Notes under the pieces: generated by a model
Database searches by the model: none
What the model was told of the DNA's origin: nothing
The model's input: the letters and a program-made list of their open reading frames with translations, nothing else
Program-made: the position numbers and the translations under genes
Shown here: one piece after another, positions 1 to 64,000 of the stretch
How the letters are laid out: every line of letters starts with the position of its first letter
How positions within the stretch are numbered: position 1 is the stretch's first letter
NCBI GenBank assembly: GCA_029561455.1
Contig: JAKQIY010000013.1
Span: 372,001-436,000 of the forward strand
Length of the DNA: 64,000 nucleotides
Direction of reading: 5' to 3'
Origin: a bacterium
Lineage (GTDB): Bacteria; Zhuqueibacterota; Zhuqueibacteria; Residuimicrobiales; Krinioviventaceae

Positions 1-458
1 TCCGGATAGCTTATGACGGGACGGTAGCCGATCCCCGCAAACTGGGCGTCTATTATCTCAATTCCGGTAACCGCTGGGTTTATTTCGGCAATATTCTGGA
101 TGAGGTTAACAAAACTGTGGGCGGCTATGTTGGCACTTTGGGTACCCATGCTTTGTTGATTGACGATGTACCGCCGGAAATTATTTCATTATATCCGCAA
201 AACAATTCTCATGTACAAACTGCTTATCCACAGTTACGGGCGGTTTATAAAGATACTCTCTCCGGCATAACCGGCGAAGACAACATGCAGCTCTTGCTCG
301 ATGGCATACGGGTAATAGCCGAATATGACCCGGAACGGTTGTCGTTAACTTATAAAGTGCGGGCTCCCTTGTCAAAGGGCCAACATACCCTGGAACTGAT
401 GCTGAAAGATAATAACGGCAATACGTCGACCCGAAAAAATGTATTCTGGATAGATTAA
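1..458 (+). CDS. C-terminal fragment of a secreted Ig-like protein
   Basis: The reading frame is open to the left edge and ends at 456-458, so only about the last 150 residues are present. The visible part reads as a beta-sandwich: a PPEIISLYPQNNS stretch, a DTLSGI segment and a closing GQHTLELMLKDNNGN strand pair. This resembles the Ig-like modules at the C-termini of large secreted peptidases or adhesins in FCB bacteria. No catalytic motif is visible. The 55 bases to the next gene contain no clear terminator. Family and function of the full protein cannot be judged from this piece. Confidence 0.6.
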   Translation, partial: RIAYDGTVADPRKLGVYYLNSGNRWVYFGNILDEVNKTVGGYVGTLGTHALLIDDVPPEIISLYPQNNSHVQTAYPQLRAVYKDTLSGITGEDNMQLLLDGIRVIAEYDPERLSLTYKVRAPLSKGQHTLELMLKDNNGNTSTRKNVFWID

Positions 459-513
459 TGATCCGTCGTTTATAACGGTTGGAGTATAACAATTTTGTAT
501 ACAAGGAGCAATC

Positions 514-753
514 ATGCAGTATAAATCTCTGCCGGACTGGCAGAAATACTGGGCAAAAATTATAGATATTCAACACCTGCAAAATAAATCCCGGCAGATC
601 GATGAGACTTTGAAAGCTATTGAAAAAGAATTCAACTGTAAATTAATGTCGGGCGACCAGTTGATGATCATCGAAGCGCTGGAAGAGAGAATTGAACAAC
701 TGAAAAATGACAAGAATATCAAGCCCGGATTGCAGGGGGAACTGTTTGAATAA
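514..753 (+). CDS. Small hypothetical protein, probable coiled coil
   Basis: This 79-residue charged protein starts at an ATG preceded by an AAGGAG ribosome-binding site at a good distance. Residues from about 25 onward (QIDETLKAIEKEF, then IEALEERIEQLKNDK) show heptad-like leucine and isoleucine spacing, so a helical or coiled-coil protein is likely. There is no signal peptide or membrane segment. I do not recognise the family. It lies between the secreted-protein fragment and the valS promoter region and may be co-transcribed with the former. Confidence 0.6.
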   Translation: MQYKSLPDWQKYWAKIIDIQHLQNKSRQIDETLKAIEKEFNCKLMSGDQLMIIEALEERIEQLKNDKNIKPGLQGELFE

Positions 754-821
754 CTCTCTTACCGGATTAATATGACCTCTCCTTTATATCCCTGAAACTA
801 TTGTTAGTAATTACTATTTCA

Positions 822-850
822 TTGACTATTTTCCGATGTTTTGCTATATT
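822..850 (+). promoter_or_regulatory. Putative sigma-70-type promoter for valS
   Basis: TTGACT at 822-827 and TATATT at 845-850 are separated by exactly 17 bases. They lie about 95 bases upstream of the valS start in the only sizeable gap of this region. The match is to the general bacterial consensus; promoter preferences of this lineage are not known to me. Confidence 0.5.
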
Positions 851-945
851 TATAAACTATAATGATTTACAGTTAAAAAACATCAAATTTTTTATCATTA
901 ACTCGCCTGCTACAGGTTATTGATTCTTTTGGAGAACATTCTTTA

Positions 946-3681
946 ATGAGTTTACGCGAATTGGATAAAGTGTATGATCCGGTCAAGGTCGAAAACAAGT
1001 GGTATAAATATTGGGAAGATAATAAATTATTCCATGCGGATGTCGCTAATTCGCGTCCGCATTATACAATAGTAATACCCCCGCCAAATGTCACCGGTAT
1101 GTTGACGATGGGGCATATTCTGAATAATACAATTCAGGATATGCTGATCCGCTGGAAAAAAATGCAGGGTTTTGAAACCTTATGGATGCCGGGCACCGAC
1201 CATGCCGGCATTGCCACGCAAAATAAAGTGGAAGCCGCGATAGCCCTTGAGGGTACAGACCGACATCAACTGGGACGTGAAAAATTTTTAGAGCGGGTGT
1301 GGGACTGGCGGGACAAGTATGGCGGTATTATTTTTCAACAATTACGTAAACTGGGCGCCGCCTGCGACTGGGATCGTGAATGTTTTACTATGGATGAAGA
1401 ACTTAGCCGGGCTGTGCGTGAAGTATTTGTTCGGTTGTATCATAAAGGCTATATATATAAAGGCCGGCGCCTTATCAATTGGTGCCCGCGCTGCCATACC
1501 GCCCTTGCCGATGAAGAAGTTAACAATGTGGAAGAAGAGGGTATGTTTTGGGATATTGCTTATCCCTTTAAAGATGGCAGCGGTGAAATTATAGTGGTAA
1601 CAACCCGCCCTGAAACCATGCTGGGCGATACCGCGGTTGCTGTTCACCCCGAAGATGACCGTTACCGGGCATTGATCGGCAAAACAGTCGTTATTCCCCT
1701 GATCAACCGGGAAATACCCATTATTGCCGATGAACATGCCAATCCGGAACTCGGCAGCGGCGCAGTGAAAATTACCCCAGCGCATGATTTTAACGACTTT
1801 GCCGTCGGCCAGCGCCATAACCTGGAACAAATTTCCGTGATCGCCGCTGATGGAAAAATGAATGAAAATGCCGGCAAGTATGCAGGGCTGGATCGTTTTG
1901 CCGCACGTAAAAAGATACTACTGGATTTACAGGGGCTGGAATTATTACGCGGTGAACGTAAAAAGATCATCGCCGTGCCGCGCTGTTACCGTTCTGATGA
2001 TGTGGTCGAACCTTATTTATCCGAGCAGTGGTTTGTTAAAATGGAGCCGTTGGCCCAACCGGCCATCCGTGTTGTCCGCGAAGGCAAGATCAAATTTTAT
2101 CCCAAACACTGGGAAGAAACCTATTTCCACTGGATGGAGAATATACGCGACTGGTGTATCAGCCGGCAAATATGGTGGGGGCATCGTATTCCGGCCTGGA
2201 CCTGCGAGTATGGGCATATTACTGTTGCTGCCGATGACCCTCAAAAGTGTTCCACCTGCGGCAGCGTTAATATAAGCCAGGAAACCGATGTGCTTGATAC
2301 CTGGTTCTCTTCCTGGTTGTGGCCGTTTAGCACCCTGGGCTGGCCGAATGAAACGCCCGATTTGAAAAAATTCTTCCCCACCGATACCCTGGTTACCGGC
2401 CCCGATATTATCTTTTTCTGGGTAGCGCGGATGATCATGGCTTCTCTTGAATTTATGGGCGATATCCCATTCAAAGATGTTTATTTCAATGGTATGATCC
2501 GTGATTTGACCGGCAGAAAAATGTCCAAATCTTTGGGCAACTCGCCCGATCCATTGTGGCTGATTGACGGCGTGCAAAAAGAAAAAATACATGATTTTGC
2601 CTCAAAAAATCCTTCCTATAAAGCAGGCGTGCCCGCCTACGGCGCCGACGCTATCCGTTTGACCATGGTTTATTTGACGCCATTGGGCGGCGATATCCGC
2701 TTTGATCATACCCTGGTAGAATTGGGACAAAAATTCAGCAACAAGCTCTGGAATGCCGCCCGTTTTGTGCTTATGAACCTCGATGAAGAACAGCCGGTTT
2801 TAAAAATCTCGGAAATCTGGGATGAGGAACTGGACTTTATGGATCAATGGATCATGTCCCGATTGCACCGCGCAATACAGGGAATTGAAAGAGCAATGAA
2901 TGACTTGCGTCTTAACGACGCCACCCATATCCTTTACAGTTTTATCTGGACCGAATATTGTGACTGGTATATCGAACTGGTGAAGAATCGTTTGTATGCC
3001 AAAGAAAATCCCCATGAGCAACAAATCGCCCGTTCCGTATCGGTTCATATTTTGGAACAGATCGTCTTGTTGCTGCACCCGTTGATGCCGTTCATAACCG
3101 AAGAGATCTGGCAAAACCTGCCTGCCGGCTTGACTGCTGAGTCATCGGTTAAATCCATCATGTTACAGCCTTTTCCCCAATACCAGGAAAAAAGCATCAA
3201 TGAAGCTGTGGAAACTGATATGGCCATGTTACAGCAGGTCATTGGCGCTATTCGTAACATTCGCGGCGAAATGAATGTGCCGCCAATGCGGGAGGCTGAA
3301 TTGATCATCAAAAGTAAAGATGAGCAAAAACTGGAAATTATCCGTAATAATGAAATTTCAGTTATCAAGCTGGCCAAAGTAAGTAAAATCTCTTATAATA
3401 CAAAACGTCCCAAACTGACCGCCAGCGCTGTGATGCAAGGGTTGGAATTGTATTTACCCCTGGAAGGGCTGATCGATGTTGAAGTAGAAAAAAACCGCTT
3501 GCAGAAGGAAATTGAACGTCTTGAAAATCAGCTTGACGCGCTGCAAAAAAAGTTATTAAACCGCGATTTTGTTGCCAGGGCGCCCAAAGAGGTCATTGAA
3601 AAGGAACAGCAAAAGAAAGAGAACTGGGAATCAAGCATAAAGAAATTGCAAACCAGCTTGCAACTTTTAACCGGTGAGTAG
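946..3681 (+). CDS. valS: Valyl-tRNA synthetase
   Basis: This class I aminoacyl-tRNA synthetase charges tRNA-Val in the cytoplasm. The 911-residue length fits ValRS. Visible motifs are PPPNVTG (about 46-51) leading into the HIGH-type signature, the CP1 editing-domain sequence TTRPETMLGDTAV, the KMSKS loop at 525-529, and a C-terminal coiled-coil arm (about 845-911) typical of ValRS. The HIGH-type signature reads TMGH (54-57), with threonine in place of the usual first histidine. A GGAG ribosome-binding site lies about 11 bases before the ATG. It is preceded by its own likely promoter and followed by a run of co-directional genes. Confidence 0.97.
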   Translation: MSLRELDKVYDPVKVENKWYKYWEDNKLFHADVANSRPHYTIVIPPPNVTGMLTMGHILNNTIQDMLIRWKKMQGFETLWMPGTDHAGIATQNKVEAAIALEGTDRHQLGREKFLERVWDWRDKYGGIIFQQLRKLGAACDWDRECFTMDEELSRAVREVFVRLYHKGYIYKGRRLINWCPRCHTALADEEVNNVEEEGMFWDIAYPFKDGSGEIIVVTTRPETMLGDTAVAVHPEDDRYRALIGKTVVIPLINREIPIIADEHANPELGSGAVKITPAHDFNDFAVGQRHNLEQISVIAADGKMNENAGKYAGLDRFAARKKILLDLQGLELLRGERKKIIAVPRCYRSDDVVEPYLSEQWFVKMEPLAQPAIRVVREGKIKFYPKHWEETYFHWMENIRDWCISRQIWWGHRIPAWTCEYGHITVAADDPQKCSTCGSVNISQETDVLDTWFSSWLWPFSTLGWPNETPDLKKFFPTDTLVTGPDIIFFWVARMIMASLEFMGDIPFKDVYFNGMIRDLTGRKMSKSLGNSPDPLWLIDGVQKEKIHDFASKNPSYKAGVPAYGADAIRLTMVYLTPLGGDIRFDHTLVELGQKFSNKLWNAARFVLMNLDEEQPVLKISEIWDEELDFMDQWIMSRLHRAIQGIERAMNDLRLNDATHILYSFIWTEYCDWYIELVKNRLYAKENPHEQQIARSVSVHILEQIVLLLHPLMPFITEEIWQNLPAGLTAESSVKSIMLQPFPQYQEKSINEAVETDMAMLQQVIGAIRNIRGEMNVPPMREAELIIKSKDEQKLEIIRNNEISVIKLAKVSKISYNTKRPKLTASAVMQGLELYLPLEGLIDVEVEKNRLQKEIERLENQLDALQKKLLNRDFVARAPKEVIEKEQQKKENWESSIKKLQTSLQLLTGE

Positions 3682-3764
3682 AGTAAAATTTACAACAACA
3701 GATCATCCCGTTCGCACACCGGTGGGATAGATTTTCAATACTCATTAAAATAAGGAATTGCACA

Positions 3765-5123
3765 ATGAAATATGGAAAATTATTAGCAGGCCTTATCCTT
3801 TTTTCGCCGCTCACCAGCACAGATACTTTTGCAGATAAAATGGCGATCACAATCTATAATGATAACCTGGCCCTGGTACGGGATTCGCGCACACTTGATT
3901 TTAAAAGCGGAATTAATGAATATCGTTTTACCGAAGTAGCGGCGCAGATCGACCCTACTTCAGTTCATTTCAAAGTACCGGGTAGTGATAATATTCGCAT
4001 TCTGGAACAAAACTATGAGTATGATCTTGTCGGTACCCAGCGGCTCTTGGAAAAGTACATCGATCAACAAATCATCGTTACAACCACCGAAGGTAATACA
4101 TTTCGCGGTAAATTACTTAGCGCCCAATCCGGGGATGTGATTATTGAAACCCCTGATAAACTGGTCAAAGTGTTAAAAGCTACGGCGTTAGAGACCGTCG
4201 AATTTCCTGCAGTGTCCGGTGGACTCATCACCAAACCAACCCTGGTGTGGCTGCTGCAAAGCGCTAAATCGGAAAAGCGGCAAGCCGAAATCAGTTATCT
4301 CACCGGCGGTATAAGCTGGCATGCAGAGTATGTTGCCCTGGTCAATGATAAAGATACGGAACTGGAATTGAGCGGCTGGGTTTCCATAGAAAATAATTCC
4401 GGCGCTAACTATCGTGACGCCAAATTAAAACTGGTTGCCGGAGATGTAAATATTGTCAAGCCGCAAGCGCCACCCCGGGCATTTTTAGCCAAAGCCGCTT
4501 TTGCCGAAGACGCCGGCGAGCCACAATTTGAAGAAAAATCCTTTTTTGAATACCATTTATACACCCTGTCCCGTCCGGCTACAGTCAATGACCGGCAAAT
4601 CAAACAACTGGAATTGTTCCCTACAGCCAATACTGCAGTTAAAAAACTCTTTACTTTCAACGGCCAGCGCGATGGTAAAGACGTCAAAGTCAATATTGAA
4701 ATGACCAACAGCAAGGCGAACGGTCTGGGTATGCCCTTACCCAAAGGGAAAATTCGCGTTTATAAAAGCGATGTGGACGGCTCACAGGAATTCATTGGCG
4801 AAGATATGATCGACCATACGCCGCAGGATGAAAAACTACGTATTTACCTGGGTAATGCTTTTGATATTGTCGGAGAGCGCATTGTCAAGGATATAAAAAA
4901 GATCGGCAACCGCAGCCGCCAGGAAACCGTGGCAATTACCTTGCGCAATCATAAAAAAGAGAATGTAACCATTACGGTAATTGAGAATATGTGGGGTGAT
5001 TGGGATTTTATTGGCCAAACCCCCAAGATTTTAACCCGTCAGGCGAACAAGGTCGAATTTGAAGCAACTGTACCCGCTAACGGTGAAACCAGTTTTGAAT
5101 TTGTTGTTTTATACCAGTATTAA
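3765..5123 (+). CDS. DUF4139 domain-containing exported protein
   Basis: The 452-residue protein has a short N-terminal hydrophobic signal (about 1-23) and then an ITIYNDNLALVRDSR strand typical of DUF4139/DUF4140 proteins. The middle (about 170-215) carries the family pattern AEISYLTGGISWHAEY followed by LSGWVSIENNSGANY. The C-terminal half is an all-beta region ending GETSFEFVVLYQY. The family has no established molecular function; periplasmic or surface location is inferred from the signal. It ends 18 bases before recG, so the two may share a transcript without sharing a job. Confidence 0.85.
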   Translation: MKYGKLLAGLILFSPLTSTDTFADKMAITIYNDNLALVRDSRTLDFKSGINEYRFTEVAAQIDPTSVHFKVPGSDNIRILEQNYEYDLVGTQRLLEKYIDQQIIVTTTEGNTFRGKLLSAQSGDVIIETPDKLVKVLKATALETVEFPAVSGGLITKPTLVWLLQSAKSEKRQAEISYLTGGISWHAEYVALVNDKDTELELSGWVSIENNSGANYRDAKLKLVAGDVNIVKPQAPPRAFLAKAAFAEDAGEPQFEEKSFFEYHLYTLSRPATVNDRQIKQLELFPTANTAVKKLFTFNGQRDGKDVKVNIEMTNSKANGLGMPLPKGKIRVYKSDVDGSQEFIGEDMIDHTPQDEKLRIYLGNAFDIVGERIVKDIKKIGNRSRQETVAITLRNHKKENVTITVIENMWGDWDFIGQTPKILTRQANKVEFEATVPANGETSFEFVVLYQY

Positions 5124-5141
5124 TCAATTTAAATCCTGCTC

Positions 5142-7241
5142 ATGAAAGAAGCGGTCTCGTCAATATATTCGCCAATTGATAAGCTGGAAACCGTTGGGCC
5201 CAAGCGCGCAGCCGAATTGAACAAGGTAGGTGTTTTTCAGATCAGTGATCTGTTTTATTATTTACCCCGGCGTTACCTCGATCGTTCATATATCGGCAAG
5301 ATCGCTTCTTTAAAAGACGGGCAGGAGACTACTATTATAGCTCGCGTGGTTAATTCGGAACTACGGCGCGGCCGGCGTAACCGTTTTCATCTTTATGTTA
5401 CCGACGGCACCTCATACCTTACCTGTGTCTGGTTCAGTAAGCTCACTTTCTGGTTGCGGGTTTTTAAAACCGGCGAATGGCTGGCGTTAAGCGGTAAAGT
5501 AACCCGGTTTGAAGGCCTGCAAATGATCCATCCTGAATTTGACCGGCTAGGTGAAAATGCTGAAGGCGAACTGGTGCATACCGGCAAGATCATTCCTTTA
5601 TATCCTTCAACCGAAGCTCTGACCAAAAGCGGTTTCGACAGCAGAGGATTTCGTCGTTTAATCATCAAGCTGATCCATAATTATAAGGACAAAATAGAAG
5701 AGACCATTCCAGCAGATATTATTACCCGTCGGCAACTGATGCCCCTGGCCGACGCTTTGGCAAAAATCCATTTTCCCGACAACTGGGAAATTCTGTATCA
5801 GGCGCGGGAACGGTTGAAATTTGATGAACTGTTTTTTATGGAATTGTTAATAGCGCTGCGGAAAAAGCATAATCATACGGATTCCGGCGGTATTCGCTTT
5901 TCCAAAGTCGGCGACCGGGTTAAAACCCTGATTGATAATTTACCTTTTGAACTAACCGGTGCGCAAAAACGGGTTATTCGTGAAATTTATACTGATATGA
6001 AAAGCAGCAGGCCGATGAATCGTTTGCTGCAGGGCGATGTCGGTTCCGGGAAAACTATGGTTGCGCTAGTCGCTATGTTGATTGCCGTGGAAAATGGCTA
6101 CCAGGCGGCGCTAATGGCCCCTACTGAAATCCTTGCCGAACAGCATTATTATTCCATCGGCAAGACGTTACAACCAATCGGTGTGAACACTGTATTGTTG
6201 ATCGGCGCTCAGAACAAAGCCGAGCGTGAAAAAATTCTGGATGTTATTGCCACCCACCAGGCAGATATTGTCATCGGCACACATGCGCTGATCCAGGATA
6301 ATGTGGAATTTAACAATCTTGGCCTGGTTATCATTGACGAACAACACCGTTTCGGCGTCATACAGCGCGCCCGGCTGCGTGAAAAAGGATTAAAACCCGA
6401 TGTGCTGGTGATGACGGCTACACCTATTCCACGCACCTTGTCTCTGACTGTATACGGCGATCTGGATGTATCGATTCTGGATGAGATGCCGCACGGCCGC
6501 AAACCGGTACTGACCAAATGGCGCTCCAACCGCCAGCGTTCCAAAGTCTATCATTTTTTACGCGACCAGGTAGCTGCCGGTAAACAGGCATTCATTGTTT
6601 TTCCTCTGGTTGAAGAAACGGAAAAGTCCGATCTGAAAGCCGCAACCGATAGTTATGAAAAAATGCGCAATAGCTTCTTTCGCGATTATTCTGTCGGCCT
6701 GGTGCATGGCCGGATGAAAAGTACTGAAAAGGAATCGGTAATGTCTGCCTTTAAGAACGGCCAAATTCAAATTCTGGTCAGCACAACTGTAATTGAAGTG
6801 GGGGTCGATGTGCCGAATGCCACGATTATTGTTATTGAACATGCCGAGCGTTTTGGTTTGACCCAACTGCACCAGTTGCGGGGCAGGGTAGGGCGCGGCG
6901 ACCGGCAATCTTATTGTATACTGATCGCTTATGGAGAGTTATCTGCTGAAGCGCAAAAACGGCTCGATACCATGGCTGCAACTACCGACGGTTTTAAACT
7001 GGCGGAAATCGACCTGGAATTGCGCGGGCCGGGTGAATTTTTCGGCACCAAACAACATGGCTTGCCCGATCTGCGCATTGCCGATGTTGTTGCCGACATT
7101 AAACTGCTGCGTACCGCCCGCAAGGACGCATTTAATTTGGTCGCCAATGATCTACAATTAGCGGCCGAAGGCGCAACCGGTACCCGGCATCATTTTATCA
7201 AAAATTATCGCGACAAGTACGATCTTGCCTGGGTCGCTTAA
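5142..7241 (+). CDS. recG: ATP-dependent DNA helicase RecG
   Basis: RecG remodels stalled replication forks and Holliday junctions. At 699 residues it has the family length. An N-terminal wedge/OB-fold region (about 10-165) precedes the helicase core with Walker A GDVGSGKT (298-305), the DEQH box (399-402), motif III TATPIPRTL and motif VI QLRGRVGRG. The C-terminal region, with the LELRGPGEFFGTKQHG segment, is the RecG-specific end. All helicase motifs are intact. No strong ribosome-binding site is visible, but the start matches the family N-terminus. Confidence 0.97.
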   Translation: MKEAVSSIYSPIDKLETVGPKRAAELNKVGVFQISDLFYYLPRRYLDRSYIGKIASLKDGQETTIIARVVNSELRRGRRNRFHLYVTDGTSYLTCVWFSKLTFWLRVFKTGEWLALSGKVTRFEGLQMIHPEFDRLGENAEGELVHTGKIIPLYPSTEALTKSGFDSRGFRRLIIKLIHNYKDKIEETIPADIITRRQLMPLADALAKIHFPDNWEILYQARERLKFDELFFMELLIALRKKHNHTDSGGIRFSKVGDRVKTLIDNLPFELTGAQKRVIREIYTDMKSSRPMNRLLQGDVGSGKTMVALVAMLIAVENGYQAALMAPTEILAEQHYYSIGKTLQPIGVNTVLLIGAQNKAEREKILDVIATHQADIVIGTHALIQDNVEFNNLGLVIIDEQHRFGVIQRARLREKGLKPDVLVMTATPIPRTLSLTVYGDLDVSILDEMPHGRKPVLTKWRSNRQRSKVYHFLRDQVAAGKQAFIVFPLVEETEKSDLKAATDSYEKMRNSFFRDYSVGLVHGRMKSTEKESVMSAFKNGQIQILVSTTVIEVGVDVPNATIIVIEHAERFGLTQLHQLRGRVGRGDRQSYCILIAYGELSAEAQKRLDTMAATTDGFKLAEIDLELRGPGEFFGTKQHGLPDLRIADVVADIKLLRTARKDAFNLVANDLQLAAEGATGTRHHFIKNYRDKYDLAWVA

Positions 7242-7258
7242 AATTAAAGGAAATTGAT

Positions 7259-7540
7259 ATGTCCGAACAGTTTGATAAAAATGAAAAACATAAATTATTG
7301 TTTTTAAACCTGGTTCTCATCATGCAATCCGCCGCCCTGCAAAATATGGGCAGGATAGAGAACCCCGGCCAGCCGCCGGTTCCGGTTAACCTGGAACAGG
7401 CCAGGACTTTTATAGATATTCTGGATATGATAGCGGTAAAGACCCGCAACAATCTGCTGGATGATGAAAAAAAGTTCCTGGAAAATACTCTCACCCAGGT
7501 GAAAATGGCGTTTGTGGAAGAAACGAACAAGAGCAAGTAA
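7259..7540 (+). CDS. DUF1844 family protein
   Basis: This 93-residue cytosolic protein has the DUF1844 pattern: an N-terminal LNLVLIMQSAALQNMG helix, a short proline-rich link (NPGQPPVPVNLEQA), then FIDILDMIAVKTRNNLLDDEKKF and a final helix. The family is found in many diderm bacteria and has no known function. It is 17 bases after recG, with a ribosome-binding site AAGGAAA just before the ATG. Confidence 0.85.
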   Translation: MSEQFDKNEKHKLLFLNLVLIMQSAALQNMGRIENPGQPPVPVNLEQARTFIDILDMIAVKTRNNLLDDEKKFLENTLTQVKMAFVEETNKSK

Positions 7541-7571
7541 TTAACCCGGTTTGTAAAAGGAAAGATAATCT

Positions 7572-8345
7572 ATGAATACCAAAGCCCGGCATAGCCGCCA
7601 GGTGTGGGAAAATTTTTGGCAGGAAAAAAAAGATATAAACCAGGTCTATGCTAATTCCGACCGGATTATCCGGCAAATTGAAGCCCTGGGCGATTTGAAT
7701 AAAAAAATAGTTATGGAAATCGGCGCCGGTTCCGGGCGGGACGGCTTTCGGCTTGTTGATAAAGGCGCGCTGGTCATTTTGCTGGATTATGCTGAAAATT
7801 CACTGTTATTATTGCAACAGTTGTCCCGCGAACTTGGCAAGCCGGTTGTTTTACTGCGCGCCGACGCTTTTCATTTACCCTTCCGGGATAATTCGCTCGA
7901 TTTGGTTTACCACCAGGGACTGCTGGAACATTTCACCAATCCCGAAGATCTGATTCAGGAAAATTACCGGGTGCTTAAATCCGGCGGTCATGCAATTGCC
8001 GATGTGCCGCAACGGTATCATCTTTACACGCTGGTCAAGCATGTTCTGATCTGGATGAATAAATGGTTTGCCGGGTGGGAGACCGAGTTTTCCATCGGCC
8101 AGTTGCGTTCACTGTTCACCAGCGCGGGATTTTCAATTCATGCCGCTTATGGCGACTGGATGCGCCCCGGCTTTTGTTACCGGGCGCTGCGCGAAGTGTT
8201 GAAAAAATTTAAAATCGTTTTACCCTTGTATCCCCGGACGGTTCCTCTTTTATCTCCTTTGTGCCGGTGGTTTGGTAACGCCTTTAAACGCTGTAAACCG
8301 GCATTTTATACATTTATGGATATCGGCGTCATAGGTAAAAAATAA
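7572..8345 (+). CDS. Class I SAM-dependent methyltransferase
   Basis: The 257-residue protein carries motif I VMEIGAGSGRDG (about 46-57), an acidic post-I strand LVILLDYAENS, and a motif IV-like NSLDLVYHQGLLEHF in the UbiE/Methyltransf_11 style. The C-terminal part is basic and partly hydrophobic (LVKHVLIWMNKWF). The acceptor is unknown. It starts a sub-block with a glycosyltransferase 13 bases downstream and the DUF2723 protein after that, so methylation of a glycan, lipid or quinone head group is possible but unproven. Confidence 0.85.
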   Translation: MNTKARHSRQVWENFWQEKKDINQVYANSDRIIRQIEALGDLNKKIVMEIGAGSGRDGFRLVDKGALVILLDYAENSLLLLQQLSRELGKPVVLLRADAFHLPFRDNSLDLVYHQGLLEHFTNPEDLIQENYRVLKSGGHAIADVPQRYHLYTLVKHVLIWMNKWFAGWETEFSIGQLRSLFTSAGFSIHAAYGDWMRPGFCYRALREVLKKFKIVLPLYPRTVPLLSPLCRWFGNAFKRCKPAFYTFMDIGVIGKK

Positions 8346-8358
8346 TTGATAATGATTT

Positions 8359-9480
8359 ATGGTTAAAACTAAAACATTAAATATACTGGTTATTAACTGG
8401 CAGGATATCACCAATCCGCTGGGTGGCGGCGCTGAAGTGCATTGCCATGAAATTTTTAAACGAGTCGCCGCGCTGGGTCACCGGGTTACCCTGTTATGCT
8501 GTCGTTATCCGGGGGCAGTTGCGCAGGAAGTAATTGACGATATTACCATCATTCGTTGCGGGTCGAGGACCGATTTTAATTTTCATGTTCCGGCGGTATA
8601 CCGGCGCCTGGCAAAAAAACAGCGATTTGATATTGTGGTCGATGATATTAATAAAATTCCCTTTTATACGCCATTATATGTAAAAGAACCGGTTCTGGCT
8701 ATATTGCATCATCTGTTCGGCAAGAGCATATACCTGGAAACCTCTTGGATTCCGGCCAGTTATGTTTATACAAGCGAAAAAGTGGTGCCGGTCATCTATA
8801 AAAATACGCCATTTGCAGTCGTGTCCGAAAGCACGCGGCAGGAACTTTTACGACTGGGAATTCGTTCACACATCAGCCTGGTGCAAAATGCAGTCGATTT
8901 GCAAAAATATCATTGTGATCCTGCAGGTAAAAAAGGTGAGCCGTTACTTGGATACCTGGGCCGGGTCAAGAAATATAAATGCGTCGATCATATATTACGC
9001 GCCATGCCGGAAATAATAAAGTCAGTACCGAATGTCCGTTTGCTGGTCATCGGCGGGGGCGACCATATTCCAAACCTGGAAAAACTGGCGGTAACGCTTG
9101 GCGTCAGAGAGCGGATAACCTTTACCGGTCATGTGTCACATGAGCAAAAACTTACTCTGTTGAATTCGCTTACGGTCTGTGTCAATCCCTCGCCCAAAGA
9201 AGGGTGGGGGCTGACCGTTATTGAAGCCAATGCCTGCGGGGTTCCGGTTGTGGCTGCAGATTCGCCCGGTTTGCGCGATTCCGTAATGCATGAAAAAACC
9301 GGTCTGTTGTATCCATTTGGCAATATAAAAAAGTTGGTGCAGTATAGTATTGAATTATTAACCGATCAGAAAAAACAGAGTATTTTATCAAAAAATTCTG
9401 TAAATTGGGTACAGCGTTTTAGTTGGGAAGAATCGGCACTAAAAGTAATTGATGTTATTTATTCAATAATACGTAACTAG
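8359..9480 (+). CDS. GT4-family glycosyltransferase
   Basis: This 373-residue GT-B enzyme has the N-terminal Rossmann half with NPLGGGAEVHCHEIFKR, where the glycine-rich loop binds the sugar donor. The C-terminal donor-binding half has GYLGRVKKYK, LLVIGGGDH and the E-x7-E motif in PKEGWGLTVIEANACGVPVV. Donor and acceptor cannot be read from sequence. It lies between the methyltransferase and the DUF2723 O-glycosyltransferase, consistent with envelope glycan or glycolipid assembly at the cytosolic face. Confidence 0.9.
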   Translation: MVKTKTLNILVINWQDITNPLGGGAEVHCHEIFKRVAALGHRVTLLCCRYPGAVAQEVIDDITIIRCGSRTDFNFHVPAVYRRLAKKQRFDIVVDDINKIPFYTPLYVKEPVLAILHHLFGKSIYLETSWIPASYVYTSEKVVPVIYKNTPFAVVSESTRQELLRLGIRSHISLVQNAVDLQKYHCDPAGKKGEPLLGYLGRVKKYKCVDHILRAMPEIIKSVPNVRLLVIGGGDHIPNLEKLAVTLGVRERITFTGHVSHEQKLTLLNSLTVCVNPSPKEGWGLTVIEANACGVPVVAADSPGLRDSVMHEKTGLLYPFGNIKKLVQYSIELLTDQKKQSILSKNSVNWVQRFSWEESALKVIDVIYSIIRN

Positions 9481-9495
9481 ATTCGGAGATCAAGA

Positions 9496-12174
9496 ATGCA
9501 ACATGAGAAATTAATTAACCGGATATGCGCAGGTGTAGCGTTTATCTTTTCCCTGATTATTTATCTAAAAACCATAGCACCGACAGTGTCATTTTGGGAC
9601 TGCGGTGAATTCATAACCTGTTCTTATATTCTCGGCATTCCGCATCCACCGGGCGCCCCTTTTTACCTGCTCCTCGGTCGAATATTTTCCATGCTGCCCC
9701 TGGCTGCCGACATTGGTTTACGGGTAAATATTGTCTCCGCATTATCCTCCGCGGTAACTGTAATGTTGACCTATTTGATCATCGTTCGCTTTATTAAACA
9801 ATGGCGCGGCGAACCCAAAAATACCGAAGATATATTTGTCTTGGCCGCCAGCGGTCTGATTGGCGCCCTGGCTTTTGCGTTTACCGATACCTTCTGGTTC
9901 AATGCGGTTGAAGCTGAAGTTTATGCGATCAGTATGTTCTTTACCGCTATCATTGTCTGGCTGATTATGATCTGGCTGGAAAAAGCCGAAAGCGGCGGTT
10001 CTGAACGGTATGTTTTAATTATTGCCTATCTTACCGGTTTGGCTATTGGCGTCCATTTGCTATTGATTTTGGCTCTGCCGGCTGTTTTTATGATCGTATA
10101 TTTTAAATATCTTGAACAGAACAATCTAAAGATCACTCTGGCCAACCTGGCGGCTTTTGCTTTAATTACACTGCTCATTTTTGCTGCAATTTATCCAGGT
10201 GTAGTACAATGGATTCCCCGCATGGCCGGAGCTTTTTCATTATGGTCGCTTTTGATTCTGGTAGTTGTGATCACCCTGGGCACCTATTATGCAATAGCCT
10301 ATAAACGGCGTATCCTCAGCCTGGCTTTAATGTCCCTGATGCTCGTCTTGATGGGTTATTCGACTTATACCATGATCTATATCCGCTCCGGTCTTGATCC
10401 CGTCATCGATGAAAATGACCCCGAAACTACCAAACAAATGGTCAGTTATCTAAACCGTGAACAATATGGCACATGGAGTACATTTCCGCGCCGGTTCCCC
10501 GGAATTCCGCAAGAATGGGAATTTAATCAACTAAAAGAATACGGGCGGATTCCTAAAGGTGAGAGTTATACCTGGTACAAATTTGATAAACAGATGGATT
10601 TTATGTGGAATTACCAGATCAAAAAAATGTACCTGCGTTATTTTACCTGGCAATTTGCCGGCAAAGGTACAACGCTTGGCGCCGACGGATTTATAGTTGA
10701 AAATTTCTCTCTCAACGGGTTAATGGGATTACCGCTCTTTCTCGGCCTGATCGGCATGGTGCATCATTATTACCGGAACTGGCGGCATGCGCTCAGCTTG
10801 ACGGCATTTTTAATCCTCACCGGTATTGCCATTGTTATTTACCTCAACCAGGAGGACCCGCAGCCGCGCGAGAGGGATTATGTCTTTGTCGGTTCATTTT
10901 TTGCTTTTTCAGTGTGGATCGGCATGGGGGTAACCGCAATTATCGAAATGATCCAGGATGCTATGCGCGGTAAAGCACAATTGCGCTTTATGTTGTCCAT
11001 TGCAACGGCAATTCTATTATTTGTAGCTGTTCCACTTAATCTTTTTGCCCGAAATTATAATGAGCATGACCGCACCGGCGATTATGTCGCATACGATTAT
11101 TCCTATAACATCTTGCAAACCTGTGATGATAACGGCATCCTGTTTACCAATGGCGATAACGATACCTTCCCGTTATGGTTTTTGCAATATGTTTATGGCA
11201 TTAAAAAAGATGTACGGGTCGTCAACCTGAGCCTGCTTAATACCAGCTGGTATATTAAACAGTTGAAAGACCAGGAACCCATTGTCCCAATCTCTTTGCC
11301 GGATTCCAAGATTGACGCCCTTGAAGTAATGGCCTGGAAAGAGCAAAAAATCTCCATACCGGTGCCGCCGGATGTCCGGCAGCGGTTATTCACTGATCTT
11401 GGTGAAGTAAAGGAATTCATGCCCACCGAAAATAATGTACCGGAAGAAATTTCATTTGTCGTAAAGCCGACTATTTACGGGCAGGGCATACGAGTGCAGG
11501 ATTATATGATTTTGAACATTCTTTATGCCAACCGATGGGAAAAACCCGTATATTTTGCCGTAACCGTATCAAACCAAAACAAGCTGGATATGGATGAATA
11601 CCTGCGTATGGACGGCTTGTGTTTTGAAGTAACCCCGGTTGTCGATGATGATGTTATGGCGAAAAAGTTGCATAAAAACCTGTTCGAAAACTTTCAGTTC
11701 CGGGGTTTGAACGATCCTGATGTATATCTGAATGATAATATTAAAGGTTTGTTGCAGAATTACCGGGCCGCCTTTTTACGCCTGGCTGATTATTATCGCC
11801 GTCAGCAAAAAAATGACCTGATGGTTTCTGTCCTCGACCGTATGGAAACGGTTATGCCCGATAGTTTGATTCCACCGCCCGATGTCCGGCTTCCTATCCA
11901 AATCGGTTCATTGTATGATCTCGCCGGCCAGCCTGAAAAATTTATTAAAAAGGCCGAATGGGCGGTCAAAGTGGAACCTGACAATGCTTATGCGGTCGGC
12001 ACCCTGGTCAGCCTGTATGAACGGGAAGGGATAAACGATAAAGCCATTACTTTGCTGGAAAACTGGCTAATCGCCCATCCGGACGATTCCGAGGCTAAAA
12101 CTAAACTCGAAGAAATGAAAAAGCTGGCAGGTATGACCGACGCTGCAACCGATACTAACAATGTGAAAAAATAA
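9496..12174 (+). CDS. DUF2723 membrane O-glycosyltransferase with TPR tail
   Basis: The 892-residue protein begins with the DUF2723 signature: APTVSFWDCGEF followed by GIPHPPGAPFYLLLGR (about 28-58). This acidic WDxGE loop is characteristic of GT-C-like enzymes related to eukaryotic TMEM260 O-mannosyltransferase. About ten membrane helices follow to around residue 520, with the conserved NQEDPQPRERDYVFVGS loop. A soluble part (LFTNGDNDTFPLWFLQ) and C-terminal TPR-like helices (about 790-880) complete it. Family knowledge suggests sugar transfer from a polyprenyl-phosphate donor to exported proteins. A polyprenyl-phosphate mannose synthase gene lies 3.5 kb downstream in the same run. Confidence 0.88.
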   Translation: MQHEKLINRICAGVAFIFSLIIYLKTIAPTVSFWDCGEFITCSYILGIPHPPGAPFYLLLGRIFSMLPLAADIGLRVNIVSALSSAVTVMLTYLIIVRFIKQWRGEPKNTEDIFVLAASGLIGALAFAFTDTFWFNAVEAEVYAISMFFTAIIVWLIMIWLEKAESGGSERYVLIIAYLTGLAIGVHLLLILALPAVFMIVYFKYLEQNNLKITLANLAAFALITLLIFAAIYPGVVQWIPRMAGAFSLWSLLILVVVITLGTYYAIAYKRRILSLALMSLMLVLMGYSTYTMIYIRSGLDPVIDENDPETTKQMVSYLNREQYGTWSTFPRRFPGIPQEWEFNQLKEYGRIPKGESYTWYKFDKQMDFMWNYQIKKMYLRYFTWQFAGKGTTLGADGFIVENFSLNGLMGLPLFLGLIGMVHHYYRNWRHALSLTAFLILTGIAIVIYLNQEDPQPRERDYVFVGSFFAFSVWIGMGVTAIIEMIQDAMRGKAQLRFMLSIATAILLFVAVPLNLFARNYNEHDRTGDYVAYDYSYNILQTCDDNGILFTNGDNDTFPLWFLQYVYGIKKDVRVVNLSLLNTSWYIKQLKDQEPIVPISLPDSKIDALEVMAWKEQKISIPVPPDVRQRLFTDLGEVKEFMPTENNVPEEISFVVKPTIYGQGIRVQDYMILNILYANRWEKPVYFAVTVSNQNKLDMDEYLRMDGLCFEVTPVVDDDVMAKKLHKNLFENFQFRGLNDPDVYLNDNIKGLLQNYRAAFLRLADYYRRQQKNDLMVSVLDRMETVMPDSLIPPPDVRLPIQIGSLYDLAGQPEKFIKKAEWAVKVEPDNAYAVGTLVSLYEREGINDKAITLLENWLIAHPDDSEAKTKLEEMKKLAGMTDAATDTNNVKK

Positions 12175-12201
12175 TCTATACGCAGGAAGGAATGACCAGT
12201 T

Positions 12202-13185
12202 TTGTCGGAAGGAAAACGAGCTACACCGACTAGTATCAAACAGGTTTTTATCACAGGCATCAAGGTTTGCCTGAGCGGCTTTTTAATATTTTTTTTACTG
12301 TCGCGGATTGGCGTTGACCAATTATTGCGCCAGGTTACTCAGGCAAACCCCTGGTGTATTGTTGCAAGTATTTTAATATTTATGACAAGTAATATATTAG
12401 GCGCCGTACAATGGCACCTTTTATTAAAATCCCGTCATGTTAACTTGTCTTTATGGCAGGTGATCAAGTTTTATCATGTCGGTCTGTTCTTTAACAATTT
12501 TCTGATCGGATATGTCGGCGGTGATGCTTTTCGGATTTATGATATTAAAAAACAATCCGGCGATCTTAACGGCGCCCTGACGACAGTGCTTTTTGATAGG
12601 TTCATCGGTTTTTTAGCCATGTCTACCCTGGCAATGATCGTTACACTATTTTGGTTAAAACATTTATCTTCACGTATTACTGTATATACAATCATAATTG
12701 TTTTTATTGTTTGGGCTGCCGGGCTTTTTTTCCTGTTTCAGGAAAGAACTGCAAAAAAATTTTCATGGCTTTTCAAATTGTTTTTGCCGAAATTTGTTCA
12801 TATAAAACTCAAGGAAATCTATTACGAGTTGAACCAATTCCGTCATCAGAGGTCGTTGTTATTACAAATATTCCTCATTGCCTTTAGCGTGCAAACTTTG
12901 CGGATAATAACACATTATTTTGCTGCTTTGGCGGTTGGGGTCAAAACGGAATTATATTATTTTTTTATTTTCATACCGATCATTGCCCTGGTTGCCAGTT
13001 TACCAATCTCCCTTGGTGGGATCGGTGTACGTGAACAAAGCGGCGTTACTTTATTTTCTCAGGTTGGTGTGCTTCCTGCCGAAATTGTCGCTTTTGAATT
13101 CATCGCCTATCTGGTTGGTATTTTGGCTACAATACCGGGCGGTTTAATTTTTGCTGTCCGGAAAGATCATAATAAAATCCAGTAA
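12202..13185 (+). CDS. Flippase-like / LPG-synthase transmembrane family protein
   Basis: The 327-residue integral membrane protein has about eight hydrophobic helices and the family motif LPISLGGIGVREQSG near the C-terminus. This is the lysylphosphatidylglycerol synthase TM domain (UPF0104) without the soluble aminoacyl-transferase half. The start is a TTG at 12202 behind an AGGAAGG ribosome-binding site; the nearby ATG at 12192 is out of frame and closes quickly. Members beside glycosyltransferases are often suspected lipid-linked-sugar flippases, which would fit here, but this is inference from context. Confidence 0.82.
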   Translation: MSEGKRATPTSIKQVFITGIKVCLSGFLIFFLLSRIGVDQLLRQVTQANPWCIVASILIFMTSNILGAVQWHLLLKSRHVNLSLWQVIKFYHVGLFFNNFLIGYVGGDAFRIYDIKKQSGDLNGALTTVLFDRFIGFLAMSTLAMIVTLFWLKHLSSRITVYTIIIVFIVWAAGLFFLFQERTAKKFSWLFKLFLPKFVHIKLKEIYYELNQFRHQRSLLLQIFLIAFSVQTLRIITHYFAALAVGVKTELYYFFIFIPIIALVASLPISLGGIGVREQSGVTLFSQVGVLPAEIVAFEFIAYLVGILATIPGGLIFAVRKDHNKIQ

Positions 13186-13216
13186 TTCTGACACTCCCTA
13201 ATAATGGAGTAACAAT

Positions 13217-14281
13217 ATGAAACATAATTTTTCATATAAGGCTTTGAGCATTGCATTATTGGGTGTATTAATTATATTCAGTAATTGCGAGCAAAAGGGC
13301 CGTTCCCTCGGATCGGGCAATAATATTATTACCCTGGCTGATTCTGTTTTGTGGCAGAACGTTGGCAAACAAGTTGAAAATATCCTTGGTAATGAACAAT
13401 ATACACCCCAGCCGGAACCCGTTTTTTTTCTTTCCCTAAACAAACCTGAATCTATTGGCAAGTTCAAACGATTTCCGCAAATTTTACTCGTCGGCACCCT
13501 GGACCAGCAAGGGCAAACCCAAAACTTACTGGATCAGCTCTTACCGCCCGGTTCACGGGGAAGGCAGATGGTGGAAAATGATGAGCGATTTTTCTTTCCG
13601 GTACAAAATCCCTGGTCACGTGATCAATTACTGGTAGTGCTGGTAAGTCGCGATCTTGAAACTCTGCAAAAGCATCTTGCCGATAAACCTGACGATTTAT
13701 TTAATACTTTTGATACACATGCAAATGAAAGAGCTACACAACAGATTTACTATACCCATGAACAGAAAAACCTAGAGCACCATTTTTTTCAAAACTATGG
13801 CTGGAGTATACGTGTTCCCAATGAATATTTTATTTCTGCCGATTCCGGTAAAACCGGCTTTGTATGGCTGCGACGTGTCGGTCCCAAAAGTCTGTTGCGT
13901 GATATGTTCATTTACCGGGAAAAAATAACTGACCCATCTGTGTTGAGCAAAGAATGGATTATTTCCAAACGGGACAGTTTGACAAACCGTTATTATCAGG
14001 GCGATTATATCTATAGTGATAGTTTGATCACTGTCCGTGAAAAATTAATCAATTTTAACAATCGTTATGCGATTCAGGTAGAGGGAGTTTGGCAAAACGA
14101 AAAACTCATGATCGGCGGGCCATTCCGAAGTATTGCTTTTTATAATGAAGGTGATGATTATATCTATATACTGGACGGTTCCGTATGGGCTCCCGAACAG
14201 CGCAAATGGCCTTACCTGCGGCAACTGGATATAATTTTACATACATTTAAAACTGTTAATGAACCTGCAATCCAGGAGTAA
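13217..14281 (+). CDS. DUF4837 family lipoprotein
   Basis: The 354-residue protein has an N-terminal signal ending in a lipobox-like IIFSNC, so it is a probable lipoprotein with its lipidated cysteine near residue 24. The order matches DUF4837: an NNIITLADSVLWQNVG start, then EPVFFLSLNKPESIGKFKRFPQILLVG, then the second half with YGWSIRVPNEYF. DUF4837 is known mainly from Bacteroidota and relatives and has no assigned function. It ends three bases before purE, so translation may be coupled, although the roles look unrelated. Confidence 0.85.
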   Translation: MKHNFSYKALSIALLGVLIIFSNCEQKGRSLGSGNNIITLADSVLWQNVGKQVENILGNEQYTPQPEPVFFLSLNKPESIGKFKRFPQILLVGTLDQQGQTQNLLDQLLPPGSRGRQMVENDERFFFPVQNPWSRDQLLVVLVSRDLETLQKHLADKPDDLFNTFDTHANERATQQIYYTHEQKNLEHHFFQNYGWSIRVPNEYFISADSGKTGFVWLRRVGPKSLLRDMFIYREKITDPSVLSKEWIISKRDSLTNRYYQGDYIYSDSLITVREKLINFNNRYAIQVEGVWQNEKLMIGGPFRSIAFYNEGDDYIYILDGSVWAPEQRKWPYLRQLDIILHTFKTVNEPAIQE

Positions 14282-14284
14282 AAT

Positions 14285-14746
14285 ATGCCAAAAGTAGCAA
14301 TAGTAATGGGTAGTACTTCCGACGCCGAAGTCATGTCGGTCGCGCGGGAATATTTGCAATATTTTAATATAGAAAGTGAAGTATTTACTCTTTCCGCACA
14401 TCGGACGCCCGATCAAACCGCACAATTTGCCAAATCTGCTGCCGACAATGGATTTTCAGCCATTATTGCCGGCGCCGGTATGGCGGCGCATTTGCCGGGT
14501 GTAATAGCCAGCTATACAATGTTGCCGGTCATTGGCGTGCCCCTGGCCGGTTCCGCTCTGAATGGCGTAGATGCGTTATATGCAATTGTACAAATGCCCG
14601 GCGGAGTTCCGGTCGCAACTATGGCTATCGGCAAGCCCGGCGCTGCTAATGCGGCGGTTTTTTGTGCGCGAATCCTGGCAGCACGGCATGATGACATCCG
14701 CCAAAAGCTGACCAGGTTTGTGGCCAACGGCTGCAAGATCGGTTAA
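14285..14746 (+). CDS. purE: N5-carboxyaminoimidazole ribonucleotide mutase
   Basis: PurE converts N5-CAIR to CAIR in purine synthesis. The 153-residue protein has the class I signatures MGSTSDAEVM near the N-terminus, SAHRTPDQT (about 39-47) and AGAGMAAHLPGV with the substrate-binding glycine loop. No purK lies beside it, so any PurK partner must be elsewhere. The start three bases after the lipoprotein stop has the lipoprotein's CCAGGAG as its ribosome-binding site. Confidence 0.95.
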   Translation: MPKVAIVMGSTSDAEVMSVAREYLQYFNIESEVFTLSAHRTPDQTAQFAKSAADNGFSAIIAGAGMAAHLPGVIASYTMLPVIGVPLAGSALNGVDALYAIVQMPGGVPVATMAIGKPGAANAAVFCARILAARHDDIRQKLTRFVANGCKIG

Positions 14747-14776
14747 GGCACAAATAATAATATTAAGTGATTTGAT

Positions 14777-15688
14777 ATGATAAAAGTAGTGGTTGCCGGA
14801 TGCAATGGTTTGCTGGGACGAAAACTGATCGATTATGCGCCAACGGGCTATAACATAATCGGAGTCGATCTGCCGGAGAGCTGCCCGGCTTTAGCCGCGG
14901 TAAATTATTTTTCACAGGATTTAACAGATAAAAAGTCTGTTTTCCGCCTGTTGCAGGAAGTGAAGCCCGATTATATTATCAACGCCGCCGCTTATACCAA
15001 TGTCGATGGCGCTGAAACCGACCGGGAGTTATGCTGGCGTTTGAATGTCGAATTACCGGAGCATTTAATCTATTGCGCCCGCAAACTGAATTTTAATATC
15101 GGGCATATCTCTACGGATTATATTTTTGACGGCAAACAGGGCCCCTATACGGAAACGGCGCGTCCCAATCCGCTTGGCTATTATGGCCGTTCAAAACTGG
15201 CGGCGGAAAACCTGTTTGCAGCATCCGCCATAGATTATTTTATTGTGCGTACAATGGTGTTGTATGGAGAACGGAATAATGGTAAACATAATTTTGTCAC
15301 CTGGTTGATTGACCAACTGGAAAATGATAAACATGTAAAAATTGTCAATGATCAAATTGGCAATACAACTTTGGTAGATGAACTGGCTATCGGAATCTGG
15401 AAATTAATTGCATTAAAGTTTAACGGAGTTGTGAATATTGCCGGAACTGAAATTATCAACCGCTTTGAATTTGCACAGACCATAGCACAGGTTTTTAACC
15501 TGGATACCAGTTTAATCCAGCCAATAACAACTGCCGAATTACACCAGGCTGCTCCCCGGCCCTTAAAGTCCGGTTTGATCGTCGATAAAGCGATAAATGA
15601 ATTAAATATCGAACTTTCCAATGTCTCGGGAGGTTTAAATAAATTCAAATACATGTACAAGGGCAAAACATCGCCGGAATATCAATAG
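14777..15688 (+). CDS. rfbD: dTDP-4-dehydrorhamnose reductase-like protein
   Basis: This 303-residue extended SDR enzyme has the N-terminal NAD(P) site VAGCNGLLGRKL, the strand PDYIINAAAYTNVDGAE, the segment HISTDYIFDGKQGPY and the catalytic YGRSK (YxxxK). These are diagnostic of the RfbD/RmlD family, which makes dTDP-L-rhamnose by NADPH reduction. The other rml genes are not in the window, so the exact nucleotide-sugar substrate is unproven. Its place before a polyprenyl-phosphate mannose synthase fits sugar-donor supply. Confidence 0.85.
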   Translation: MIKVVVAGCNGLLGRKLIDYAPTGYNIIGVDLPESCPALAAVNYFSQDLTDKKSVFRLLQEVKPDYIINAAAYTNVDGAETDRELCWRLNVELPEHLIYCARKLNFNIGHISTDYIFDGKQGPYTETARPNPLGYYGRSKLAAENLFAASAIDYFIVRTMVLYGERNNGKHNFVTWLIDQLENDKHVKIVNDQIGNTTLVDELAIGIWKLIALKFNGVVNIAGTEIINRFEFAQTIAQVFNLDTSLIQPITTAELHQAAPRPLKSGLIVDKAINELNIELSNVSGGLNKFKYMYKGKTSPEYQ

Positions 15689-15729
15689 TGAAATGCGCCT
15701 GAGCAACTCTTAAACAGCGGAGCAGAGTT

Positions 15730-16449
15730 TTGAAAATTCTGGTTATCATTCCCACCTATAATGAACGGCAAAATATTGAAAAATTGCTGGAAAAAATTAC
15801 CAGTCAAAATATTGCAGGATTGGATATCCTGGTAATTGACGACAACTCTCCCGACGGCACCGGTGAATGCGTTACCGCGCTGGCGCAAAGCAACCCCCGC
15901 CTGTATGTTCTGCGTCGGGAGGGCAAACAAGGACTGGGGACAGCTTATGTGGCCGGTTTTCGCTATGCCCTCCAGCATGGATATGATCTGATCATTGAAA
16001 TGGATGCAGATTTCTCGCATGATCCCAATGAATTGAAAAATTTGATCGCCGGTACGGACAGATTTGATCTTGTTATCGGCTCCCGCTATATTAACGGTGT
16101 TAATGTCATTAACTGGCCGTTGAGCCGGTTGATGCTGAGCATGGGGGCCAGTCTTTATACCCGGTTGATTACCGGCCTGCCATTGCACGATTGTACCAGC
16201 GGTTTCAAATGTTTCAAACGCCAGGTTCTGGAAGCTATCGATCTGGATAGCATCCAATCAGACGGATATTCTTTTCAGATCGAAATGCACTTTAAAGCCT
16301 GGAAGAAAGGATTTAAACTGGGCGAAATTCCGATCATTTTTTATGACCGCACTGCCGGAACCTCCAAAATGTCCAAAAAAATTGTCCGTGAAGCTATTTG
16401 GGTGGTATGGCAGTTAAAATTAGCCAGTTTGACCGGTAGATTAAAGTAA
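15730..16449 (+). CDS. Polyprenyl-phosphate mannose synthase (GT2)
   Basis: This 239-residue GT-A protein resembles dolichol-phosphate mannosyltransferase. It has the donor site IPTYNERQNIEKLL, the metal-binding region IEMDADFSHDPNEL (DAD in place of DxD), then VIGSRYINGV and DCTSGFKCFKR. It lacks the C-terminal membrane helices of some homologues. The start is a TTG at 15730 with GCGGAG upstream. The product, polyprenyl-phosphate mannose or a related sugar, would be a natural donor for the DUF2723 enzyme in the same gene run. Confidence 0.9.
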   Translation: MKILVIIPTYNERQNIEKLLEKITSQNIAGLDILVIDDNSPDGTGECVTALAQSNPRLYVLRREGKQGLGTAYVAGFRYALQHGYDLIIEMDADFSHDPNELKNLIAGTDRFDLVIGSRYINGVNVINWPLSRLMLSMGASLYTRLITGLPLHDCTSGFKCFKRQVLEAIDLDSIQSDGYSFQIEMHFKAWKKGFKLGEIPIIFYDRTAGTSKMSKKIVREAIWVVWQLKLASLTGRLK

Positions 16450-16513
16450 CCAGTGTTCTGCTGGTTATTCACCAACGAGGCCTCTTGATAATCTTATTCT
16501 CATCTTTTATACT

Positions 16514-17908
16514 ATGGATAAAAAGTTAATAAAAAAATTACAGCGCATCTGCGGCCGGGAGAATGTTTTCTCTCGATCTCTTGATCTGTTACTTTATAGT
16601 TATGACGCCAGTATGGAAAAGGGGAGTGCTGATGTTGTTGTCTTACCACAGACGGTATCGCAGATACAGGAATTGGTACGGCTGGCGGTTGCTGAGCGGA
16701 TACCTGTAATTGCCAGGGGGTCGGCAACCAATCTTAGCGGCGGAACCATCGCGCCGCAGGGCGGTATGGTTATAGCCTGCACGCGCATGAACCGCATCCT
16801 GGAAATCAATACTGAAGATCAAATAGCCCTAGTTGAACCGGGTGTGTTTAACCTGGATTTGCAAAAAGCTCTGGCAGAGAAAGGTTACTTTTTTGCCCCC
16901 GATCCTGCCAGCCAAAAAGTTTCTACTCTGGCCGGTAATGCCGCTATGAACGCCGGCGGGCCACATTGTCTGAAATATGGCGTTACGGTCAACCATGTAA
17001 CAGGGCTGGATTTTATCGGCGCCGACGGTGAATTATATAGCATTGGCGGTCGAACTGCTTTAACGCCCGGCTACGACCTGACCGGTATAATGAACGGTTC
17101 CGAAGGGACGTTTGCAATTATCACCCGTCTTGTGCTACGCATCATGCCGTTGCCTGAAGCGGTTTCAACCATGCTGGTATCTTTCGCCGATATTGACAGC
17201 GCCGCCAATGCGGTTTCGGCAATTATTGCCCGCGGCATAATTCCGGCTACCCTTGAATTTATGGATAATTTGTGTATCCGCACCGTAGTGCAATCATTGC
17301 AAGTGGATTATCCGGTCGATGCTGCCGCTGTGCTGATCATTGAAATCGATGGCCCGGAATTAAGTCTTGCCTCACAAAACCAGGAGATTACCGCTATTTG
17401 CCGGCAACATGGCGCTAGCGATGTTCGCCTGGCAAAAGACGAGGCAGAGAGAACCGCATTGTGGGCGGGACGTCGCGGCGCCCTGGGCGCCATGACCCGG
17501 CTAAAACCATCACTAGTCGTTTTTGACGGCACCGTTCCGCGAAACCGGCTCCCCGAGGCGTTACGGACAATTCATACTATTTGCCATGAATTAAATATAC
17601 AATATGGCACATTACTTCATGCCGGCGATGGCAATATTCATCCCATCCTGGTTTATGATGAACGCGATGCCGATGAAACCGCGCGGATTCGAACCGGTTG
17701 TGAGCAAATTATGAAAACGTGTGTCGACCTGGGAGGCACCATAACCGGCGAACATGGCGTTGGCATGGAAAAAATGGCGGCAATGACTTTATTATTTTCA
17801 CCCCGCGATCTGGAGGCCATGCGTAAACTGAAACATGTTTTTGATCCTGAAAATATCTTAAATCCTGGTAAAATTTTTCCCCAATTAAGAGTGGATTTTT
17901 GTTTATGA
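16514..17908 (+). CDS. glcD: FAD-linked oxidase, GlcD-like subunit
   Basis: The 464-residue flavoprotein has a PCMH-type FAD domain with VIARGSATNLSGGTIAPQGG (about 63-82) and a C-terminal FAD-oxidase domain ending in HAGDGNIHPIL and GGTITGEHGVGMEK. These are the signatures of the GlcD / D-lactate dehydrogenase family. The two genes that follow encode a second FAD protein and an iron-sulfur subunit, the normal order for glycolate oxidase. The substrate is probably a 2-hydroxyacid such as glycolate or D-lactate, with electrons passed to the quinone pool. Confidence 0.92.
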   Translation: MDKKLIKKLQRICGRENVFSRSLDLLLYSYDASMEKGSADVVVLPQTVSQIQELVRLAVAERIPVIARGSATNLSGGTIAPQGGMVIACTRMNRILEINTEDQIALVEPGVFNLDLQKALAEKGYFFAPDPASQKVSTLAGNAAMNAGGPHCLKYGVTVNHVTGLDFIGADGELYSIGGRTALTPGYDLTGIMNGSEGTFAIITRLVLRIMPLPEAVSTMLVSFADIDSAANAVSAIIARGIIPATLEFMDNLCIRTVVQSLQVDYPVDAAAVLIIEIDGPELSLASQNQEITAICRQHGASDVRLAKDEAERTALWAGRRGALGAMTRLKPSLVVFDGTVPRNRLPEALRTIHTICHELNIQYGTLLHAGDGNIHPILVYDERDADETARIRTGCEQIMKTCVDLGGTITGEHGVGMEKMAAMTLLFSPRDLEAMRKLKHVFDPENILNPGKIFPQLRVDFCL

Positions 17909-17929
17909 CAACAATAACGACTTGCTAAT

Positions 17930-19234
17930 ATGAAATACAATCTGCTCAAATTACTCGGCGACCTGCAGAGCCGGCATATTTATCTGGATAGCGACAAACT
18001 GGCGCCTTTCACCCTGAGGCAGACTCCGCCTTTTGCCCTGGTTGAACCCGATACGGTAGAAGCTGCGGTCGCTCTGTTGCATGCGTGTTACCGCGAAAAA
18101 GGGGTGGTCAATGTATGGGGCAGCGGTTTACACCAAAACATTGGTGGATTACCGTCTCCATTTGATATTGTTCTATCGTCGCGAGGCTTGAACCGACTGA
18201 TAGAATTTTCTCCGGAAAATCTCACTATTACCGCGCAAACCGGTATGACCCTGGCCGAATTGCAACAAATAGTTACCGCGTCCAAGCTGTTTGCGCCGCT
18301 CAATCCTCCCAATGCCGGTCATGCCACGCTTGGTGGTTTGGCGGCTGCCAATTCTTATGGGTCATTTATTCAGGGTTTTGGCTCCCTGCGCGATTTTATG
18401 CTGGGCGGCAAGGCTATTCTTGCCGATGGCAGTTATATAAAATTTGGCGGTAAAACTGTCAAAAATGTAGCCGGTTATGATATGTGTAAATTATTCATCG
18501 GCTCGATGGGCACACTCGGACTACTGACTGAGGTTACTTTAAAGTTATGGCCGCTGCCGGAGAATATTATTGTTGCTAAACCGGTTGTAAAAAATTTACC
18601 GGATTTTGAAAACCTTGCCGCCATACTTCACCACAAAGCGCTACCCCTGTTGGCTGCCGATTGCAGTTTTAACCTGCACAACGGCGATATTGATAATTTA
18701 CAATTACATTATGCTTTTTATACAACCGCTGCCCTCGATGAAGGCTATTTGAATTATTTACGGCGGTTGTTCCCGGCAGATACTATTTGGCAAAAACAGG
18801 GGTACAAGGACTATCAGGCGGAACCCGGCTCTGCAGATAATTTTTTTAAAACCACACCTCACGACCTGGTGCTGGAATGGATTGTACCCAAGTCTCAATT
18901 GTTTACAATAATTGCCGATTTACAACAAGCCTCAAACGACCTGTCTGGCGCGATTGAATTTTACGGGTATCCGGCGGCAGGAATTTTTTACAACAAGTTA
19001 AAGCGTTCGTCTTTTACTGAACCAGGCGCATTTGCACTAGCGCTTGATAAATGGCGTAAAAAAATCCATCAGGCCGGAGGTTTTTTGCAGGTAAACAATG
19101 CGCCGGATGATATAAAGATCGTTATTGAGATGTGGGATCTACCGCCTGCTGTCCTCGCCTGGCAGAAAAAAATAAAACTGGAATATGATCCCACCGGTGT
19201 TTTTGCCGGCGGCCGCTTTGCCGGCGGGATTTAA
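17930..19234 (+). CDS. glcE: FAD-binding subunit, GlcE-like
   Basis: The 434-residue protein has a PCMH FAD-binding domain with VWGSGLHQNIGG, then GHATLGGLAAANSYGS and GGKTVKNVAGYDMCKLFIGSMG, as in GlcE. It is 21 bases after glcD and somewhat longer than typical E. coli-type GlcE. The C-terminal part (about 230-430) is less conserved. It probably acts with GlcD and GlcF as a membrane-associated 2-hydroxyacid dehydrogenase. Confidence 0.88.
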   Translation: MKYNLLKLLGDLQSRHIYLDSDKLAPFTLRQTPPFALVEPDTVEAAVALLHACYREKGVVNVWGSGLHQNIGGLPSPFDIVLSSRGLNRLIEFSPENLTITAQTGMTLAELQQIVTASKLFAPLNPPNAGHATLGGLAAANSYGSFIQGFGSLRDFMLGGKAILADGSYIKFGGKTVKNVAGYDMCKLFIGSMGTLGLLTEVTLKLWPLPENIIVAKPVVKNLPDFENLAAILHHKALPLLAADCSFNLHNGDIDNLQLHYAFYTTAALDEGYLNYLRRLFPADTIWQKQGYKDYQAEPGSADNFFKTTPHDLVLEWIVPKSQLFTIIADLQQASNDLSGAIEFYGYPAAGIFYNKLKRSSFTEPGAFALALDKWRKKIHQAGGFLQVNNAPDDIKIVIEMWDLPPAVLAWQKKIKLEYDPTGVFAGGRFAGGI

Positions 19235-19273
19235 TCCTGTTCCACCACTAATTGGATTTTATGGATACACGAG

Positions 19274-20533
19274 ATGCTGGATAATACATACGATAAAGTA
19301 ATTTCATGCAGTAAATGCGGATTCTGTCAGCCGACGTGTCCCACATACCTGGTGTCAGGCCTGGAACATGAAGTCGCGCGCGGCCGCCATCAATTGGTGC
19401 GGGCCCAGGCGGAAGGCCGAGTGGCAATGAACAAAGATATTAAAGATACCTTGTTTCAATGTCTCATGTGCAATGCCTGTTATAGCAATTGTTTTCCGCG
19501 CATTAAAACCGATGAAGTGATTGCCCGCGCGCGTTATGATTATATCACCCGTTACGGTCAACCACAGCTTCAGCGTTATATATTCCATTATTTACTGCGT
19601 CACCCGGAGGTTCTGTCACGACTGTTAAAACTGGCGGCGCCGGTTAAAAACAGCGGTCTTTCCGGTCTGGCGCAGGCATTACGCATTTTGGGCTGGTTCG
19701 GGAAAAACCTGGCTACTGCTGAACAGTTGCTGGAAAAAATTCCGCGTAAATCACTGCGCGAACTGGCTGCAATGCGCAATTGGCAGCCCAGGAAAACACG
19801 CGGTAAAGTGGCTTATTTTGTCGGCTGTGGAATTAATTTTGCCCAACCTGAAGTCGGTCTGGCTACCCTGGAGTTATTAACCTTACGAGGTTTTGCTGTT
19901 GAAATTCTACCCAATTTCTGCTGCGGGTTGCCCGCTTATGCTTATGGCGACCTGGATTCGGTGCGCTGGTTTGCTCAGCAAAATAGTGAATTATTACTCG
20001 CTACCGATGCCGATTATATCATCACCGATTGCGGCAGTTGCACTTCATTCCTTAAGGAATATCACCGGTTTTGTGACGATCCTGTTCAAAGCGAACGATT
20101 GCAGCCGATCCTTAATAAAATTGTCGATCTTACCCATTGGTTGGCGGATACAATGGATTGGGCAAACTATAAAGATGATCGCCAACCTTATCGGGTAACC
20201 TGGCATGATCCGTGTCATCTTGCCCATCATTTACATGAAAAAGCGAGCAGCCGCGCCGTCATGCGCAATATTCCAAATGTATCCTATACTGAATTGCCTG
20301 AAGCCGATATGTGCTGCGGCGGAGCTGGTTCTTACAATATTGCCCATTCCGATATTTCAAAAAAAATACTGGCGCGCAAACTGACAAATGTCGTTTCCGC
20401 CAATGCCGATATTCTGGCAACCGCTTGCCCGGCCTGTATCATGCAGCTTGCCTGGGGTGTACGGCAGAATGGCATGCCGGTCCGGGTCATGCATTTAAAT
20501 CAACTGGTTCTGGAAAACACAGTTCGGGACTAA
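19274..20533 (+). CDS. glcF: Iron-sulfur subunit, GlcF-like
   Basis: The 419-residue protein has two 4Fe-4S ferredoxin clusters at the N-terminus (CSKCGFCQPTC and CLMCNACYSNC). Two CCG domains follow, with NFCCGLPAYAYGD, DCGSC and, further on, HDPCHLAHH and EADMCCGGAGSY. This is the heterodisulfide-reductase-like architecture of GlcF, which moves electrons from the flavin subunits to the respiratory chain. It closes the three-gene set; all expected cysteines are present. Confidence 0.92.
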   Translation: MLDNTYDKVISCSKCGFCQPTCPTYLVSGLEHEVARGRHQLVRAQAEGRVAMNKDIKDTLFQCLMCNACYSNCFPRIKTDEVIARARYDYITRYGQPQLQRYIFHYLLRHPEVLSRLLKLAAPVKNSGLSGLAQALRILGWFGKNLATAEQLLEKIPRKSLRELAAMRNWQPRKTRGKVAYFVGCGINFAQPEVGLATLELLTLRGFAVEILPNFCCGLPAYAYGDLDSVRWFAQQNSELLLATDADYIITDCGSCTSFLKEYHRFCDDPVQSERLQPILNKIVDLTHWLADTMDWANYKDDRQPYRVTWHDPCHLAHHLHEKASSRAVMRNIPNVSYTELPEADMCCGGAGSYNIAHSDISKKILARKLTNVVSANADILATACPACIMQLAWGVRQNGMPVRVMHLNQLVLENTVRD

Positions 20534-20555
20534 CCACGACAGAAAGGTCAAGATA

Positions 20556-21317
20556 ATGAGCAAGCCGAAAAAAATAACCGAATCTCCTGTAACCTTTATC
20601 AGCAACAACAGTCAGCTTGTCGGCATGTTACACCAGGTTGGCAGTAATAAAATTATTATTATGTGTCATGGTTTTAAAGGACATAAATGTGAAAATAAAC
20701 GTTTGTTCGTCGAAGCGGCCCGGGCTTTTTGCCGCGAAGATTATGATGTGCTGCGTTTTGATTTTTACGGCTCAGGTGACAGCGAAGGCGAATTTGAAGA
20801 TACCCTGATCTCCACCAATATTTTAAACCTCGAAGATGCCTGTAAATTTGTAAACCAGCGCGGCTACCGGCAAGTCGCCATTCTCGGCATCAGCATGGGT
20901 GCGGCAACTGCCATATTGACCGCTAACAAGCTGGATATTAATACGTTGATTCTCTGGTCAGCCGTACCGGATATGCACCGCATATTTGACAGCACCATCA
21001 GCTCTTTGGGGCCGGTAGATCCGGACAAGACTGTGTTTGAGTATGAAGGATGGAATATCAATCGCCGTTTTTGGGAAGAAGCAGTGCACTATGATATTAT
21101 GGGCGAACTGGCAAAAATTACCGTTCCCAAATTCATTGTCCAGGGCACCGCAGATGAACCGGTATTTGTACAGGGTTTTCACGATTTTCGCGATCTGGTA
21201 TTACCACCGACTGATTTCATGGAAATTCCAGAAGCCGGTCATACCTTTCAAACCCCGTTGCACCGGCAAATGGTTATCCGCCAGACATTGATCTGGTTAA
21301 ATCGACATTTTAAATAA
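20556..21317 (+). CDS. Alpha/beta hydrolase
   Basis: This 253-residue serine hydrolase has an HGFKGHKCE oxyanion-loop region, the nucleophile elbow LGISMGAA (GxSxG) and a late histidine in IPEAGHTF; the acid is probably in the QGTADEPVF loop. There is no signal peptide, so it is likely cytosolic. It resembles acyl-CoA-thioesterase/esterase-like proteins (COG1073), but no specific substrate can be named. It lies 22 bases after the glcF gene with an AGAAAGG ribosome-binding site. Confidence 0.85.
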   Translation: MSKPKKITESPVTFISNNSQLVGMLHQVGSNKIIIMCHGFKGHKCENKRLFVEAARAFCREDYDVLRFDFYGSGDSEGEFEDTLISTNILNLEDACKFVNQRGYRQVAILGISMGAATAILTANKLDINTLILWSAVPDMHRIFDSTISSLGPVDPDKTVFEYEGWNINRRFWEEAVHYDIMGELAKITVPKFIVQGTADEPVFVQGFHDFRDLVLPPTDFMEIPEAGHTFQTPLHRQMVIRQTLIWLNRHFK

Positions 21318-21331
21318 ACGAGGCAGTTATT

Positions 21332-22243
21332 ATGGAAAAGGATGAAACAATTAACAATAATCAGTATTTACATGACAGTGATGATAAACTGGAAGAATTA
21401 AATCCACAAGACTCGGTCAAGGCTTATCGTAATGTTAAATTTCTCAACAGTCGCGATGCCCGCACTATTCGCATACTGGCTGAATATCTGGAACCCGAAA
21501 GCCGGCTGCGCCATTATGGAATTAAAGACACAATAGTATTTTACGGCTCAGCGCGAATCCCGTCTCTGCAGGAAGCACAGCAACGTTTATATGATATGAC
21601 CGAAAAACTGGATCATCTGGATATAAAAAGCCGGGGTATGATGGAGGCCCGCCTGCAAATTGCCGAACGTGATCTAAAACTGGCACGTTATTACGAAGAT
21701 GCCCGCAAGCTGGCTTACCAGTTAACTAAATGGGCGCTTGATCTCGATGAAAAACAGAGGTTTATTGTTTGTTCCGGCGGCGGGCCCGGCATTATGGAAG
21801 CGGCAAACCGCGGCGCCGCCGAGGCCGGCGGTAAAACGATCGGCTTTAATATCAGTCTGCCGATGGAACAGGGCGCTAATCCCTATATCACCAAAAATCT
21901 CTCCTTTGATTTTCATTACTTTTTTATGCGTAAGCTCTGGTTTGTTTATACTGCCAAAGCTCTGGTCGTTTTTCCCGGTGGATTTGGCACCTTTGATGAG
22001 TTGTTTGAGTTATTGACCCTGCGCCAGACCAAAAAAGTTAAAAAACCCCTCTGCGTTATTATATATGGCAAAGAATACTGGGAAAGCGTTATGGATTTTA
22101 ACAAAATGGTGGACTGGGGTGTGATCAACAAGGAAGATTTGAACTTGTTCCATTTTCTGGATGATGTTGAAGACGCCTATATTACTTTGCGCGATCATTT
22201 CGAAAAAGAATTTGTCGGTAAAAAGCAATACTGGCATTGGTAA
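21332..22243 (+). CDS. LOG-family Rossmann protein (TIGR00730)
   Basis: The 303-residue protein has an N-terminal helical extension (about 1-60), then the TIGR00730/LOG fold: FYGSARIPS, CSGGGPGIMEAANRGA and PGGFGTFDELFELLTLRQT. The PGGxGT-x2-E and GGPGxMEA motifs are intact, as in phosphoribohydrolases that release free bases from nucleoside 5'-monophosphates. In bacteria the physiological role is often unclear, and 'lysine decarboxylase' labels in databases are wrong. It is the last gene of the long co-directional run. Confidence 0.88.
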   Translation: MEKDETINNNQYLHDSDDKLEELNPQDSVKAYRNVKFLNSRDARTIRILAEYLEPESRLRHYGIKDTIVFYGSARIPSLQEAQQRLYDMTEKLDHLDIKSRGMMEARLQIAERDLKLARYYEDARKLAYQLTKWALDLDEKQRFIVCSGGGPGIMEAANRGAAEAGGKTIGFNISLPMEQGANPYITKNLSFDFHYFFMRKLWFVYTAKALVVFPGGFGTFDELFELLTLRQTKKVKKPLCVIIYGKEYWESVMDFNKMVDWGVINKEDLNLFHFLDDVEDAYITLRDHFEKEFVGKKQYWHW

Positions 22244-22573
22244 TAGTGCCCGGGAATTGTTATCAGGAAATGGAATAGCAGGCAGTTGTGCCAGGCTGTC
22301 TATATAAATCCGGGCCTTTGCTTTTATGTGTGAATTGCCCTGGTAATTATATAAACAGCCTTTTTTTTATGAGCACATAAATTTTTTATACAATTTTTTA
22401 CATAACAGCACAAATTTTTCAGAACTTAATTCCCGCTTTCACGTTTTAACTGTTGTTATACACAGGTCAGCTAATATGAAACCTGTAATTACCTGCAACG
22501 TATTGGAATATAAACATATAGCCTTTTGTCTAATATCATCGACTAAAAATCAAATACATACCATAGAGGAGTC
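22244..22573 (+). other. 330-base gap before the transport locus
   Basis: This A+T-rich gap separates the LOG-family gene from the ABC/RND locus. No gene, RNA or clear stem-loop terminator with T-run was recognised. A T-rich tract near 22360-22400 and several TAATAT/TATAC-like hexamers near 22450-22550 could hold the promoter of the transport locus, but no well-spaced hexamer pair stood out. Confidence 0.4.
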
Positions 22574-23461
22574 ATGCAGATTTCAATCAATAACCTGACC
22601 CAGGTTTATCGTGGGGGGCATAAAGCCCTGAATGATATCAACCTGGAAATAAGCAGCGGCATGTTCGGTTTATTGGGTCCAAACGGCGCCGGTAAAACCA
22701 CCCTGATGCGGATTCTGGTTACACTATTAAAACCTACCGGCGGAATTGTCAAGTTTAACGATTATGATCTCTTAAACGACCGTAAGAAAATTCGCAGTAT
22801 GCTGGGTTATTTGCCACAGGATTTTCAGGTCATTTCCCGTTTAAAAACCTGGGAGTTTCTGGATTATGTCGCCGGTCTGGCGGGTCTTAAAAATAAAACC
22901 GAACGCAGCAGCGCGGTTGATGAAATGCTGGAACGGGTCGGCCTGTTCAATGTTCGTGAACGCAAAGCCACCAAACTATCCGGGGGCATGAAGAGAAGAC
23001 TCGGCATTGCCCAGGCGCTCATCGGTCATCCCCAGGTTGTTATTGTGGATGAACCCACAACTGGTCTGGACCCAGAGGAACGAATTCGCTTTCGCAACCT
23101 GCTGGCCGAACTGAGTCATAAAGATATTATTATAATTCTTTCCACGCATATTGTCGGCGATATATCCAGTACCTGTACAAATATGGCTTTATTGAACAAG
23201 GGACAGTTGGTTTTTAATGATGCGCCTGAAAAGCTGGTAGAAAAATGCCGCGGTCATGTCTGGCTGATTAATGCGCTGGATAGTGAAATGGAAGCAATTA
23301 AAGAAAAATATCCGGTTATTTCTACTATTCCGGTTGATAGCGGGTGGGAAGTACAAGTGGTCGCCGATGATATGACCGGTTTCCAGGGCAAACAGATTGA
23401 TCCAAACCTGGAACACGCTTATGTTTACCACATGGAATATGGTTTAAACAATGCACAGTAA
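22574..23461 (+). CDS. ABC transporter ATP-binding protein (ABC-2 type)
   Basis: This 295-residue nucleotide-binding subunit has Walker A LGPNGAGKTT (about 35-44), the Q-loop region GYLPQDF, signature LSGGMKRR, Walker B VVIVDEPTTGLD and the H-switch STHIV. A C-terminal extension (about 215-295) is typical of ABC-2 exporter ATPases. It starts the eight-gene locus and probably energises the permease encoded 33 bases downstream. It is closely related to the ATPase domain of the RND-ABC fusion protein at 32765-37444: a 63-base stretch around Walker A differs at only five positions by my alignment. Confidence 0.95.
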   Translation: MQISINNLTQVYRGGHKALNDINLEISSGMFGLLGPNGAGKTTLMRILVTLLKPTGGIVKFNDYDLLNDRKKIRSMLGYLPQDFQVISRLKTWEFLDYVAGLAGLKNKTERSSAVDEMLERVGLFNVRERKATKLSGGMKRRLGIAQALIGHPQVVIVDEPTTGLDPEERIRFRNLLAELSHKDIIIILSTHIVGDISSTCTNMALLNKGQLVFNDAPEKLVEKCRGHVWLINALDSEMEAIKEKYPVISTIPVDSGWEVQVVADDMTGFQGKQIDPNLEHAYVYHMEYGLNNAQ

Positions 23462-23494
23462 TTGTCTTGACGATTGAAATGAAAGGTTTTGGTT

Positions 23495-26400
23495 ATGTTA
23501 TCAATATATAATATCTGGGTCATTGCTCGTTATGAGACAAAAATCCTGTTCCGCAGTTGGTTTTTCCGGGCGCTGGCGCTACTGGCAATCGGGCTTTTAA
23601 CTTTTTTTAATATTGCATTTTTTTCCAATGCCTTTAAAGAAGTGCCATGGGCTTTTCGCTGCATCCCATCATCAATTCCTTATTTTAACCTGATAATGCT
23701 CAATACCCTGCAAGCTGTTCTTACGGTTTTTTTAGCGTCCGATTTTTTAAAAAGGGATGTTAAAACCAGTTCTACCGAAGTTATTTATATGCGCTCCATG
23801 TCCAACCTTGAATATGTGCTGGGTAAAACCTGCGGTATTGTTAACATTTTTGTTATATTAAACGCCGTTATATTACTGATTGCCGCCGTTATCAACCTGG
23901 TATTCTCCGATATCGCTATACATTTGGGTAATTATTTTGTCTACTTTTTCCTTATCACTATTCCTACAATCATTTTCATAACCGGCTTGACATACCTGGT
24001 GATGATGCTGACTCGCAGCCAACCTATAACCCTGGTTTTGATGGTTGGATATATTGCCCTGTCTTTATTCTTTCTGCGACAAAAAGCCGATTACCTTTAT
24101 GATGTTATTGCTTTTTATTTACCCTTGTCCTATTCCGATTTTGTGCATTTTATCAATTTCAATAGCATTCTGAGACTGCGCGGGATGTATTTCTTGCTGG
24201 GTTTATCTTTAATCCTGATTACCGGCTTGTTATTAAAACGGTTGCCCCAGGCTAAAGGTTTGAATAAAATTGCTGCCGGGTTCTCCGCGCTGCTTTTTGT
24301 TGTGTCGCTGGTCTTTGCAGCCGTCACTGTTCTCAATTTTCAGAGCGGTATTAAATTGCGCAGTTCTATGGTGCAATTAAATGATAGATACATGCAGGAT
24401 AAATTTCCTACCGTTACCGATTATAAAATTGATTTAAATCACCTTGGTAATTATTTGAGCATCGCGAGTCATATTCAGTTTATAAATAACAGCGGAGCTC
24501 CCCTGGACAAGTATATTTTCAGTTTAAATCCAGGATTCGAAATAAGCAAAATTTCCGCTAACGGTGCCGATATACCGTTTGAGCGCAATATCCACCTGGT
24601 TATCATTAATCCGGCGCAGCCGTTGGCTCCCGGCGCCAGGGATTCGCTGACTATTGTCTGCCAGGGTGCGCCCGATGACAACGCCTGCTATCTCGATATT
24701 GATGAACTTGACCGGGCAAAAGGGAATAGTATCTTTATTTATAAATTGGGCAAAAAATTCAGTTTTGTCACACCGGATTATGTTTTACTGACCAGGGAAA
24801 GTTTATGGTATCCTGTGGCCGGTGTAACCCAGGGCAGCGCCATTTTGACCGGTCAAAAAAAGGATTTTTTCCATTTTACTTTAAAGGTGAATACCAAAGC
24901 GGGTTTGCTGCCGGTTTCACAGGGTCATGTCGAAAAAATATCCGACTCACAGTATTCATTTACTCCTGAAACCTCTTTAACTCAAATTTCCCTGGCTATT
25001 GGTAATTACAACGTGGTATCTGTAAATGTGGATAGCATTGATTATAGTTTGTTTAGTTTGAAAAACCATGATTACTATCGCCCCTATTTTACTGAAATAG
25101 GTGATACCTTAAAATCAATTATCCGTGATTCCAAACGCACTTTTGAAGATAAATTACCTGTTGATTACCCGTTCCATCGTTTTACAATTGTTGAGGTTCC
25201 GGTACAGTTTTTATCCTTTAATCGCTTACTCTCTTATCACCAGGAAAATATACAACCGGAGCAAGTGTTTCTGCCTGAAAATGGCGTCAAAGTAAATCAG
25301 GCTGATTTCCGTCAGCAAAAGCAGCGTTTCACCAATATGAGCCAGCGCCGCAACCAAACCTTTAGTGAAAAAGAATTTCAGGCGCGTTTGTTCAACATGT
25401 TTGTGAACGGTTTTCTGGGCCAGGATTTTGGCCGGGGCATGGAAAGCAGTTTTCCCGTTGATTTAAATATTTTCCCCAATTATTATACGTTCATTAATGC
25501 AGTACATTCCGATACCTGGCCGGTTGTGGATGCGGCGTTTGAGGCTTATTTCTATAATCAACTTACTGAAACGCAAAATTTCTTTGCCCGTAACTGGCTG
25601 GGTTTGTTGGATAATGAAAAAGCCAATCTGGCTTTAAAAAAATCAAGTCTTGGTGAAGTACTAAAGGACAAGGAACAAAAAGAACTTGCTAATAATGTGC
25701 TCAAGAACAAGAGCGAGGTATTGTTCCAGTTTTTAAATAACCAGGCCGGGCGTGACTATTTTGACCGATATTTAAAAGAATTCCTGCTTGCCAATCAATT
25801 TAAAACCGCTGAATTTTCCGGTTTTTGGAACGGTCTGGGCGACAAACTTATATTTTCACTAACCGATTATATGACTCCCTGGTACGATAAAATAACTATG
25901 CCGGGATATTATATTGGCAACATCCAGAATTACAAAGTAATGGATGGTAATAAAACCCGCTACCAGATAAAATTCGATGTGAATAATAATGAGCCTGTCG
26001 ATGGTTTGATTGCGGTTCGTATCCGAACCCGCGGCCAGGGTGGACCGGGAGGACGCGGATTCGGCGGTCCCGGATTTGGCGGCCCCGGCGGCCCGTTTGG
26101 TGAGAATGAGGAGGAACTGGTGTATGCGGTTGGCGCCGGTCAAACCAAACAAATCGGCATTATACTCGATACCCAACCCGGCATGATGTTTGTGAATACA
26201 CTCGTATCGCAAAACTTGCCGGCAGAATTCGATACACGTTTTGAACAGTTTGAGTTAAATGAAAAAGCAGTCCCGTTTAATGGCGAAATCCTTCTGGACA
26301 AGTCTTTGCGCCTGGATATTCCCGGAGAAATTATTGTCGATAATGAAAGTGAGGGTTTCACGATCCATGGTGTTGAACAAATCAGCCCGTTAAAAAAACT

Positions 26401-26896
26401 GTTTAAAATTGCCGATGAAGAGGAAGAGGAATATATCGGTCTGAATATGTTCCGTATGCCAGGTAATTGGCGCAAGACGATCAATGCCGCTTTCTATGGT
26501 GATTATATTCATTCTGCCGCTTATATCAAACCGGGCGACGGCAAAAAAAAGGTTACCTGGACAGCCAACCTGCCGGAAAGCGGCCAGTACGATGTTTATG
26601 GTTATTTATCCCTGTCACAGTTACGAATTGGCCGCGGTGGACCTGGCGGACCGGGAGGGCCGGGAGGGCCAGGTGGCCCCGGCGGTAATCGTGAACAAGC
26701 AGTGAACGATTTACACTTTACAATTTTCCATGATGATGGAAAGGAAGAAATAACCCTGGAAGCCGGTAGCGCCGAAGACGGCTGGAATTTCCTTGGAACT
26801 TTTTACCTATCCCAGGGCGCCGCTGTAGTTGAATTGTCCGATAAAACCGAGGGCCGTGTCGTGATTGCTGATGCCATAAAATGGATTAAACATTAA
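23495..26896 (+). CDS. ABC permease fused to pseudo-M1-peptidase and golvesin-like domains
   Basis: I place the start at the ATG 23495, behind GAAAGG with an 8-base gap, giving 1133 residues; a TTG two codons upstream is less likely. Residues about 15-270 hold six or more membrane helices of an ABC-2 permease. The rest is probably periplasmic. A beta-rich region (about 300-520) and helical region (about 520-800) resemble the M1-aminopeptidase half of known permease/M1 fusions. However, no HExxH motif exists anywhere, and the corresponding area reads NAVHSDTWPVVDAAFEAYF, so the peptidase is predicted inactive. The C-terminal about 110 residues match the golvesin-like/carbohydrate-binding-like pattern (LPESGQYDVYGYL, then VVIADAIKWI). 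Two Gly-Gly-Pro-rich tracts interrupt the exterior. It is probably the partner of the ATPase just upstream. Confidence 0.8.
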   Translation: MLSIYNIWVIARYETKILFRSWFFRALALLAIGLLTFFNIAFFSNAFKEVPWAFRCIPSSIPYFNLIMLNTLQAVLTVFLASDFLKRDVKTSSTEVIYMRSMSNLEYVLGKTCGIVNIFVILNAVILLIAAVINLVFSDIAIHLGNYFVYFFLITIPTIIFITGLTYLVMMLTRSQPITLVLMVGYIALSLFFLRQKADYLYDVIAFYLPLSYSDFVHFINFNSILRLRGMYFLLGLSLILITGLLLKRLPQAKGLNKIAAGFSALLFVVSLVFAAVTVLNFQSGIKLRSSMVQLNDRYMQDKFPTVTDYKIDLNHLGNYLSIASHIQFINNSGAPLDKYIFSLNPGFEISKISANGADIPFERNIHLVIINPAQPLAPGARDSLTIVCQGAPDDNACYLDIDELDRAKGNSIFIYKLGKKFSFVTPDYVLLTRESLWYPVAGVTQGSAILTGQKKDFFHFTLKVNTKAGLLPVSQGHVEKISDSQYSFTPETSLTQISLAIGNYNVVSVNVDSIDYSLFSLKNHDYYRPYFTEIGDTLKSIIRDSKRTFEDKLPVDYPFHRFTIVEVPVQFLSFNRLLSYHQENIQPEQVFLPENGVKVNQADFRQQKQRFTNMSQRRNQTFSEKEFQARLFNMFVNGFLGQDFGRGMESSFPVDLNIFPNYYTFINAVHSDTWPVVDAAFEAYFYNQLTETQNFFARNWLGLLDNEKANLALKKSSLGEVLKDKEQKELANNVLKNKSEVLFQFLNNQAGRDYFDRYLKEFLLANQFKTAEFSGFWNGLGDKLIFSLTDYMTPWYDKITMPGYYIGNIQNYKVMDGNKTRYQIKFDVNNNEPVDGLIAVRIRTRGQGGPGGRGFGGPGFGGPGGPFGENEEELVYAVGAGQTKQIGIILDTQPGMMFVNTLVSQNLPAEFDTRFEQFELNEKAVPFNGEILLDKSLRLDIPGEIIVDNESEGFTIHGVEQISPLKKLFKIADEEEEEYIGLNMFRMPGNWRKTINAAFYGDYIHSAAYIKPGDGKKKVTWTANLPESGQYDVYGYLSLSQLRIGRGGPGGPGGPGGPGGPGGNREQAVNDLHFTIFHDDGKEEITLEAGSAEDGWNFLGTFYLSQGAAVVELSDKTEGRVVIADAIKWIKH
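26034..26100 (+). repeat. In-frame GGP/GGPGF repeat tract 1
   Basis: This G+C-rich run encodes QGGPGGRGFGGPGFGGPGG-like sequence at about residues 849-871 of the permease fusion. It sits in an otherwise beta-rich exterior region, just before an acidic EENEEE-like stretch. It is coding and has no non-coding repeat features. Confidence 0.8.
26634..26686 (+). repeat. In-frame Gly-Gly-Pro repeat tract 2
   Basis: Five tandem GGP triplets (RGGPGGPGGPGGPGGPGG) fall inside the C-terminal golvesin-like domain, between the YLSLSQLRIG strand and the VNDLHFTIFHDDG strand. Codons vary (gga, ggc, ggg; cct, ccg, cca, ccc), so the tract is not a fresh slippage product and the protein sequence appears to be kept by selection. 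Confidence 0.85.
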
Positions 26897-26911
26897 TTAA
26901 GGGGTTATGAA

Positions 26912-28381
26912 ATGAGAATTGTAAAATTTGCACTGTTTAGTTTTTTATTGTTGTTTAGTATTAGCGCAACTGCGCAAATAACATCATTAACTCTTGAGGA
27001 TGCGCTGGGTATTGCCATGCAAAATAGCCCGGATATCCAGCGATCCCGCTTGAATTTGGAAAGAAGCCGGCAATCATTGCGGGCTCAACAAGCCGCATTG
27101 AAATCGCGGTTCAGCCTGTCCATAACACCTTATGATTACACCAGTGTCCGCGAGTTTAATACATTTTATAATACCTGGAATACCAATGAAATTTCCTCTT
27201 CTTTGGGTGATTTCAGTGTCCGGCAGCCGATCAAATGGACCGACGGGACGCTGATGCTGACCGACCGCCTGGAATGGCAAAATTCATTTAGTGAATTTAA
27301 AAATGAACGTTCAAAATCCTATAGTAATAATCTCTATCTCAGTTATAACCAGCCCATTTTTACTTATAATAAAACCCGTCTGGATTTGCGGGAACTGGAA
27401 CTGGATTTTGAAAATACTGCTCTGAGTTTTGCATTACAGCAATTATCGCTCGAATATCAGATAACTTTGGGATTTTATAATGTCTACAAAAATAAAATGA
27501 GCTATCAAATTTCCCAGGAAGAATATAACAACCAGGAACAAAGCTACCAGATCATCAAAAATAAAGTTGACGCCGGTCTTTCAGCCAAAGAGGAATTATA
27601 TCAGGCCGAGTTGAACCTGGCCACCAGTAAATCGACGATGCAGAATGCCCTGGTTACCCTGGAAAGCTCGATGGATGAATTTAAAAGACAGACCGGCATT
27701 GATATTATGAAAGAGATTGATGTTGTTGCCGATGTCTCTCACCAGCCTGTGCCGGTAGAAATGGAAAAAGCTCTGGCGACCGGCCAGAAGAATCGCATGG
27801 AACTCAGGCAGCGCAATATCGATATTGAAAATGCCTATGCCGACCTGACCCGCACCAAAGCTCAGAATGAATTTAAAGGCGATGTTAATCTCACTTATGG
27901 TATTATTGGCACCAATGAACGATATCAGGATATGTATGATCAATCTACCAAGAACCAGAAAGTATCGGTCTCGTTTGAAATTCCATTGTTCGACTGGGGT
28001 GAACGCAAGGCCCGCATCAAAGCCGCCGAGGCAACATTAAAGAACCAGCAGCTCTCCCAGAGCAATCAGTCCAATGATATTATTATCGGCATCCGCCAGG
28101 CTATAAGGGATTTGCAAAACCAGGAAGTGCAGATAGAAATTGAGCGGCAAAATGTGCGCAATGCCGAACTGACTTATCAGATCAACCTGGAAAAGTACAA
28201 AAACGGCGACCTGACCAGTATGGATTTGAACCTGGTGCAGACGCAATTATCGGACCGGAAGACCAGTTATATCAATTCACTCATTAGTTATAAACTGGCG
28301 CTGTTGAATTTGAAAATTGAATCCATGTGGGATTTTGTAAAAAACGAGCCGGTTGTGCCGGATTTATCTGATATTAATTGA
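26912..28381 (+). CDS. TolC-family outer membrane efflux protein
   Basis: The 489-residue protein has a signal peptide (about 1-21, ending SATAQ), then the TolC repeat pattern: LTLEDALGIAMQNSPDIQRSR, coiled-coil helices (about 200-270) and a second copy beginning near 285. The DWGERKARIKAAEA segment in the second half is typical of the family. It would form the trimeric outer-membrane channel for the adaptor and RND pumps encoded downstream. It lies 15 bases after the permease fusion gene, consistent with one operon. Confidence 0.93.
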   Translation: MRIVKFALFSFLLLFSISATAQITSLTLEDALGIAMQNSPDIQRSRLNLERSRQSLRAQQAALKSRFSLSITPYDYTSVREFNTFYNTWNTNEISSSLGDFSVRQPIKWTDGTLMLTDRLEWQNSFSEFKNERSKSYSNNLYLSYNQPIFTYNKTRLDLRELELDFENTALSFALQQLSLEYQITLGFYNVYKNKMSYQISQEEYNNQEQSYQIIKNKVDAGLSAKEELYQAELNLATSKSTMQNALVTLESSMDEFKRQTGIDIMKEIDVVADVSHQPVPVEMEKALATGQKNRMELRQRNIDIENAYADLTRTKAQNEFKGDVNLTYGIIGTNERYQDMYDQSTKNQKVSVSFEIPLFDWGERKARIKAAEATLKNQQLSQSNQSNDIIIGIRQAIRDLQNQEVQIEIERQNVRNAELTYQINLEKYKNGDLTSMDLNLVQTQLSDRKTSYINSLISYKLALLNLKIESMWDFVKNEPVVPDLSDIN

Positions 28382-28396
28382 AATGTGTAGATCGTT

Positions 28397-28561
28397 ATGG
28401 TTTTACCTGAGCAAGGACATTTATTTCGGATGTTTATCGACGAAAGCGACAAGTATGAACATATACCGCTGTATGAATCGATTGTCCATGAAGGACTGGC
28501 GCCTAGAGAAAAAGTACAGATTAAATTTTACCGCAGTGGTAAACTAGACCAGCATGAATAG
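28397..28561 (+). pseudogene. Internally deleted DUF190 gene (54 codons)
   Basis: A short frame starts at ATG 28397, 15 bases after the tolC-like stop, and ends at TAG 28559-28561. Its first half, MVLPEQGHLFRMFIDESDKY and then PLYESIV, matches the N-terminus of DUF190 proteins (PII-like fold, usually about 100-115 residues). Its second half, EGLAPREKVQIKFYR, matches the C-terminal strand of the same family (typically GLVT-x-EKV-x-V-x-x-Y-R). The central roughly 55-60 residues are missing and the junction is in frame. This is either a decaying relic or a miniaturised gene; there is no strong ribosome-binding site. The family match is from memory of DUF190 sequences. Confidence 0.65.
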
Positions 28562-28595
28562 GTTTAAGTATAATAAAATTTAAGAGGTGAGCAAC

Positions 28596-29645
28596 TTGAA
28601 AAGACTTGGCTTGTTATTCATTATTATTCCCTTATTTCTGGCTTGCAATCAGCAGGATCAGACTCTGGATATGCAAATTGCCGTTCCTGTCAGCGTTGAA
28701 GAAATTAAATACCGGCCTATTGAGGAATTTGTAACCGCTACTGGTACGGTGTATGCTATTCAGGAAGTAGACCTTAAATCTGAAACCAATGGTTATTACC
28801 GGGTTGCGGAGAATCCCGCTGCTAAACGACAGTTTGTGCTTGGCGATTATGTCCGCAAGGATGATGTAATCATTTACCTCGATAACCCGGAACTGGAATA
28901 TTCGACCAAAATAGAATCGCAAAAGCTAAATCTGGATATTTCCCAGCGGGAATATGAAAAACAGCAATCCCTCTACGAAAAGGGTGGGGTAACGCTGCGG
29001 GAACTCAAAAATGCGGAAATCTCTTTCAAAGACGCGCAATATAGTTATGACAATGCGCTGCTACAGCTGTCCAAAACCAAAATTTCGGCGCCTTTCGACG
29101 GCGTCATTATTGATTTGCCATACAATACTCCCGGCACCCGTGTCGAGCAGGGTGTACGCATGGTGCAGATCATGAATTATAAACAGCTATATACTGAAAT
29201 CAATCTGCCCGGCAAGGAACTGGGACAAATCAAACCAAGCCAAAAAGTCCGGGTGATGAATTATACCGTACAGAATGATACCTTATGGGGCGCAATTACC
29301 CAGGTTGCGCCGGCATTGGACCCAACAACCCGTTCCTTTAAAGCGAATATCCTTATCAACAACCCGCAAATGACTTTTCGTCCCGGTATGTTTGTAAAAT
29401 GCGAAATTGTAGTTGCTCATGTTGATAGCGCTGTGGTCGTTCCCAAAGATATTATCCTGGCCAGGGGCGAAGAAAAATGGGTATTTACTGTTGTTAAAGG
29501 CGCCGCCGAACGCCGGCGGATAACCACCGGCATCGAGAATCCCCTGGAAGTTCAGGTCGTGGAAGGATTAAAGAAAGAAGACCGGCTGGTTACAAAAGGT
29601 TTTGAAACATTACAGCATAATTCAAAAGTAAAAATTGTCCGCTAG
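28596..29645 (+). CDS. RND efflux periplasmic adaptor (lipoprotein)
   Basis: I choose the TTG at 28596 because AAGAGGTGA (28582-28590) is a good ribosome-binding site for it; the alternative GTG at 28587 lies inside that site. The resulting 349-residue protein begins MKRLGLLF and has a lipobox PLFLAC, so it is anchored by lipid. A split barrel-sandwich/lipoyl domain (about 55-90 and 155-190), an alpha hairpin (ISQREYEKQQSLYEKGGVT) and a beta-barrel domain (VAPALDPTTRSFKANI) give the standard MFP/HlyD order. It would link the RND pumps to the TolC-like channel. Confidence 0.92.
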   Translation: MKRLGLLFIIIPLFLACNQQDQTLDMQIAVPVSVEEIKYRPIEEFVTATGTVYAIQEVDLKSETNGYYRVAENPAAKRQFVLGDYVRKDDVIIYLDNPELEYSTKIESQKLNLDISQREYEKQQSLYEKGGVTLRELKNAEISFKDAQYSYDNALLQLSKTKISAPFDGVIIDLPYNTPGTRVEQGVRMVQIMNYKQLYTEINLPGKELGQIKPSQKVRVMNYTVQNDTLWGAITQVAPALDPTTRSFKANILINNPQMTFRPGMFVKCEIVVAHVDSAVVVPKDIILARGEEKWVFTVVKGAAERRRITTGIENPLEVQVVEGLKKEDRLVTKGFETLQHNSKVKIVR

Positions 29646-29666
29646 TTCTTTTATGAAAATGAGAAT

Positions 29667-32600
29667 ATGGAAAAAATAACAAAATTTTCTGTAAATAATC
29701 CTGTAACGATCCTGATGCTGATATTAGGGATTTCCCTGCTCGGTTATATTTCTTTTGCCAAGTTGGGAATCGATTTGTTCCCGAATTTGAATAACCCACG
29801 CATATTTGTAGAGATTAAAACTGGCGAGCGACCTCCGGAAGAGATCGAGAAACAATATGTGGAAAATATTGAAGCCCTGGCTATCCGCCAGCGCGAGGCA
29901 ATGCAGGTATCTTCAGTATGTCGCGTCGGTTCTGCGCAAATCACCGTCGAGTATGGCTGGGAAACGGATATGGATGAAGCCTTTCTGGATTTGCAAAAAG
30001 CACTGACCAGTTACAGTCAAAACAGTGATCTCGATGAACTGACGATCAGCCGACACGATCCCAATTCGGCGCCGGTCATGATCGTCGGCTTTTCCAATCC
30101 GCAAATTACCGATATGGATGAACTACGCCGGGTAGCGGAAAATTATTTGCGTAACGAATTGATCAGGCTCGATGGGGTTGCTGAAGTAGAATTGCTGGGC
30201 TATGAGGAAAAAGAAGCAATCATTCACACCGATGATTATCGTTTGCAGGCTTATCAACTTACCCCAGATGATGTTGTCAACAAAGTAACCGGATACAACC
30301 GTAACATGTCCGGCGGTTCAATTGAAGAAATGGGTTATAAATACGTTATCAAGGGAGTGGGAGAGTTCACCACTCTGCAGGATATCGAAAATGTAATTGT
30401 TACCTATAAAAACCAGGAGTCTGTAACAACCGATACTGAAGTGGCCGGCCGGGTGCCGGTATTTCTGCGGGATGTCGCAAGGGTTGAACTGGTAAATAAA
30501 GATCCTGAAAATATTGTGCATATAAATGGCGAGCGCTGTATGGCGCTGGCCATTTACAAGGAAACCCGCTTTAATACGGTCAAGGCATCCAAAGCTCTTA
30601 TCGATAAACTCGATGAACTGGGCAAAGCTTTGCCGGGGTATAAACTCTTGATTATTTCCGACCAGGGTGAATTTATCACCAAAGCTATTGATGAAGTGAA
30701 ACAATCGGCCTTGATCGGTGTGCTGCTGGCGGTATTGGTATTATTCATCTTTCTGCGCCGGATAGGTATTACGTTAATTATTAGCCTGGCAATCCCCATA
30801 TCCATTATTGCAACATTTAACCTGATGTATTTTAAAGGTCTGACTCTTAATATTATGACCCTGGGCGGTCTGGCGCTCGGCGCCGGAATGTTGGTTGATA
30901 ATGCTATCATAGTTATGGAAAACATTTTTCGCCACCTGGAAGAAGGCGCGTCCCTGCGTGATGCCGCAGTTAAAGGCACAGCCGAGGTCAGCGGCGCTAT
31001 TACCGCGTCAACATTGACAACAATAGTTGTTTTTCTGCCGATTGTATTTTTACATGGCGCCGCAAGCGAGTTATTCAAAGACCAGGCATGGACGGTTGCC
31101 TTTGCTTTGTTATCTTCATTGATTGTGGCGGTGCTGGTGATCCCCATGCTAAGCGTAAAACTGTTAGGCAAGGATATTACAACCCAAAAACAGCAAACCA
31201 TAACTTTCCCGGCCTACCCGAATTTGCTGAACAAATTTTTAGATAAATCGTGGTTAGTCATTACCGGAACCCTTATTTTAATTATTGTTTCCCTGTTATT
31301 AATTCCAGTTGTGGGCAGCGAGTTCATACCCAAAACCAATTCCAATGAATATACAATCAACCTTGAACTTGTCCAGGGAACGGAATTACAACGCACTGAA
31401 AGTACCGTAAAAAATATTGAAGATATTATTAATCAGGTAGCCGGCGATGATATAATAACTATTTATAGCAAAATAGGGCCGGCGCAGAGTCTCACCGCTA
31501 TTGATCAAACTTACCAGGATGAAAACACCGCAACGATCCTGATTAAATTGCGCAAGAATCGCAAACTCGGCGGCCAGGAATTGATCAACCGCTTATCTGC
31601 CGCTATCGGCACAATACCGGATGTTAAAGCTGAAATTGTGCAAGTGCAAACGGAATTACAAACCAGCCTTGGCACCGAAACGGCCCCGATCCTTGTGGAA
31701 ATTAAAGGGGAAGACCTGGAGACCATTCAAAATTTAACCGCTCAAGCCCGCCTTAAAATGGCTGCTGTGCCGGATTTGATCAACATTACCACAAATTTTG
31801 ATGAGGGCCGACCGGAAGTCGAAGTAGTTATTGACCGGGTTCGGGCAGGTTTACTGAATATTACTATGGATAATATCAGCGCCCAGTTGCAAAACCAGCT
31901 TGTTGGTAAAGAAGCCGGGCAATGGCAAAACGAGGGCGAAACCCAGGATATTATTCTCAAGCCGCCGCAAATCGGTTTAAAGAACCTGCCCGATATTGTA
32001 TTGCAGTCGGGCACGGAAAGAATAAATCTGGATGATGTCACCGATATACGCATCAAACAATCGACTAATGAAATCTATCGCAGCAACCAAACCCGCGTCG
32101 GCAAAATTTCAGCGCATATCAATTCCGGCAAGCCGTTCGATTTGATTGTCAAGGATATTCATGCTCAATTAAAGACCATCGATTATCCAGCCGAATACAA
32201 GTATGAAATAACCGGGGAAGAACTCAAACGCAAGGAAGCTTTTGGAAATTTAAAATTTGCGCTGCTTCTGTCCATTTTACTTGTTTACATGGTTATGGCT
32301 TCGCAGTTTGAATCGCTGGTACATCCGTTTATTATTCTTTTAACTATTCCGCTGGCCGGGGCAGGTACAGTATTGCTATTCCTGGTTTCCGGCGTCAGTT
32401 TTAATGTAATGGCTTATATTGGTATTATTATGTTAGCCGGTATTGCTGTTAATGATTCGATCATCCTGGTGGACGCTATTAACCAGATCAAAAGTAGCGG
32501 GGTGGGCCGCAGAAAAGCGATTTTACAGGCCGGACAGTGGCGTATACGTCCAATCATCATGACCAGTTTAACAACGATTCTGGCATTACTGCCGTTATCG

Positions 32601-32750
32601 CTCGGTTTTGGCGAAGGCGCAGAATTGCGCGCTCCCCTGGCCCTGGCCGTTATCGGTGGTCTGATCAGTTCTACAATTTTAACCCTGATTGTCATTCCGT
32701 GCGTTTACTGGAAAGTTGACAAGTTGATAAATCCTGCACATAAAGATTAA
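29667..32750 (+). CDS. RND efflux permease (AcrB/HAE family)
   Basis: The 1027-residue protein has the regular RND layout: TM1 near residues 12-32, a large porter loop, TM2-6 around 340-500, TM7 near 530, a second porter loop, and TM8-12 to the end. TM4 reads LALGAGMLVDNAIIVMENI, which keeps the first of the two proton-relay aspartates with Asn at the second. TM10 has IAVNDSIILVD. Asp-Asn in TM4 is common in the non-AcrB branches of HAE-type pumps. It is full length with no anomaly and probably pairs with the upstream adaptor and TolC protein. Confidence 0.94.
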   Translation: MEKITKFSVNNPVTILMLILGISLLGYISFAKLGIDLFPNLNNPRIFVEIKTGERPPEEIEKQYVENIEALAIRQREAMQVSSVCRVGSAQITVEYGWETDMDEAFLDLQKALTSYSQNSDLDELTISRHDPNSAPVMIVGFSNPQITDMDELRRVAENYLRNELIRLDGVAEVELLGYEEKEAIIHTDDYRLQAYQLTPDDVVNKVTGYNRNMSGGSIEEMGYKYVIKGVGEFTTLQDIENVIVTYKNQESVTTDTEVAGRVPVFLRDVARVELVNKDPENIVHINGERCMALAIYKETRFNTVKASKALIDKLDELGKALPGYKLLIISDQGEFITKAIDEVKQSALIGVLLAVLVLFIFLRRIGITLIISLAIPISIIATFNLMYFKGLTLNIMTLGGLALGAGMLVDNAIIVMENIFRHLEEGASLRDAAVKGTAEVSGAITASTLTTIVVFLPIVFLHGAASELFKDQAWTVAFALLSSLIVAVLVIPMLSVKLLGKDITTQKQQTITFPAYPNLLNKFLDKSWLVITGTLILIIVSLLLIPVVGSEFIPKTNSNEYTINLELVQGTELQRTESTVKNIEDIINQVAGDDIITIYSKIGPAQSLTAIDQTYQDENTATILIKLRKNRKLGGQELINRLSAAIGTIPDVKAEIVQVQTELQTSLGTETAPILVEIKGEDLETIQNLTAQARLKMAAVPDLINITTNFDEGRPEVEVVIDRVRAGLLNITMDNISAQLQNQLVGKEAGQWQNEGETQDIILKPPQIGLKNLPDIVLQSGTERINLDDVTDIRIKQSTNEIYRSNQTRVGKISAHINSGKPFDLIVKDIHAQLKTIDYPAEYKYEITGEELKRKEAFGNLKFALLLSILLVYMVMASQFESLVHPFIILLTIPLAGAGTVLLFLVSGVSFNVMAYIGIIMLAGIAVNDSIILVDAINQIKSSGVGRRKAILQAGQWRIRPIIMTSLTTILALLPLSLGFGEGAELRAPLALAVIGGLISSTILTLIVIPCVYWKVDKLINPAHKD

Positions 32751-32764
32751 ATGAAAATACTGCC

Positions 32765-35700
32765 ATGAATTTTTTTGGATTTGTAATAAAACGCCGGGTT
32801 TTAATCAGCATGTTGTTTATCGGATTCAGCCTGCTGGGATTAATATCTTACAAGCTGCTGCCTGTGGAATTATATCCCAATGCCGAACTGCCGTTTTTAA
32901 TTGTCCAGGTTGGCAGTATTCAGGAGGTAAACCCGGAATACCTGGAAACCAAAGCGGTTATACCAGTTGAAGGCGCTATTACTACCCTGGAAGGGGTTGA
33001 TAAAATTGAAACATTTGTCGAAAATCGCCAGGGCGCCATTTTTGTGTATTTCAATCAAAAAACCAAAATTAAATATGCATACCTTAAACTGGAAGAAAAG
33101 ATCAATGCGGTTAAAGCTTCATTGGGAGATGAATTTAACATTCAGGTTTTAAAAGTAGATACCGACCAGGTCGCCAACCAATTTATGACATTACAGGTTC
33201 GCGGCGGTTCCGGATTGAACCGGGTACGAGAGGTGATCGACCGCAAGGTTACACCCGAACTGGAGAATATTGAAGGGATTGCCAATGTTGAAATCTATGG
33301 CGGCCAGGAGAAATCGGTTGAAATAATTTTAAACGAAGATGTCTGCCGGGCATACAATATCAGCCCGAACCGGGTACGTTCCTTGTTGATGAGTAATAAT
33401 AGTTACAAAGCATTTGTCGGTAAAGTATATGATAATGACCGGTATTTCTTCGTCAATACTGTAGCGGATTATACCAGTGTTCAGGACATTGAAAGTATCA
33501 TTGTCGATGCCGATGGGCCGCTCTATTTACGGGACATCGCCGGTATTAAATTTGGTGTTAAAGAACAAACCAATATCAGCCGGGTTAACGGCAAAGAAGC
33601 TATTACCGTACAACTGGTTCGTGATACACAAGTTAACCTGATCGACCTGTCGCATCGCACCCGCGCGGTAATCAAACAACTCAACAGCCGGTTGGCGAGC
33701 GATGATGTTGAAATTGTGATCCAGTCCGATTCTGCGGAAATCGTGGAAAAGAATATCAACCTGATTATCCAGTTAGCCCTGGTCGGCGGCTTTTTAAGCG
33801 TTCTTATTCTGTGGTTGTTTTTGCGTAATTTACAACTTGTTCTCACTATAGCGTTATCGATGCCGATTTCCATATTTACCGCTTTTAATTTTTTCTATGC
33901 CTTTGATTTATCAATCAATAGTCTTACCCTGGTAGGCATCGCCCTGGCCGTTGGTATGCTGCTGGATAACAGTGTTGTGGTGCTGGAAAACATTTACCGG
34001 ATTTTCTCGCACAATAAAGATATTGATAACGCTGTAATCCGGGGTACGACCGATGTTTGGCGCTCGATTTTAGCATCCACATTGACAACAGTAACGGTAT
34101 TTTTACCCTTTACATTTGCCGCAAATTTTATGGTTAAATTGCTGGGCAAGCATGTTGGCATCTCCATTGTTTCCACCCTGGGTGTATCATTATTGGTGGC
34201 GTTTTTACTGGTGCCAATGGCGGCGCATTTTATATTACAGCGGCTAAAGAAAAATGCGTTTGCCCGGTTTCAGTTAATTACCTATAAAAATCGCTTGTTG
34301 CAAATCTATAATGTCATTTTAAAATCATGCCTGCGCAATCCTGCCCGCACCATCATTGGCGCCATTGTATTCTTTTTTTTCAGTTTACTGGTATGCGTGG
34401 CATTGAGTTTAAATATCAGCAAGGAAACGGAATCACGGGAATTCAATTTATATTTAACAATGTCGAGTGGCGCTACACTTGAATCGACCGATGCCGCAAC
34501 CACCGAGTTGGAAGAGAAATTACAGCAAATTGAAGAAAAAGAAGAGATAATCAGTACAATAAATGAAGAAGATGCCACCGTTACCGTAAAATTAAAAGAG
34601 AATTACTACAAGATCAAGCATCGTTCCATACCCGACATAAAAAGTATGGTTGAAAAGAACATAAACGATTTCCGGGCGGCGGACGTTAGTTTCGATCAAC
34701 CACAATCGGGCAGCCGTTATCGCGGCGGTATGGGCAGAAACCCCGGCGCCAGTCTGGAACGAATGTTGGGTATTGGCAGCCAGACAGAACAAATTATCAT
34801 CAAGGGCGCCGATTTTGATATAATGAGTAATACGGCCACTGATATTCAATCTTACCTGGAACAGCTAACCAATATCAGTTCGGTGAGTTTAAATATTTCC
34901 GATAACCGGCCGGAAATACACCTGCTTTTTGATAATCACTTATTGAGCGAATATGATGTAACCCTTTCATCTATTGCCACTGAATTGTCCACTTTTCAGA
35001 ATGAATTTTCCTCCAATCTGCGTTTCAAGCAGGGCACAGAAGAATATGATATCATTATCAAAAGTGATAATGAAAAACAAAAAACTTTTGATGATTTGAA
35101 TAAAGTTCGGGTAGCATCGGCAAGCGGGGGAGAGTATGAATTGGAGACCCTCAGCCGAATTGTTTATTCACAGGGACTTGCCAGTATCAACCGCGTGAAC
35201 CAGGAAAAGCAAATTGAGATCACTTATCGTTTTAGCGATGAAGTCAACTCGTCAAAGCAGTTTTTGGTTGCCGCCCGCGCTGAAGTTGACCAGCTTATTG
35301 AGCAATTATCCCTGCCGCCTGGTATTGCTGTTGAAGTAGTTCATGAAGAAAACACCTTAAAGGATTTTTATTTTTTAATCGCCGCAACTTTTATTCTTAT
35401 CTTTATGATTCTTGCTTCGGTGTTTGAATCGCTTTCCACGCCGCTGGTGATCATGTTTACCATACCGCTGGCGGCTATCGGTTCATTGTGGGCGCTGATC
35501 CTGACCGGGAATTCCATAACCAACGTCAATTCCCTTATTGGGTTTGTTATCCTGTTGGGTGTGGTTGTCAACAACGGGATTATTTTTATAGATTACACCC
35601 GGATATTGATAAAAAGAAAATATCATAAATCGCGGGCGTTGATCATGGCGGGACAGGCGCGGGTACGCCCGATTCTGATCACCGCCATTACAACTATAAT

Positions 35701-37444
35701 TGCCATGTTGCCCCTGGCATTAGGCAAGGCGGAATATGTATCGCAAATCGGCGCCCCATTTGCGATCACCGTCATAGGCGGCCTCACCGTGAGCACGTTG
35801 TTCACGCTGATCTTTATTCCCACCTTTTTTTCCGGTTTGGATGCGTCATTGCATTGGTTGCAGCAACTCCCCTGGAAAATTGAAGTATTGCATGCCGTAT
35901 TACTGGTAAGCGGATGTTTGTTGATCTATTATCGCGTCGACAGTATCATCTGGCGGTTCATCGACTTTTTTATATTACTTTTATTGATACCGGCTATTAC
36001 CCTGTTTATAATGAAAAGTTTGCGTCGCGCCCGCACCGATTTAATTGGCGCCAATACCGAATTGAAAATAACCGTCCGGCATTTGGTCAAGATCTATGAT
36101 GACGACAGCCGTTTTGTGCGGGAATGGAAAAAAGGGAAAAAAATACGGGAACATGCCGGTATTAAAAAAGAATTCAAAACCCGCAATGATTTTGAGTCCT
36201 TGTTGTGGGAACTTCCGTTATTGGGATTTTTGATTTATTTTACTTATTTTTATCTGAAAAATTATTTTTGGATGTTTGTCTTTGCACACCCGGTTTACTT
36301 TTATACTTTATATTTGGTTACGCCTCTGCTGACCTGGTTTTATCCGGTTAAAAAAGCGGCGTTGATTCGTAAAATACTGTTTTGGGGCATTCCTCTGCTC
36401 AACCTGGTATTCTTTTACTTGCGCTGGGAAAAGCTGGTAGTGTTATTTTTTATCGCTTTAATCTGGTATCTTGCCCTGGCTATCTATACAACCTCAAACC
36501 GGTTGCTGAGAGATAAAGTGGATATTGTTAGGCTGCAGGGTAAATTCAAAACTATCCGGCAAAATTTCTATCGCCTGGTACAGATCATTCCGGTCATTGG
36601 CAAGAAAAAGAATCCCTTCAGGGCGTTGAACGGCGTTTCTCTCGAGATCGGCAGCGGTATGTTCGGTTTACTGGGGCCAAACGGCGCCGGTAAAACCACC
36701 CTGATGCGGATCATTTGTGGAATTTTACAGCAAAGCCGCGGCAAGATTTGGGTCAATGAATTTGAAATTAATGAAAAGCGCGAGGAGTTACAGGGACTGA
36801 TCGGCTATCTGCCCCAGGAATTTGGCATGTATGAAAACATGACGGCATGGGAATACCTCGATTATCAGGCTTTACTTAAAGGCATTTATAATACTCAGGC
36901 GCGTGAAGAAAGGATCAATTATGTTTTGTCCGCTGTACACATGCAGGAAAGCCGTGATGTGAAAATTGAATCTTATTCCGGTGGCATGAAACAGCGTATC
37001 GGCATCGCCCAAACCTTGCTGCACCTGCCGCGCATCCTGGTGGTAGATGAACCAACCGCCGGGCTTGACCCGCGTGAGCGCATCCGTTTCCGTAATTTAC
37101 TGGTAGAACTGGGCCGGGAACGAATTGTGATCTTTTCCACCCATATTATTGAAGATATTGCCAGTTCCTGTAATAAAGTAGCGGTGTTAAACCAGGGCGC
37201 ATTATGTTACCTGGGCACGCCTGCCGATATGGTGAACGTGGCGCAAAATAATGTTTGGCAATTTTTTCTGGAACCGGCAATTTTTGAAGATTATACCCGC
37301 GATATGCTGGTTTTGCACCACATGCGGGTTGATGATAAAATCAGAGTGCGTTGCCTGGCAAACGCCAAACCACACGAGGACGCAATTCAGGTCAAGCCAA
37401 CCCTTGAAGATGCTTACCTGATGCTTTTGCGTAACAAACACTAA
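32765..37444 (+). CDS. RND permease - ABC ATPase fusion protein
   Basis: This single 1559-codon frame has no internal stop. Residues 1 to about 1020 are a complete RND permease: TM1 at the N-terminus, TM4 with LAVGMLLDNSVVVLENI, TM10 with GVVVNNGIIFID, and the GQARVRPILITAITTI loop. Two further helices follow (about 1038-1086). Then comes KITVRHLVKIY (about 1101-1111), which looks like the first strand and A-loop tyrosine of an ABC ATPase. A soluble link and about four helices (about 1146-1248) interrupt it before RALNGVSLEI (1286 on). The ATPase then continues with Walker A GPNGAGKT (1304-1311), signature SGGMKQR (1405-1411), Walker B ILVVDEPT (about 1424-1431) and H-switch His1460. All catalytic motifs are intact. 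The next gene encodes an ABC-2 permease that could be its partner. Confidence 0.93.
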   Translation: MNFFGFVIKRRVLISMLFIGFSLLGLISYKLLPVELYPNAELPFLIVQVGSIQEVNPEYLETKAVIPVEGAITTLEGVDKIETFVENRQGAIFVYFNQKTKIKYAYLKLEEKINAVKASLGDEFNIQVLKVDTDQVANQFMTLQVRGGSGLNRVREVIDRKVTPELENIEGIANVEIYGGQEKSVEIILNEDVCRAYNISPNRVRSLLMSNNSYKAFVGKVYDNDRYFFVNTVADYTSVQDIESIIVDADGPLYLRDIAGIKFGVKEQTNISRVNGKEAITVQLVRDTQVNLIDLSHRTRAVIKQLNSRLASDDVEIVIQSDSAEIVEKNINLIIQLALVGGFLSVLILWLFLRNLQLVLTIALSMPISIFTAFNFFYAFDLSINSLTLVGIALAVGMLLDNSVVVLENIYRIFSHNKDIDNAVIRGTTDVWRSILASTLTTVTVFLPFTFAANFMVKLLGKHVGISIVSTLGVSLLVAFLLVPMAAHFILQRLKKNAFARFQLITYKNRLLQIYNVILKSCLRNPARTIIGAIVFFFFSLLVCVALSLNISKETESREFNLYLTMSSGATLESTDAATTELEEKLQQIEEKEEIISTINEEDATVTVKLKENYYKIKHRSIPDIKSMVEKNINDFRAADVSFDQPQSGSRYRGGMGRNPGASLERMLGIGSQTEQIIIKGADFDIMSNTATDIQSYLEQLTNISSVSLNISDNRPEIHLLFDNHLLSEYDVTLSSIATELSTFQNEFSSNLRFKQGTEEYDIIIKSDNEKQKTFDDLNKVRVASASGGEYELETLSRIVYSQGLASINRVNQEKQIEITYRFSDEVNSSKQFLVAARAEVDQLIEQLSLPPGIAVEVVHEENTLKDFYFLIAATFILIFMILASVFESLSTPLVIMFTIPLAAIGSLWALILTGNSITNVNSLIGFVILLGVVVNNGIIFIDYTRILIKRKYHKSRALIMAGQARVRPILITAITTIIAMLPLALGKAEYVSQIGAPFAITVIGGLTVSTLFTLIFIPTFFSGLDASLHWLQQLPWKIEVLHAVLLVSGCLLIYYRVDSIIWRFIDFFILLLLIPAITLFIMKSLRRARTDLIGANTELKITVRHLVKIYDDDSRFVREWKKGKKIREHAGIKKEFKTRNDFESLLWELPLLGFLIYFTYFYLKNYFWMFVFAHPVYFYTLYLVTPLLTWFYPVKKAALIRKILFWGIPLLNLVFFYLRWEKLVVLFFIALIWYLALAIYTTSNRLLRDKVDIVRLQGKFKTIRQNFYRLVQIIPVIGKKKNPFRALNGVSLEIGSGMFGLLGPNGAGKTTLMRIICGILQQSRGKIWVNEFEINEKREELQGLIGYLPQEFGMYENMTAWEYLDYQALLKGIYNTQAREERINYVLSAVHMQESRDVKIESYSGGMKQRIGIAQTLLHLPRILVVDEPTAGLDPRERIRFRNLLVELGRERIVIFSTHIIEDIASSCNKVAVLNQGALCYLGTPADMVNVAQNNVWQFFLEPAIFEDYTRDMLVLHHMRVDDKIRVRCLANAKPHEDAIQVKPTLEDAYLMLLRNKH

Positions 37445-37459
37445 ACTGTAACGATATGG

Positions 37460-38194
37460 ATGTATTACATGAGAGTGGATAAAACAATAATTCGGAATTT
37501 TCTGTTAGTTATTTATAAAATGGTACATTATAATTTAAAAGTAATTTTTGGAAATATTTTTATTTATTTTTTATTGGGAGCGGTTGGATTTTTCCTGTTC
37601 ACGGCTGCGCTTACTTTTTTTGATGCCAACGCCAATCCAACCCCGGCTACGGTTTTTTATTTACTGCTTTTTCCGGGAATATTGATTATTTTTTATCCTG
37701 CAACATTCGGTATCCAAAATGACAGCGACAGCCGGACTCTGGAAATATTATTCGGTATACCGGACTATCGTTATAAAATCTGGTTGGTGCGGTTGGGGAT
37801 TATTTATGTTCTGGTATTTTGTATTTTGCTGGTTCTGGCGTTGCTTGCTATGGCAGCGTTTACCCGGTTTTCACTGCTGGCAATGGTTTTTCACCTTATG
37901 TTTCCCATTTTTTTTATTGGCAGTCTGGCTTTTATGTTCTCAACAGTGGTCCGGAACGGATATGCAGCTATGGTTTTTCTGATCATTTTGGGAATGGTTT
38001 TTTGGATTCTGAGCGGCGTTCTCTCCGAAAGCCAATGGAATTTATTTCTGAATCCCTTTCACGTTCCTGAAAAAATCAGTGAGTTAATATGGGCCAGCAT
38101 CAAAGTAAAAAACCGGCTGTATATCCTGTCCGCGACCATTTTGATGATTTTGTATGGGTTACTGAATATGCAAAAACGGGAAAAATTTGTCTGA
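37460..38194 (+). CDS. ABC-2 type permease
   Basis: The 244-residue hydrophobic protein has about six membrane helices. Its central cytoplasmic loop, NDSDSRTLEILFGIPDYRYKIWLVR, resembles the coupling loop of ABC-2 exporters (compare E-x-G-T-x-E-x-L in the family). It has no ATPase of its own nearby other than the one fused to the RND pump, which ends 15 bases upstream, so pairing with that domain is the simplest reading. An internal ATG at 37469 is an alternative start. It is the last gene of the transport locus and nearly touches the convergent small gene at 38196. Confidence 0.85.
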   Translation: MYYMRVDKTIIRNFLLVIYKMVHYNLKVIFGNIFIYFLLGAVGFFLFTAALTFFDANANPTPATVFYLLLFPGILIIFYPATFGIQNDSDSRTLEILFGIPDYRYKIWLVRLGIIYVLVFCILLVLALLAMAAFTRFSLLAMVFHLMFPIFFIGSLAFMFSTVVRNGYAAMVFLIILGMVFWILSGVLSESQWNLFLNPFHVPEKISELIWASIKVKNRLYILSATILMILYGLLNMQKREKFV

Positions 38195-38195
38195 T

Positions 38196-38393
38196 TTATA
38201 TTAACTTTATCTTGACAGTTTTAGCGGTTTTTTCAAACTCGACTTTATCTTCCCGCGCCAGCCAGCCAACCGCTGCCGCTACTAAAAAGTCGGTTGCTTT
38301 TGTTGCCGTTTTTAATTGAGTAAGGGTTAATGGACCTTTATCACTTAGCAAACTCCATACTGAACCGGCCAATGTACCAATTTCATTTTTCAT
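38196..38393 (-). CDS. Small winged-helix protein (DUF2582-like)
   Basis: I choose the ATG at 38393 because GGAG lies six bases before it; an ATG four codons upstream would place that site inside the gene. The 65-residue product MKNEIGTLAGSVWSLLSDKG, with TLTQLKTATKATDFLVAAAVGWLAREDKV, fits the small winged helix-turn-helix family PF10771. Members are short putative DNA-binding proteins of unknown target. It converges on the ABC-2 permease gene with one base between stops. A perfect 13-base palindrome lies just upstream. Confidence 0.8.
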   Translation of the reverse strand: MKNEIGTLAGSVWSLLSDKGPLTLTQLKTATKATDFLVAAAVGWLAREDKVEFEKTAKTVKIKLI

Positions 38394-38413
38394 TTTTTGC
38401 TCCATTTATTAAT

Positions 38414-38426
38414 ATTGTTAAACAAT
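38414..38426. promoter_or_regulatory. 13-base palindrome upstream of the winged-helix gene
   Basis: ATTGTTAAACAAT is a perfect inverted repeat (six-base arms, one central base) about 20 bases upstream of the winged-helix start. It could be an autoregulatory operator, but A+T-rich DNA makes such palindromes fairly likely by chance. Confidence 0.3.
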
Positions 38427-38621
38427 TGATAATAAATAATTAATATATTTTCAAAAGCTGTTGCACAAAGTTTTTAAAATTGCTCAACTCGGGAATCTTT
38501 AAATTTATAGTGATAACAAAAATTACAATAGAAATATTGCAAAATAAAAATTTTTTTCATGAATAAAATAAATTTTTTTTGGCATAAATTGTATGGTCAT
38601 TGTTAAGATATAATAAAATGT

Positions 38622-38650
38622 TTGCAAATTAAAAAAAAATTCAGTATAAT
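38622..38650 (+). promoter_or_regulatory. Putative promoter of the lysine operon
   Basis: TTGCAA at 38622-38627 and TATAAT at 38645-38650 are 17 bases apart. Transcription from here would start near 38657, about ten bases before the first strand of the lysine riboswitch, which is the position expected for its promoter. The region from 38427 to this point is very A+T-rich and holds no recognisable gene. Confidence 0.6.
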
Positions 38651-38667
38651 ATAATTGATTTACAATT

Positions 38668-38843
38668 AAATAGAGGCGCTTGTTACAAAAGTAGGCGCAT
38701 CCTGGGATATGCGTAATCCACTTTAAGGATGCGGTAAAAGGGTAACGAGCCGAAATAGATCCGATACGCTTGCGGAAATATTGGGCCGGTATGTTAATAA
38801 CTGCCGGACTGTCACGGAAAAAACATTCTGTGGAGCGCTATTT
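38668..38843 (+). promoter_or_regulatory. Lysine riboswitch (L box)
   Basis: The conserved L-box elements appear in order: AAATAGAGGCGC (P1 5' strand and junction), an AGTAGG turn, AAAAGGG, GAGCCGAAA, TTGGGCCGG, ACTGTCACGG, and TGTGGAGCGCTATTT (P1 3' strand). AAATAG (38668-38673) pairs perfectly with CTATTT (38838-38843). The aptamer is about 176 bases, the usual length. Lysine binding would favour the intrinsic terminator at 38881 and switch off the operon. The location in front of lysC, dapB, dapA, dapF, dapL and lysA agrees with the call. Confidence 0.92.
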
Positions 38844-38880
38844 AATTGACGTGCTGATTATTAATTATTTCGATAACAGT

Positions 38881-38925
38881 AGGTTGATTGAAAAGTGTTT
38901 CCATATTCAATCAACCTTTTTTTTT
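38881..38925 (+). terminator. Intrinsic terminator of the lysine riboswitch
   Basis: AGGTTGATTGAA (38881-38892) and TTCAATCAACCT (38906-38917) form a perfect 12-base-pair stem, followed by a run of nine T (38917-38925). It lies 37 bases after the aptamer and ends 15 bases before the first gene. It is the likely expression platform. I could not identify a convincing antiterminator partner; a bulged hairpin around 38852-38880 lies between. Confidence 0.9.
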
Positions 38926-38939
38926 GCCGGTACCAATTT

Positions 38940-39923
38940 ATGCTCAAATTACTTGAACAACTTGTACAAATACCTTCGCCAACCGGTCAGGAATATGCTA
39001 TTGGTCAGTTTTTAACTCATTATCTGGATCAAAAAGGTTTTCATGTAATACAACAGTCGGTAGGAGAGAAGCGTTATAATCTGTTGGCAACTACCAGCTC
39101 AAATCCTCATATATTGTTTTGCACTCATCTTGATGTCGTACCCCCGCATATTCCATTTCACAAAGAGGGTAACAGAATATTTGGACGCGGCGCCTGTGAC
39201 GCCAAAGGCCAAATCGCCGCAATAGTAGCCGCAGGCGACCGGCTTCTTGCAGAACATATAGATGGATTTGGATTCCTGTTTGTTGTTGGCGAGGAAAAGG
39301 ATTCCGACGGCGCTAAAAAAGCTGCAGCATTAAAAACCTCTTCGCGTTATGTGGTGATCTGCGAGCCTACCGATAATAAACTGGTTACCGGTCAAAAAGG
39401 CACACTTGTGTTTAAAATCAGCGCACGAGGCAGCGGCGGCCATTCCTGTTCTCCGGAAAACAAGACCTCGGCTATTCATCAATTACTGGCCTGTCTTTAT
39501 GATTGGCAGGATGTGGATTGGGGTGCCGACCCGGTTTTGGGACGATCTACCGTGAACATCGGCACAATCACCGGTGGAACCGGTATTAATATTATTGCCG
39601 AAACTGCAACTGCCGAAGGTATATTCCGGGTAGCGAGCAGTGTTCAATACATTAAAGAAAAATTACAACAGCTTGTACCTACCGGAATTGAACTGGAAAT
39701 TCGCAGCGAGTCCGATCCGCAGAAATTACTCTCATTACCGGGGTTTGATACAGCGGTAGTAGCTTTTGGCACCGATGCCTCTTATTTACGGCCGCTTGGC
39801 GAGATCGCGCTGCTGGGGCCGGGTTCGATAACTGTTGCCCATAGCGCTGATGAACATATTTCTATCACGGAATTGAACAAAGCTGTTGAATTGTTAGTTA
39901 AAATCGCAAAACAACTAATATAA
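38940..39923 (+). CDS. M20-family metallo-deacylase/peptidase
   Basis: I start at ATG 38940; a GTG at 38895 would fall inside the terminator. The 327-residue protein has the M20 metal and catalytic residues: CTHLDVVPP, GRGACDAKGQ, VVGEEKDSDGA, CEPTD and a late HSADEHISI, with a dimerisation domain (about 155-250). This is the ArgE/DapE/LysK group that removes acyl groups from amino acids. It is the first gene under the lysine riboswitch, so a substrate related to lysine or diaminopimelate is likely. DapE itself should not be needed because the operon encodes DapL. The exact substrate is open. Confidence 0.85.
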   Translation: MLKLLEQLVQIPSPTGQEYAIGQFLTHYLDQKGFHVIQQSVGEKRYNLLATTSSNPHILFCTHLDVVPPHIPFHKEGNRIFGRGACDAKGQIAAIVAAGDRLLAEHIDGFGFLFVVGEEKDSDGAKKAAALKTSSRYVVICEPTDNKLVTGQKGTLVFKISARGSGGHSCSPENKTSAIHQLLACLYDWQDVDWGADPVLGRSTVNIGTITGGTGINIIAETATAEGIFRVASSVQYIKEKLQQLVPTGIELEIRSESDPQKLLSLPGFDTAVVAFGTDASYLRPLGEIALLGPGSITVAHSADEHISITELNKAVELLVKIAKQLI

Positions 39924-39933
39924 GGGTTTGACT

Positions 39934-41325
39934 ATGATCGTAATGAAATTTGGCGGTACTTCGGTTAATGATGCAGTGGCTATGCGCCGGGTAGCCGATA
40001 TTGTTAAAACCAGATTAGAACAGCAACCGGTGGTTGTCGTTTCCGCGGTTGGCGGCCTGACTAATAACCTGGTTACTCTCAGTAAGGAAGCAAAAAATAG
40101 TAATGATGCGCGGGTAAAAGAAATTATTACTGCTCTGGTCAACAGGCATCAAACGATTATTAATGATCTCGGACTTGCCGAAAGCCGGACTTTGAAAGCG
40201 CGGTTAAGCGAAGTAGTGGCTGTGCTTGAATCTGCCTGCACCGATCTGGGCCGCGCCGATAGCATGCAAAAAGACCTCGTCGATGTTATACTCAGTACTG
40301 GCGAATTCCTGTCCGCCAATATTATGGCGGAATATATGGATTCCATCGGTATGAACGGCGCCTGGGCCGATGCGCGCGATATTCTGGTTACCGATTCAGC
40401 CTATGGCAGCGCCCGCCCGATGATGAAAGAATCAACTGAACAAGCCAAAATGATCTTGTTACCAATGGTGGCGGCTAATAAAATTCCTGTAATTCAGGGT
40501 TTTATCGGCCGTGACGGCGCCGGGAAGATCACAACCCTGGGACGCGGTGGCTCCGATTATTCCGCTTCTTTGTTCGGCGCCATGCTCGATGTGGATTCGG
40601 TGGAGATCTGGTCGGATGTAAGCGGCGTATTAACTGCCGATCCCTCGCTGGTCCCCGATGCCAAACGTATTCTGCTGATGAGCTTTCAGGAAGCTGCCGA
40701 ACTGGCCTATTTCGGCGCCAAAGTGTTGCATCCTGCCACCATGCTGCCGGCAGTTGAAAAGGGTATTCCCATATTTGTGCTCAATTCCATTCACCCCGAA
40801 CAAGGCGGCACCCAGATCGCGCTGTCTTCGGATATTGACCCCGATAAAGGCTGTGTGGTCAAATCCATTGCCTACAAAGAAGGTCTCACTGTTATTACCG
40901 TACACAGCACCCGCATGTTAATGGCGCACGGTTTTATGTTGTCAATATTCCAGATCTTTGAAAAATATAAAACTCCTGTCGATCTGGTGGCCACTTCCGA
41001 AGTCAGTGTTTCTATTACTATCGACAATACTGAACACCTAGAAGAGATCAAGAACGAACTCTGCGCTTTTGCCACTGTCGGCATCGTTCACAACAAGGCG
41101 ATTGTCTGCCTAGTAGGACAGTATCTGAAACGTACTACCGGGATGCCGGCGAAAATCTTTGGTTTACTTGGCGATGTGCGTATTCATTTAATCTCCCAGG
41201 GCGCCTCGGAAATAAATATCAGTTTTGTTATTGATGAATCGGAACTGGAACGCGTTATTAAACGCCTGCATGAACATTTTTTTGCCCAGAGCGCTAATCC
41301 CGAAATATTTACGGAAAACAATTAA
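39934..41325 (+). CDS. lysC: Aspartate kinase
   Basis: LysC phosphorylates aspartate, the first step to lysine. I use ATG 39934, with AAGGG eight bases upstream, rather than the TTG at 39928; this gives 463 residues. The N-terminal kinase has MKFGGTSVND, a TTLGRGGSDYSA substrate/ATP segment and WSDVSGVLTADP. Two C-terminal ACT domains (about 310-385 and 385-460) suggest feedback control by an amino acid, in addition to riboswitch control. It is a monofunctional enzyme. No asd gene follows, so aspartate-semialdehyde dehydrogenase must be elsewhere. Confidence 0.95.
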   Translation: MIVMKFGGTSVNDAVAMRRVADIVKTRLEQQPVVVVSAVGGLTNNLVTLSKEAKNSNDARVKEIITALVNRHQTIINDLGLAESRTLKARLSEVVAVLESACTDLGRADSMQKDLVDVILSTGEFLSANIMAEYMDSIGMNGAWADARDILVTDSAYGSARPMMKESTEQAKMILLPMVAANKIPVIQGFIGRDGAGKITTLGRGGSDYSASLFGAMLDVDSVEIWSDVSGVLTADPSLVPDAKRILLMSFQEAAELAYFGAKVLHPATMLPAVEKGIPIFVLNSIHPEQGGTQIALSSDIDPDKGCVVKSIAYKEGLTVITVHSTRMLMAHGFMLSIFQIFEKYKTPVDLVATSEVSVSITIDNTEHLEEIKNELCAFATVGIVHNKAIVCLVGQYLKRTTGMPAKIFGLLGDVRIHLISQGASEINISFVIDESELERVIKRLHEHFFAQSANPEIFTENN

Positions 41326-41340
41326 GTAAAGGCGAACACA

Positions 41341-42063
41341 ATGAAATTTGCTATACTAGGCTATGGCCGCATGGGACATGAAGTGGAAAAGGTTGCCCAA
41401 AACCTCGGTCATACAATTACTGCTGTATTTGATATAGATCAACCGTTTACAGTGACATCGGCGCTGAATGGCGCGCAGGTGTTGATCGATTTTACCCTGG
41501 CCGCAACGGTTCCCCACAACTTGTCAATAGCGGCTCAACTGGGTATTCCGGTGGTAGAGGGGACGACCGGCTGGTATGAAAAATTAGCGGATGTTAAAAA
41601 CATCAATGGGCTGACCATGCTGTACAGTCCCAATTTTTCCATCGGCGTTTACCAGTTTACAAAAATTGTCGCTTTTGCTTCGCGACTGATGGGAAGCCTG
41701 GATAGTTATGATTGTTATCTGCATGAATGGCATCATACCGGCAAGGCGGATAGTCCCAGCGGCACGGCGAAAAACCTGGCAAATGTCATATTGGAGAATT
41801 TCCCGGCCAAGGATAAAATACTGACAGATACCAGTTACAGCGCTATCGATAAAAAAGCGCTGCATGTAACCTCAACCCGCGTCGGCCGGGTACCGGGTAC
41901 CCATGAAATTGGTTTTGATTCTGTTTACGACCATATTACCTTACGCCACGAAGTGCATAACCGCGAAGGACTGGCGTTTGGCGCTGTGCGCGGCGCGGAA
42001 TGGTTGGCCGGCAAAACCGGACTGTTTACCATGGATGACTTTATGCAGGATATGAATCAATAA
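41341..42063 (+). CDS. dapB: 4-hydroxy-tetrahydrodipicolinate reductase
   Basis: DapB reduces the DapA product to tetrahydrodipicolinate. The 240-residue protein has the NAD(P) loop LGYGRMG, then EGTTGWYE, SPNFSIGVYQF and the catalytic segment EWHHTGKADSPSGTA with the His-His pair and lysine. It is at the short end of the family range but complete. It follows lysC by 15 bases. The next gene, dapA, comes after a 221-base gap that carries a promoter-like pair. Confidence 0.95.
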   Translation: MKFAILGYGRMGHEVEKVAQNLGHTITAVFDIDQPFTVTSALNGAQVLIDFTLAATVPHNLSIAAQLGIPVVEGTTGWYEKLADVKNINGLTMLYSPNFSIGVYQFTKIVAFASRLMGSLDSYDCYLHEWHHTGKADSPSGTAKNLANVILENFPAKDKILTDTSYSAIDKKALHVTSTRVGRVPGTHEIGFDSVYDHITLRHEVHNREGLAFGAVRGAEWLAGKTGLFTMDDFMQDMNQ

Positions 42064-42128
42064 CCGGTTTGATGATGAGCCTGGTTTTCTAAAACCTGTT
42101 GCCTGGTATTAATGTGCAAAATACCGGG

Positions 42129-42157
42129 TTGATAATGTTACTAGAATTTATTATAAT
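42129..42157 (+). promoter_or_regulatory. Putative internal promoter for dapA and downstream genes
   Basis: TTGATA (42129-42134) and TATAAT (42152-42157) are 17 bases apart in the 221-base gap between dapB and dapA. This is close to the general sigma-70 consensus. If active, dapA, dapF, dapL and lysA could be made even when the upstream lysine riboswitch terminates transcription. Confidence 0.5.
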
Positions 42158-42284
42158 ATATACAAGCATGGGATTGAACCGCAGTAATACGATCCAGTTA
42201 ACCGGTTCTAACCCTAAAAATATTTATAAACGGTTACCTTGTACGGCGACCGGTCAGGTAATAAAATAGTGAAAAGGAGCAAAC

Positions 42285-43172
42285 ATGGATTTTTCCAGAT
42301 TTCGGGGTACTACGGTAGCATTAATTACACCTTTTTTAGCGAACGGTGCAGTAGATGAAGCCGGGTACAAAAAATTACTGGATTGGCAAATTGCGCTGGG
42401 TACCGATGTAATATTAACCTGCGGCACCACCGGAGAGAGCGCAACTCTTTCTCATATTGAACATGAAAAAGTTATTGAACTGACAATTCATCATGTCAAC
42501 GGCCGGGTGCCGGTTCTCTGCGGCGCCGGCAGCAATGCGACCAGTGAAGCGATCTCCCTGTCAAAATTTGCTGAAAAGGCCGGGGCGGATGCGATTTTAT
42601 CCGTAGCCCCTTATTATAACAAACCCACCCAGGAAGGCTTGTACCAGCATTTTAAAGCAATTGCCGAATCCGTGAAAACTCCGGTCATTCTTTATAATGT
42701 TCCGGGACGCACCGGCAGTAACATCAGCGCTCAAACCACGCTACGGCTGGCGCAAATATCCAATATCATCGGCATTAAAGAAGCGAGCGGCAATTTTTCC
42801 CAGATCATGGCTATCCTCAAAGACCGGCCAAAAGGATTCCTGGTATTATCCGGTGATGATGCGATTACCTTGCCGATGATCGCCGCCGGCGCGGACGGGA
42901 TCATTTCCGTTGTTGCCAACCAGGCCCCGGCGTTATTGCATGAAATGGTGCACAGCGCCCTGAATAACCAGTGGGAACGCGCCCGCGAATTACATTATAA
43001 ACTGCTGCCTTTAATGGAGTTCAATTTTATTGAAAGCAATCCTATTCCGGTCAAGACCGGCGTTGCCCTTATGGGACTGATCGAGGAAAATTTTCGCCTG
43101 CCCCTGGTAAAAATGACTGACGCCAACCGGCAGACGATGAAAAAAATGCTGGCTGATTTGGGATTGTTATAA
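42285..43172 (+). CDS. dapA: 4-hydroxy-tetrahydrodipicolinate synthase
   Basis: DapA condenses pyruvate with aspartate semialdehyde. The 295-residue TIM-barrel protein shows LTCGTTGESATLS (about 44-56), YYNKPTQEGLYQHF with the catalytic tyrosine, ILYNVPGRTG and the Schiff-base lysine in IGIKEASGN. An AAAAGGAG ribosome-binding site precedes the ATG. Family length and motifs are all normal. Confidence 0.97.
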   Translation: MDFSRFRGTTVALITPFLANGAVDEAGYKKLLDWQIALGTDVILTCGTTGESATLSHIEHEKVIELTIHHVNGRVPVLCGAGSNATSEAISLSKFAEKAGADAILSVAPYYNKPTQEGLYQHFKAIAESVKTPVILYNVPGRTGSNISAQTTLRLAQISNIIGIKEASGNFSQIMAILKDRPKGFLVLSGDDAITLPMIAAGADGIISVVANQAPALLHEMVHSALNNQWERARELHYKLLPLMEFNFIESNPIPVKTGVALMGLIEENFRLPLVKMTDANRQTMKKMLADLGLL

Positions 43173-43216
43173 TGCGTGTTAATAAAAAGTAACAACAGCT
43201 AATCCGATAATATGGA

Positions 43217-44077
43217 ATGATAATGACTACAATCAAATTTTATAAATATCATGCTTTGGGTAATGATTATATTGTAATTAATCCAAATGAAACCGATCTA
43301 CAACTGACCACCGAAAAGATCAAACAGATCTGTCACCGTAATTTCGGCATCGGCTCAGATGGTATTTTGTATGGTCCAGACAAAACCCCCAAAAGCGCCT
43401 TCGGGCTGCGAATCTTTAATCCCGACGGCAGCGAGGCGGAAAAAAGCGGTAACGGTTTGCGCATATTTTCCCGCTATCTGTGGGATTGCAAACTGGTTGG
43501 CGAGCAGCCTTTTCATGTGGATACGCCAGGCGGTTTGGTACTGGCGCAGGTACAGGAAAACGGCCGGCAAGTCACAGTAGAAATGGGCCGCATCACTTTT
43601 ATCAGCAATCAAATACCGGTCACCGGGCCCTCGCGCGAGGTTTTGAATGAATCTATGACCGTGCTCGATAAAACTTTTTATTTTAGCGCAGCATCAATTG
43701 GCAACCCGCATTGTGTTATCCCGTGCGACGAGATATCCCGATCCCTGGCTGAAAAATATGGCCCGCACATCGAGACTGACGCCCGGTTCCCCAATAAAAT
43801 AAATGTGCAATTCATGCAAGCAGTGGATAGAGCCAATATTCGCATAGAAATTTGGGAACGCGGCGCCGGTTATACGTTGGCTTCAGGAAGCAGCAGCAGC
43901 GCCGCGGCAGCCGTGGCCCGAAAACTGGGCTTTTGCGATGACTCGATCACCGTGCACATGCCCGGTGGAACCATCGGCATAAAAATATCGCCGCATTATG
44001 ATATCACCATGACCGGCTCCGTAACCCGCGTCGGCCAGGGTGTTCTCGATAATGAGTTATTTACCACAAAATTCTGA
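43217..44077 (+). CDS. dapF: DapF-like diaminopimelate epimerase without catalytic cysteines
   Basis: The 286-residue protein has the DapF double fold: HALGNDYIVIN, NPDGSEAE, SIGNPHCVI, and a C-terminal ERGAGYTLASG. DapF normally interconverts LL- and meso-diaminopimelate with two cysteines, one in AEMCGNG and one in TLACGTG. Here the first site reads AEKSGNG (Ser77) and the second TLASGSS (Ser223), numbered from ATG 43217; an ATG two codons later is an alternative start. The fold, position and spacing argue for a DapF-related role, but standard two-cysteine chemistry is not possible. I have an uncertain memory of similar Ser-containing homologues elsewhere. Confidence 0.85.
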   Translation: MIMTTIKFYKYHALGNDYIVINPNETDLQLTTEKIKQICHRNFGIGSDGILYGPDKTPKSAFGLRIFNPDGSEAEKSGNGLRIFSRYLWDCKLVGEQPFHVDTPGGLVLAQVQENGRQVTVEMGRITFISNQIPVTGPSREVLNESMTVLDKTFYFSAASIGNPHCVIPCDEISRSLAEKYGPHIETDARFPNKINVQFMQAVDRANIRIEIWERGAGYTLASGSSSSAAAAVARKLGFCDDSITVHMPGGTIGIKISPHYDITMTGSVTRVGQGVLDNELFTTKF

Positions 44078-44111
44078 TTTTGCTTTTTTTATGATTAAAA
44101 GAAGGCAGTTC

Positions 44112-45341
44112 ATGGCAACGATCAATGCTAATTACAATAAACTTGCCGCCGGTTATTTATTTCCGGAAATTGCCAGGCGCGCCCGTGCATACCAGGAAAA
44201 AAATCCCGGAGTTGAACTCTTGCGGCTGGGCATCGGCAATACCACTGAACCGTTAACACCCGCAATAATTCAGGGTCTACATAGCGGGGTGGATAAACTG
44301 GCTTCTGTAGCAACATATACCGGTTATGGCGATGAACAGGGCGATACCCGGTTGCGCGAAGCATTATGCAATTATTACAAACAACTGGGTGTTCACCTTC
44401 AAGTTGATGATATTTTTATTAGCGACGGCGCCAAACCGGATTCCGGAAACATTCAATCTATTTTCGGCCTCGATAATATTGTCGCTGTGCAGGACCCGGC
44501 TTACCCGGTATATGTCGATACTAATGTCATTGCCGGACGCACCGGTCAGTTCAACCCGGAAAAAGGTTTGTACGACGGTATTGTATATATGCCCTGTACG
44601 GATGCAAACGGCTTCTTTTCGCCGCCGCCGAATCAAAAGGTTGATATTATCTATTTATGCAGTCCCAATAACCCTACCGGCGCAGTAGCAAGCCGTGAAC
44701 AATTACAGCAATTTGTGGACTATGCCAACAAGCATAAAGCGGTGATCATTTTCGATGCCGCTTATTCATTTTTTATTAAAGACCCGAATTTGCCGAAAAG
44801 TATCTTTGAAATTGATGGCGCTCAGGAATGCGCCCTGGAGATAAGCAGTTTTTCAAAAATCGCCGGTTTCACCGGGGTGCGGTTGGGCTGGGCGGTCGTT
44901 CCCAAAACTCTGGTCATTGAAAATACCAATCCCGGTAAAGTGAATTCACTGTGGAACCGCCGGCAGACTACTTTTTTTAACGGCGCTTCCAATATTGTGC
45001 AGGAGGGTGGTTTGGCCGTATTTACATCGGCCGGCATGAATGAGTGCCGGGGCCTGATCGATTATTATATGCACAATGCAAGTATTATTAAAGAAGGCAT
45101 GCAAAAAATCGGTTTGACCGCTTACGGCGGCGACAACGCCCCGTATATCTGGATGAAAACTCCGCATAATATAAAATCGTGGGAGTTCTTTGATAAACTG
45201 TTACACGAGGCGCATGTGGTTTGTACCCCCGGTTCCGGATTCGGGCCCAGCGGCGAAGGTTATGTTCGCCTGAGTTCTTTTGGACATCGAGAAAATATAA
45301 TCAAAGCAGTGCGCAGTATTCAGGACAATTTGAAAATTTAA
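44112..45341 (+). CDS. dapL: LL-diaminopimelate aminotransferase
   Basis: DapL makes LL-diaminopimelate directly from tetrahydrodipicolinate using glutamate, bypassing the acyl-blocked DapD/DapC/DapE steps. I start at ATG 44112, which has AGAAGG upstream and gives 409 residues, the usual DapL length; in-frame codons upstream overlap dapF. Visible are the N-terminal NYNKLAAGYLFPEIARR, LGIGNTTEPL, YLCSPNNPTGAV and the PLP lysine in SSFSKIAGFTGVRLGW. The N-terminal segment is characteristic of DapL among class I aminotransferases. Confidence 0.95.
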   Translation: MATINANYNKLAAGYLFPEIARRARAYQEKNPGVELLRLGIGNTTEPLTPAIIQGLHSGVDKLASVATYTGYGDEQGDTRLREALCNYYKQLGVHLQVDDIFISDGAKPDSGNIQSIFGLDNIVAVQDPAYPVYVDTNVIAGRTGQFNPEKGLYDGIVYMPCTDANGFFSPPPNQKVDIIYLCSPNNPTGAVASREQLQQFVDYANKHKAVIIFDAAYSFFIKDPNLPKSIFEIDGAQECALEISSFSKIAGFTGVRLGWAVVPKTLVIENTNPGKVNSLWNRRQTTFFNGASNIVQEGGLAVFTSAGMNECRGLIDYYMHNASIIKEGMQKIGLTAYGGDNAPYIWMKTPHNIKSWEFFDKLLHEAHVVCTPGSGFGPSGEGYVRLSSFGHRENIIKAVRSIQDNLKI

Positions 45342-45355
45342 CCGACAGGAGATTT

Positions 45356-46669
45356 ATGCTATTATCCGGACACGGAATGGTCAGTGACGAAATTATCCGG
45401 GATGCAGCGCAACAGGTGCATACGCCGTTTTATTTATATGATGAAAGTATAATAGCTGACAAGTGCCGTCAGGTATTGAATATGCCCAATGCCTTTGGTC
45501 TGCGGGTTGGTTACGCTATGAAAGCCAATTCCAACAAGGCAATCCTGCAATTGATTCATCAATTGGGATTTTATATCGACGCCAGTTCTCTGAATGAGGT
45601 AAAGCGGGCGTACCTGGCCGGTATCCCGTTGTCGCATATTATGCTTACCACTCAGGAGGCGCCGCTTGGCGAGGACCGCAAACAGCTGGAAAATTTTATA
45701 AGCAAAGGTTTAAAATATAATGTCTGTTCCCTGCTGCAACTACAATTGATAGCCGATTTTGCCGCACAGCGCCAGATTCCGCTTTCCATTCGCGTTCATC
45801 CGGGTGTGGGCGCCGGCGAATCGCCAAGTCGCAATACCGGCGATCATTACTCTTGTTTCGGAATTCATTTGACTGATATTGACAAGGCGTTGTTCTTTGC
45901 CGCTGAAAAAGGGTTGAAATTCACCATGGTGCATACCCACATCGGTTCCGGCGGCGATCCACTGGAATGGCGCGATAACATCGACCGCGAGTTGGGCTTT
46001 GTTCATAAATATTTCCCGGACGCTACTACAGTGAACCTGGGCGGCGGATTTAAAGAAGCGCGTATGCCCGATGAAACCGCTTCCGATATTAATGACCTGG
46101 GATTATATGCTCAGGATCGTTTTAAAAAGTTCGATCAGAAAAATGGCCGTAAACTGGTTATGGCTGTAGAGCCGGGAACCTACCTGGTTGCCAATTCCGG
46201 TTACCTGGTATGTACCGTATTAGATAAAAAACAGACCGGGCCGACGGGTTTTGAATTCCTGGTGCTGGATGGCGGTATGGAATCGAATGCCCGACCGTTA
46301 TTTTATGGTTCCAGGCATCCATTTTATGTGGTGTCGCGCACAGGGGAATTATTATCTTCCGAATATAACCTGCAGAGCCTTGACTCTGAAAATGACCAGC
46401 GTGTAGTCGTCGGGCGGTGCTGCGAAAGCGGCGACTCGCAGAGTCTGGATCGGGAAGGAAACATCATTCCCCGCGTTATGGCCAATCCTGAAATTGGCGA
46501 TTATGTGATCATTGGTGGAGTCGGCGCATATTGTTCCGCCATGTCGCCGCATAATTATAATTCATATATTCAATCGCCGGAATTATTGCTGCGTCAGGAT
46601 GGCGCCATACAAATGATCCGTAAACCACAAACTCTTGAACAAATGGTTATTAATGAGTTGCCTTTGTAA
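45356..46669 (+). CDS. lysA: Diaminopimelate decarboxylase
   Basis: LysA decarboxylates meso-diaminopimelate to lysine, the last pathway step. I start at ATG 45356 behind ACAGGAGA, giving 437 residues; an upstream in-frame start would run into dapL. The fold-type III PLP enzyme shows the PLP lysine in YAMKANSN, HTHIGSGGDP, a glycine-rich NLGGGF, VEPGTYLV, and CCESGD plus GAYCSAMSPHNYN near the C-terminus. All expected residues are present. It ends the operon ahead of a shared terminator. Confidence 0.93.
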   Translation: MLLSGHGMVSDEIIRDAAQQVHTPFYLYDESIIADKCRQVLNMPNAFGLRVGYAMKANSNKAILQLIHQLGFYIDASSLNEVKRAYLAGIPLSHIMLTTQEAPLGEDRKQLENFISKGLKYNVCSLLQLQLIADFAAQRQIPLSIRVHPGVGAGESPSRNTGDHYSCFGIHLTDIDKALFFAAEKGLKFTMVHTHIGSGGDPLEWRDNIDRELGFVHKYFPDATTVNLGGGFKEARMPDETASDINDLGLYAQDRFKKFDQKNGRKLVMAVEPGTYLVANSGYLVCTVLDKKQTGPTGFEFLVLDGGMESNARPLFYGSRHPFYVVSRTGELLSSEYNLQSLDSENDQRVVVGRCCESGDSQSLDREGNIIPRVMANPEIGDYVIIGGVGAYCSAMSPHNYNSYIQSPELLLRQDGAIQMIRKPQTLEQMVINELPL

Positions 46670-46706
46670 TGACTGCCATTTATTGACCATACTTGTATGA
46701 CATAAA

Positions 46707-46739
46707 AAAAGCCGCATTTCAGAACATCATGCGGCTTTT
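46707..46739. terminator. Bidirectional terminator between lysA and asnA
   Basis: AAAAGCCGCAT (46707-46717) pairs with ATGCGGCTTTT (46729-46739) around an 11-base loop, with A and T runs on both flanks. It lies between two convergent genes and can end both the lysine operon on the plus strand and asnA on the minus strand. Confidence 0.88.
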
Positions 46740-46758
46740 ATTGTTTTAATCCCTGTCG

Positions 46759-47799
46759 TTAAAGTATAAATATATTATTATCCCGACACTCTTTTATCAT
46801 TTCATCCGGCCAGATACTGCTTTGAATTTCACCGACATGCGCTTTACGCAGATAAAACATGCACAAACGGGACTGGCCGATACCACCGCCGATTGAAAGC
46901 GGTAATTCGCCATTGAGCAAACGCTGATGATATAATAACTTTTCCCTATCCTGGTTATTTTTTAATTCTAATTGTCTTGATAAGGCTTCTTTATCCACCC
47001 TTATTCCCATTGATGATAATTCAAATGAACGATCCAGCACCGGGTAATAGACCAGGATATCGCCATTCAACCCTTTGTGGTGGTTGATGGTAGGTGTAGA
47101 CCAATCGTCATAATCCGAGGCGCGGCCGTCATGCGGCTGGCCATTTTTTAAATTAGCGCCGATGCCGATCACAAACAGGGCGCCATATTCGCGGCAGAGC
47201 ATATTTTCCCGTTCGCGCGGCGGTAATTCGGGATACATTTCTTCCATTTCTTCCGAGTGCATGAATTTGATCTGGTCCGGTAAAACCGGGGTGATTTGCG
47301 GGTAGAAATGGCAGATGTATTTTTCAGTTCGTTTCATCACATCATAGATACTGCGAACAATGGTTTTCAAAAAAGTCAGATTGCGCTCCTCTTTAGTTAT
47401 CACTCGCTCCCAGTCCCACTGGTCGACATAAATGGAATGCAGGTTATCCAGGTCTTCATCCGGACGGATCGCGTTCATATCGGTATAAATGCCCTCGCCG
47501 GGCTGAAATGAATAATCGGCTAACGCCATGCGTTTCCATTTGGCGAGTGATTGCACAATTTCCACCCGGTCGCCGCCTAAGCCCTGTACCTGGAAAGATA
47601 CCGGTTTTTCAATACCGTTAAGGTTGTCGTTAATTCCTGTACCGGATTTGACAAACAGGGGAGCGGTGGTGCGGATCAGGTTCAATTCAAACGCCAGGTT
47701 CACCTGGAAGAATTCTTTGATCAGTCGGATAGCTTTTTCAGTTTCTTTTAACGATAATTGTGAATGATAGTTTTTGGGGAGCAGCAGTATGTTATTCAT
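46759..47799 (-). CDS. asnA: Aspartate-ammonia ligase
   Basis: AsnA makes asparagine from aspartate and ammonia with ATP. I start at ATG 47799, which has AAGGA eight bases upstream; a GTG at 47814 would contain that site. The 346-residue protein has KSGTGINDNLNGIEKPVSF, then VVEIVQSLAKWKR-type sequence, YVDQWDWE and the C-terminal LSIGGGIGQSRLCM, all typical of this class II synthetase-like enzyme. It competes with the adjacent lysine pathway for aspartate, though nothing in the sequence shows shared control. Confidence 0.95.
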   Translation of the reverse strand: MNNILLLPKNYHSQLSLKETEKAIRLIKEFFQVNLAFELNLIRTTAPLFVKSGTGINDNLNGIEKPVSFQVQGLGGDRVEIVQSLAKWKRMALADYSFQPGEGIYTDMNAIRPDEDLDNLHSIYVDQWDWERVITKEERNLTFLKTIVRSIYDVMKRTEKYICHFYPQITPVLPDQIKFMHSEEMEEMYPELPPRERENMLCREYGALFVIGIGANLKNGQPHDGRASDYDDWSTPTINHHKGLNGDILVYYPVLDRSFELSSMGIRVDKEALSRQLELKNNQDREKLLYHQRLLNGELPLSIGGGIGQSRLCMFYLRKAHVGEIQSSIWPDEMIKECRDNNIFIL

Positions 47800-47843
47800 T
47801 GCAAAATCCTTCACGAGTTAGACAGAAATGATGATCTGGTTTA

Positions 47844-48221
47844 TTAGCTGAGAAAAATGTATATTATCAAAGGCAGGTTATATACCAGCATCGCCGGCCA
47901 TACTTTAATTTCCCGGTGATATATGAGCGCCTGCACCATTCCATACAGGCCAAATGCACTGGTTACAAACCATGTAAATGGCAACATTTCGGGAAGTTTA
48001 AAAAGTAATAATAATGCCGCCGCCAGGAATAATAACCCGAATACCAGCATAATGATGGCTTTCCAAAAAAAATGCTTATTGGCAAGCGATAAAGGAATTT
48101 CCTGGTGTTGCCGCCTGGCCGATTTACCTATCTCATCTGTGGTTTTTTTAGATAAATGAATCAGGTTTGAAATAATTTCAAATAATCCCAATAATAATAA
48201 AAAAAATGTAAATACCAGCAT
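47844..48221 (-). CDS. Small hypothetical membrane protein
   Basis: I start at the ATG of MLVFTFF, which follows AGGAGGAGGAA, an excellent ribosome-binding site; the ATG five codons upstream would lie before that site. The 125-residue protein has a hydrophobic N-terminal helix (about 1-20), a basic loop with KKTTDEIGKSARRQH, and about three more helices (about 55-75, 80-100 and 108-125). I do not recognise a family. It is about 45 bases upstream of asnA on the same strand. Confidence 0.65.
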   Translation of the reverse strand: MLVFTFFLLLLGLFEIISNLIHLSKKTTDEIGKSARRQHQEIPLSLANKHFFWKAIIMLVFGLLFLAAALLLLFKLPEMLPFTWFVTSAFGLYGMVQALIYHREIKVWPAMLVYNLPLIIYIFLS

Positions 48222-48425
48222 TTCCTCCTCCTGCATCGCTGTAGCGGCAATAACAAAAATGTAAAACTATTTGACGGCTGATATATGTTAATAGCGTGTT
48301 GCGATTTTCTGTACTTACATTATTTAAAAATTTCATAAAAATCAAGTAATAATCTTGCATTTCACTTGTTCATTCCCGATTTGTTTTGTAAGTTAATTTT
48401 TATATGATAATGATCCGAGAGAAGA

Positions 48426-49361
48426 ATGTTCGTAAAACATATCATCATCGACACTGATGCAGGGCACGACGATGTGATGGCAATCGCCTGGCTGTTGAAT
48501 AAACCCGAAATTTGTATCGAAGCGGTTACTGTTTGTAATGGTTTGGCGCATGTCGATGCCGGGGCGGAGACCATTGCGCGGCTATTTGCTGCAACCGGTC
48601 ATAATATTCCTGTATATGCCGGTCATCCGCAAGCTGTGCAAGGGAATCGCAGTTTTCCGGCTACCTGGCGTGCTATATCCGATTCGCTAGCTCAGGGTTT
48701 GTCCGTAACTAAAACCGGGCAAGTTGAGCCGGAAAATGCCGTTTCTTTTCTGTTACGGCGGTGTACAGCCCCGGCCGAACCTCTGCATATTTTAGCACTC
48801 GGACCGCTTACCAACCTGGCGCTGGTTTACCGTCAAAATCCGGCAGCTTTTAAAACCATCCACGAAATAACTTTGATGGGAGGAGCATTTCATGTTCCTG
48901 GGAATGTTCATGATTATGAAGAATTTGTTTCGCCGACAAACCTCGTTGAATGGAATTTATTTGTCGATCCTTTTGCCGTACAACTGGTTTGTCAATCCGG
49001 CGTGCCGCTTACGTTTATTCCCCTGGATGCTACCAACAAGGTGCGCCTGACTGCGCAATTTGTTGAACAATTTACCACACTGCCCCTGAATGTAGCAGGC
49101 ACAATGGTGAGGGCGATTCTACAAAGTATCCGACATCGGCTTGCCGGCGGTGAATATTACGCCTGGGACCCGCTTGCGGCTGTGGCTTTGGTTGAGAAAA
49201 CTATATTAAACTTTAAAGAAATAACTTTTGATGTAGTTACAAGCGGCCCGAATGCCGGGCAAACCCGGTGTGCTGAAACTGGCCGCTCCCATGCAAGGGT
49301 TGCATTAGACGCTGACGGTAGCCGATTTTTCAACCATTTTATTACGTCTTTAACAAATTGA
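48426..49361 (+). CDS. Nucleoside hydrolase
   Basis: This enzyme family cleaves the N-glycosidic bond of nucleosides. The 311-residue protein has the calcium-binding N-terminal motif DTDAGHDDVMAI (the family form is DTDPGxDDxxAI), then LALGPLTNLALV, TLMGGAFHVPGN, and a late YYAWDPLAAVALV with another metal ligand. Complete and unremarkable apart from alanine for the usual proline in the first motif. It could salvage ribose and bases; specificity cannot be read. Confidence 0.92.
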   Translation: MFVKHIIIDTDAGHDDVMAIAWLLNKPEICIEAVTVCNGLAHVDAGAETIARLFAATGHNIPVYAGHPQAVQGNRSFPATWRAISDSLAQGLSVTKTGQVEPENAVSFLLRRCTAPAEPLHILALGPLTNLALVYRQNPAAFKTIHEITLMGGAFHVPGNVHDYEEFVSPTNLVEWNLFVDPFAVQLVCQSGVPLTFIPLDATNKVRLTAQFVEQFTTLPLNVAGTMVRAILQSIRHRLAGGEYYAWDPLAAVALVEKTILNFKEITFDVVTSGPNAGQTRCAETGRSHARVALDADGSRFFNHFITSLTN

Positions 49362-49387
49362 AAGATTAAAGAAAACAGGAGAGAGGT

Positions 49388-50131
49388 GTGCAAACCCGAC
49401 CAAGTGATTTAAAACCGATGTGGTGGCTGGAATCCTGGCTTTATTTTGGAACCGCTACCATTGTTATCTGGCTGGCTACGCGGCTGGGTATTCCGTTCCT
49501 GGTCAATACTAGCGGCATGCCGTCCATTGTTGCCTGGTTCATTATGAGCGGGGCGTTCGTATTTCTGCCCTTGTTCATAGCCGCATTGCTCGGTTATCGT
49601 CATGAAGGCCGTCCCTGGAATTGGGATTCGTTTAAAGAACGATTTCGTCTTGCGCCGATGACCAAAAGCGACTGGGCCTGGATGTTTGCTTCGCTTGTGG
49701 TTATAGGGGGTACTATGGGGCTGATTGTTTTTGCAGCGGAAAAACTTGCCCTTCTCACCGGCTGGTTTACGCCCATTCAAACCTCGCCAGCATTTTTTGA
49801 GTATCACGGCATTGAGAATGGACAATACTGGATTTTACTCGTCTGGTTACCGATGTTCTTGTTTAATATTCTGGGCGAAGAATTTTTATGGCGCGGCTAT
49901 ATACTACCCCGCCAGGAAGCCGCTTTTGGCAACTATGCCTGGATCGTAAACGCCTCTTTCTGGTTAATTTTTCATACCTGTTTTGGTTTGGGTATGATAA
50001 TCATGTTGTTACCAATGTTGTTCATTCAATGTTATGTTACCTGGAAGCGTAAAAATACCTGGATTTCAGTTCTAATTCATGGCTTGATAAACGGGCCGGC
50101 ATTTGTGGCCATATCTTTAAGATTATTCTAA
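49388..50131 (+). CDS. CPBP-family intramembrane metalloprotease
   Basis: The 247-residue membrane protein starts at a GTG behind GGAGAGAGG. It has about seven helices and the family's active-site pair: GEEFLWRGYILPRQ (EExxxR) and a downstream FHTCFG histidine in the next helix. This is the Abi/CAAX-protease-related (CPBP) family. Substrates in bacteria are mostly unknown. It is 26 bases after the nucleoside hydrolase gene. Confidence 0.88.
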   Translation: MQTRPSDLKPMWWLESWLYFGTATIVIWLATRLGIPFLVNTSGMPSIVAWFIMSGAFVFLPLFIAALLGYRHEGRPWNWDSFKERFRLAPMTKSDWAWMFASLVVIGGTMGLIVFAAEKLALLTGWFTPIQTSPAFFEYHGIENGQYWILLVWLPMFLFNILGEEFLWRGYILPRQEAAFGNYAWIVNASFWLIFHTCFGLGMIIMLLPMLFIQCYVTWKRKNTWISVLIHGLINGPAFVAISLRLF

Positions 50132-50220
50132 ACCGTACCGTACTATTAAATTACCGATGTAAATAACTTTATGCAACATGATAATTTTTACATATATTAT
50201 AAAACTACTAATCTCATGGA

Positions 50221-50739
50221 GTGACTATGCCTAGAATATCCAAAGAACTCTATTATCTGAATATTGCCCGTGAAGTGGCCGGGAGGAGTACCTGTTTACG
50301 CCGTAAATATGGCGCAGTGATCGTTAACAACGACCAGATCATTTCCACCGGCTATTGCGGCGCCCCGCGCGATACGGAAAATTGTGTCGATATTGGCGTT
50401 TGTATCCGCAAACAAATGAATGTCAAACATGGCGAACATTATGAATGGTGCCGCTCCGTCCATGCTGAACAAAATGCTATTATCCATGCCTCGCGCCTGG
50501 AAATGCTCAATTCAACCCTTTATCTGATCGGTATCGATTATGATACCAATCAATTACTGGATATTTCGGAACCGTGTAAAATTTGCAAACGCCTCATCAT
50601 CAATGCCGGTATAACAAAAGTGGTTACTTTGGATCATGGCAAGGTTACCGCAATGGAGGTAAAAAACTGGACTGAAAATAATATCGGTGAAATTGAACAG
50701 GTCAATGGCGAGTGGGTATCCCGGATTCAGCAGGGATAA
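50221..50739 (+). CDS. dCMP / cytidylate deaminase-like protein
   Basis: The 172-residue zinc deaminase has the N-terminal CLRRKYGAVIVNND strand, GYCGAPRDTENC, the zinc histidine and catalytic glutamate in SVHAEQNAI and the zinc cysteines in EPCKICKRLI. This fits the ComEB/dCMP deaminase family that supplies dUMP. The GGAGTG site just before the ATG supports this start. Confidence 0.92.
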   Translation: MTMPRISKELYYLNIAREVAGRSTCLRRKYGAVIVNNDQIISTGYCGAPRDTENCVDIGVCIRKQMNVKHGEHYEWCRSVHAEQNAIIHASRLEMLNSTLYLIGIDYDTNQLLDISEPCKICKRLIINAGITKVVTLDHGKVTAMEVKNWTENNIGEIEQVNGEWVSRIQQG

Positions 50740-50865
50740 GAAAGATTGTTATTTGTAATTTACGATTAATATATGGCTTGCTCCGGTACGGAAAGAAACC
50801 GGCAAGATGTTGCAAATCATGGGGTGTACTTGATTAAAAATAATGAATTATTGCTTGTTTTAAAA

Positions 50866-50898
50866 AACTCCTCCCGGTTACAGCAACCGGGAGGAGTT
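50866..50898 (-). terminator. Strong intrinsic terminator after the PorV-like gene
   Basis: AACTCCTCCCGGTT (50866-50879) and AACCGGGAGGAGTT (50885-50898) form a perfect 14-base-pair stem with a five-base loop. Read on the minus strand it is followed by a TTTTTTA run. It closes the minus-strand TonB-receptor / surface-protein / PorV-like unit. Confidence 0.92.
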
Positions 50899-50902
50899 AT
50901 AC

Positions 50903-51982
50903 TCAGAATACAAAAGTGAAGGTATAGCAATTGGTTGTGCCCAACACGCCAATATCCCTGTACGCATAATCAATGCGCATTGCCATGTTGTTCAGGCTGC
51001 GCATTCTGTAAATAACCCCGGCGCCAAAAGCCAAACCATACTCGGATTCATTCATGAATAACCCTTTATACCCGCTCCGCAAATAAAAACTGCCAAATGA
51101 CGGGACGGTGTACTGATACTCGGCGCCGACATTTACCGATTCGCTGTTATTATTGGGGTGCAAAGCGTCCACTTCCAGCGTCAGCCGGTTATTGCCTATA
51201 ACAATTGGATGAATTGCAAAGCCCAACCGGAAGATCAGCGGCAATTCCCATCCCTGCATACGATATTGTCCTTCCACATTATCATAATCACCGGATTCAT
51301 TAGGTGTAGGATCGATGGGTTGCAGTAAATCCATGCCGTCATATTTCATTCTGGTGCCGTAATTGGATATGCTCATGCCGATTGCCATACCGTCTTCGCG
51401 GTTGCCGGTGGGGGAGAAGAACTGAGTATTAACAATTGCGCCCAAATCCAGGGCAAACGCATTGGCAGTCGTGTGCCATATTCTGGAGGTTACCAGTTTG
51501 GTGGATGCGCCGAACGCAAACCAATCGGTTAACTTACGGCCATACGACAAACTAAAGCAATAATCGACCGCTGAATAATGTTCGCCGGTGCCATCCTGCA
51601 TATCCATAGTGGTTACTTCTTCACGACCATAATCGACCTGGTATATACCAATAGCAAAGGTTCCATAACGCGGCGAAACCATGCCTACCGATGTAAACAT
51701 GGTATTGATATCGGCTATCCATGGCTGCATCATGAACTGAACGCCATTTTGTCGCATATAGGCTAAACCGGCCGGATTCCAGTAGATTGCGGAAAGATCA
51801 TCTACCGTACTGACAATGGCATCACCCATACCGTTACCGGCGCTGCCATAACCAATTTCCAGGAAATTGGCGGTCGTGGTTCCGACCCGATAGGGTTCTT
51901 TTTGAGCAAACCCGGTACTGAAAACAAGCAATAACAGAAAAACCAAAACCAGGCCGGATCTAAGGAATTTATCTTTTTTCAT
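50903..51982 (-). CDS. PorV/PorQ-family outer membrane protein
   Basis: The 359-residue protein has a signal peptide (about 1-26, ending STGFAQ). It then has the family N-terminus with GTTTANFLEIGYGSAGNGMGDA and DDLSAIYWNPAGLAYM. This is followed by regular amphipathic beta strands, ending in an aromatic YTFTFVF typical of outer membrane beta-barrels of the FadL-like PorV/PorQ group. In type IX secretion PorV shuttles substrates on the surface. Here the gene follows the large sorted protein by about 25 bases, so a dedicated partner role is plausible but not shown. Confidence 0.88.
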   Translation of the reverse strand: MKKDKFLRSGLVLVFLLLLVFSTGFAQKEPYRVGTTTANFLEIGYGSAGNGMGDAIVSTVDDLSAIYWNPAGLAYMRQNGVQFMMQPWIADINTMFTSVGMVSPRYGTFAIGIYQVDYGREEVTTMDMQDGTGEHYSAVDYCFSLSYGRKLTDWFAFGASTKLVTSRIWHTTANAFALDLGAIVNTQFFSPTGNREDGMAIGMSISNYGTRMKYDGMDLLQPIDPTPNESGDYDNVEGQYRMQGWELPLIFRLGFAIHPIVIGNNRLTLEVDALHPNNNSESVNVGAEYQYTVPSFGSFYLRSGYKGLFMNESEYGLAFGAGVIYRMRSLNNMAMRIDYAYRDIGVLGTTNCYTFTFVF

Positions 51983-52007
51983 AATTTATATCTCCAGTTT
52001 GGAATGA

Positions 52008-55000
52008 TTACTTGATTATCGCGAATTTGCCGATTTTTTCGGCATCGACATCACGCGCTTTAATATAATAAATATACATTCCGGCGGCCACTTCAAGGTC
52101 TTCCCGGGTTTTTACATCCCAGTGTGCCGTACCGTCGTTAGCGGCATTATCAACCTCTATTTCATCGACCAATACGCCGCTCACAGTAAATATTTTAATA
52201 TCGCAGCGAGCTGGTAGGTGTGTAAACATGATCTGCCGTCTCTGGTTGTAAAGCCAGTTACTCAATACCGGTTCCATTGTATTGGTAGCTACATACGGGT
52301 TGGGTACTACTTTGATGTTTTCCATCAGGTTTTTAATGTCATCCAGTTTGGTTGGACCTTCCGGTAATACCTTATAGGTAAGGGAATCGACCGAATGGAA
52401 GGGTCTGATAAAGGTTGCAAAATAAATATCATTAGGCTGGGGAATTTCATCGAATTCTATTGCAAAAATTGTCCTGGCCCACTTGCCTTTATCGTCGGGT
52501 TTACCAAACAGGAATTTATCTTCCAGCATATCGACACTACCGTTTAAATTTTTATCCTTGATAAATACATCAAGGGTATCGAACTGACCATCTTTGGTTG
52601 GATATGTTTTGTTGATAATAAAAAAGCTTAAATCTTTCTGGACAAGAGCGGAATCTTTGGGAACTGTTACCTTGTTTTCATCACGCATTGCATTGGTGTG
52701 TTTGGTTTTACCGGTATAGGCTTGAGGATTATTGGTGAAAACAATTTCATAATCCCAGGGGAAATAACGGGCGCCGTCTTCCGAAGGCGTTACCGTGATT
52801 TGACTATTACCGACCGACCAGCCCGAATTGGCATAATCGTAACCGCCTCTTACTGATGTGATCACATCCGATTTCATGTGAAATACAACGCCATCGGCAA
52901 CATCGGAATCGAATTGCGAACCGACCTGGAAATAATATTCCTTGTTTGTTTGGGTCTCATCCTCGGTAATACGGTCGTAGACAATATTTGTACCGATAAA
53001 TTTATCAGGATTTTCAAAAGCTACGAGTTTATTGCTGTCGGTAACATCATAAATATTATAGCCAATAGCCAGGTATGAAAAGCCGTTACCGGTTCCTTTG
53101 ATCTCGGTAAGAGTATCTGTGACAAATTTTAAGGTATAGGTGTGGTTTGGTTTTAATGAATTGCGGCCAATAATTTCCGGAACAACTGAACCGGAGGTAG
53201 CTTTGATCGAATTGGCGAGAATTTGCAATTCATTTCCCGAATAACCGAGAGCAGTTTGGTGTGGGGTAACAACTGCAACATTTTTACCGACAAAACGAAT
53301 TTCTTCATATTCGTCGAGATCGATGACCAAGTTGTTCTCCGACGGGGCAATACCCGGTGCGGCAATTGAATCGGGAATGCCGTAATCATACGCCATCAGG
53401 CCGTAATAATATGTTTTGCCGTTTTGCACATTTTCATCTACAAAGTAATGCTTTATACCGGTATCGCGGCCCAGGAAATACCCCATACCGTCTTTGAGGC
53501 CGTAATTGGTATAGCCTTCAATATTGTTCTTTAAATCGCACTGGAATATTGGCTTAAAGAACACCGGATCGCCATTGCCATCGGTAACGACCATGGCATC
53601 CTGCCATTTTTTATCGGTGGAACGTACCAGTTTGTACCCTTCAAAATCATTTTTCCCGTTCAGGAAGGGTTCACGGCTGGCTCTTTCGGCAATATCATCC
53701 CACGTCAATGTAACTTTGCCATCGCCGGCTGTAGCGGTGAGGGTAGGCATTTTGGGAGGCTGTGCAAAACGATAGTCTTTTTCATATATCAACTGGACCA
53801 CTTTTTTCAAATCAAACATAACCGGCGCCAGCGGTGGTTCCTGTTGCAAGTCGGCTAATATTTCATAGGAATGGAGCAGCGCCATAGAAATACGTTCAGT
53901 TCTACCTTTATACAAAGGGAACGGGCCGGCGCCAAATACTTCAATAAGGTTCGATATTTGACCAATATAGGGTTCTTTAACCCCGGTGCCGATCAATTCA
54001 TACATAACCCAGTCCTGGTGAAATGTTCTGGGGCGTCCATAGTATTCAAGCGCAACCGGGAAGAGGGTAAATGAATTTAAACCAACCATATCCGATTCGG
54101 TAACATCGGTTGCGGCAAAGTTGGGTTCACACCCTATTCCTTCTTCAAAATCCGGTTTGTGATTACATTCGCCTTCATCCGGGCCGGGATAGTTAACTTC
54201 ATTCGGGCCAATTCCATCCAAACCGACATCATCGCCGGCGCTTTCAGTTGTCTGATATATACCATCATCATTGCTGTCTTCGCCATCCATCCAGTCCTGA
54301 TCTTCGTCGCCTTCATAATGGTCTTTTAATTCCGATTGGGGTATGCCATAAGCTGCATAGAATTTTTCAAAATCATAAATTCCATACATAGCATCGACTA
54401 AAGCGCCGGCTGGATTATCGCGTTTTTCATCAATCAAGCCGTCTTCATCATTATCGATATTGTCATACGCCAGTCCCGGACTTTCCAAAAAGGCAAATCC
54501 CATGATCCCGGTTTCCAGACCGCCGGTGCCGATACCGTCGATATCCCATGAATAAGCGATATCAAGGTAGGTATCAAAATACCCCAACTCATCATTGCTA
54601 TCGTTGCCGATGGCATTATCAACATGATAGCCGAAAGCAACATGCGGCAGGTCATAATCGGAAATATTGGAGATATTATATTCCCAGAATATAGCATCGC
54701 GCGCCAGGGGATTTTGCCACTGGTAACCGCGGGTTTCCACGCGAATACCAATTCCACCCCAGGACGCACCCTTTTGAATGGTAACATTTGGATCATTATG
54801 GCCAATTAAAATACCGGGACGGGGATAGTATTTAACCGTATCGGTAGCTTCAAGATATTCCTGATCCTGGGCGTCATTGTTAACAAAAAAGGTTTCCAGG
54901 TCGGCGTACATCACACCCAGGCCAAAGCGGCCGTTCCATTCACCAGCCCATTTTTTTTGTGTACCGCGGGAAGGCCAGCCTTGAACCGGCCAGGTGGTGG

Positions 55001-55484
55001 AATCGTTGCTCATAGCCGGGTAATCGGTATTTTCATTAAAATAGCCAAATACCGGATACAATCCCCATTGAATTGTACCAGTTGGGTCCATATCCAGGCC
55101 GCCTCTGAAGCTGGTTTGACAATAATATAAAGTATCCAGATCATTGCGGGTTCCAATCTGTACCGGGTCAGTAACCGGTATTGTATCGTTTTCGAGGAAC
55201 ACTTCGGCGCCAATCAGAATATTAATGCCGTCAGTCATTTTAACGCCGAGATAATTATTCGGCCATTTGGAAACATCGACTCTCGGCCAGTCCGATAATT
55301 CAGTCGTATTACGGAAAAACAAAAAGACCCGGTTTCCCGTCATATAGCCTTCGCGTCTTGCAGCAATATCGCCGGCGGGATCATCAGGCCCGTCATACGG
55401 TTTGCCCTGATCGAAAGCAGGTGTATAAAGAGCCATTAATACTACCGGTAAAAGTAGTAATATTTTGCTGAGTACCTTCATCAT
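52008..55484 (-). CDS. Large secreted protein with type IX-style C-terminal sorting module
   Basis: The 1158-residue protein starts with a signal peptide (about 1-25). A long all-beta N-terminal half contains acidic, calcium-site-like segments (DNIDNDEDGLIDE and DGEDSNDDG, about residues 340-450). A fibronectin-III-like region with TATAGDGKVTLTWDD starts near 575. The C-terminus has VVPNPYVATN, then a strand pattern IKIFTVSGVLVDEI and the ending KIGKFAIIK, as in type IX sorting domains of FCB bacteria. No enzyme motif was found. It lies between a TonB receptor and a PorV-like gene and is probably a surface protein working with them. Confidence 0.8.
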   Translation of the reverse strand: MMKVLSKILLLLPVVLMALYTPAFDQGKPYDGPDDPAGDIAARREGYMTGNRVFLFFRNTTELSDWPRVDVSKWPNNYLGVKMTDGINILIGAEVFLENDTIPVTDPVQIGTRNDLDTLYYCQTSFRGGLDMDPTGTIQWGLYPVFGYFNENTDYPAMSNDSTTWPVQGWPSRGTQKKWAGEWNGRFGLGVMYADLETFFVNNDAQDQEYLEATDTVKYYPRPGILIGHNDPNVTIQKGASWGGIGIRVETRGYQWQNPLARDAIFWEYNISNISDYDLPHVAFGYHVDNAIGNDSNDELGYFDTYLDIAYSWDIDGIGTGGLETGIMGFAFLESPGLAYDNIDNDEDGLIDEKRDNPAGALVDAMYGIYDFEKFYAAYGIPQSELKDHYEGDEDQDWMDGEDSNDDGIYQTTESAGDDVGLDGIGPNEVNYPGPDEGECNHKPDFEEGIGCEPNFAATDVTESDMVGLNSFTLFPVALEYYGRPRTFHQDWVMYELIGTGVKEPYIGQISNLIEVFGAGPFPLYKGRTERISMALLHSYEILADLQQEPPLAPVMFDLKKVVQLIYEKDYRFAQPPKMPTLTATAGDGKVTLTWDDIAERASREPFLNGKNDFEGYKLVRSTDKKWQDAMVVTDGNGDPVFFKPIFQCDLKNNIEGYTNYGLKDGMGYFLGRDTGIKHYFVDENVQNGKTYYYGLMAYDYGIPDSIAAPGIAPSENNLVIDLDEYEEIRFVGKNVAVVTPHQTALGYSGNELQILANSIKATSGSVVPEIIGRNSLKPNHTYTLKFVTDTLTEIKGTGNGFSYLAIGYNIYDVTDSNKLVAFENPDKFIGTNIVYDRITEDETQTNKEYYFQVGSQFDSDVADGVVFHMKSDVITSVRGGYDYANSGWSVGNSQITVTPSEDGARYFPWDYEIVFTNNPQAYTGKTKHTNAMRDENKVTVPKDSALVQKDLSFFIINKTYPTKDGQFDTLDVFIKDKNLNGSVDMLEDKFLFGKPDDKGKWARTIFAIEFDEIPQPNDIYFATFIRPFHSVDSLTYKVLPEGPTKLDDIKNLMENIKVVPNPYVATNTMEPVLSNWLYNQRRQIMFTHLPARCDIKIFTVSGVLVDEIEVDNAANDGTAHWDVKTREDLEVAAGMYIYYIKARDVDAEKIGKFAIIK

Positions 55485-55532
55485 TTCTTCCTCTTTTTTT
55501 ATGATAAATAGTGCCGAAAAATCTGGAATTAA

Positions 55533-58298
55533 TTAAAACACCAGGCCGATGCCGAACTTGACATAACGCGGCGCCTCAAAAGAGGCCGGGTTGTTAATCC
55601 TGTCCTGGTAATCATTGAAGAGACTGTGATGACTGGTCAGATCTACCTGTCTGATAATTGCGTCATTGGCGCGGCCGGTTTGTCCATTTACAACCAACTC
55701 GTTTTTCGTATCCAACAGGTTAACAATATACAGACTGAACCGTAATTTCATGTCCTTAACCAGATCATAATCATAATATCCGTAGCAATCAATCCGGAAT
55801 TTGCTTGGCATCGTTGCATTATTCGGGTACAGGTTAACTCTTGATAAGCGGCTTTCCTGTATTGGCGACCAGGTATAGGGTGTACCGGAATCATAGTATG
55901 CGGTTAAAGTGGCGTTTGTCGCTTTGGTAGTATGGCTTACAGTAAGATTAACCGTATGTCGCTGATCCCAACTCATTGGTATCAGGCGGGCAATCGGATC
56001 CTGGCTGTCGCCGGCCCGGGTAAAGGTTTGGGTAGGATTATCGGCGTTACCACGGGTGTATTGCAGGGTATAGTTAACCGCAGTATATACTTTCCCAAGC
56101 TGGTAATCATACTTAATTTCCAAACCTTTAACGTTGCCATAATCTTTGTTTGAGTACAGACCATAACGATACTGGTTATAGGTTGTAATTATCCGCATAC
56201 TCAACAGGTCATAAATATCCCGGTAAAAGAGGTTAACTTCAATCCCCATACCTTTAATTATTTCCTGCCACAAACCAACTTCGTACTGAACTGTACTCTG
56301 CGCTTTTAATTGCGGGTTACCGAGTTGCGTACTCCAGTCAACCGGCTCGATGAGGAAATTATTATTTTGGTAATAAGCATACATGGGTGGAGTTTGAAAG
56401 AAATGACCATAGCTGAAATGCAGCAATGCCTGGTCGGAAAGTTCATAGGATATACCAAAACGCGGACTGATCTGGTATTCCGGTTCCGCCTGCTTATAGG
56501 TGGACATTTTTTCCGGGTTATCCGGGAAAGATTGCTGGTTAGCCGGATTACGCCAATTAGTCGGATAAGTTGTGTTGGGATCAAAATAATCGTACCGAAC
56601 ACCCATATTGATTACCATATCCAGGAATTCCATTTTATCCTGTAAATAACCGGAAAGCTCTTTTGGTTTCACTTTATATTCTTCACCATAAATGGTCGAA
56701 TCGCCCAATAATACGGGTTCAAAGTTTGGGTAAATATAGGTTTTCAGTTCCGGATCATAATAATTTTCATAAACATTAGGTTCATTACGGTACAAGTTCT
56801 GGATTGAGTAATTTTTATAATCGAGTTCGTGATCTGTATAAAGCACACCGGTTTTGAGACTGTGGTTTTTGTGCGCTTGCCAGGTTAAATCATATTTAAT
56901 ATTCAAATCCCTGGTATTCCGTTTCATGTAAACTTTATCCTGTCCACCGGTATTAAAACCCGGTCCTGTGCTATTCAGGTATCGGTCATGGATATAGCGG
57001 GAATCAGTAGGATCTTCATAGAGATACTGACCATTAAAACCATCGATCAAGGATAATTTCAATTCGTGGAACATATTATAGCCGAGGTTCTGGTTGAGTT
57101 GCACACTGTACATATCACCATCCTGGTAATAACGGGATTTTCCATCGGGTGCATATTTATAAACATGACTATAGTTACCCCATTCATCCCGGTTGCCCGT
57201 ATAATTCAGAGATAATTTTAAACCCGGCGTTGGCATATAAGTAACTTTGGCGAAAAGGGACAGATTTTCCGAATCATCAAGGGGAACAAACGAGCTGTCG
57301 CCATTATGGGTATCAATCCAAAGGGCGGGATCATCGCTGGTATAATCGCTGTAATCCTGCATTTTAAATCTTTTCACTGCATTTAAATAATTATCATTAT
57401 TTTGATAACGAATATTGGTGAAAAAAGTCAGTTTGCTGCCGATGATCGGTCCTTCCAGTTGCAGTCTTATGTCTTTATTCCGGTCAATTTCACCGGCTTT
57501 TAAACCGATATAGACATCATCATGAGTGGTATAATAATTACCAAGATTTGTAGATATTCGTCCATGAAAACCGTTGCCGCCATCTTTGGTAACGGCATTG
57601 ACAATACCGCTCATTGCACGTCCGTATTCGGCATTAAAAGTTCCGGTGATAACTTCAAGGTCTTTGATAACATCATTTTCAATCGACACCAGTTTGTTTT
57701 CGCCGCGAAAAGTATCATCAACCTGTAAACCATCAACAAGATAAGACACTTCGTTTAAACGTCCACCGCGAAAATGACCATTCACTACACCAGCCTGCAT
57801 TTCAATGATGCCATCCATACTTTCAGTCGGTAGTATATCAATTTGATCGGAGGATACGTTGCGAACAGAACTGGTTTGATCTTTTTTAAACGAGATTGGA
57901 TCAGCAGTGACCATGACAACTTCACCTTCGATTACCTGGGGATTCAATTTAAAATCGAGGTTGGTCGTGGAATTGACGCTTACACGGATTTTTTCCATTT
58001 TAATATTGGCATAACCTATCATTCTCACTTCAACCGTATAAGTGCCGGGCATAATATTGATGATATAAAAACTTCCTTCGATGTCGGTAGTAGTGCCGCG
58101 CACCTGCTGCATCGGAGTTTTTTGATTACCAGCCCAGACTTCGGTTAGCATGATCTGAGCATAGGGCAGGGGTTCATTTGTTTCATTATCAAACACGGTA
58201 CCGGCAATTTTGCCTGTGGTAGCGGCATCGGTATTAAATGAAAAAAAGAACAAACCGGCCATTATCAGCAAGCCATAACAAAACTTTTTGTTCATCAC
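55533..58298 (-). CDS. TonB-dependent receptor with carboxypeptidase-regulatory-like domain
   Basis: The 921-residue outer membrane protein has a signal peptide (about 1-25) and a CarboxypepD_reg-like beta domain (about 28-110, GKIAGTVFDNETNEPLPYA). The plug domain has VSYLVDGLQVDD and YGRAMSGIVNAVTKDG. The barrel of about 650 residues ends in a YVKFGIGLVF C-terminal strand with terminal phenylalanine. It does not show SusC-specific features and no SusD gene follows. The ligand is unknown. It leads a three-gene minus-strand unit. Confidence 0.9.
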   Translation of the reverse strand: MMNKKFCYGLLIMAGLFFFSFNTDAATTGKIAGTVFDNETNEPLPYAQIMLTEVWAGNQKTPMQQVRGTTTDIEGSFYIINIMPGTYTVEVRMIGYANIKMEKIRVSVNSTTNLDFKLNPQVIEGEVVMVTADPISFKKDQTSSVRNVSSDQIDILPTESMDGIIEMQAGVVNGHFRGGRLNEVSYLVDGLQVDDTFRGENKLVSIENDVIKDLEVITGTFNAEYGRAMSGIVNAVTKDGGNGFHGRISTNLGNYYTTHDDVYIGLKAGEIDRNKDIRLQLEGPIIGSKLTFFTNIRYQNNDNYLNAVKRFKMQDYSDYTSDDPALWIDTHNGDSSFVPLDDSENLSLFAKVTYMPTPGLKLSLNYTGNRDEWGNYSHVYKYAPDGKSRYYQDGDMYSVQLNQNLGYNMFHELKLSLIDGFNGQYLYEDPTDSRYIHDRYLNSTGPGFNTGGQDKVYMKRNTRDLNIKYDLTWQAHKNHSLKTGVLYTDHELDYKNYSIQNLYRNEPNVYENYYDPELKTYIYPNFEPVLLGDSTIYGEEYKVKPKELSGYLQDKMEFLDMVINMGVRYDYFDPNTTYPTNWRNPANQQSFPDNPEKMSTYKQAEPEYQISPRFGISYELSDQALLHFSYGHFFQTPPMYAYYQNNNFLIEPVDWSTQLGNPQLKAQSTVQYEVGLWQEIIKGMGIEVNLFYRDIYDLLSMRIITTYNQYRYGLYSNKDYGNVKGLEIKYDYQLGKVYTAVNYTLQYTRGNADNPTQTFTRAGDSQDPIARLIPMSWDQRHTVNLTVSHTTKATNATLTAYYDSGTPYTWSPIQESRLSRVNLYPNNATMPSKFRIDCYGYYDYDLVKDMKLRFSLYIVNLLDTKNELVVNGQTGRANDAIIRQVDLTSHHSLFNDYQDRINNPASFEAPRYVKFGIGLVF

Positions 58299-58341
58299 AT
58301 TCTACTCCCTGTTGGTGAAAAGTATTGTTTGATTGAGCAGC

Positions 58342-58490
58342 TTAAACGTTTACTTGGTACTTTAGATATTATTCGTTTAAAGAAACAAAATAAAATTCAA
58401 TAATTACAGAAACGAAACTAAACAGAAATGATCTAGATTGATTGGTAACCGTTACGTAAACTGGGAATACATTGTCTACACTTAAACGTT
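58342..58490. promoter_or_regulatory. Cluster of palindrome-like sites upstream of the TonB receptor gene
   Basis: The 378-base gap between the sensor kinase and the receptor gene holds TTAAACGTTTA (58342-58352), the perfect 5-1-5 inverted repeat GTAACCGTTAC (58445-58455) and CTTAAACGTT (58481-58490). The shared AAACGTT core recalls LacI-type operators. No gene is visible in this gap. Which regulator, if any, binds is unknown. Confidence 0.4.
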
Positions 58491-58676
58491 ATCGTGAGCA
58501 GATAGATTTTAAGAATTTTATTTTGAAATGTCAACAAAAAAATAGAGTAAATGGAAAATTCTTTTTCTGTTTTTTTCGAAAATGAGGGAGAGCAATTTTC
58601 AATAATTTAAGGAAATTTTTGTCCTAATCATCACCCGACAGAAGTTTAAGTGGTGAAAATTTGAAGCCCCGACATT

Positions 58677-60293
58677 TTAAACAAACAAGTTGTCTTTTTC
58701 TTTTAAAACATTTTCCAGATCTTGCGATAACTTTTGTGTGGTCAGGGGTTTGATAATAAATCGTCTGATGCCAACTGATTTCGCTGTCGCTTCATTTATA
58801 CTTTCAATGAAACCTGAACATAAAATAATCGGGATTTTTGCATTAATGTGTAATAATTGTTTTGACAAAATCAGACCGGACATTTTGGGCATATTCATAT
58901 CTGTTAAAACCAGGTCATATTGACCGGGGTTTTGTGAAAATGATTGCAGCGCCTGTTGACTATCGCTAAATGATGTAACCCGGTAACCTAAATGCTCAAT
59001 CAATTGTTGCTGAATCTGCAAAACATCATCGTCGTCATCGACAAGCATTATATGTTTTGGGGTGAGTTGAACAGAATTCTGCGCATCGGTAGTTTTTTCC
59101 TTTTTTATAACAGACTGGTATTGCGGCATATAAACATAAAACTCCGAACCTTGTCCGGGTTGGCTTGATACTGTAATAGTGCCACAACAGGAGCGTACCA
59201 GGCTTTGTACGGTCGCAAGGCCCAGTCCATGGCCAATGCCAAGGTTCCTGGTACTGAAATAGGGATCAAATATACGATTTATTAAATAAGGATTAATTCC
59301 TTCTCCGCTATCGGTAACTTTAATCACCACATAATTTCCAGCTTCCAAATCCAGCCTGGTTTTTTGAATCTCTTCGCTGGACAGGTATTTTTCAATTATA
59401 GCTATTTCCAGTATTCCCCCTGTAGTATCCATTGCCTGTATACCGTTTTCGCACAAGTTAAACAGAATTTGTTCATAGCAGAAGGAATCGCCGTTAATTT
59501 GTTTTATATTTTGATCTATGTTCAGACTGATTTTGATTGATTCCGATAATTTAGGGGTCAATGATTGGACAACCCCGGCGGCAACATTGCTTATATGGAA
59601 AGGTTTTGTTATGGTAGGGCCGGTTTTACCAAGATAATGGATATGTTGTACAAGGTCGCGGGCTCGTTTTGTTGACCGGTAAATACTTTGAATATATTTT
59701 TCTACTTTTGCATCATGGGTAAAGACTTCCAGCAACATTTCCGTATATCCAAGAATCGGACTGAGAATATTATTCAAATCATGTCCCAGCCCCCGCGACA
59801 GAGTCTGTAAAGCAGTATCTTTTTCTTTTTGATAAAATGTTATATCTGCTAATTGATTTTCAATTGCCATTGCTTTAACCGGCGTTATATCGGATACAAA
59901 ACCTTCATAACAATAAATATCACCCCTATTATTGTAAACAACCCTGGCGTTCTCCGCTATCCAGATGATCGTTCTGTCTTTTTTATATACCTGTGAAATA
60001 AAATTTGACACCTTACCGTCGTTTTCAATGGCCTGTCTGAATTGATTACGACGGTTTGAATCGACATAGATTTTATCGGCAATATCTAAAGTATCCTCTA
60101 AAAGTTCATCGCTGGTTTCATAACCAAGTATTGACGCTAACGCCGAATTAGCTGTTATAAAACGTCCTGTAATTGTTGTTTGATAAATTCCTTCAGTGGC
60201 ATTTTCGAAAATTTCCCGATACAAATTGTCAGCTTGCATAAAGTCTCCGGCATCCATTCTTGTTTGGCATTTTAACAGCAAAAAATGAGCCAT
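58677..60293 (-). CDS. Cytosolic hybrid sensor histidine kinase (PAS-HisKA-HATPase-REC)
   Basis: The 538-residue protein has a PAS domain (about 24-138), a coiled link, and an H-box LSRGLGHDLNNILSP with His171. An HATPase domain follows with LCENGIQAM and DSGEGI and the G2-like GIGHGLGLATVQ. A C-terminal receiver domain has LVDDDDDV, phospho-acceptor Asp465 (TDMNMPKMSG) and IIKPLT. No membrane segment or signal peptide is visible, so the PAS domain should sense an internal signal. An ATG 18 codons in (60239) has GGAGA upstream and is an alternative start, giving 520 residues. It lies upstream of, and on the same strand as, the TonB-receptor unit. Confidence 0.9.
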   Translation of the reverse strand: MAHFLLLKCQTRMDAGDFMQADNLYREIFENATEGIYQTTITGRFITANSALASILGYETSDELLEDTLDIADKIYVDSNRRNQFRQAIENDGKVSNFISQVYKKDRTIIWIAENARVVYNNRGDIYCYEGFVSDITPVKAMAIENQLADITFYQKEKDTALQTLSRGLGHDLNNILSPILGYTEMLLEVFTHDAKVEKYIQSIYRSTKRARDLVQHIHYLGKTGPTITKPFHISNVAAGVVQSLTPKLSESIKISLNIDQNIKQINGDSFCYEQILFNLCENGIQAMDTTGGILEIAIIEKYLSSEEIQKTRLDLEAGNYVVIKVTDSGEGINPYLINRIFDPYFSTRNLGIGHGLGLATVQSLVRSCCGTITVSSQPGQGSEFYVYMPQYQSVIKKEKTTDAQNSVQLTPKHIMLVDDDDDVLQIQQQLIEHLGYRVTSFSDSQQALQSFSQNPGQYDLVLTDMNMPKMSGLILSKQLLHINAKIPIILCSGFIESINEATAKSVGIRRFIIKPLTTQKLSQDLENVLKEKDNLFV

Positions 60294-60702
60294 TTTGATA
60301 CCCTGATGCTACCTGTTCTATCACACTATATTTGTTTATATCATTGAAATTGATATGCTTTAACTATATACAATTAAAGAATTTATGTTTTTTAATCTCC
60401 AATGCCGCTGTTTAACCGGAAATCGAATACAGTTTAAACCAATGAATTTTAAACTTGGATTGATTTTTTTTGTATACCATTTTATACCTGGTCATTTTTT
60501 TTTTGCAAATAACTACAATATCAACAAACAGATAACCCTGTTGTGACATCGCAGAATGACATGGGATAATAAAGACACACTATTGCCCATACCTAATAAA
60601 TAGTATAATGTACAAAATTACCCCGAGACGAGTGACGTTATCCTTGATTGTAGCGGCTGTTTAAATTCCCCGTATTCATTGAAACCCCCTGAGATTGAGA
60701 CG
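60294..60702. other. 409-base non-coding gap
   Basis: This A+T-rich gap lies between the HAD phosphatase gene and the sensor kinase gene, both on the minus strand. An imperfect hairpin (ATGGG ... CCCAT) occurs near 60558-60590 but lacks a T-run. No gene, RNA or convincing terminator was recognised. It probably contains the kinase promoter. Confidence 0.4.
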
Positions 60703-61365
60703 TTACCAATTCGATATTTTCCAGCCAACCTGTCGGGCATACCGGCGTAGTAGTCGATCCGGCGAAACACAGATTGGATTTTCAACAGCATTTAACATCG
60801 GCAGGTCGGAGTAAGAATCTGTATAGAACCAGGCATTGTTTAGAACCAGATTGTTATCGGCGCAAAATTGCAAAGAGCGCGTCAGTTTTTCTTCGCCATA
60901 GCAGTAACGACCATGCGGCAAGCCGGTAAACAGACCCTGGTGCACTTCGAGACTTGAACAAATCATATCGTCAAAACCAAGGTACTGCCTTACCGGTTCA
61001 CATATTTGTTCTATGGAGGCGGAGAGGATAACAGTCAGCGCATTATTATTTTTATGAAATTCAATTTCCCTGCGGGCATGGAGCCGAATGGCCGGTTTAA
61101 TGAGTTTACCGAACATCGTATTCATAAATTCGACAATTTTTTGTTCAGTTTGTCCTTTTAACCATTGGGTCATTCTGGAACTAATGACCTGTGGATCTAT
61201 GAATTCCAATTTATAGCCGAGGGACAGCAGTACAGCTTCAATAAAATAACGTCTTTTAAAAATTTTATTCACAAATGCAGGAATTCCTAAAAGACTGCCG
61301 CTGCTATCATTCAGAATAGTATGATCCAGATCGAAAAATGCTATATATTTTTTTTGATTAGACAA
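60703..61365 (-). CDS. HAD-superfamily phosphatase (HAD-IB type)
   Basis: The 220-residue protein has motif I FFDLDHTIL with the nucleophile aspartate, motif II VILSASIEQI, and motif III/IV YTDSYSDLPML with the acidic metal ligands. This is the SerB-like HAD-IB group, which often acts on phosphoserine-like or lipid-related phosphates. The start overlaps the end of the lipid kinase gene by eight bases, pointing to coupled translation. With that kinase and PlsC next to it, a phosphatase acting in phospholipid synthesis is a reasonable guess. Confidence 0.88.
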   Translation of the reverse strand: MSNQKKYIAFFDLDHTILNDSSGSLLGIPAFVNKIFKRRYFIEAVLLSLGYKLEFIDPQVISSRMTQWLKGQTEQKIVEFMNTMFGKLIKPAIRLHARREIEFHKNNNALTVILSASIEQICEPVRQYLGFDDMICSSLEVHQGLFTGLPHGRYCYGEEKLTRSLQFCADNNLVLNNAWFYTDSYSDLPMLNAVENPICVSPDRLLRRYARQVGWKISNW

Positions 61366-62278
61366 TTTTTAAATAATGCGCTCCGGTTGAATTGTATATC
61401 GTTTTTATTTTTGCCGGCAGAATATTAATAATAAAGCGGTCGCCATAAAACATTTCACCATCCAGGTGATAAGGAACGGTTTCGTTGAATTGAATCAACA
61501 GTTTATCTGTTGTATAATATTGCACTTTGGGATCTTGCAGATGAACACCTTTTTTTACTTTATCAAATATATTAAATCGCTCTGAAAAAGTCAATTTTTC
61601 AACATGCAAAATATCAAATAAACCATCATTCGCAATTGCTTTTGGAGTGAGGAAATACCCGCCGCCGAATCTTCTGCCGATGCCGATCGTGTTGATAAAG
61701 CAGCGGGCGCTTATTTCGTCCTTGCCGCTGATGATTGTCATCGGTTTTTCCTGAAAGAATAATAATGTTTTAATAATGTGCCAGAGATACTTGCCGGGAT
61801 AGCCTTTTTTCACCTGGCCATTTTTATAATTTTCTGCTGCAACCTGGGCATCAAACCCCAAGCCCATTCCATTGACGAAATAATGGCCGTTGCAAACGCC
61901 TACATCCATCAAAGTTGTGGTTACTTTGAAAAATTCATCCCAATCGTCGTCTGTAAAACGTTCATGAAAGCCTAAAATAGGGACAAAATCGTTACCGGTT
62001 CCTGCCGGGATAGCGCCAAAAGTGACAGGTTGATCCATAATGCCAGTTATCGTTTCATTCATCGTTCCGTCGCCACCCACAGCAATGATATTGGTATAAC
62101 CACTGCCAGCCAGGTTGCGGGCTAGTTCAATTGCATGTCCCTTTCTTTCGGTAAATACCAGAGTGTATACAAGCCCATGTTGTTCTGCTTTTTCTTGTAC
62201 TTTGGTCGCAAATTTTTTGGCATAGCCATTCCCTGCGATTGGATTGATAATAAACGCCCATTTAGTATTTTCCGGCAT
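61358..62278 (-). CDS. Diacylglycerol-kinase-family lipid kinase
   Basis: The 306-residue protein matches the DgkB/YegS group: INPIAGNGYAKKF at the N-terminus, the nucleotide loop VGGDGTMNE, PAGTGNDFVP, and a C-terminal beta domain with NDGLFDILHVEKL and HLDGE. It would phosphorylate diacylglycerol or another lipid alcohol with ATP at the inner membrane. The gene begins 11 bases after plsC and overlaps the phosphatase gene. All core motifs are present. Confidence 0.92.
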   Translation of the reverse strand: MPENTKWAFIINPIAGNGYAKKFATKVQEKAEQHGLVYTLVFTERKGHAIELARNLAGSGYTNIIAVGGDGTMNETITGIMDQPVTFGAIPAGTGNDFVPILGFHERFTDDDWDEFFKVTTTLMDVGVCNGHYFVNGMGLGFDAQVAAENYKNGQVKKGYPGKYLWHIIKTLLFFQEKPMTIISGKDEISARCFINTIGIGRRFGGGYFLTPKAIANDGLFDILHVEKLTFSERFNIFDKVKKGVHLQDPKVQYYTTDKLLIQFNETVPYHLDGEMFYGDRFIINILPAKIKTIYNSTGAHYLKIV

Positions 62279-62289
62279 ATTTTTTGTCC

Positions 62290-63012
62290 TTATAATTTAT
62301 AAGCCGATTCAATGATTAATTTTGTCTTTTCAAGTATTTCCGGAACAGTTTTATCTTCAATTTCTTCATTTTTAATCGGTTGATGAATAATGACTTCCAG
62401 GCGTGTAAAGGGATTGATGTAAAATCGCGGTTTGGGGCGAAGTCTATACATACCATTCAAAGTCACCGGTAGTATATCGAGTTTTGTTCCTTTTTGAATA
62501 TGGATAAATCCTCTTTTAAACTGTTGGATATTACCGTCAAGTGTACGCGTCGATTCAGGAAATATCGCAATAGATTTTTTTTCACCTGCGTTTATTGAAC
62601 TGGAAATTATTTTTTTTACACCACGGGAAAGATCTCGACTGACTGGTATGTAATGGGTAATTTTAAGAACCTGACCGAAAATCGGAATCCGCGTCAAATA
62701 CTCGCGTCCCAGCCATGAAACCTGGGGAAAGACTGCCATTACTGCCGGAATATCATAAAGGCTGGCATGGTTAACTAACACAAGATAATTACTGTCTCTT
62801 GTGCAATTTTCCCGTCCATAAATATATAACCTTTTACCCATCAGGAAAAATAAAACATGTCCCCATGCCCAGACAAAGTAGGGGACTGCACCTTTGAATC
62901 GCATGTTATATAAAATTACCGCCAGTGAAGCTGCAAAGAATGTAAAAACAAATTGCAGTATGAGAATAAATGCAGTAAAACTAATCGCGCCCGCTTTTAA
63001 TACTGTTTTCAT
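62290..63012 (-). CDS. plsC: 1-acyl-glycerol-3-phosphate acyltransferase
   Basis: PlsC adds the second acyl chain to make phosphatidic acid. The 240-residue protein has an N-terminal membrane helix (about 10-35), then the catalytic NHASLYD (H-x4-D), block II SWLGREYL, block III FPESTRT and block IV LPVTLNGMYRL. Serine replaces the common glycine in FPEGTR. It leads the three-gene lipid cluster and is probably active at the cytosolic face of the inner membrane. Confidence 0.92.
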   Translation of the reverse strand: MKTVLKAGAISFTAFILILQFVFTFFAASLAVILYNMRFKGAVPYFVWAWGHVLFFLMGKRLYIYGRENCTRDSNYLVLVNHASLYDIPAVMAVFPQVSWLGREYLTRIPIFGQVLKITHYIPVSRDLSRGVKKIISSSINAGEKKSIAIFPESTRTLDGNIQQFKRGFIHIQKGTKLDILPVTLNGMYRLRPKPRFYINPFTRLEVIIHQPIKNEEIEDKTVPEILEKTKLIIESAYKL

Positions 63013-63155
63013 TGTTACCTGTAATGAATACTATTCATAATTCTGTTCAAAATAAATAAAATTTTGGTTTAATTCAATTAAAATCTATCATTCACTACAA
63101 GACCGGAAATTATTTTATATCATTATTCGTTCCTCGACCAAAATTGGATTATAAT

Positions 63156-64000
63156 TTATTTCTCGCCGGCAAGCACCTCGGCAATATTAACGGAATGATC
63201 TTTGATTCGTTTATAAGAATTCAACATGTCCATATAAATAATACTGGTCAGGGGAGAGGCATTTTTAGTTCCCAGTTTATTCAGGTGACTGGTTCTATGG
63301 GTTTTAACCATATAATTAATAGTTTTACCATCATTCAATGCTTTGTTCAAAATTTTTCCATCGTCATTTTTTGCTGCAAAACTGATATCTGCTATATGAT
63401 TGGCAACTAACCTGTGCAATAAAATGATGTCGGATTTGTCCTGGTCGGAAAAATGTAACTTGTTTTGCATCATTTTATATTGCAATTTCGCTATGACGAT
63501 GATTTCATCACTGATGGATTCATATTCATCTGCCATTCTCAGTTGTTTGCGGACTTCGTTAACAGCATCGACGGTCAGATTATCGCTCATAAGTCTGTTT
63601 ACAAATTCAATGATCTCTTTCTGCATGATATCCAGAATTTTTTCCCGGTGGATCAACTTTTCTTTTAAGGAATCCTTGTTTTTGAAAAGGTAATCATATA
63701 ACCAGACATTCATTTTTTGCACTGATTCACTCATGCGGATCACTTCATAATAGGATTGTTTTACACCAAGCGCCGGGGCGTCCAACATACCGGCGTCAAA
63801 ATAGGTTAAATGCCGTTTTTCTTTATGTTTCTTTTCCGGCACCAGCCAGATCATCATTTTGGATAGCGGACTTACAAAAGAAATAAAAGCGGTTACAATA
63901 AAAATGTTAAAACCTGTATGGGCAAAGGCGATCCGCGCTGCAATATCCATTTTCTCTGGCAGAAAGGTTTCTAACAACCATATATAATTAAAAAATATCG
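63156..64000 (-). CDS. Na/Pi cotransporter family protein, C-terminal part
   Basis: The frame is open to the right edge, so the N-terminal membrane repeats lie outside the window. The visible part starts in a final transport helix (IAARIAFAHTGFNIFIVTAF), which matches the end of the NptA/Na-Pi cotransporter II domain. It continues as a soluble helical PhoU-like domain (about 180 residues from YEVIRMSES on). This permease-PhoU fusion is common in bacteria. A TTG within the visible part could be mistaken for a start, but coding continues upstream of it. Confidence 0.88.
   Translation of the reverse strand, partial: IFFNYIWLLETFLPEKMDIAARIAFAHTGFNIFIVTAFISFVSPLSKMMIWLVPEKKHKEKRHLTYFDAGMLDAPALGVKQSYYEVIRMSESVQKMNVWLYDYLFKNKDSLKEKLIHREKILDIMQKEIIEFVNRLMSDNLTVDAVNEVRKQLRMADEYESISDEIIVIAKLQYKMMQNKLHFSDQDKSDIILLHRLVANHIADISFAAKNDDGKILNKALNDGKTINYMVKTHRTSHLNKLGTKNASPLTSIIYMDMLNSYKRIKDHSVNIAEVLAGEK

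Follow-up and report, generated by a model that had tools for sequence, protein, structure and literature searches.

An RND permease and an interrupted ABC ATPase in one open frame of a recurrent seven-gene cassette

According to a 2021 review, all RND efflux pumps that have been characterised run on ion gradients (PMC8277102). The open frame at positions 32765-37444 of the stretch of bacterial DNA analysed here (64,000 nucleotides; hereafter the window) raises the question of what a complete RND permease does on one chain with an ABC ATPase, and whether this union is a property of the organism or of its assembly. An earlier reading made from the letters alone (the sequence-only reading) had described the two as joined in frame in a single 1559-residue protein, and both Pfam domains indeed score far above their cut-offs on that chain.

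One open frame and an interrupted ATPase

The frame divides into the following parts.

32765..37444, + strand: RND2::ABC fusion, 1559 aa, single open frame
32774..35833, + strand: RND domain of the fusion, aa 4-1023 (Pfam ACR_tran, 562 bits, E 2.4e-168)
35873..36034, + strand: two extra predicted membrane helices past the RND domain, aa 1037-1057 and 1061-1090 (AlphaFold)
36065..36100, + strand: first strand and A-loop of the fused ATPase, aa 1101-1112, with Y1111 (AlphaFold strand, PSSM, invariant residues)
36101..36610, + strand: inserted domain within the fused ATPase, aa 1113-1282 (AlphaFold; without a Pfam family)
36611..37441, + strand: remainder of the fused ATPase, aa 1283-1559 (Pfam ABC_tran at aa 1288-1432, 100 bits, E 2.1e-28; motif alignment)

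The RND part covers positions 2-1018 of the 1021 in the ACR_tran model and is therefore a complete permease with both membrane halves. In the ATPase part, Walker A (position 1304), the Q-loop (1351), the signature (1405), Walker B (1428) and the H-loop (1460) are invariant or nearly so across 94 aligned fusions, which upholds the earlier statement that Walker A, signature, Walker B and H-loop are intact; judged by this motif conservation, the fused ATPase is catalytically intact. As for the RND part, the TM4 aspartate D401, the acidic residue for proton binding, is present in 94/94 fusions, its neighbour is mostly Asn (N402), the TM10 position is Asn (N936) rather than Lys, and the TM11 Arg is kept (R968). 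We considered whether the fused RND had lost its proton relay and rejected this because most other, ABC-less RND pumps of the same genome carry the same set of residues. Thus, at the level of residues, nothing suggests a dead engine in either half.

Ordinary ABC ATPases have the A-loop aromatic on the first strand and Walker A ~20-30 residues later. The contiguous nucleotide-binding domain (NBD) expected of an ABC transporter was, however, not what we found in the fusion, where four predicted membrane helices intervene and Walker A follows the A-loop Tyr at a distance of 185-211 aa (94/94 fusions). The displaced start was located by comparison with NBD1, a stand-alone ATPase encoded in the same gene cluster (see below), which begins with its first strand and A-loop, MQISINNLTQVY. 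A PSSM built from residues 2-13 of 29 NBD1 proteins was slid along the ~250-residue linker of the fusions; it peaked at aa 1101 of the window fusion, KITVRHLVKIYD, and at that place in 94/94 fusions, and I1102, K1109 and Y1111 are invariant in all of them. Chance likeness was rejected, given the identical position and a mean best score of 15.3 as opposed to -3.2 (sd 3.5) in shuffled linkers. In the AlphaFold model (pLDDT 87), aa 1102-1111 form a strand and the next one comes only at 1285, so that there the first strand could pair only with the ATPase body; between them lie helices at 1116-1130, 1140-1163, 1167-1192, 1195-1221, 1224-1250 and 1262-1274, that is, an inserted domain of an amphipathic helix and four predicted membrane helices (aa 1140-1250), for which Pfam holds no family. 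Moreover, genome G056 has a natural two-gene form (L180:2097-7174), in which a 1136-aa RND with two membrane helices is followed by a 483-aa ATPase gene that starts just ahead of the first ATPase strand. Because the PSSM, the AlphaFold model and this natural split agree, we place the start of the ATPase domain at about aa 1100 and conclude that a four-helix domain is inserted in it, the two further helices (aa 1037-1090) bridging the RND part and the ATPase start. The cassette described below thereby contains an ABC ATPase into which a membrane domain intrudes, and to our knowledge no such case has been described.

As a separate observation, a divergent fusion on the minus strand of genome G057 (L181:5931-10831) is broken within the inserted membrane domain into chains of 1206 aa and 372 aa, so that the RND chain carries the A-loop and the other chain Walker A; this is either a genuine split or a sequencing error.

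Recurrence and origin of the fusion

The 94 aligned one-frame fusions comprise 89 distinct sequences and 83 at <95% identity, with pairwise identities down to 44% (median 53%). In the window's own phylum, the fusion was present in 41/82 genomes and 30/59 genera (E <= 1e-150), and it was also found in records labelled Calditrichaeota, Melioribacteraceae, Latescibacterota and Krumholzibacteriia. At least 6/395 sampled Bacteroidota genomes carry it, a lower bound because few candidates per genome were scored in this draw, which spanned the phylum and was centred on a Marinifilum genome. Isolates with the fusion include Marinifilum, Labilibaculum, Sunxiuqinia and Mangrovibacterium marinum DSM 28823, and no plasmid copies were found at E 1e-100. 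Related fusions with an adjoining ABC-2 permease, which the sequence-only reading had proposed to look for in independent genomes, thus exist in many lineages from several groups, so that the refuting condition set there, absence of any related fusion elsewhere, does not hold. The occurrence of the one-frame form in many independent assemblies and in isolates rules out a frameshift or chimera at this locus.

The ATPase tree also took in a divergent set of fusions, whose RND part is only ~33% identical to that of the window fusion. In this tree the fused domains formed one clade (96/87) and NBD1 another (96/77), and these two together with ATPases linked to ABC-2/M1 proteins stood apart from the genome's other sampled ATPases (99/97). 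In the RND tree, the fused RND parts formed one clade (99/99), beside which the unfused second member of a tandem RND pair, L007, was placed (91/98, on a long branch). A single old fusion event, followed by inheritance and spread, is the history that would fit best.

The seven-gene cassette and its nearest relatives

The fusion is the sixth gene of a cassette in the order NBD1 - BIG - OEP - MFP - RND1 - RND2::ABC - PERM, with all genes on the + strand and gaps of 14-205 nt. The other six genes are as follows.

22574..23461, + strand: NBD1, stand-alone ABC ATPase, 295 aa (ABC_tran, 110 bits)
23489..26896, + strand: BIG, 1135 aa, ABC-2 domain, pseudo-M1 aminopeptidase fold and golvesin (Pfam, AlphaFold, Foldseek)
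26912..28381, + strand: OEP, TolC-like outer membrane channel (Pfam OEP, E 4.7e-43)
28587..29645, + strand: MFP, RND-type periplasmic adaptor (NCBIfam TIGR01730, 194.6 bits, cut-off 94.9)
29667..32750, + strand: RND1, unfused RND permease, 1027 aa (ACR_tran, 727 bits)
37460..38194, + strand: PERM, ABC-2 type permease, 244 aa, six predicted membrane helices (conserved family)

PERM, 15 nt beyond the fusion stop, is the ABC-2 permease gene noted earlier; its Pfam match to ABC2_membrane_3 is weak and below cut-off, and it has a colinear weak match to the membrane domain (TMD) of BIG (E 0.004). The accompanying statement that no other unpaired ATPase lies nearby was wrong, since NBD1 sits 9.3 kb upstream in the same cluster. 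NBD1 is the closest paralogue of the fused ATPase within the window genome (40% identity over 280 columns, hhalign E 1.6e-97) and, like it, has kept all catalytic motifs. RND1 and the RND part of the fusion are 30% identical.

The seven-gene order is kept in nearly every locus long enough to display all genes, and the stand-alone ATPase lies ~14 kb from the fused one in 19/19 further genomes searched. MFP and OEP were found in the loci long enough to show them, and the RND part therefore retains its tripartite partners. Across the 82 genomes of the phylum, the fusion and BIG were both present in 39, both absent in 37 and discordant in 6 (Fisher p 4e-16), and the fusion and PERM were both present in 39, both absent in 38 and discordant in 5 (p 4e-17). 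The discordant genomes are mostly incomplete or fragmented drafts; one of them, G037, has a fusion fragment just above the cut-off.

BIG resembles ABC-2 proteins over aa ~1-300, and some homologues have a Pfam ABC-2 match there. In its AlphaFold model (pLDDT 82), the part after residue ~300 has its best Foldseek matches in IRAP, ERAP1 and PepN, that is, the M1 aminopeptidase fold; Peptidase_M1 is matched in 18/29 homologues and a C-terminal Golvesin_C in 29/29. The zinc motif HEXXH is absent from the window BIG and from all 30 homologues, and because of this absence the pseudo-M1 domain probably serves for binding rather than cutting.

Among known systems, MdtABC/MuxABC (HAE-1) resemble the cassette in that two distinct RND permeases are combined with an MFP and an outer membrane channel, and among solved structures MdtB comes closest in sequence to RND1 as well as RND2 (9lyq for the fused RND). 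Surveyed heterotrimer tandems are, however, ~50% identical pairs from one HAE-1 clade of proteobacterial origin (PMC10872679), whereas the tandem pair of the cassette, at 30% identity, occurs in other phyla, has one member that bears an ABC ATPase, and scores far below cut-off with the NCBIfam MdtB and MdtC models. The same genome also has an unfused tandem RND pair (L004 and L007, G000:C68:36566-42612), likewise two RND genes in a row but with no ABC part (1017-aa frames); its L007 is the neighbour of the fused clade in the RND tree. As in MacAB-TolC, an ABC transporter is associated with an MFP and a TolC-type channel, but in MacB the NBD shares a chain with its own permease (PMC8277102), whereas the NBD here is joined to an RND permease, with ABC-2-like TMDs (PERM and BIG) and no MacB/FtsX fusion. 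Bacteroidota ABC-2/M1-aminopeptidase transporters (e.g. L175:4888-9417) have an ATPase sister to NBD1 (94/88) beside a large ABC-2 and M1 protein; that protein, in contrast to BIG, keeps its zinc motif (HEMAHQWW in L175), and the stretch read has no RND neighbours. ArsAB, finally, also combines a carrier with an ATPase, but the families are unrelated and the chains are separate. The parts belong to known families, and each named system that was compared has a defining feature that the combination lacks.

The earlier remark that no described transporter is known to have this architecture agrees with our search of the open-access literature, outside the scope of which most subscription journals fall, where no RND-ABC fusion was found in print; the words 'ABC' and 'fused' are also absent from the main text of a recent RND phylogeny (PMC10872679). 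We file the cassette as a variant of tripartite efflux pumps; it would become a new category if dual energy coupling holds.

Possible workings of the cassette

Our working hypothesis, to which we give an even chance, is that the seven genes encode one trans-envelope exporter, in which a single heteromeric ABC-2 transporter is tethered to a tandem-RND tripartite pump. This arrangement is favoured by the conserved gene order and co-occurrence, by the near kinship of two ATPases that have both kept their motifs, by the retained tripartite partners, and by RND charge residues like those of the genome's other RND pumps. We infer subunit pairing, stoichiometry, direction, hand-off, energy coupling and cargo class as follows. 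NBD1 and the RND2-fused ATPase would be the two ATPases of the transporter, the N-terminal ABC-2 domain of BIG and PERM would be its two membrane subunits, and the fused chain would tie it to the tripartite RND pump (RND1/RND2, MFP and OEP). The ABC half probably lifts amphiphilic or peptide-like cargo from the cytoplasm or the inner leaflet, the periplasmic pseudo-peptidase/golvesin part of BIG would receive and hold it, and the proton-driven RND trimer would send it through MFP and OEP to the exterior. In a single-chain read-through AlphaFold model the individual domains are good but their relative placement is not (pTM 0.68), and docking of PERM on the NBD is not visible; the likely coupling-helix stretch has a pLDDT of ~55-60, and Foldseek matches spanning NBD and TMD of ABCG proteins have an rmsd of 18-20 A.

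Tentatively, and as less likely than not, we also consider a doubly energised transporter, in which the membrane-threaded ATPase would be mechanically coupled to the RND cycle, and ATP and the proton gradient would together carry a single cargo out of the cytoplasm and through both membranes. RND pumps normally take their cargo from the periplasm or the membrane; the cassette offers a possible route from the cytoplasm to the outside through an RND pump. As a widespread set of genes with an intact ABC ATPase on an RND chain, it also allows a direct test for coupling between primary and secondary transport within one machine.

Clearly less probable than our working hypothesis is that the cassette holds two ABC transporters, an NBD1 homodimer working with BIG and a homodimer of the fused NBD working with PERM, the second dimer arising if each RND trimer held one RND1 and two RND2::ABC chains. 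This reading accords with the loci, where NBD1 adjoins BIG and the fused NBD adjoins PERM, and with two variant arrangements: in the rearranged cassette L144 (genome G044), the fusion and PERM lie on the opposite strand, adjoining the other five genes, so that they can be a unit of their own, and in the L175 stretch, where no RND genes occur, a BIG-like ABC-2/M1 protein has a relative of NBD1 next to it. Against it, all parts strictly co-occur, and the trimer would need two identical fused chains with one RND1.

An ATP-powered or ATP-gated RND pump, in which the ATPase would act directly on the RND cycle through the two extra and four inserted helices, much as ArsA acts on ArsB, and not by way of a separate ABC translocation path, appears unlikely. 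These six membrane helices do physically connect the ATPase to the RND core, and the inserted stretch stays in place in 94/94 fusions; yet PERM and BIG supply ordinary ABC-2 membrane partners, the charged residues of the RND part are unchanged relative to unfused pumps, and the L180 gene pair puts RND and ATPase on two chains, which indicates that covalent coupling is not obligatory. Between the two options of the sequence-only reading, then, the composite pump is still the best account, while ATP gating found no direct support; that reading had overlooked the split ATPase, the second, paralogous ATPase with its large ABC-2 protein, and the tandem nature of the RND pair.

That the fused ATPase is a regulatory or scaffolding module for assembly, with no transport stroke, is a low-cost explanation that accounts for the tethering of parts, but we regard it as very improbable because all catalytic motifs are invariant over the 83 lineages, as expected if hydrolysis is under selection. 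An assembly or annotation artefact (missed stop, frameshift or chimera), which might be suspected from a draft genome in 85 contigs, is already refuted by the recurrence of the one-frame fusion and is practically out of the question.

Outside the seven genes, no conserved neighbours are shared among the loci. In Marinifilaceae, a BlaI-type repressor (Penicillinase_R) and an M56/BlaR1-type gene follow the cassette (L033:14344-16421; also L034, L036, L078 and L086), and in three other loci (L222, L215 and L224) NBD1 is preceded by a gene for a small GntR regulator and by additional ABC ATPase genes. The BlaI/BlaR1-like pair and the GntR regulator are thin hints of a possible envelope-stress role or control.
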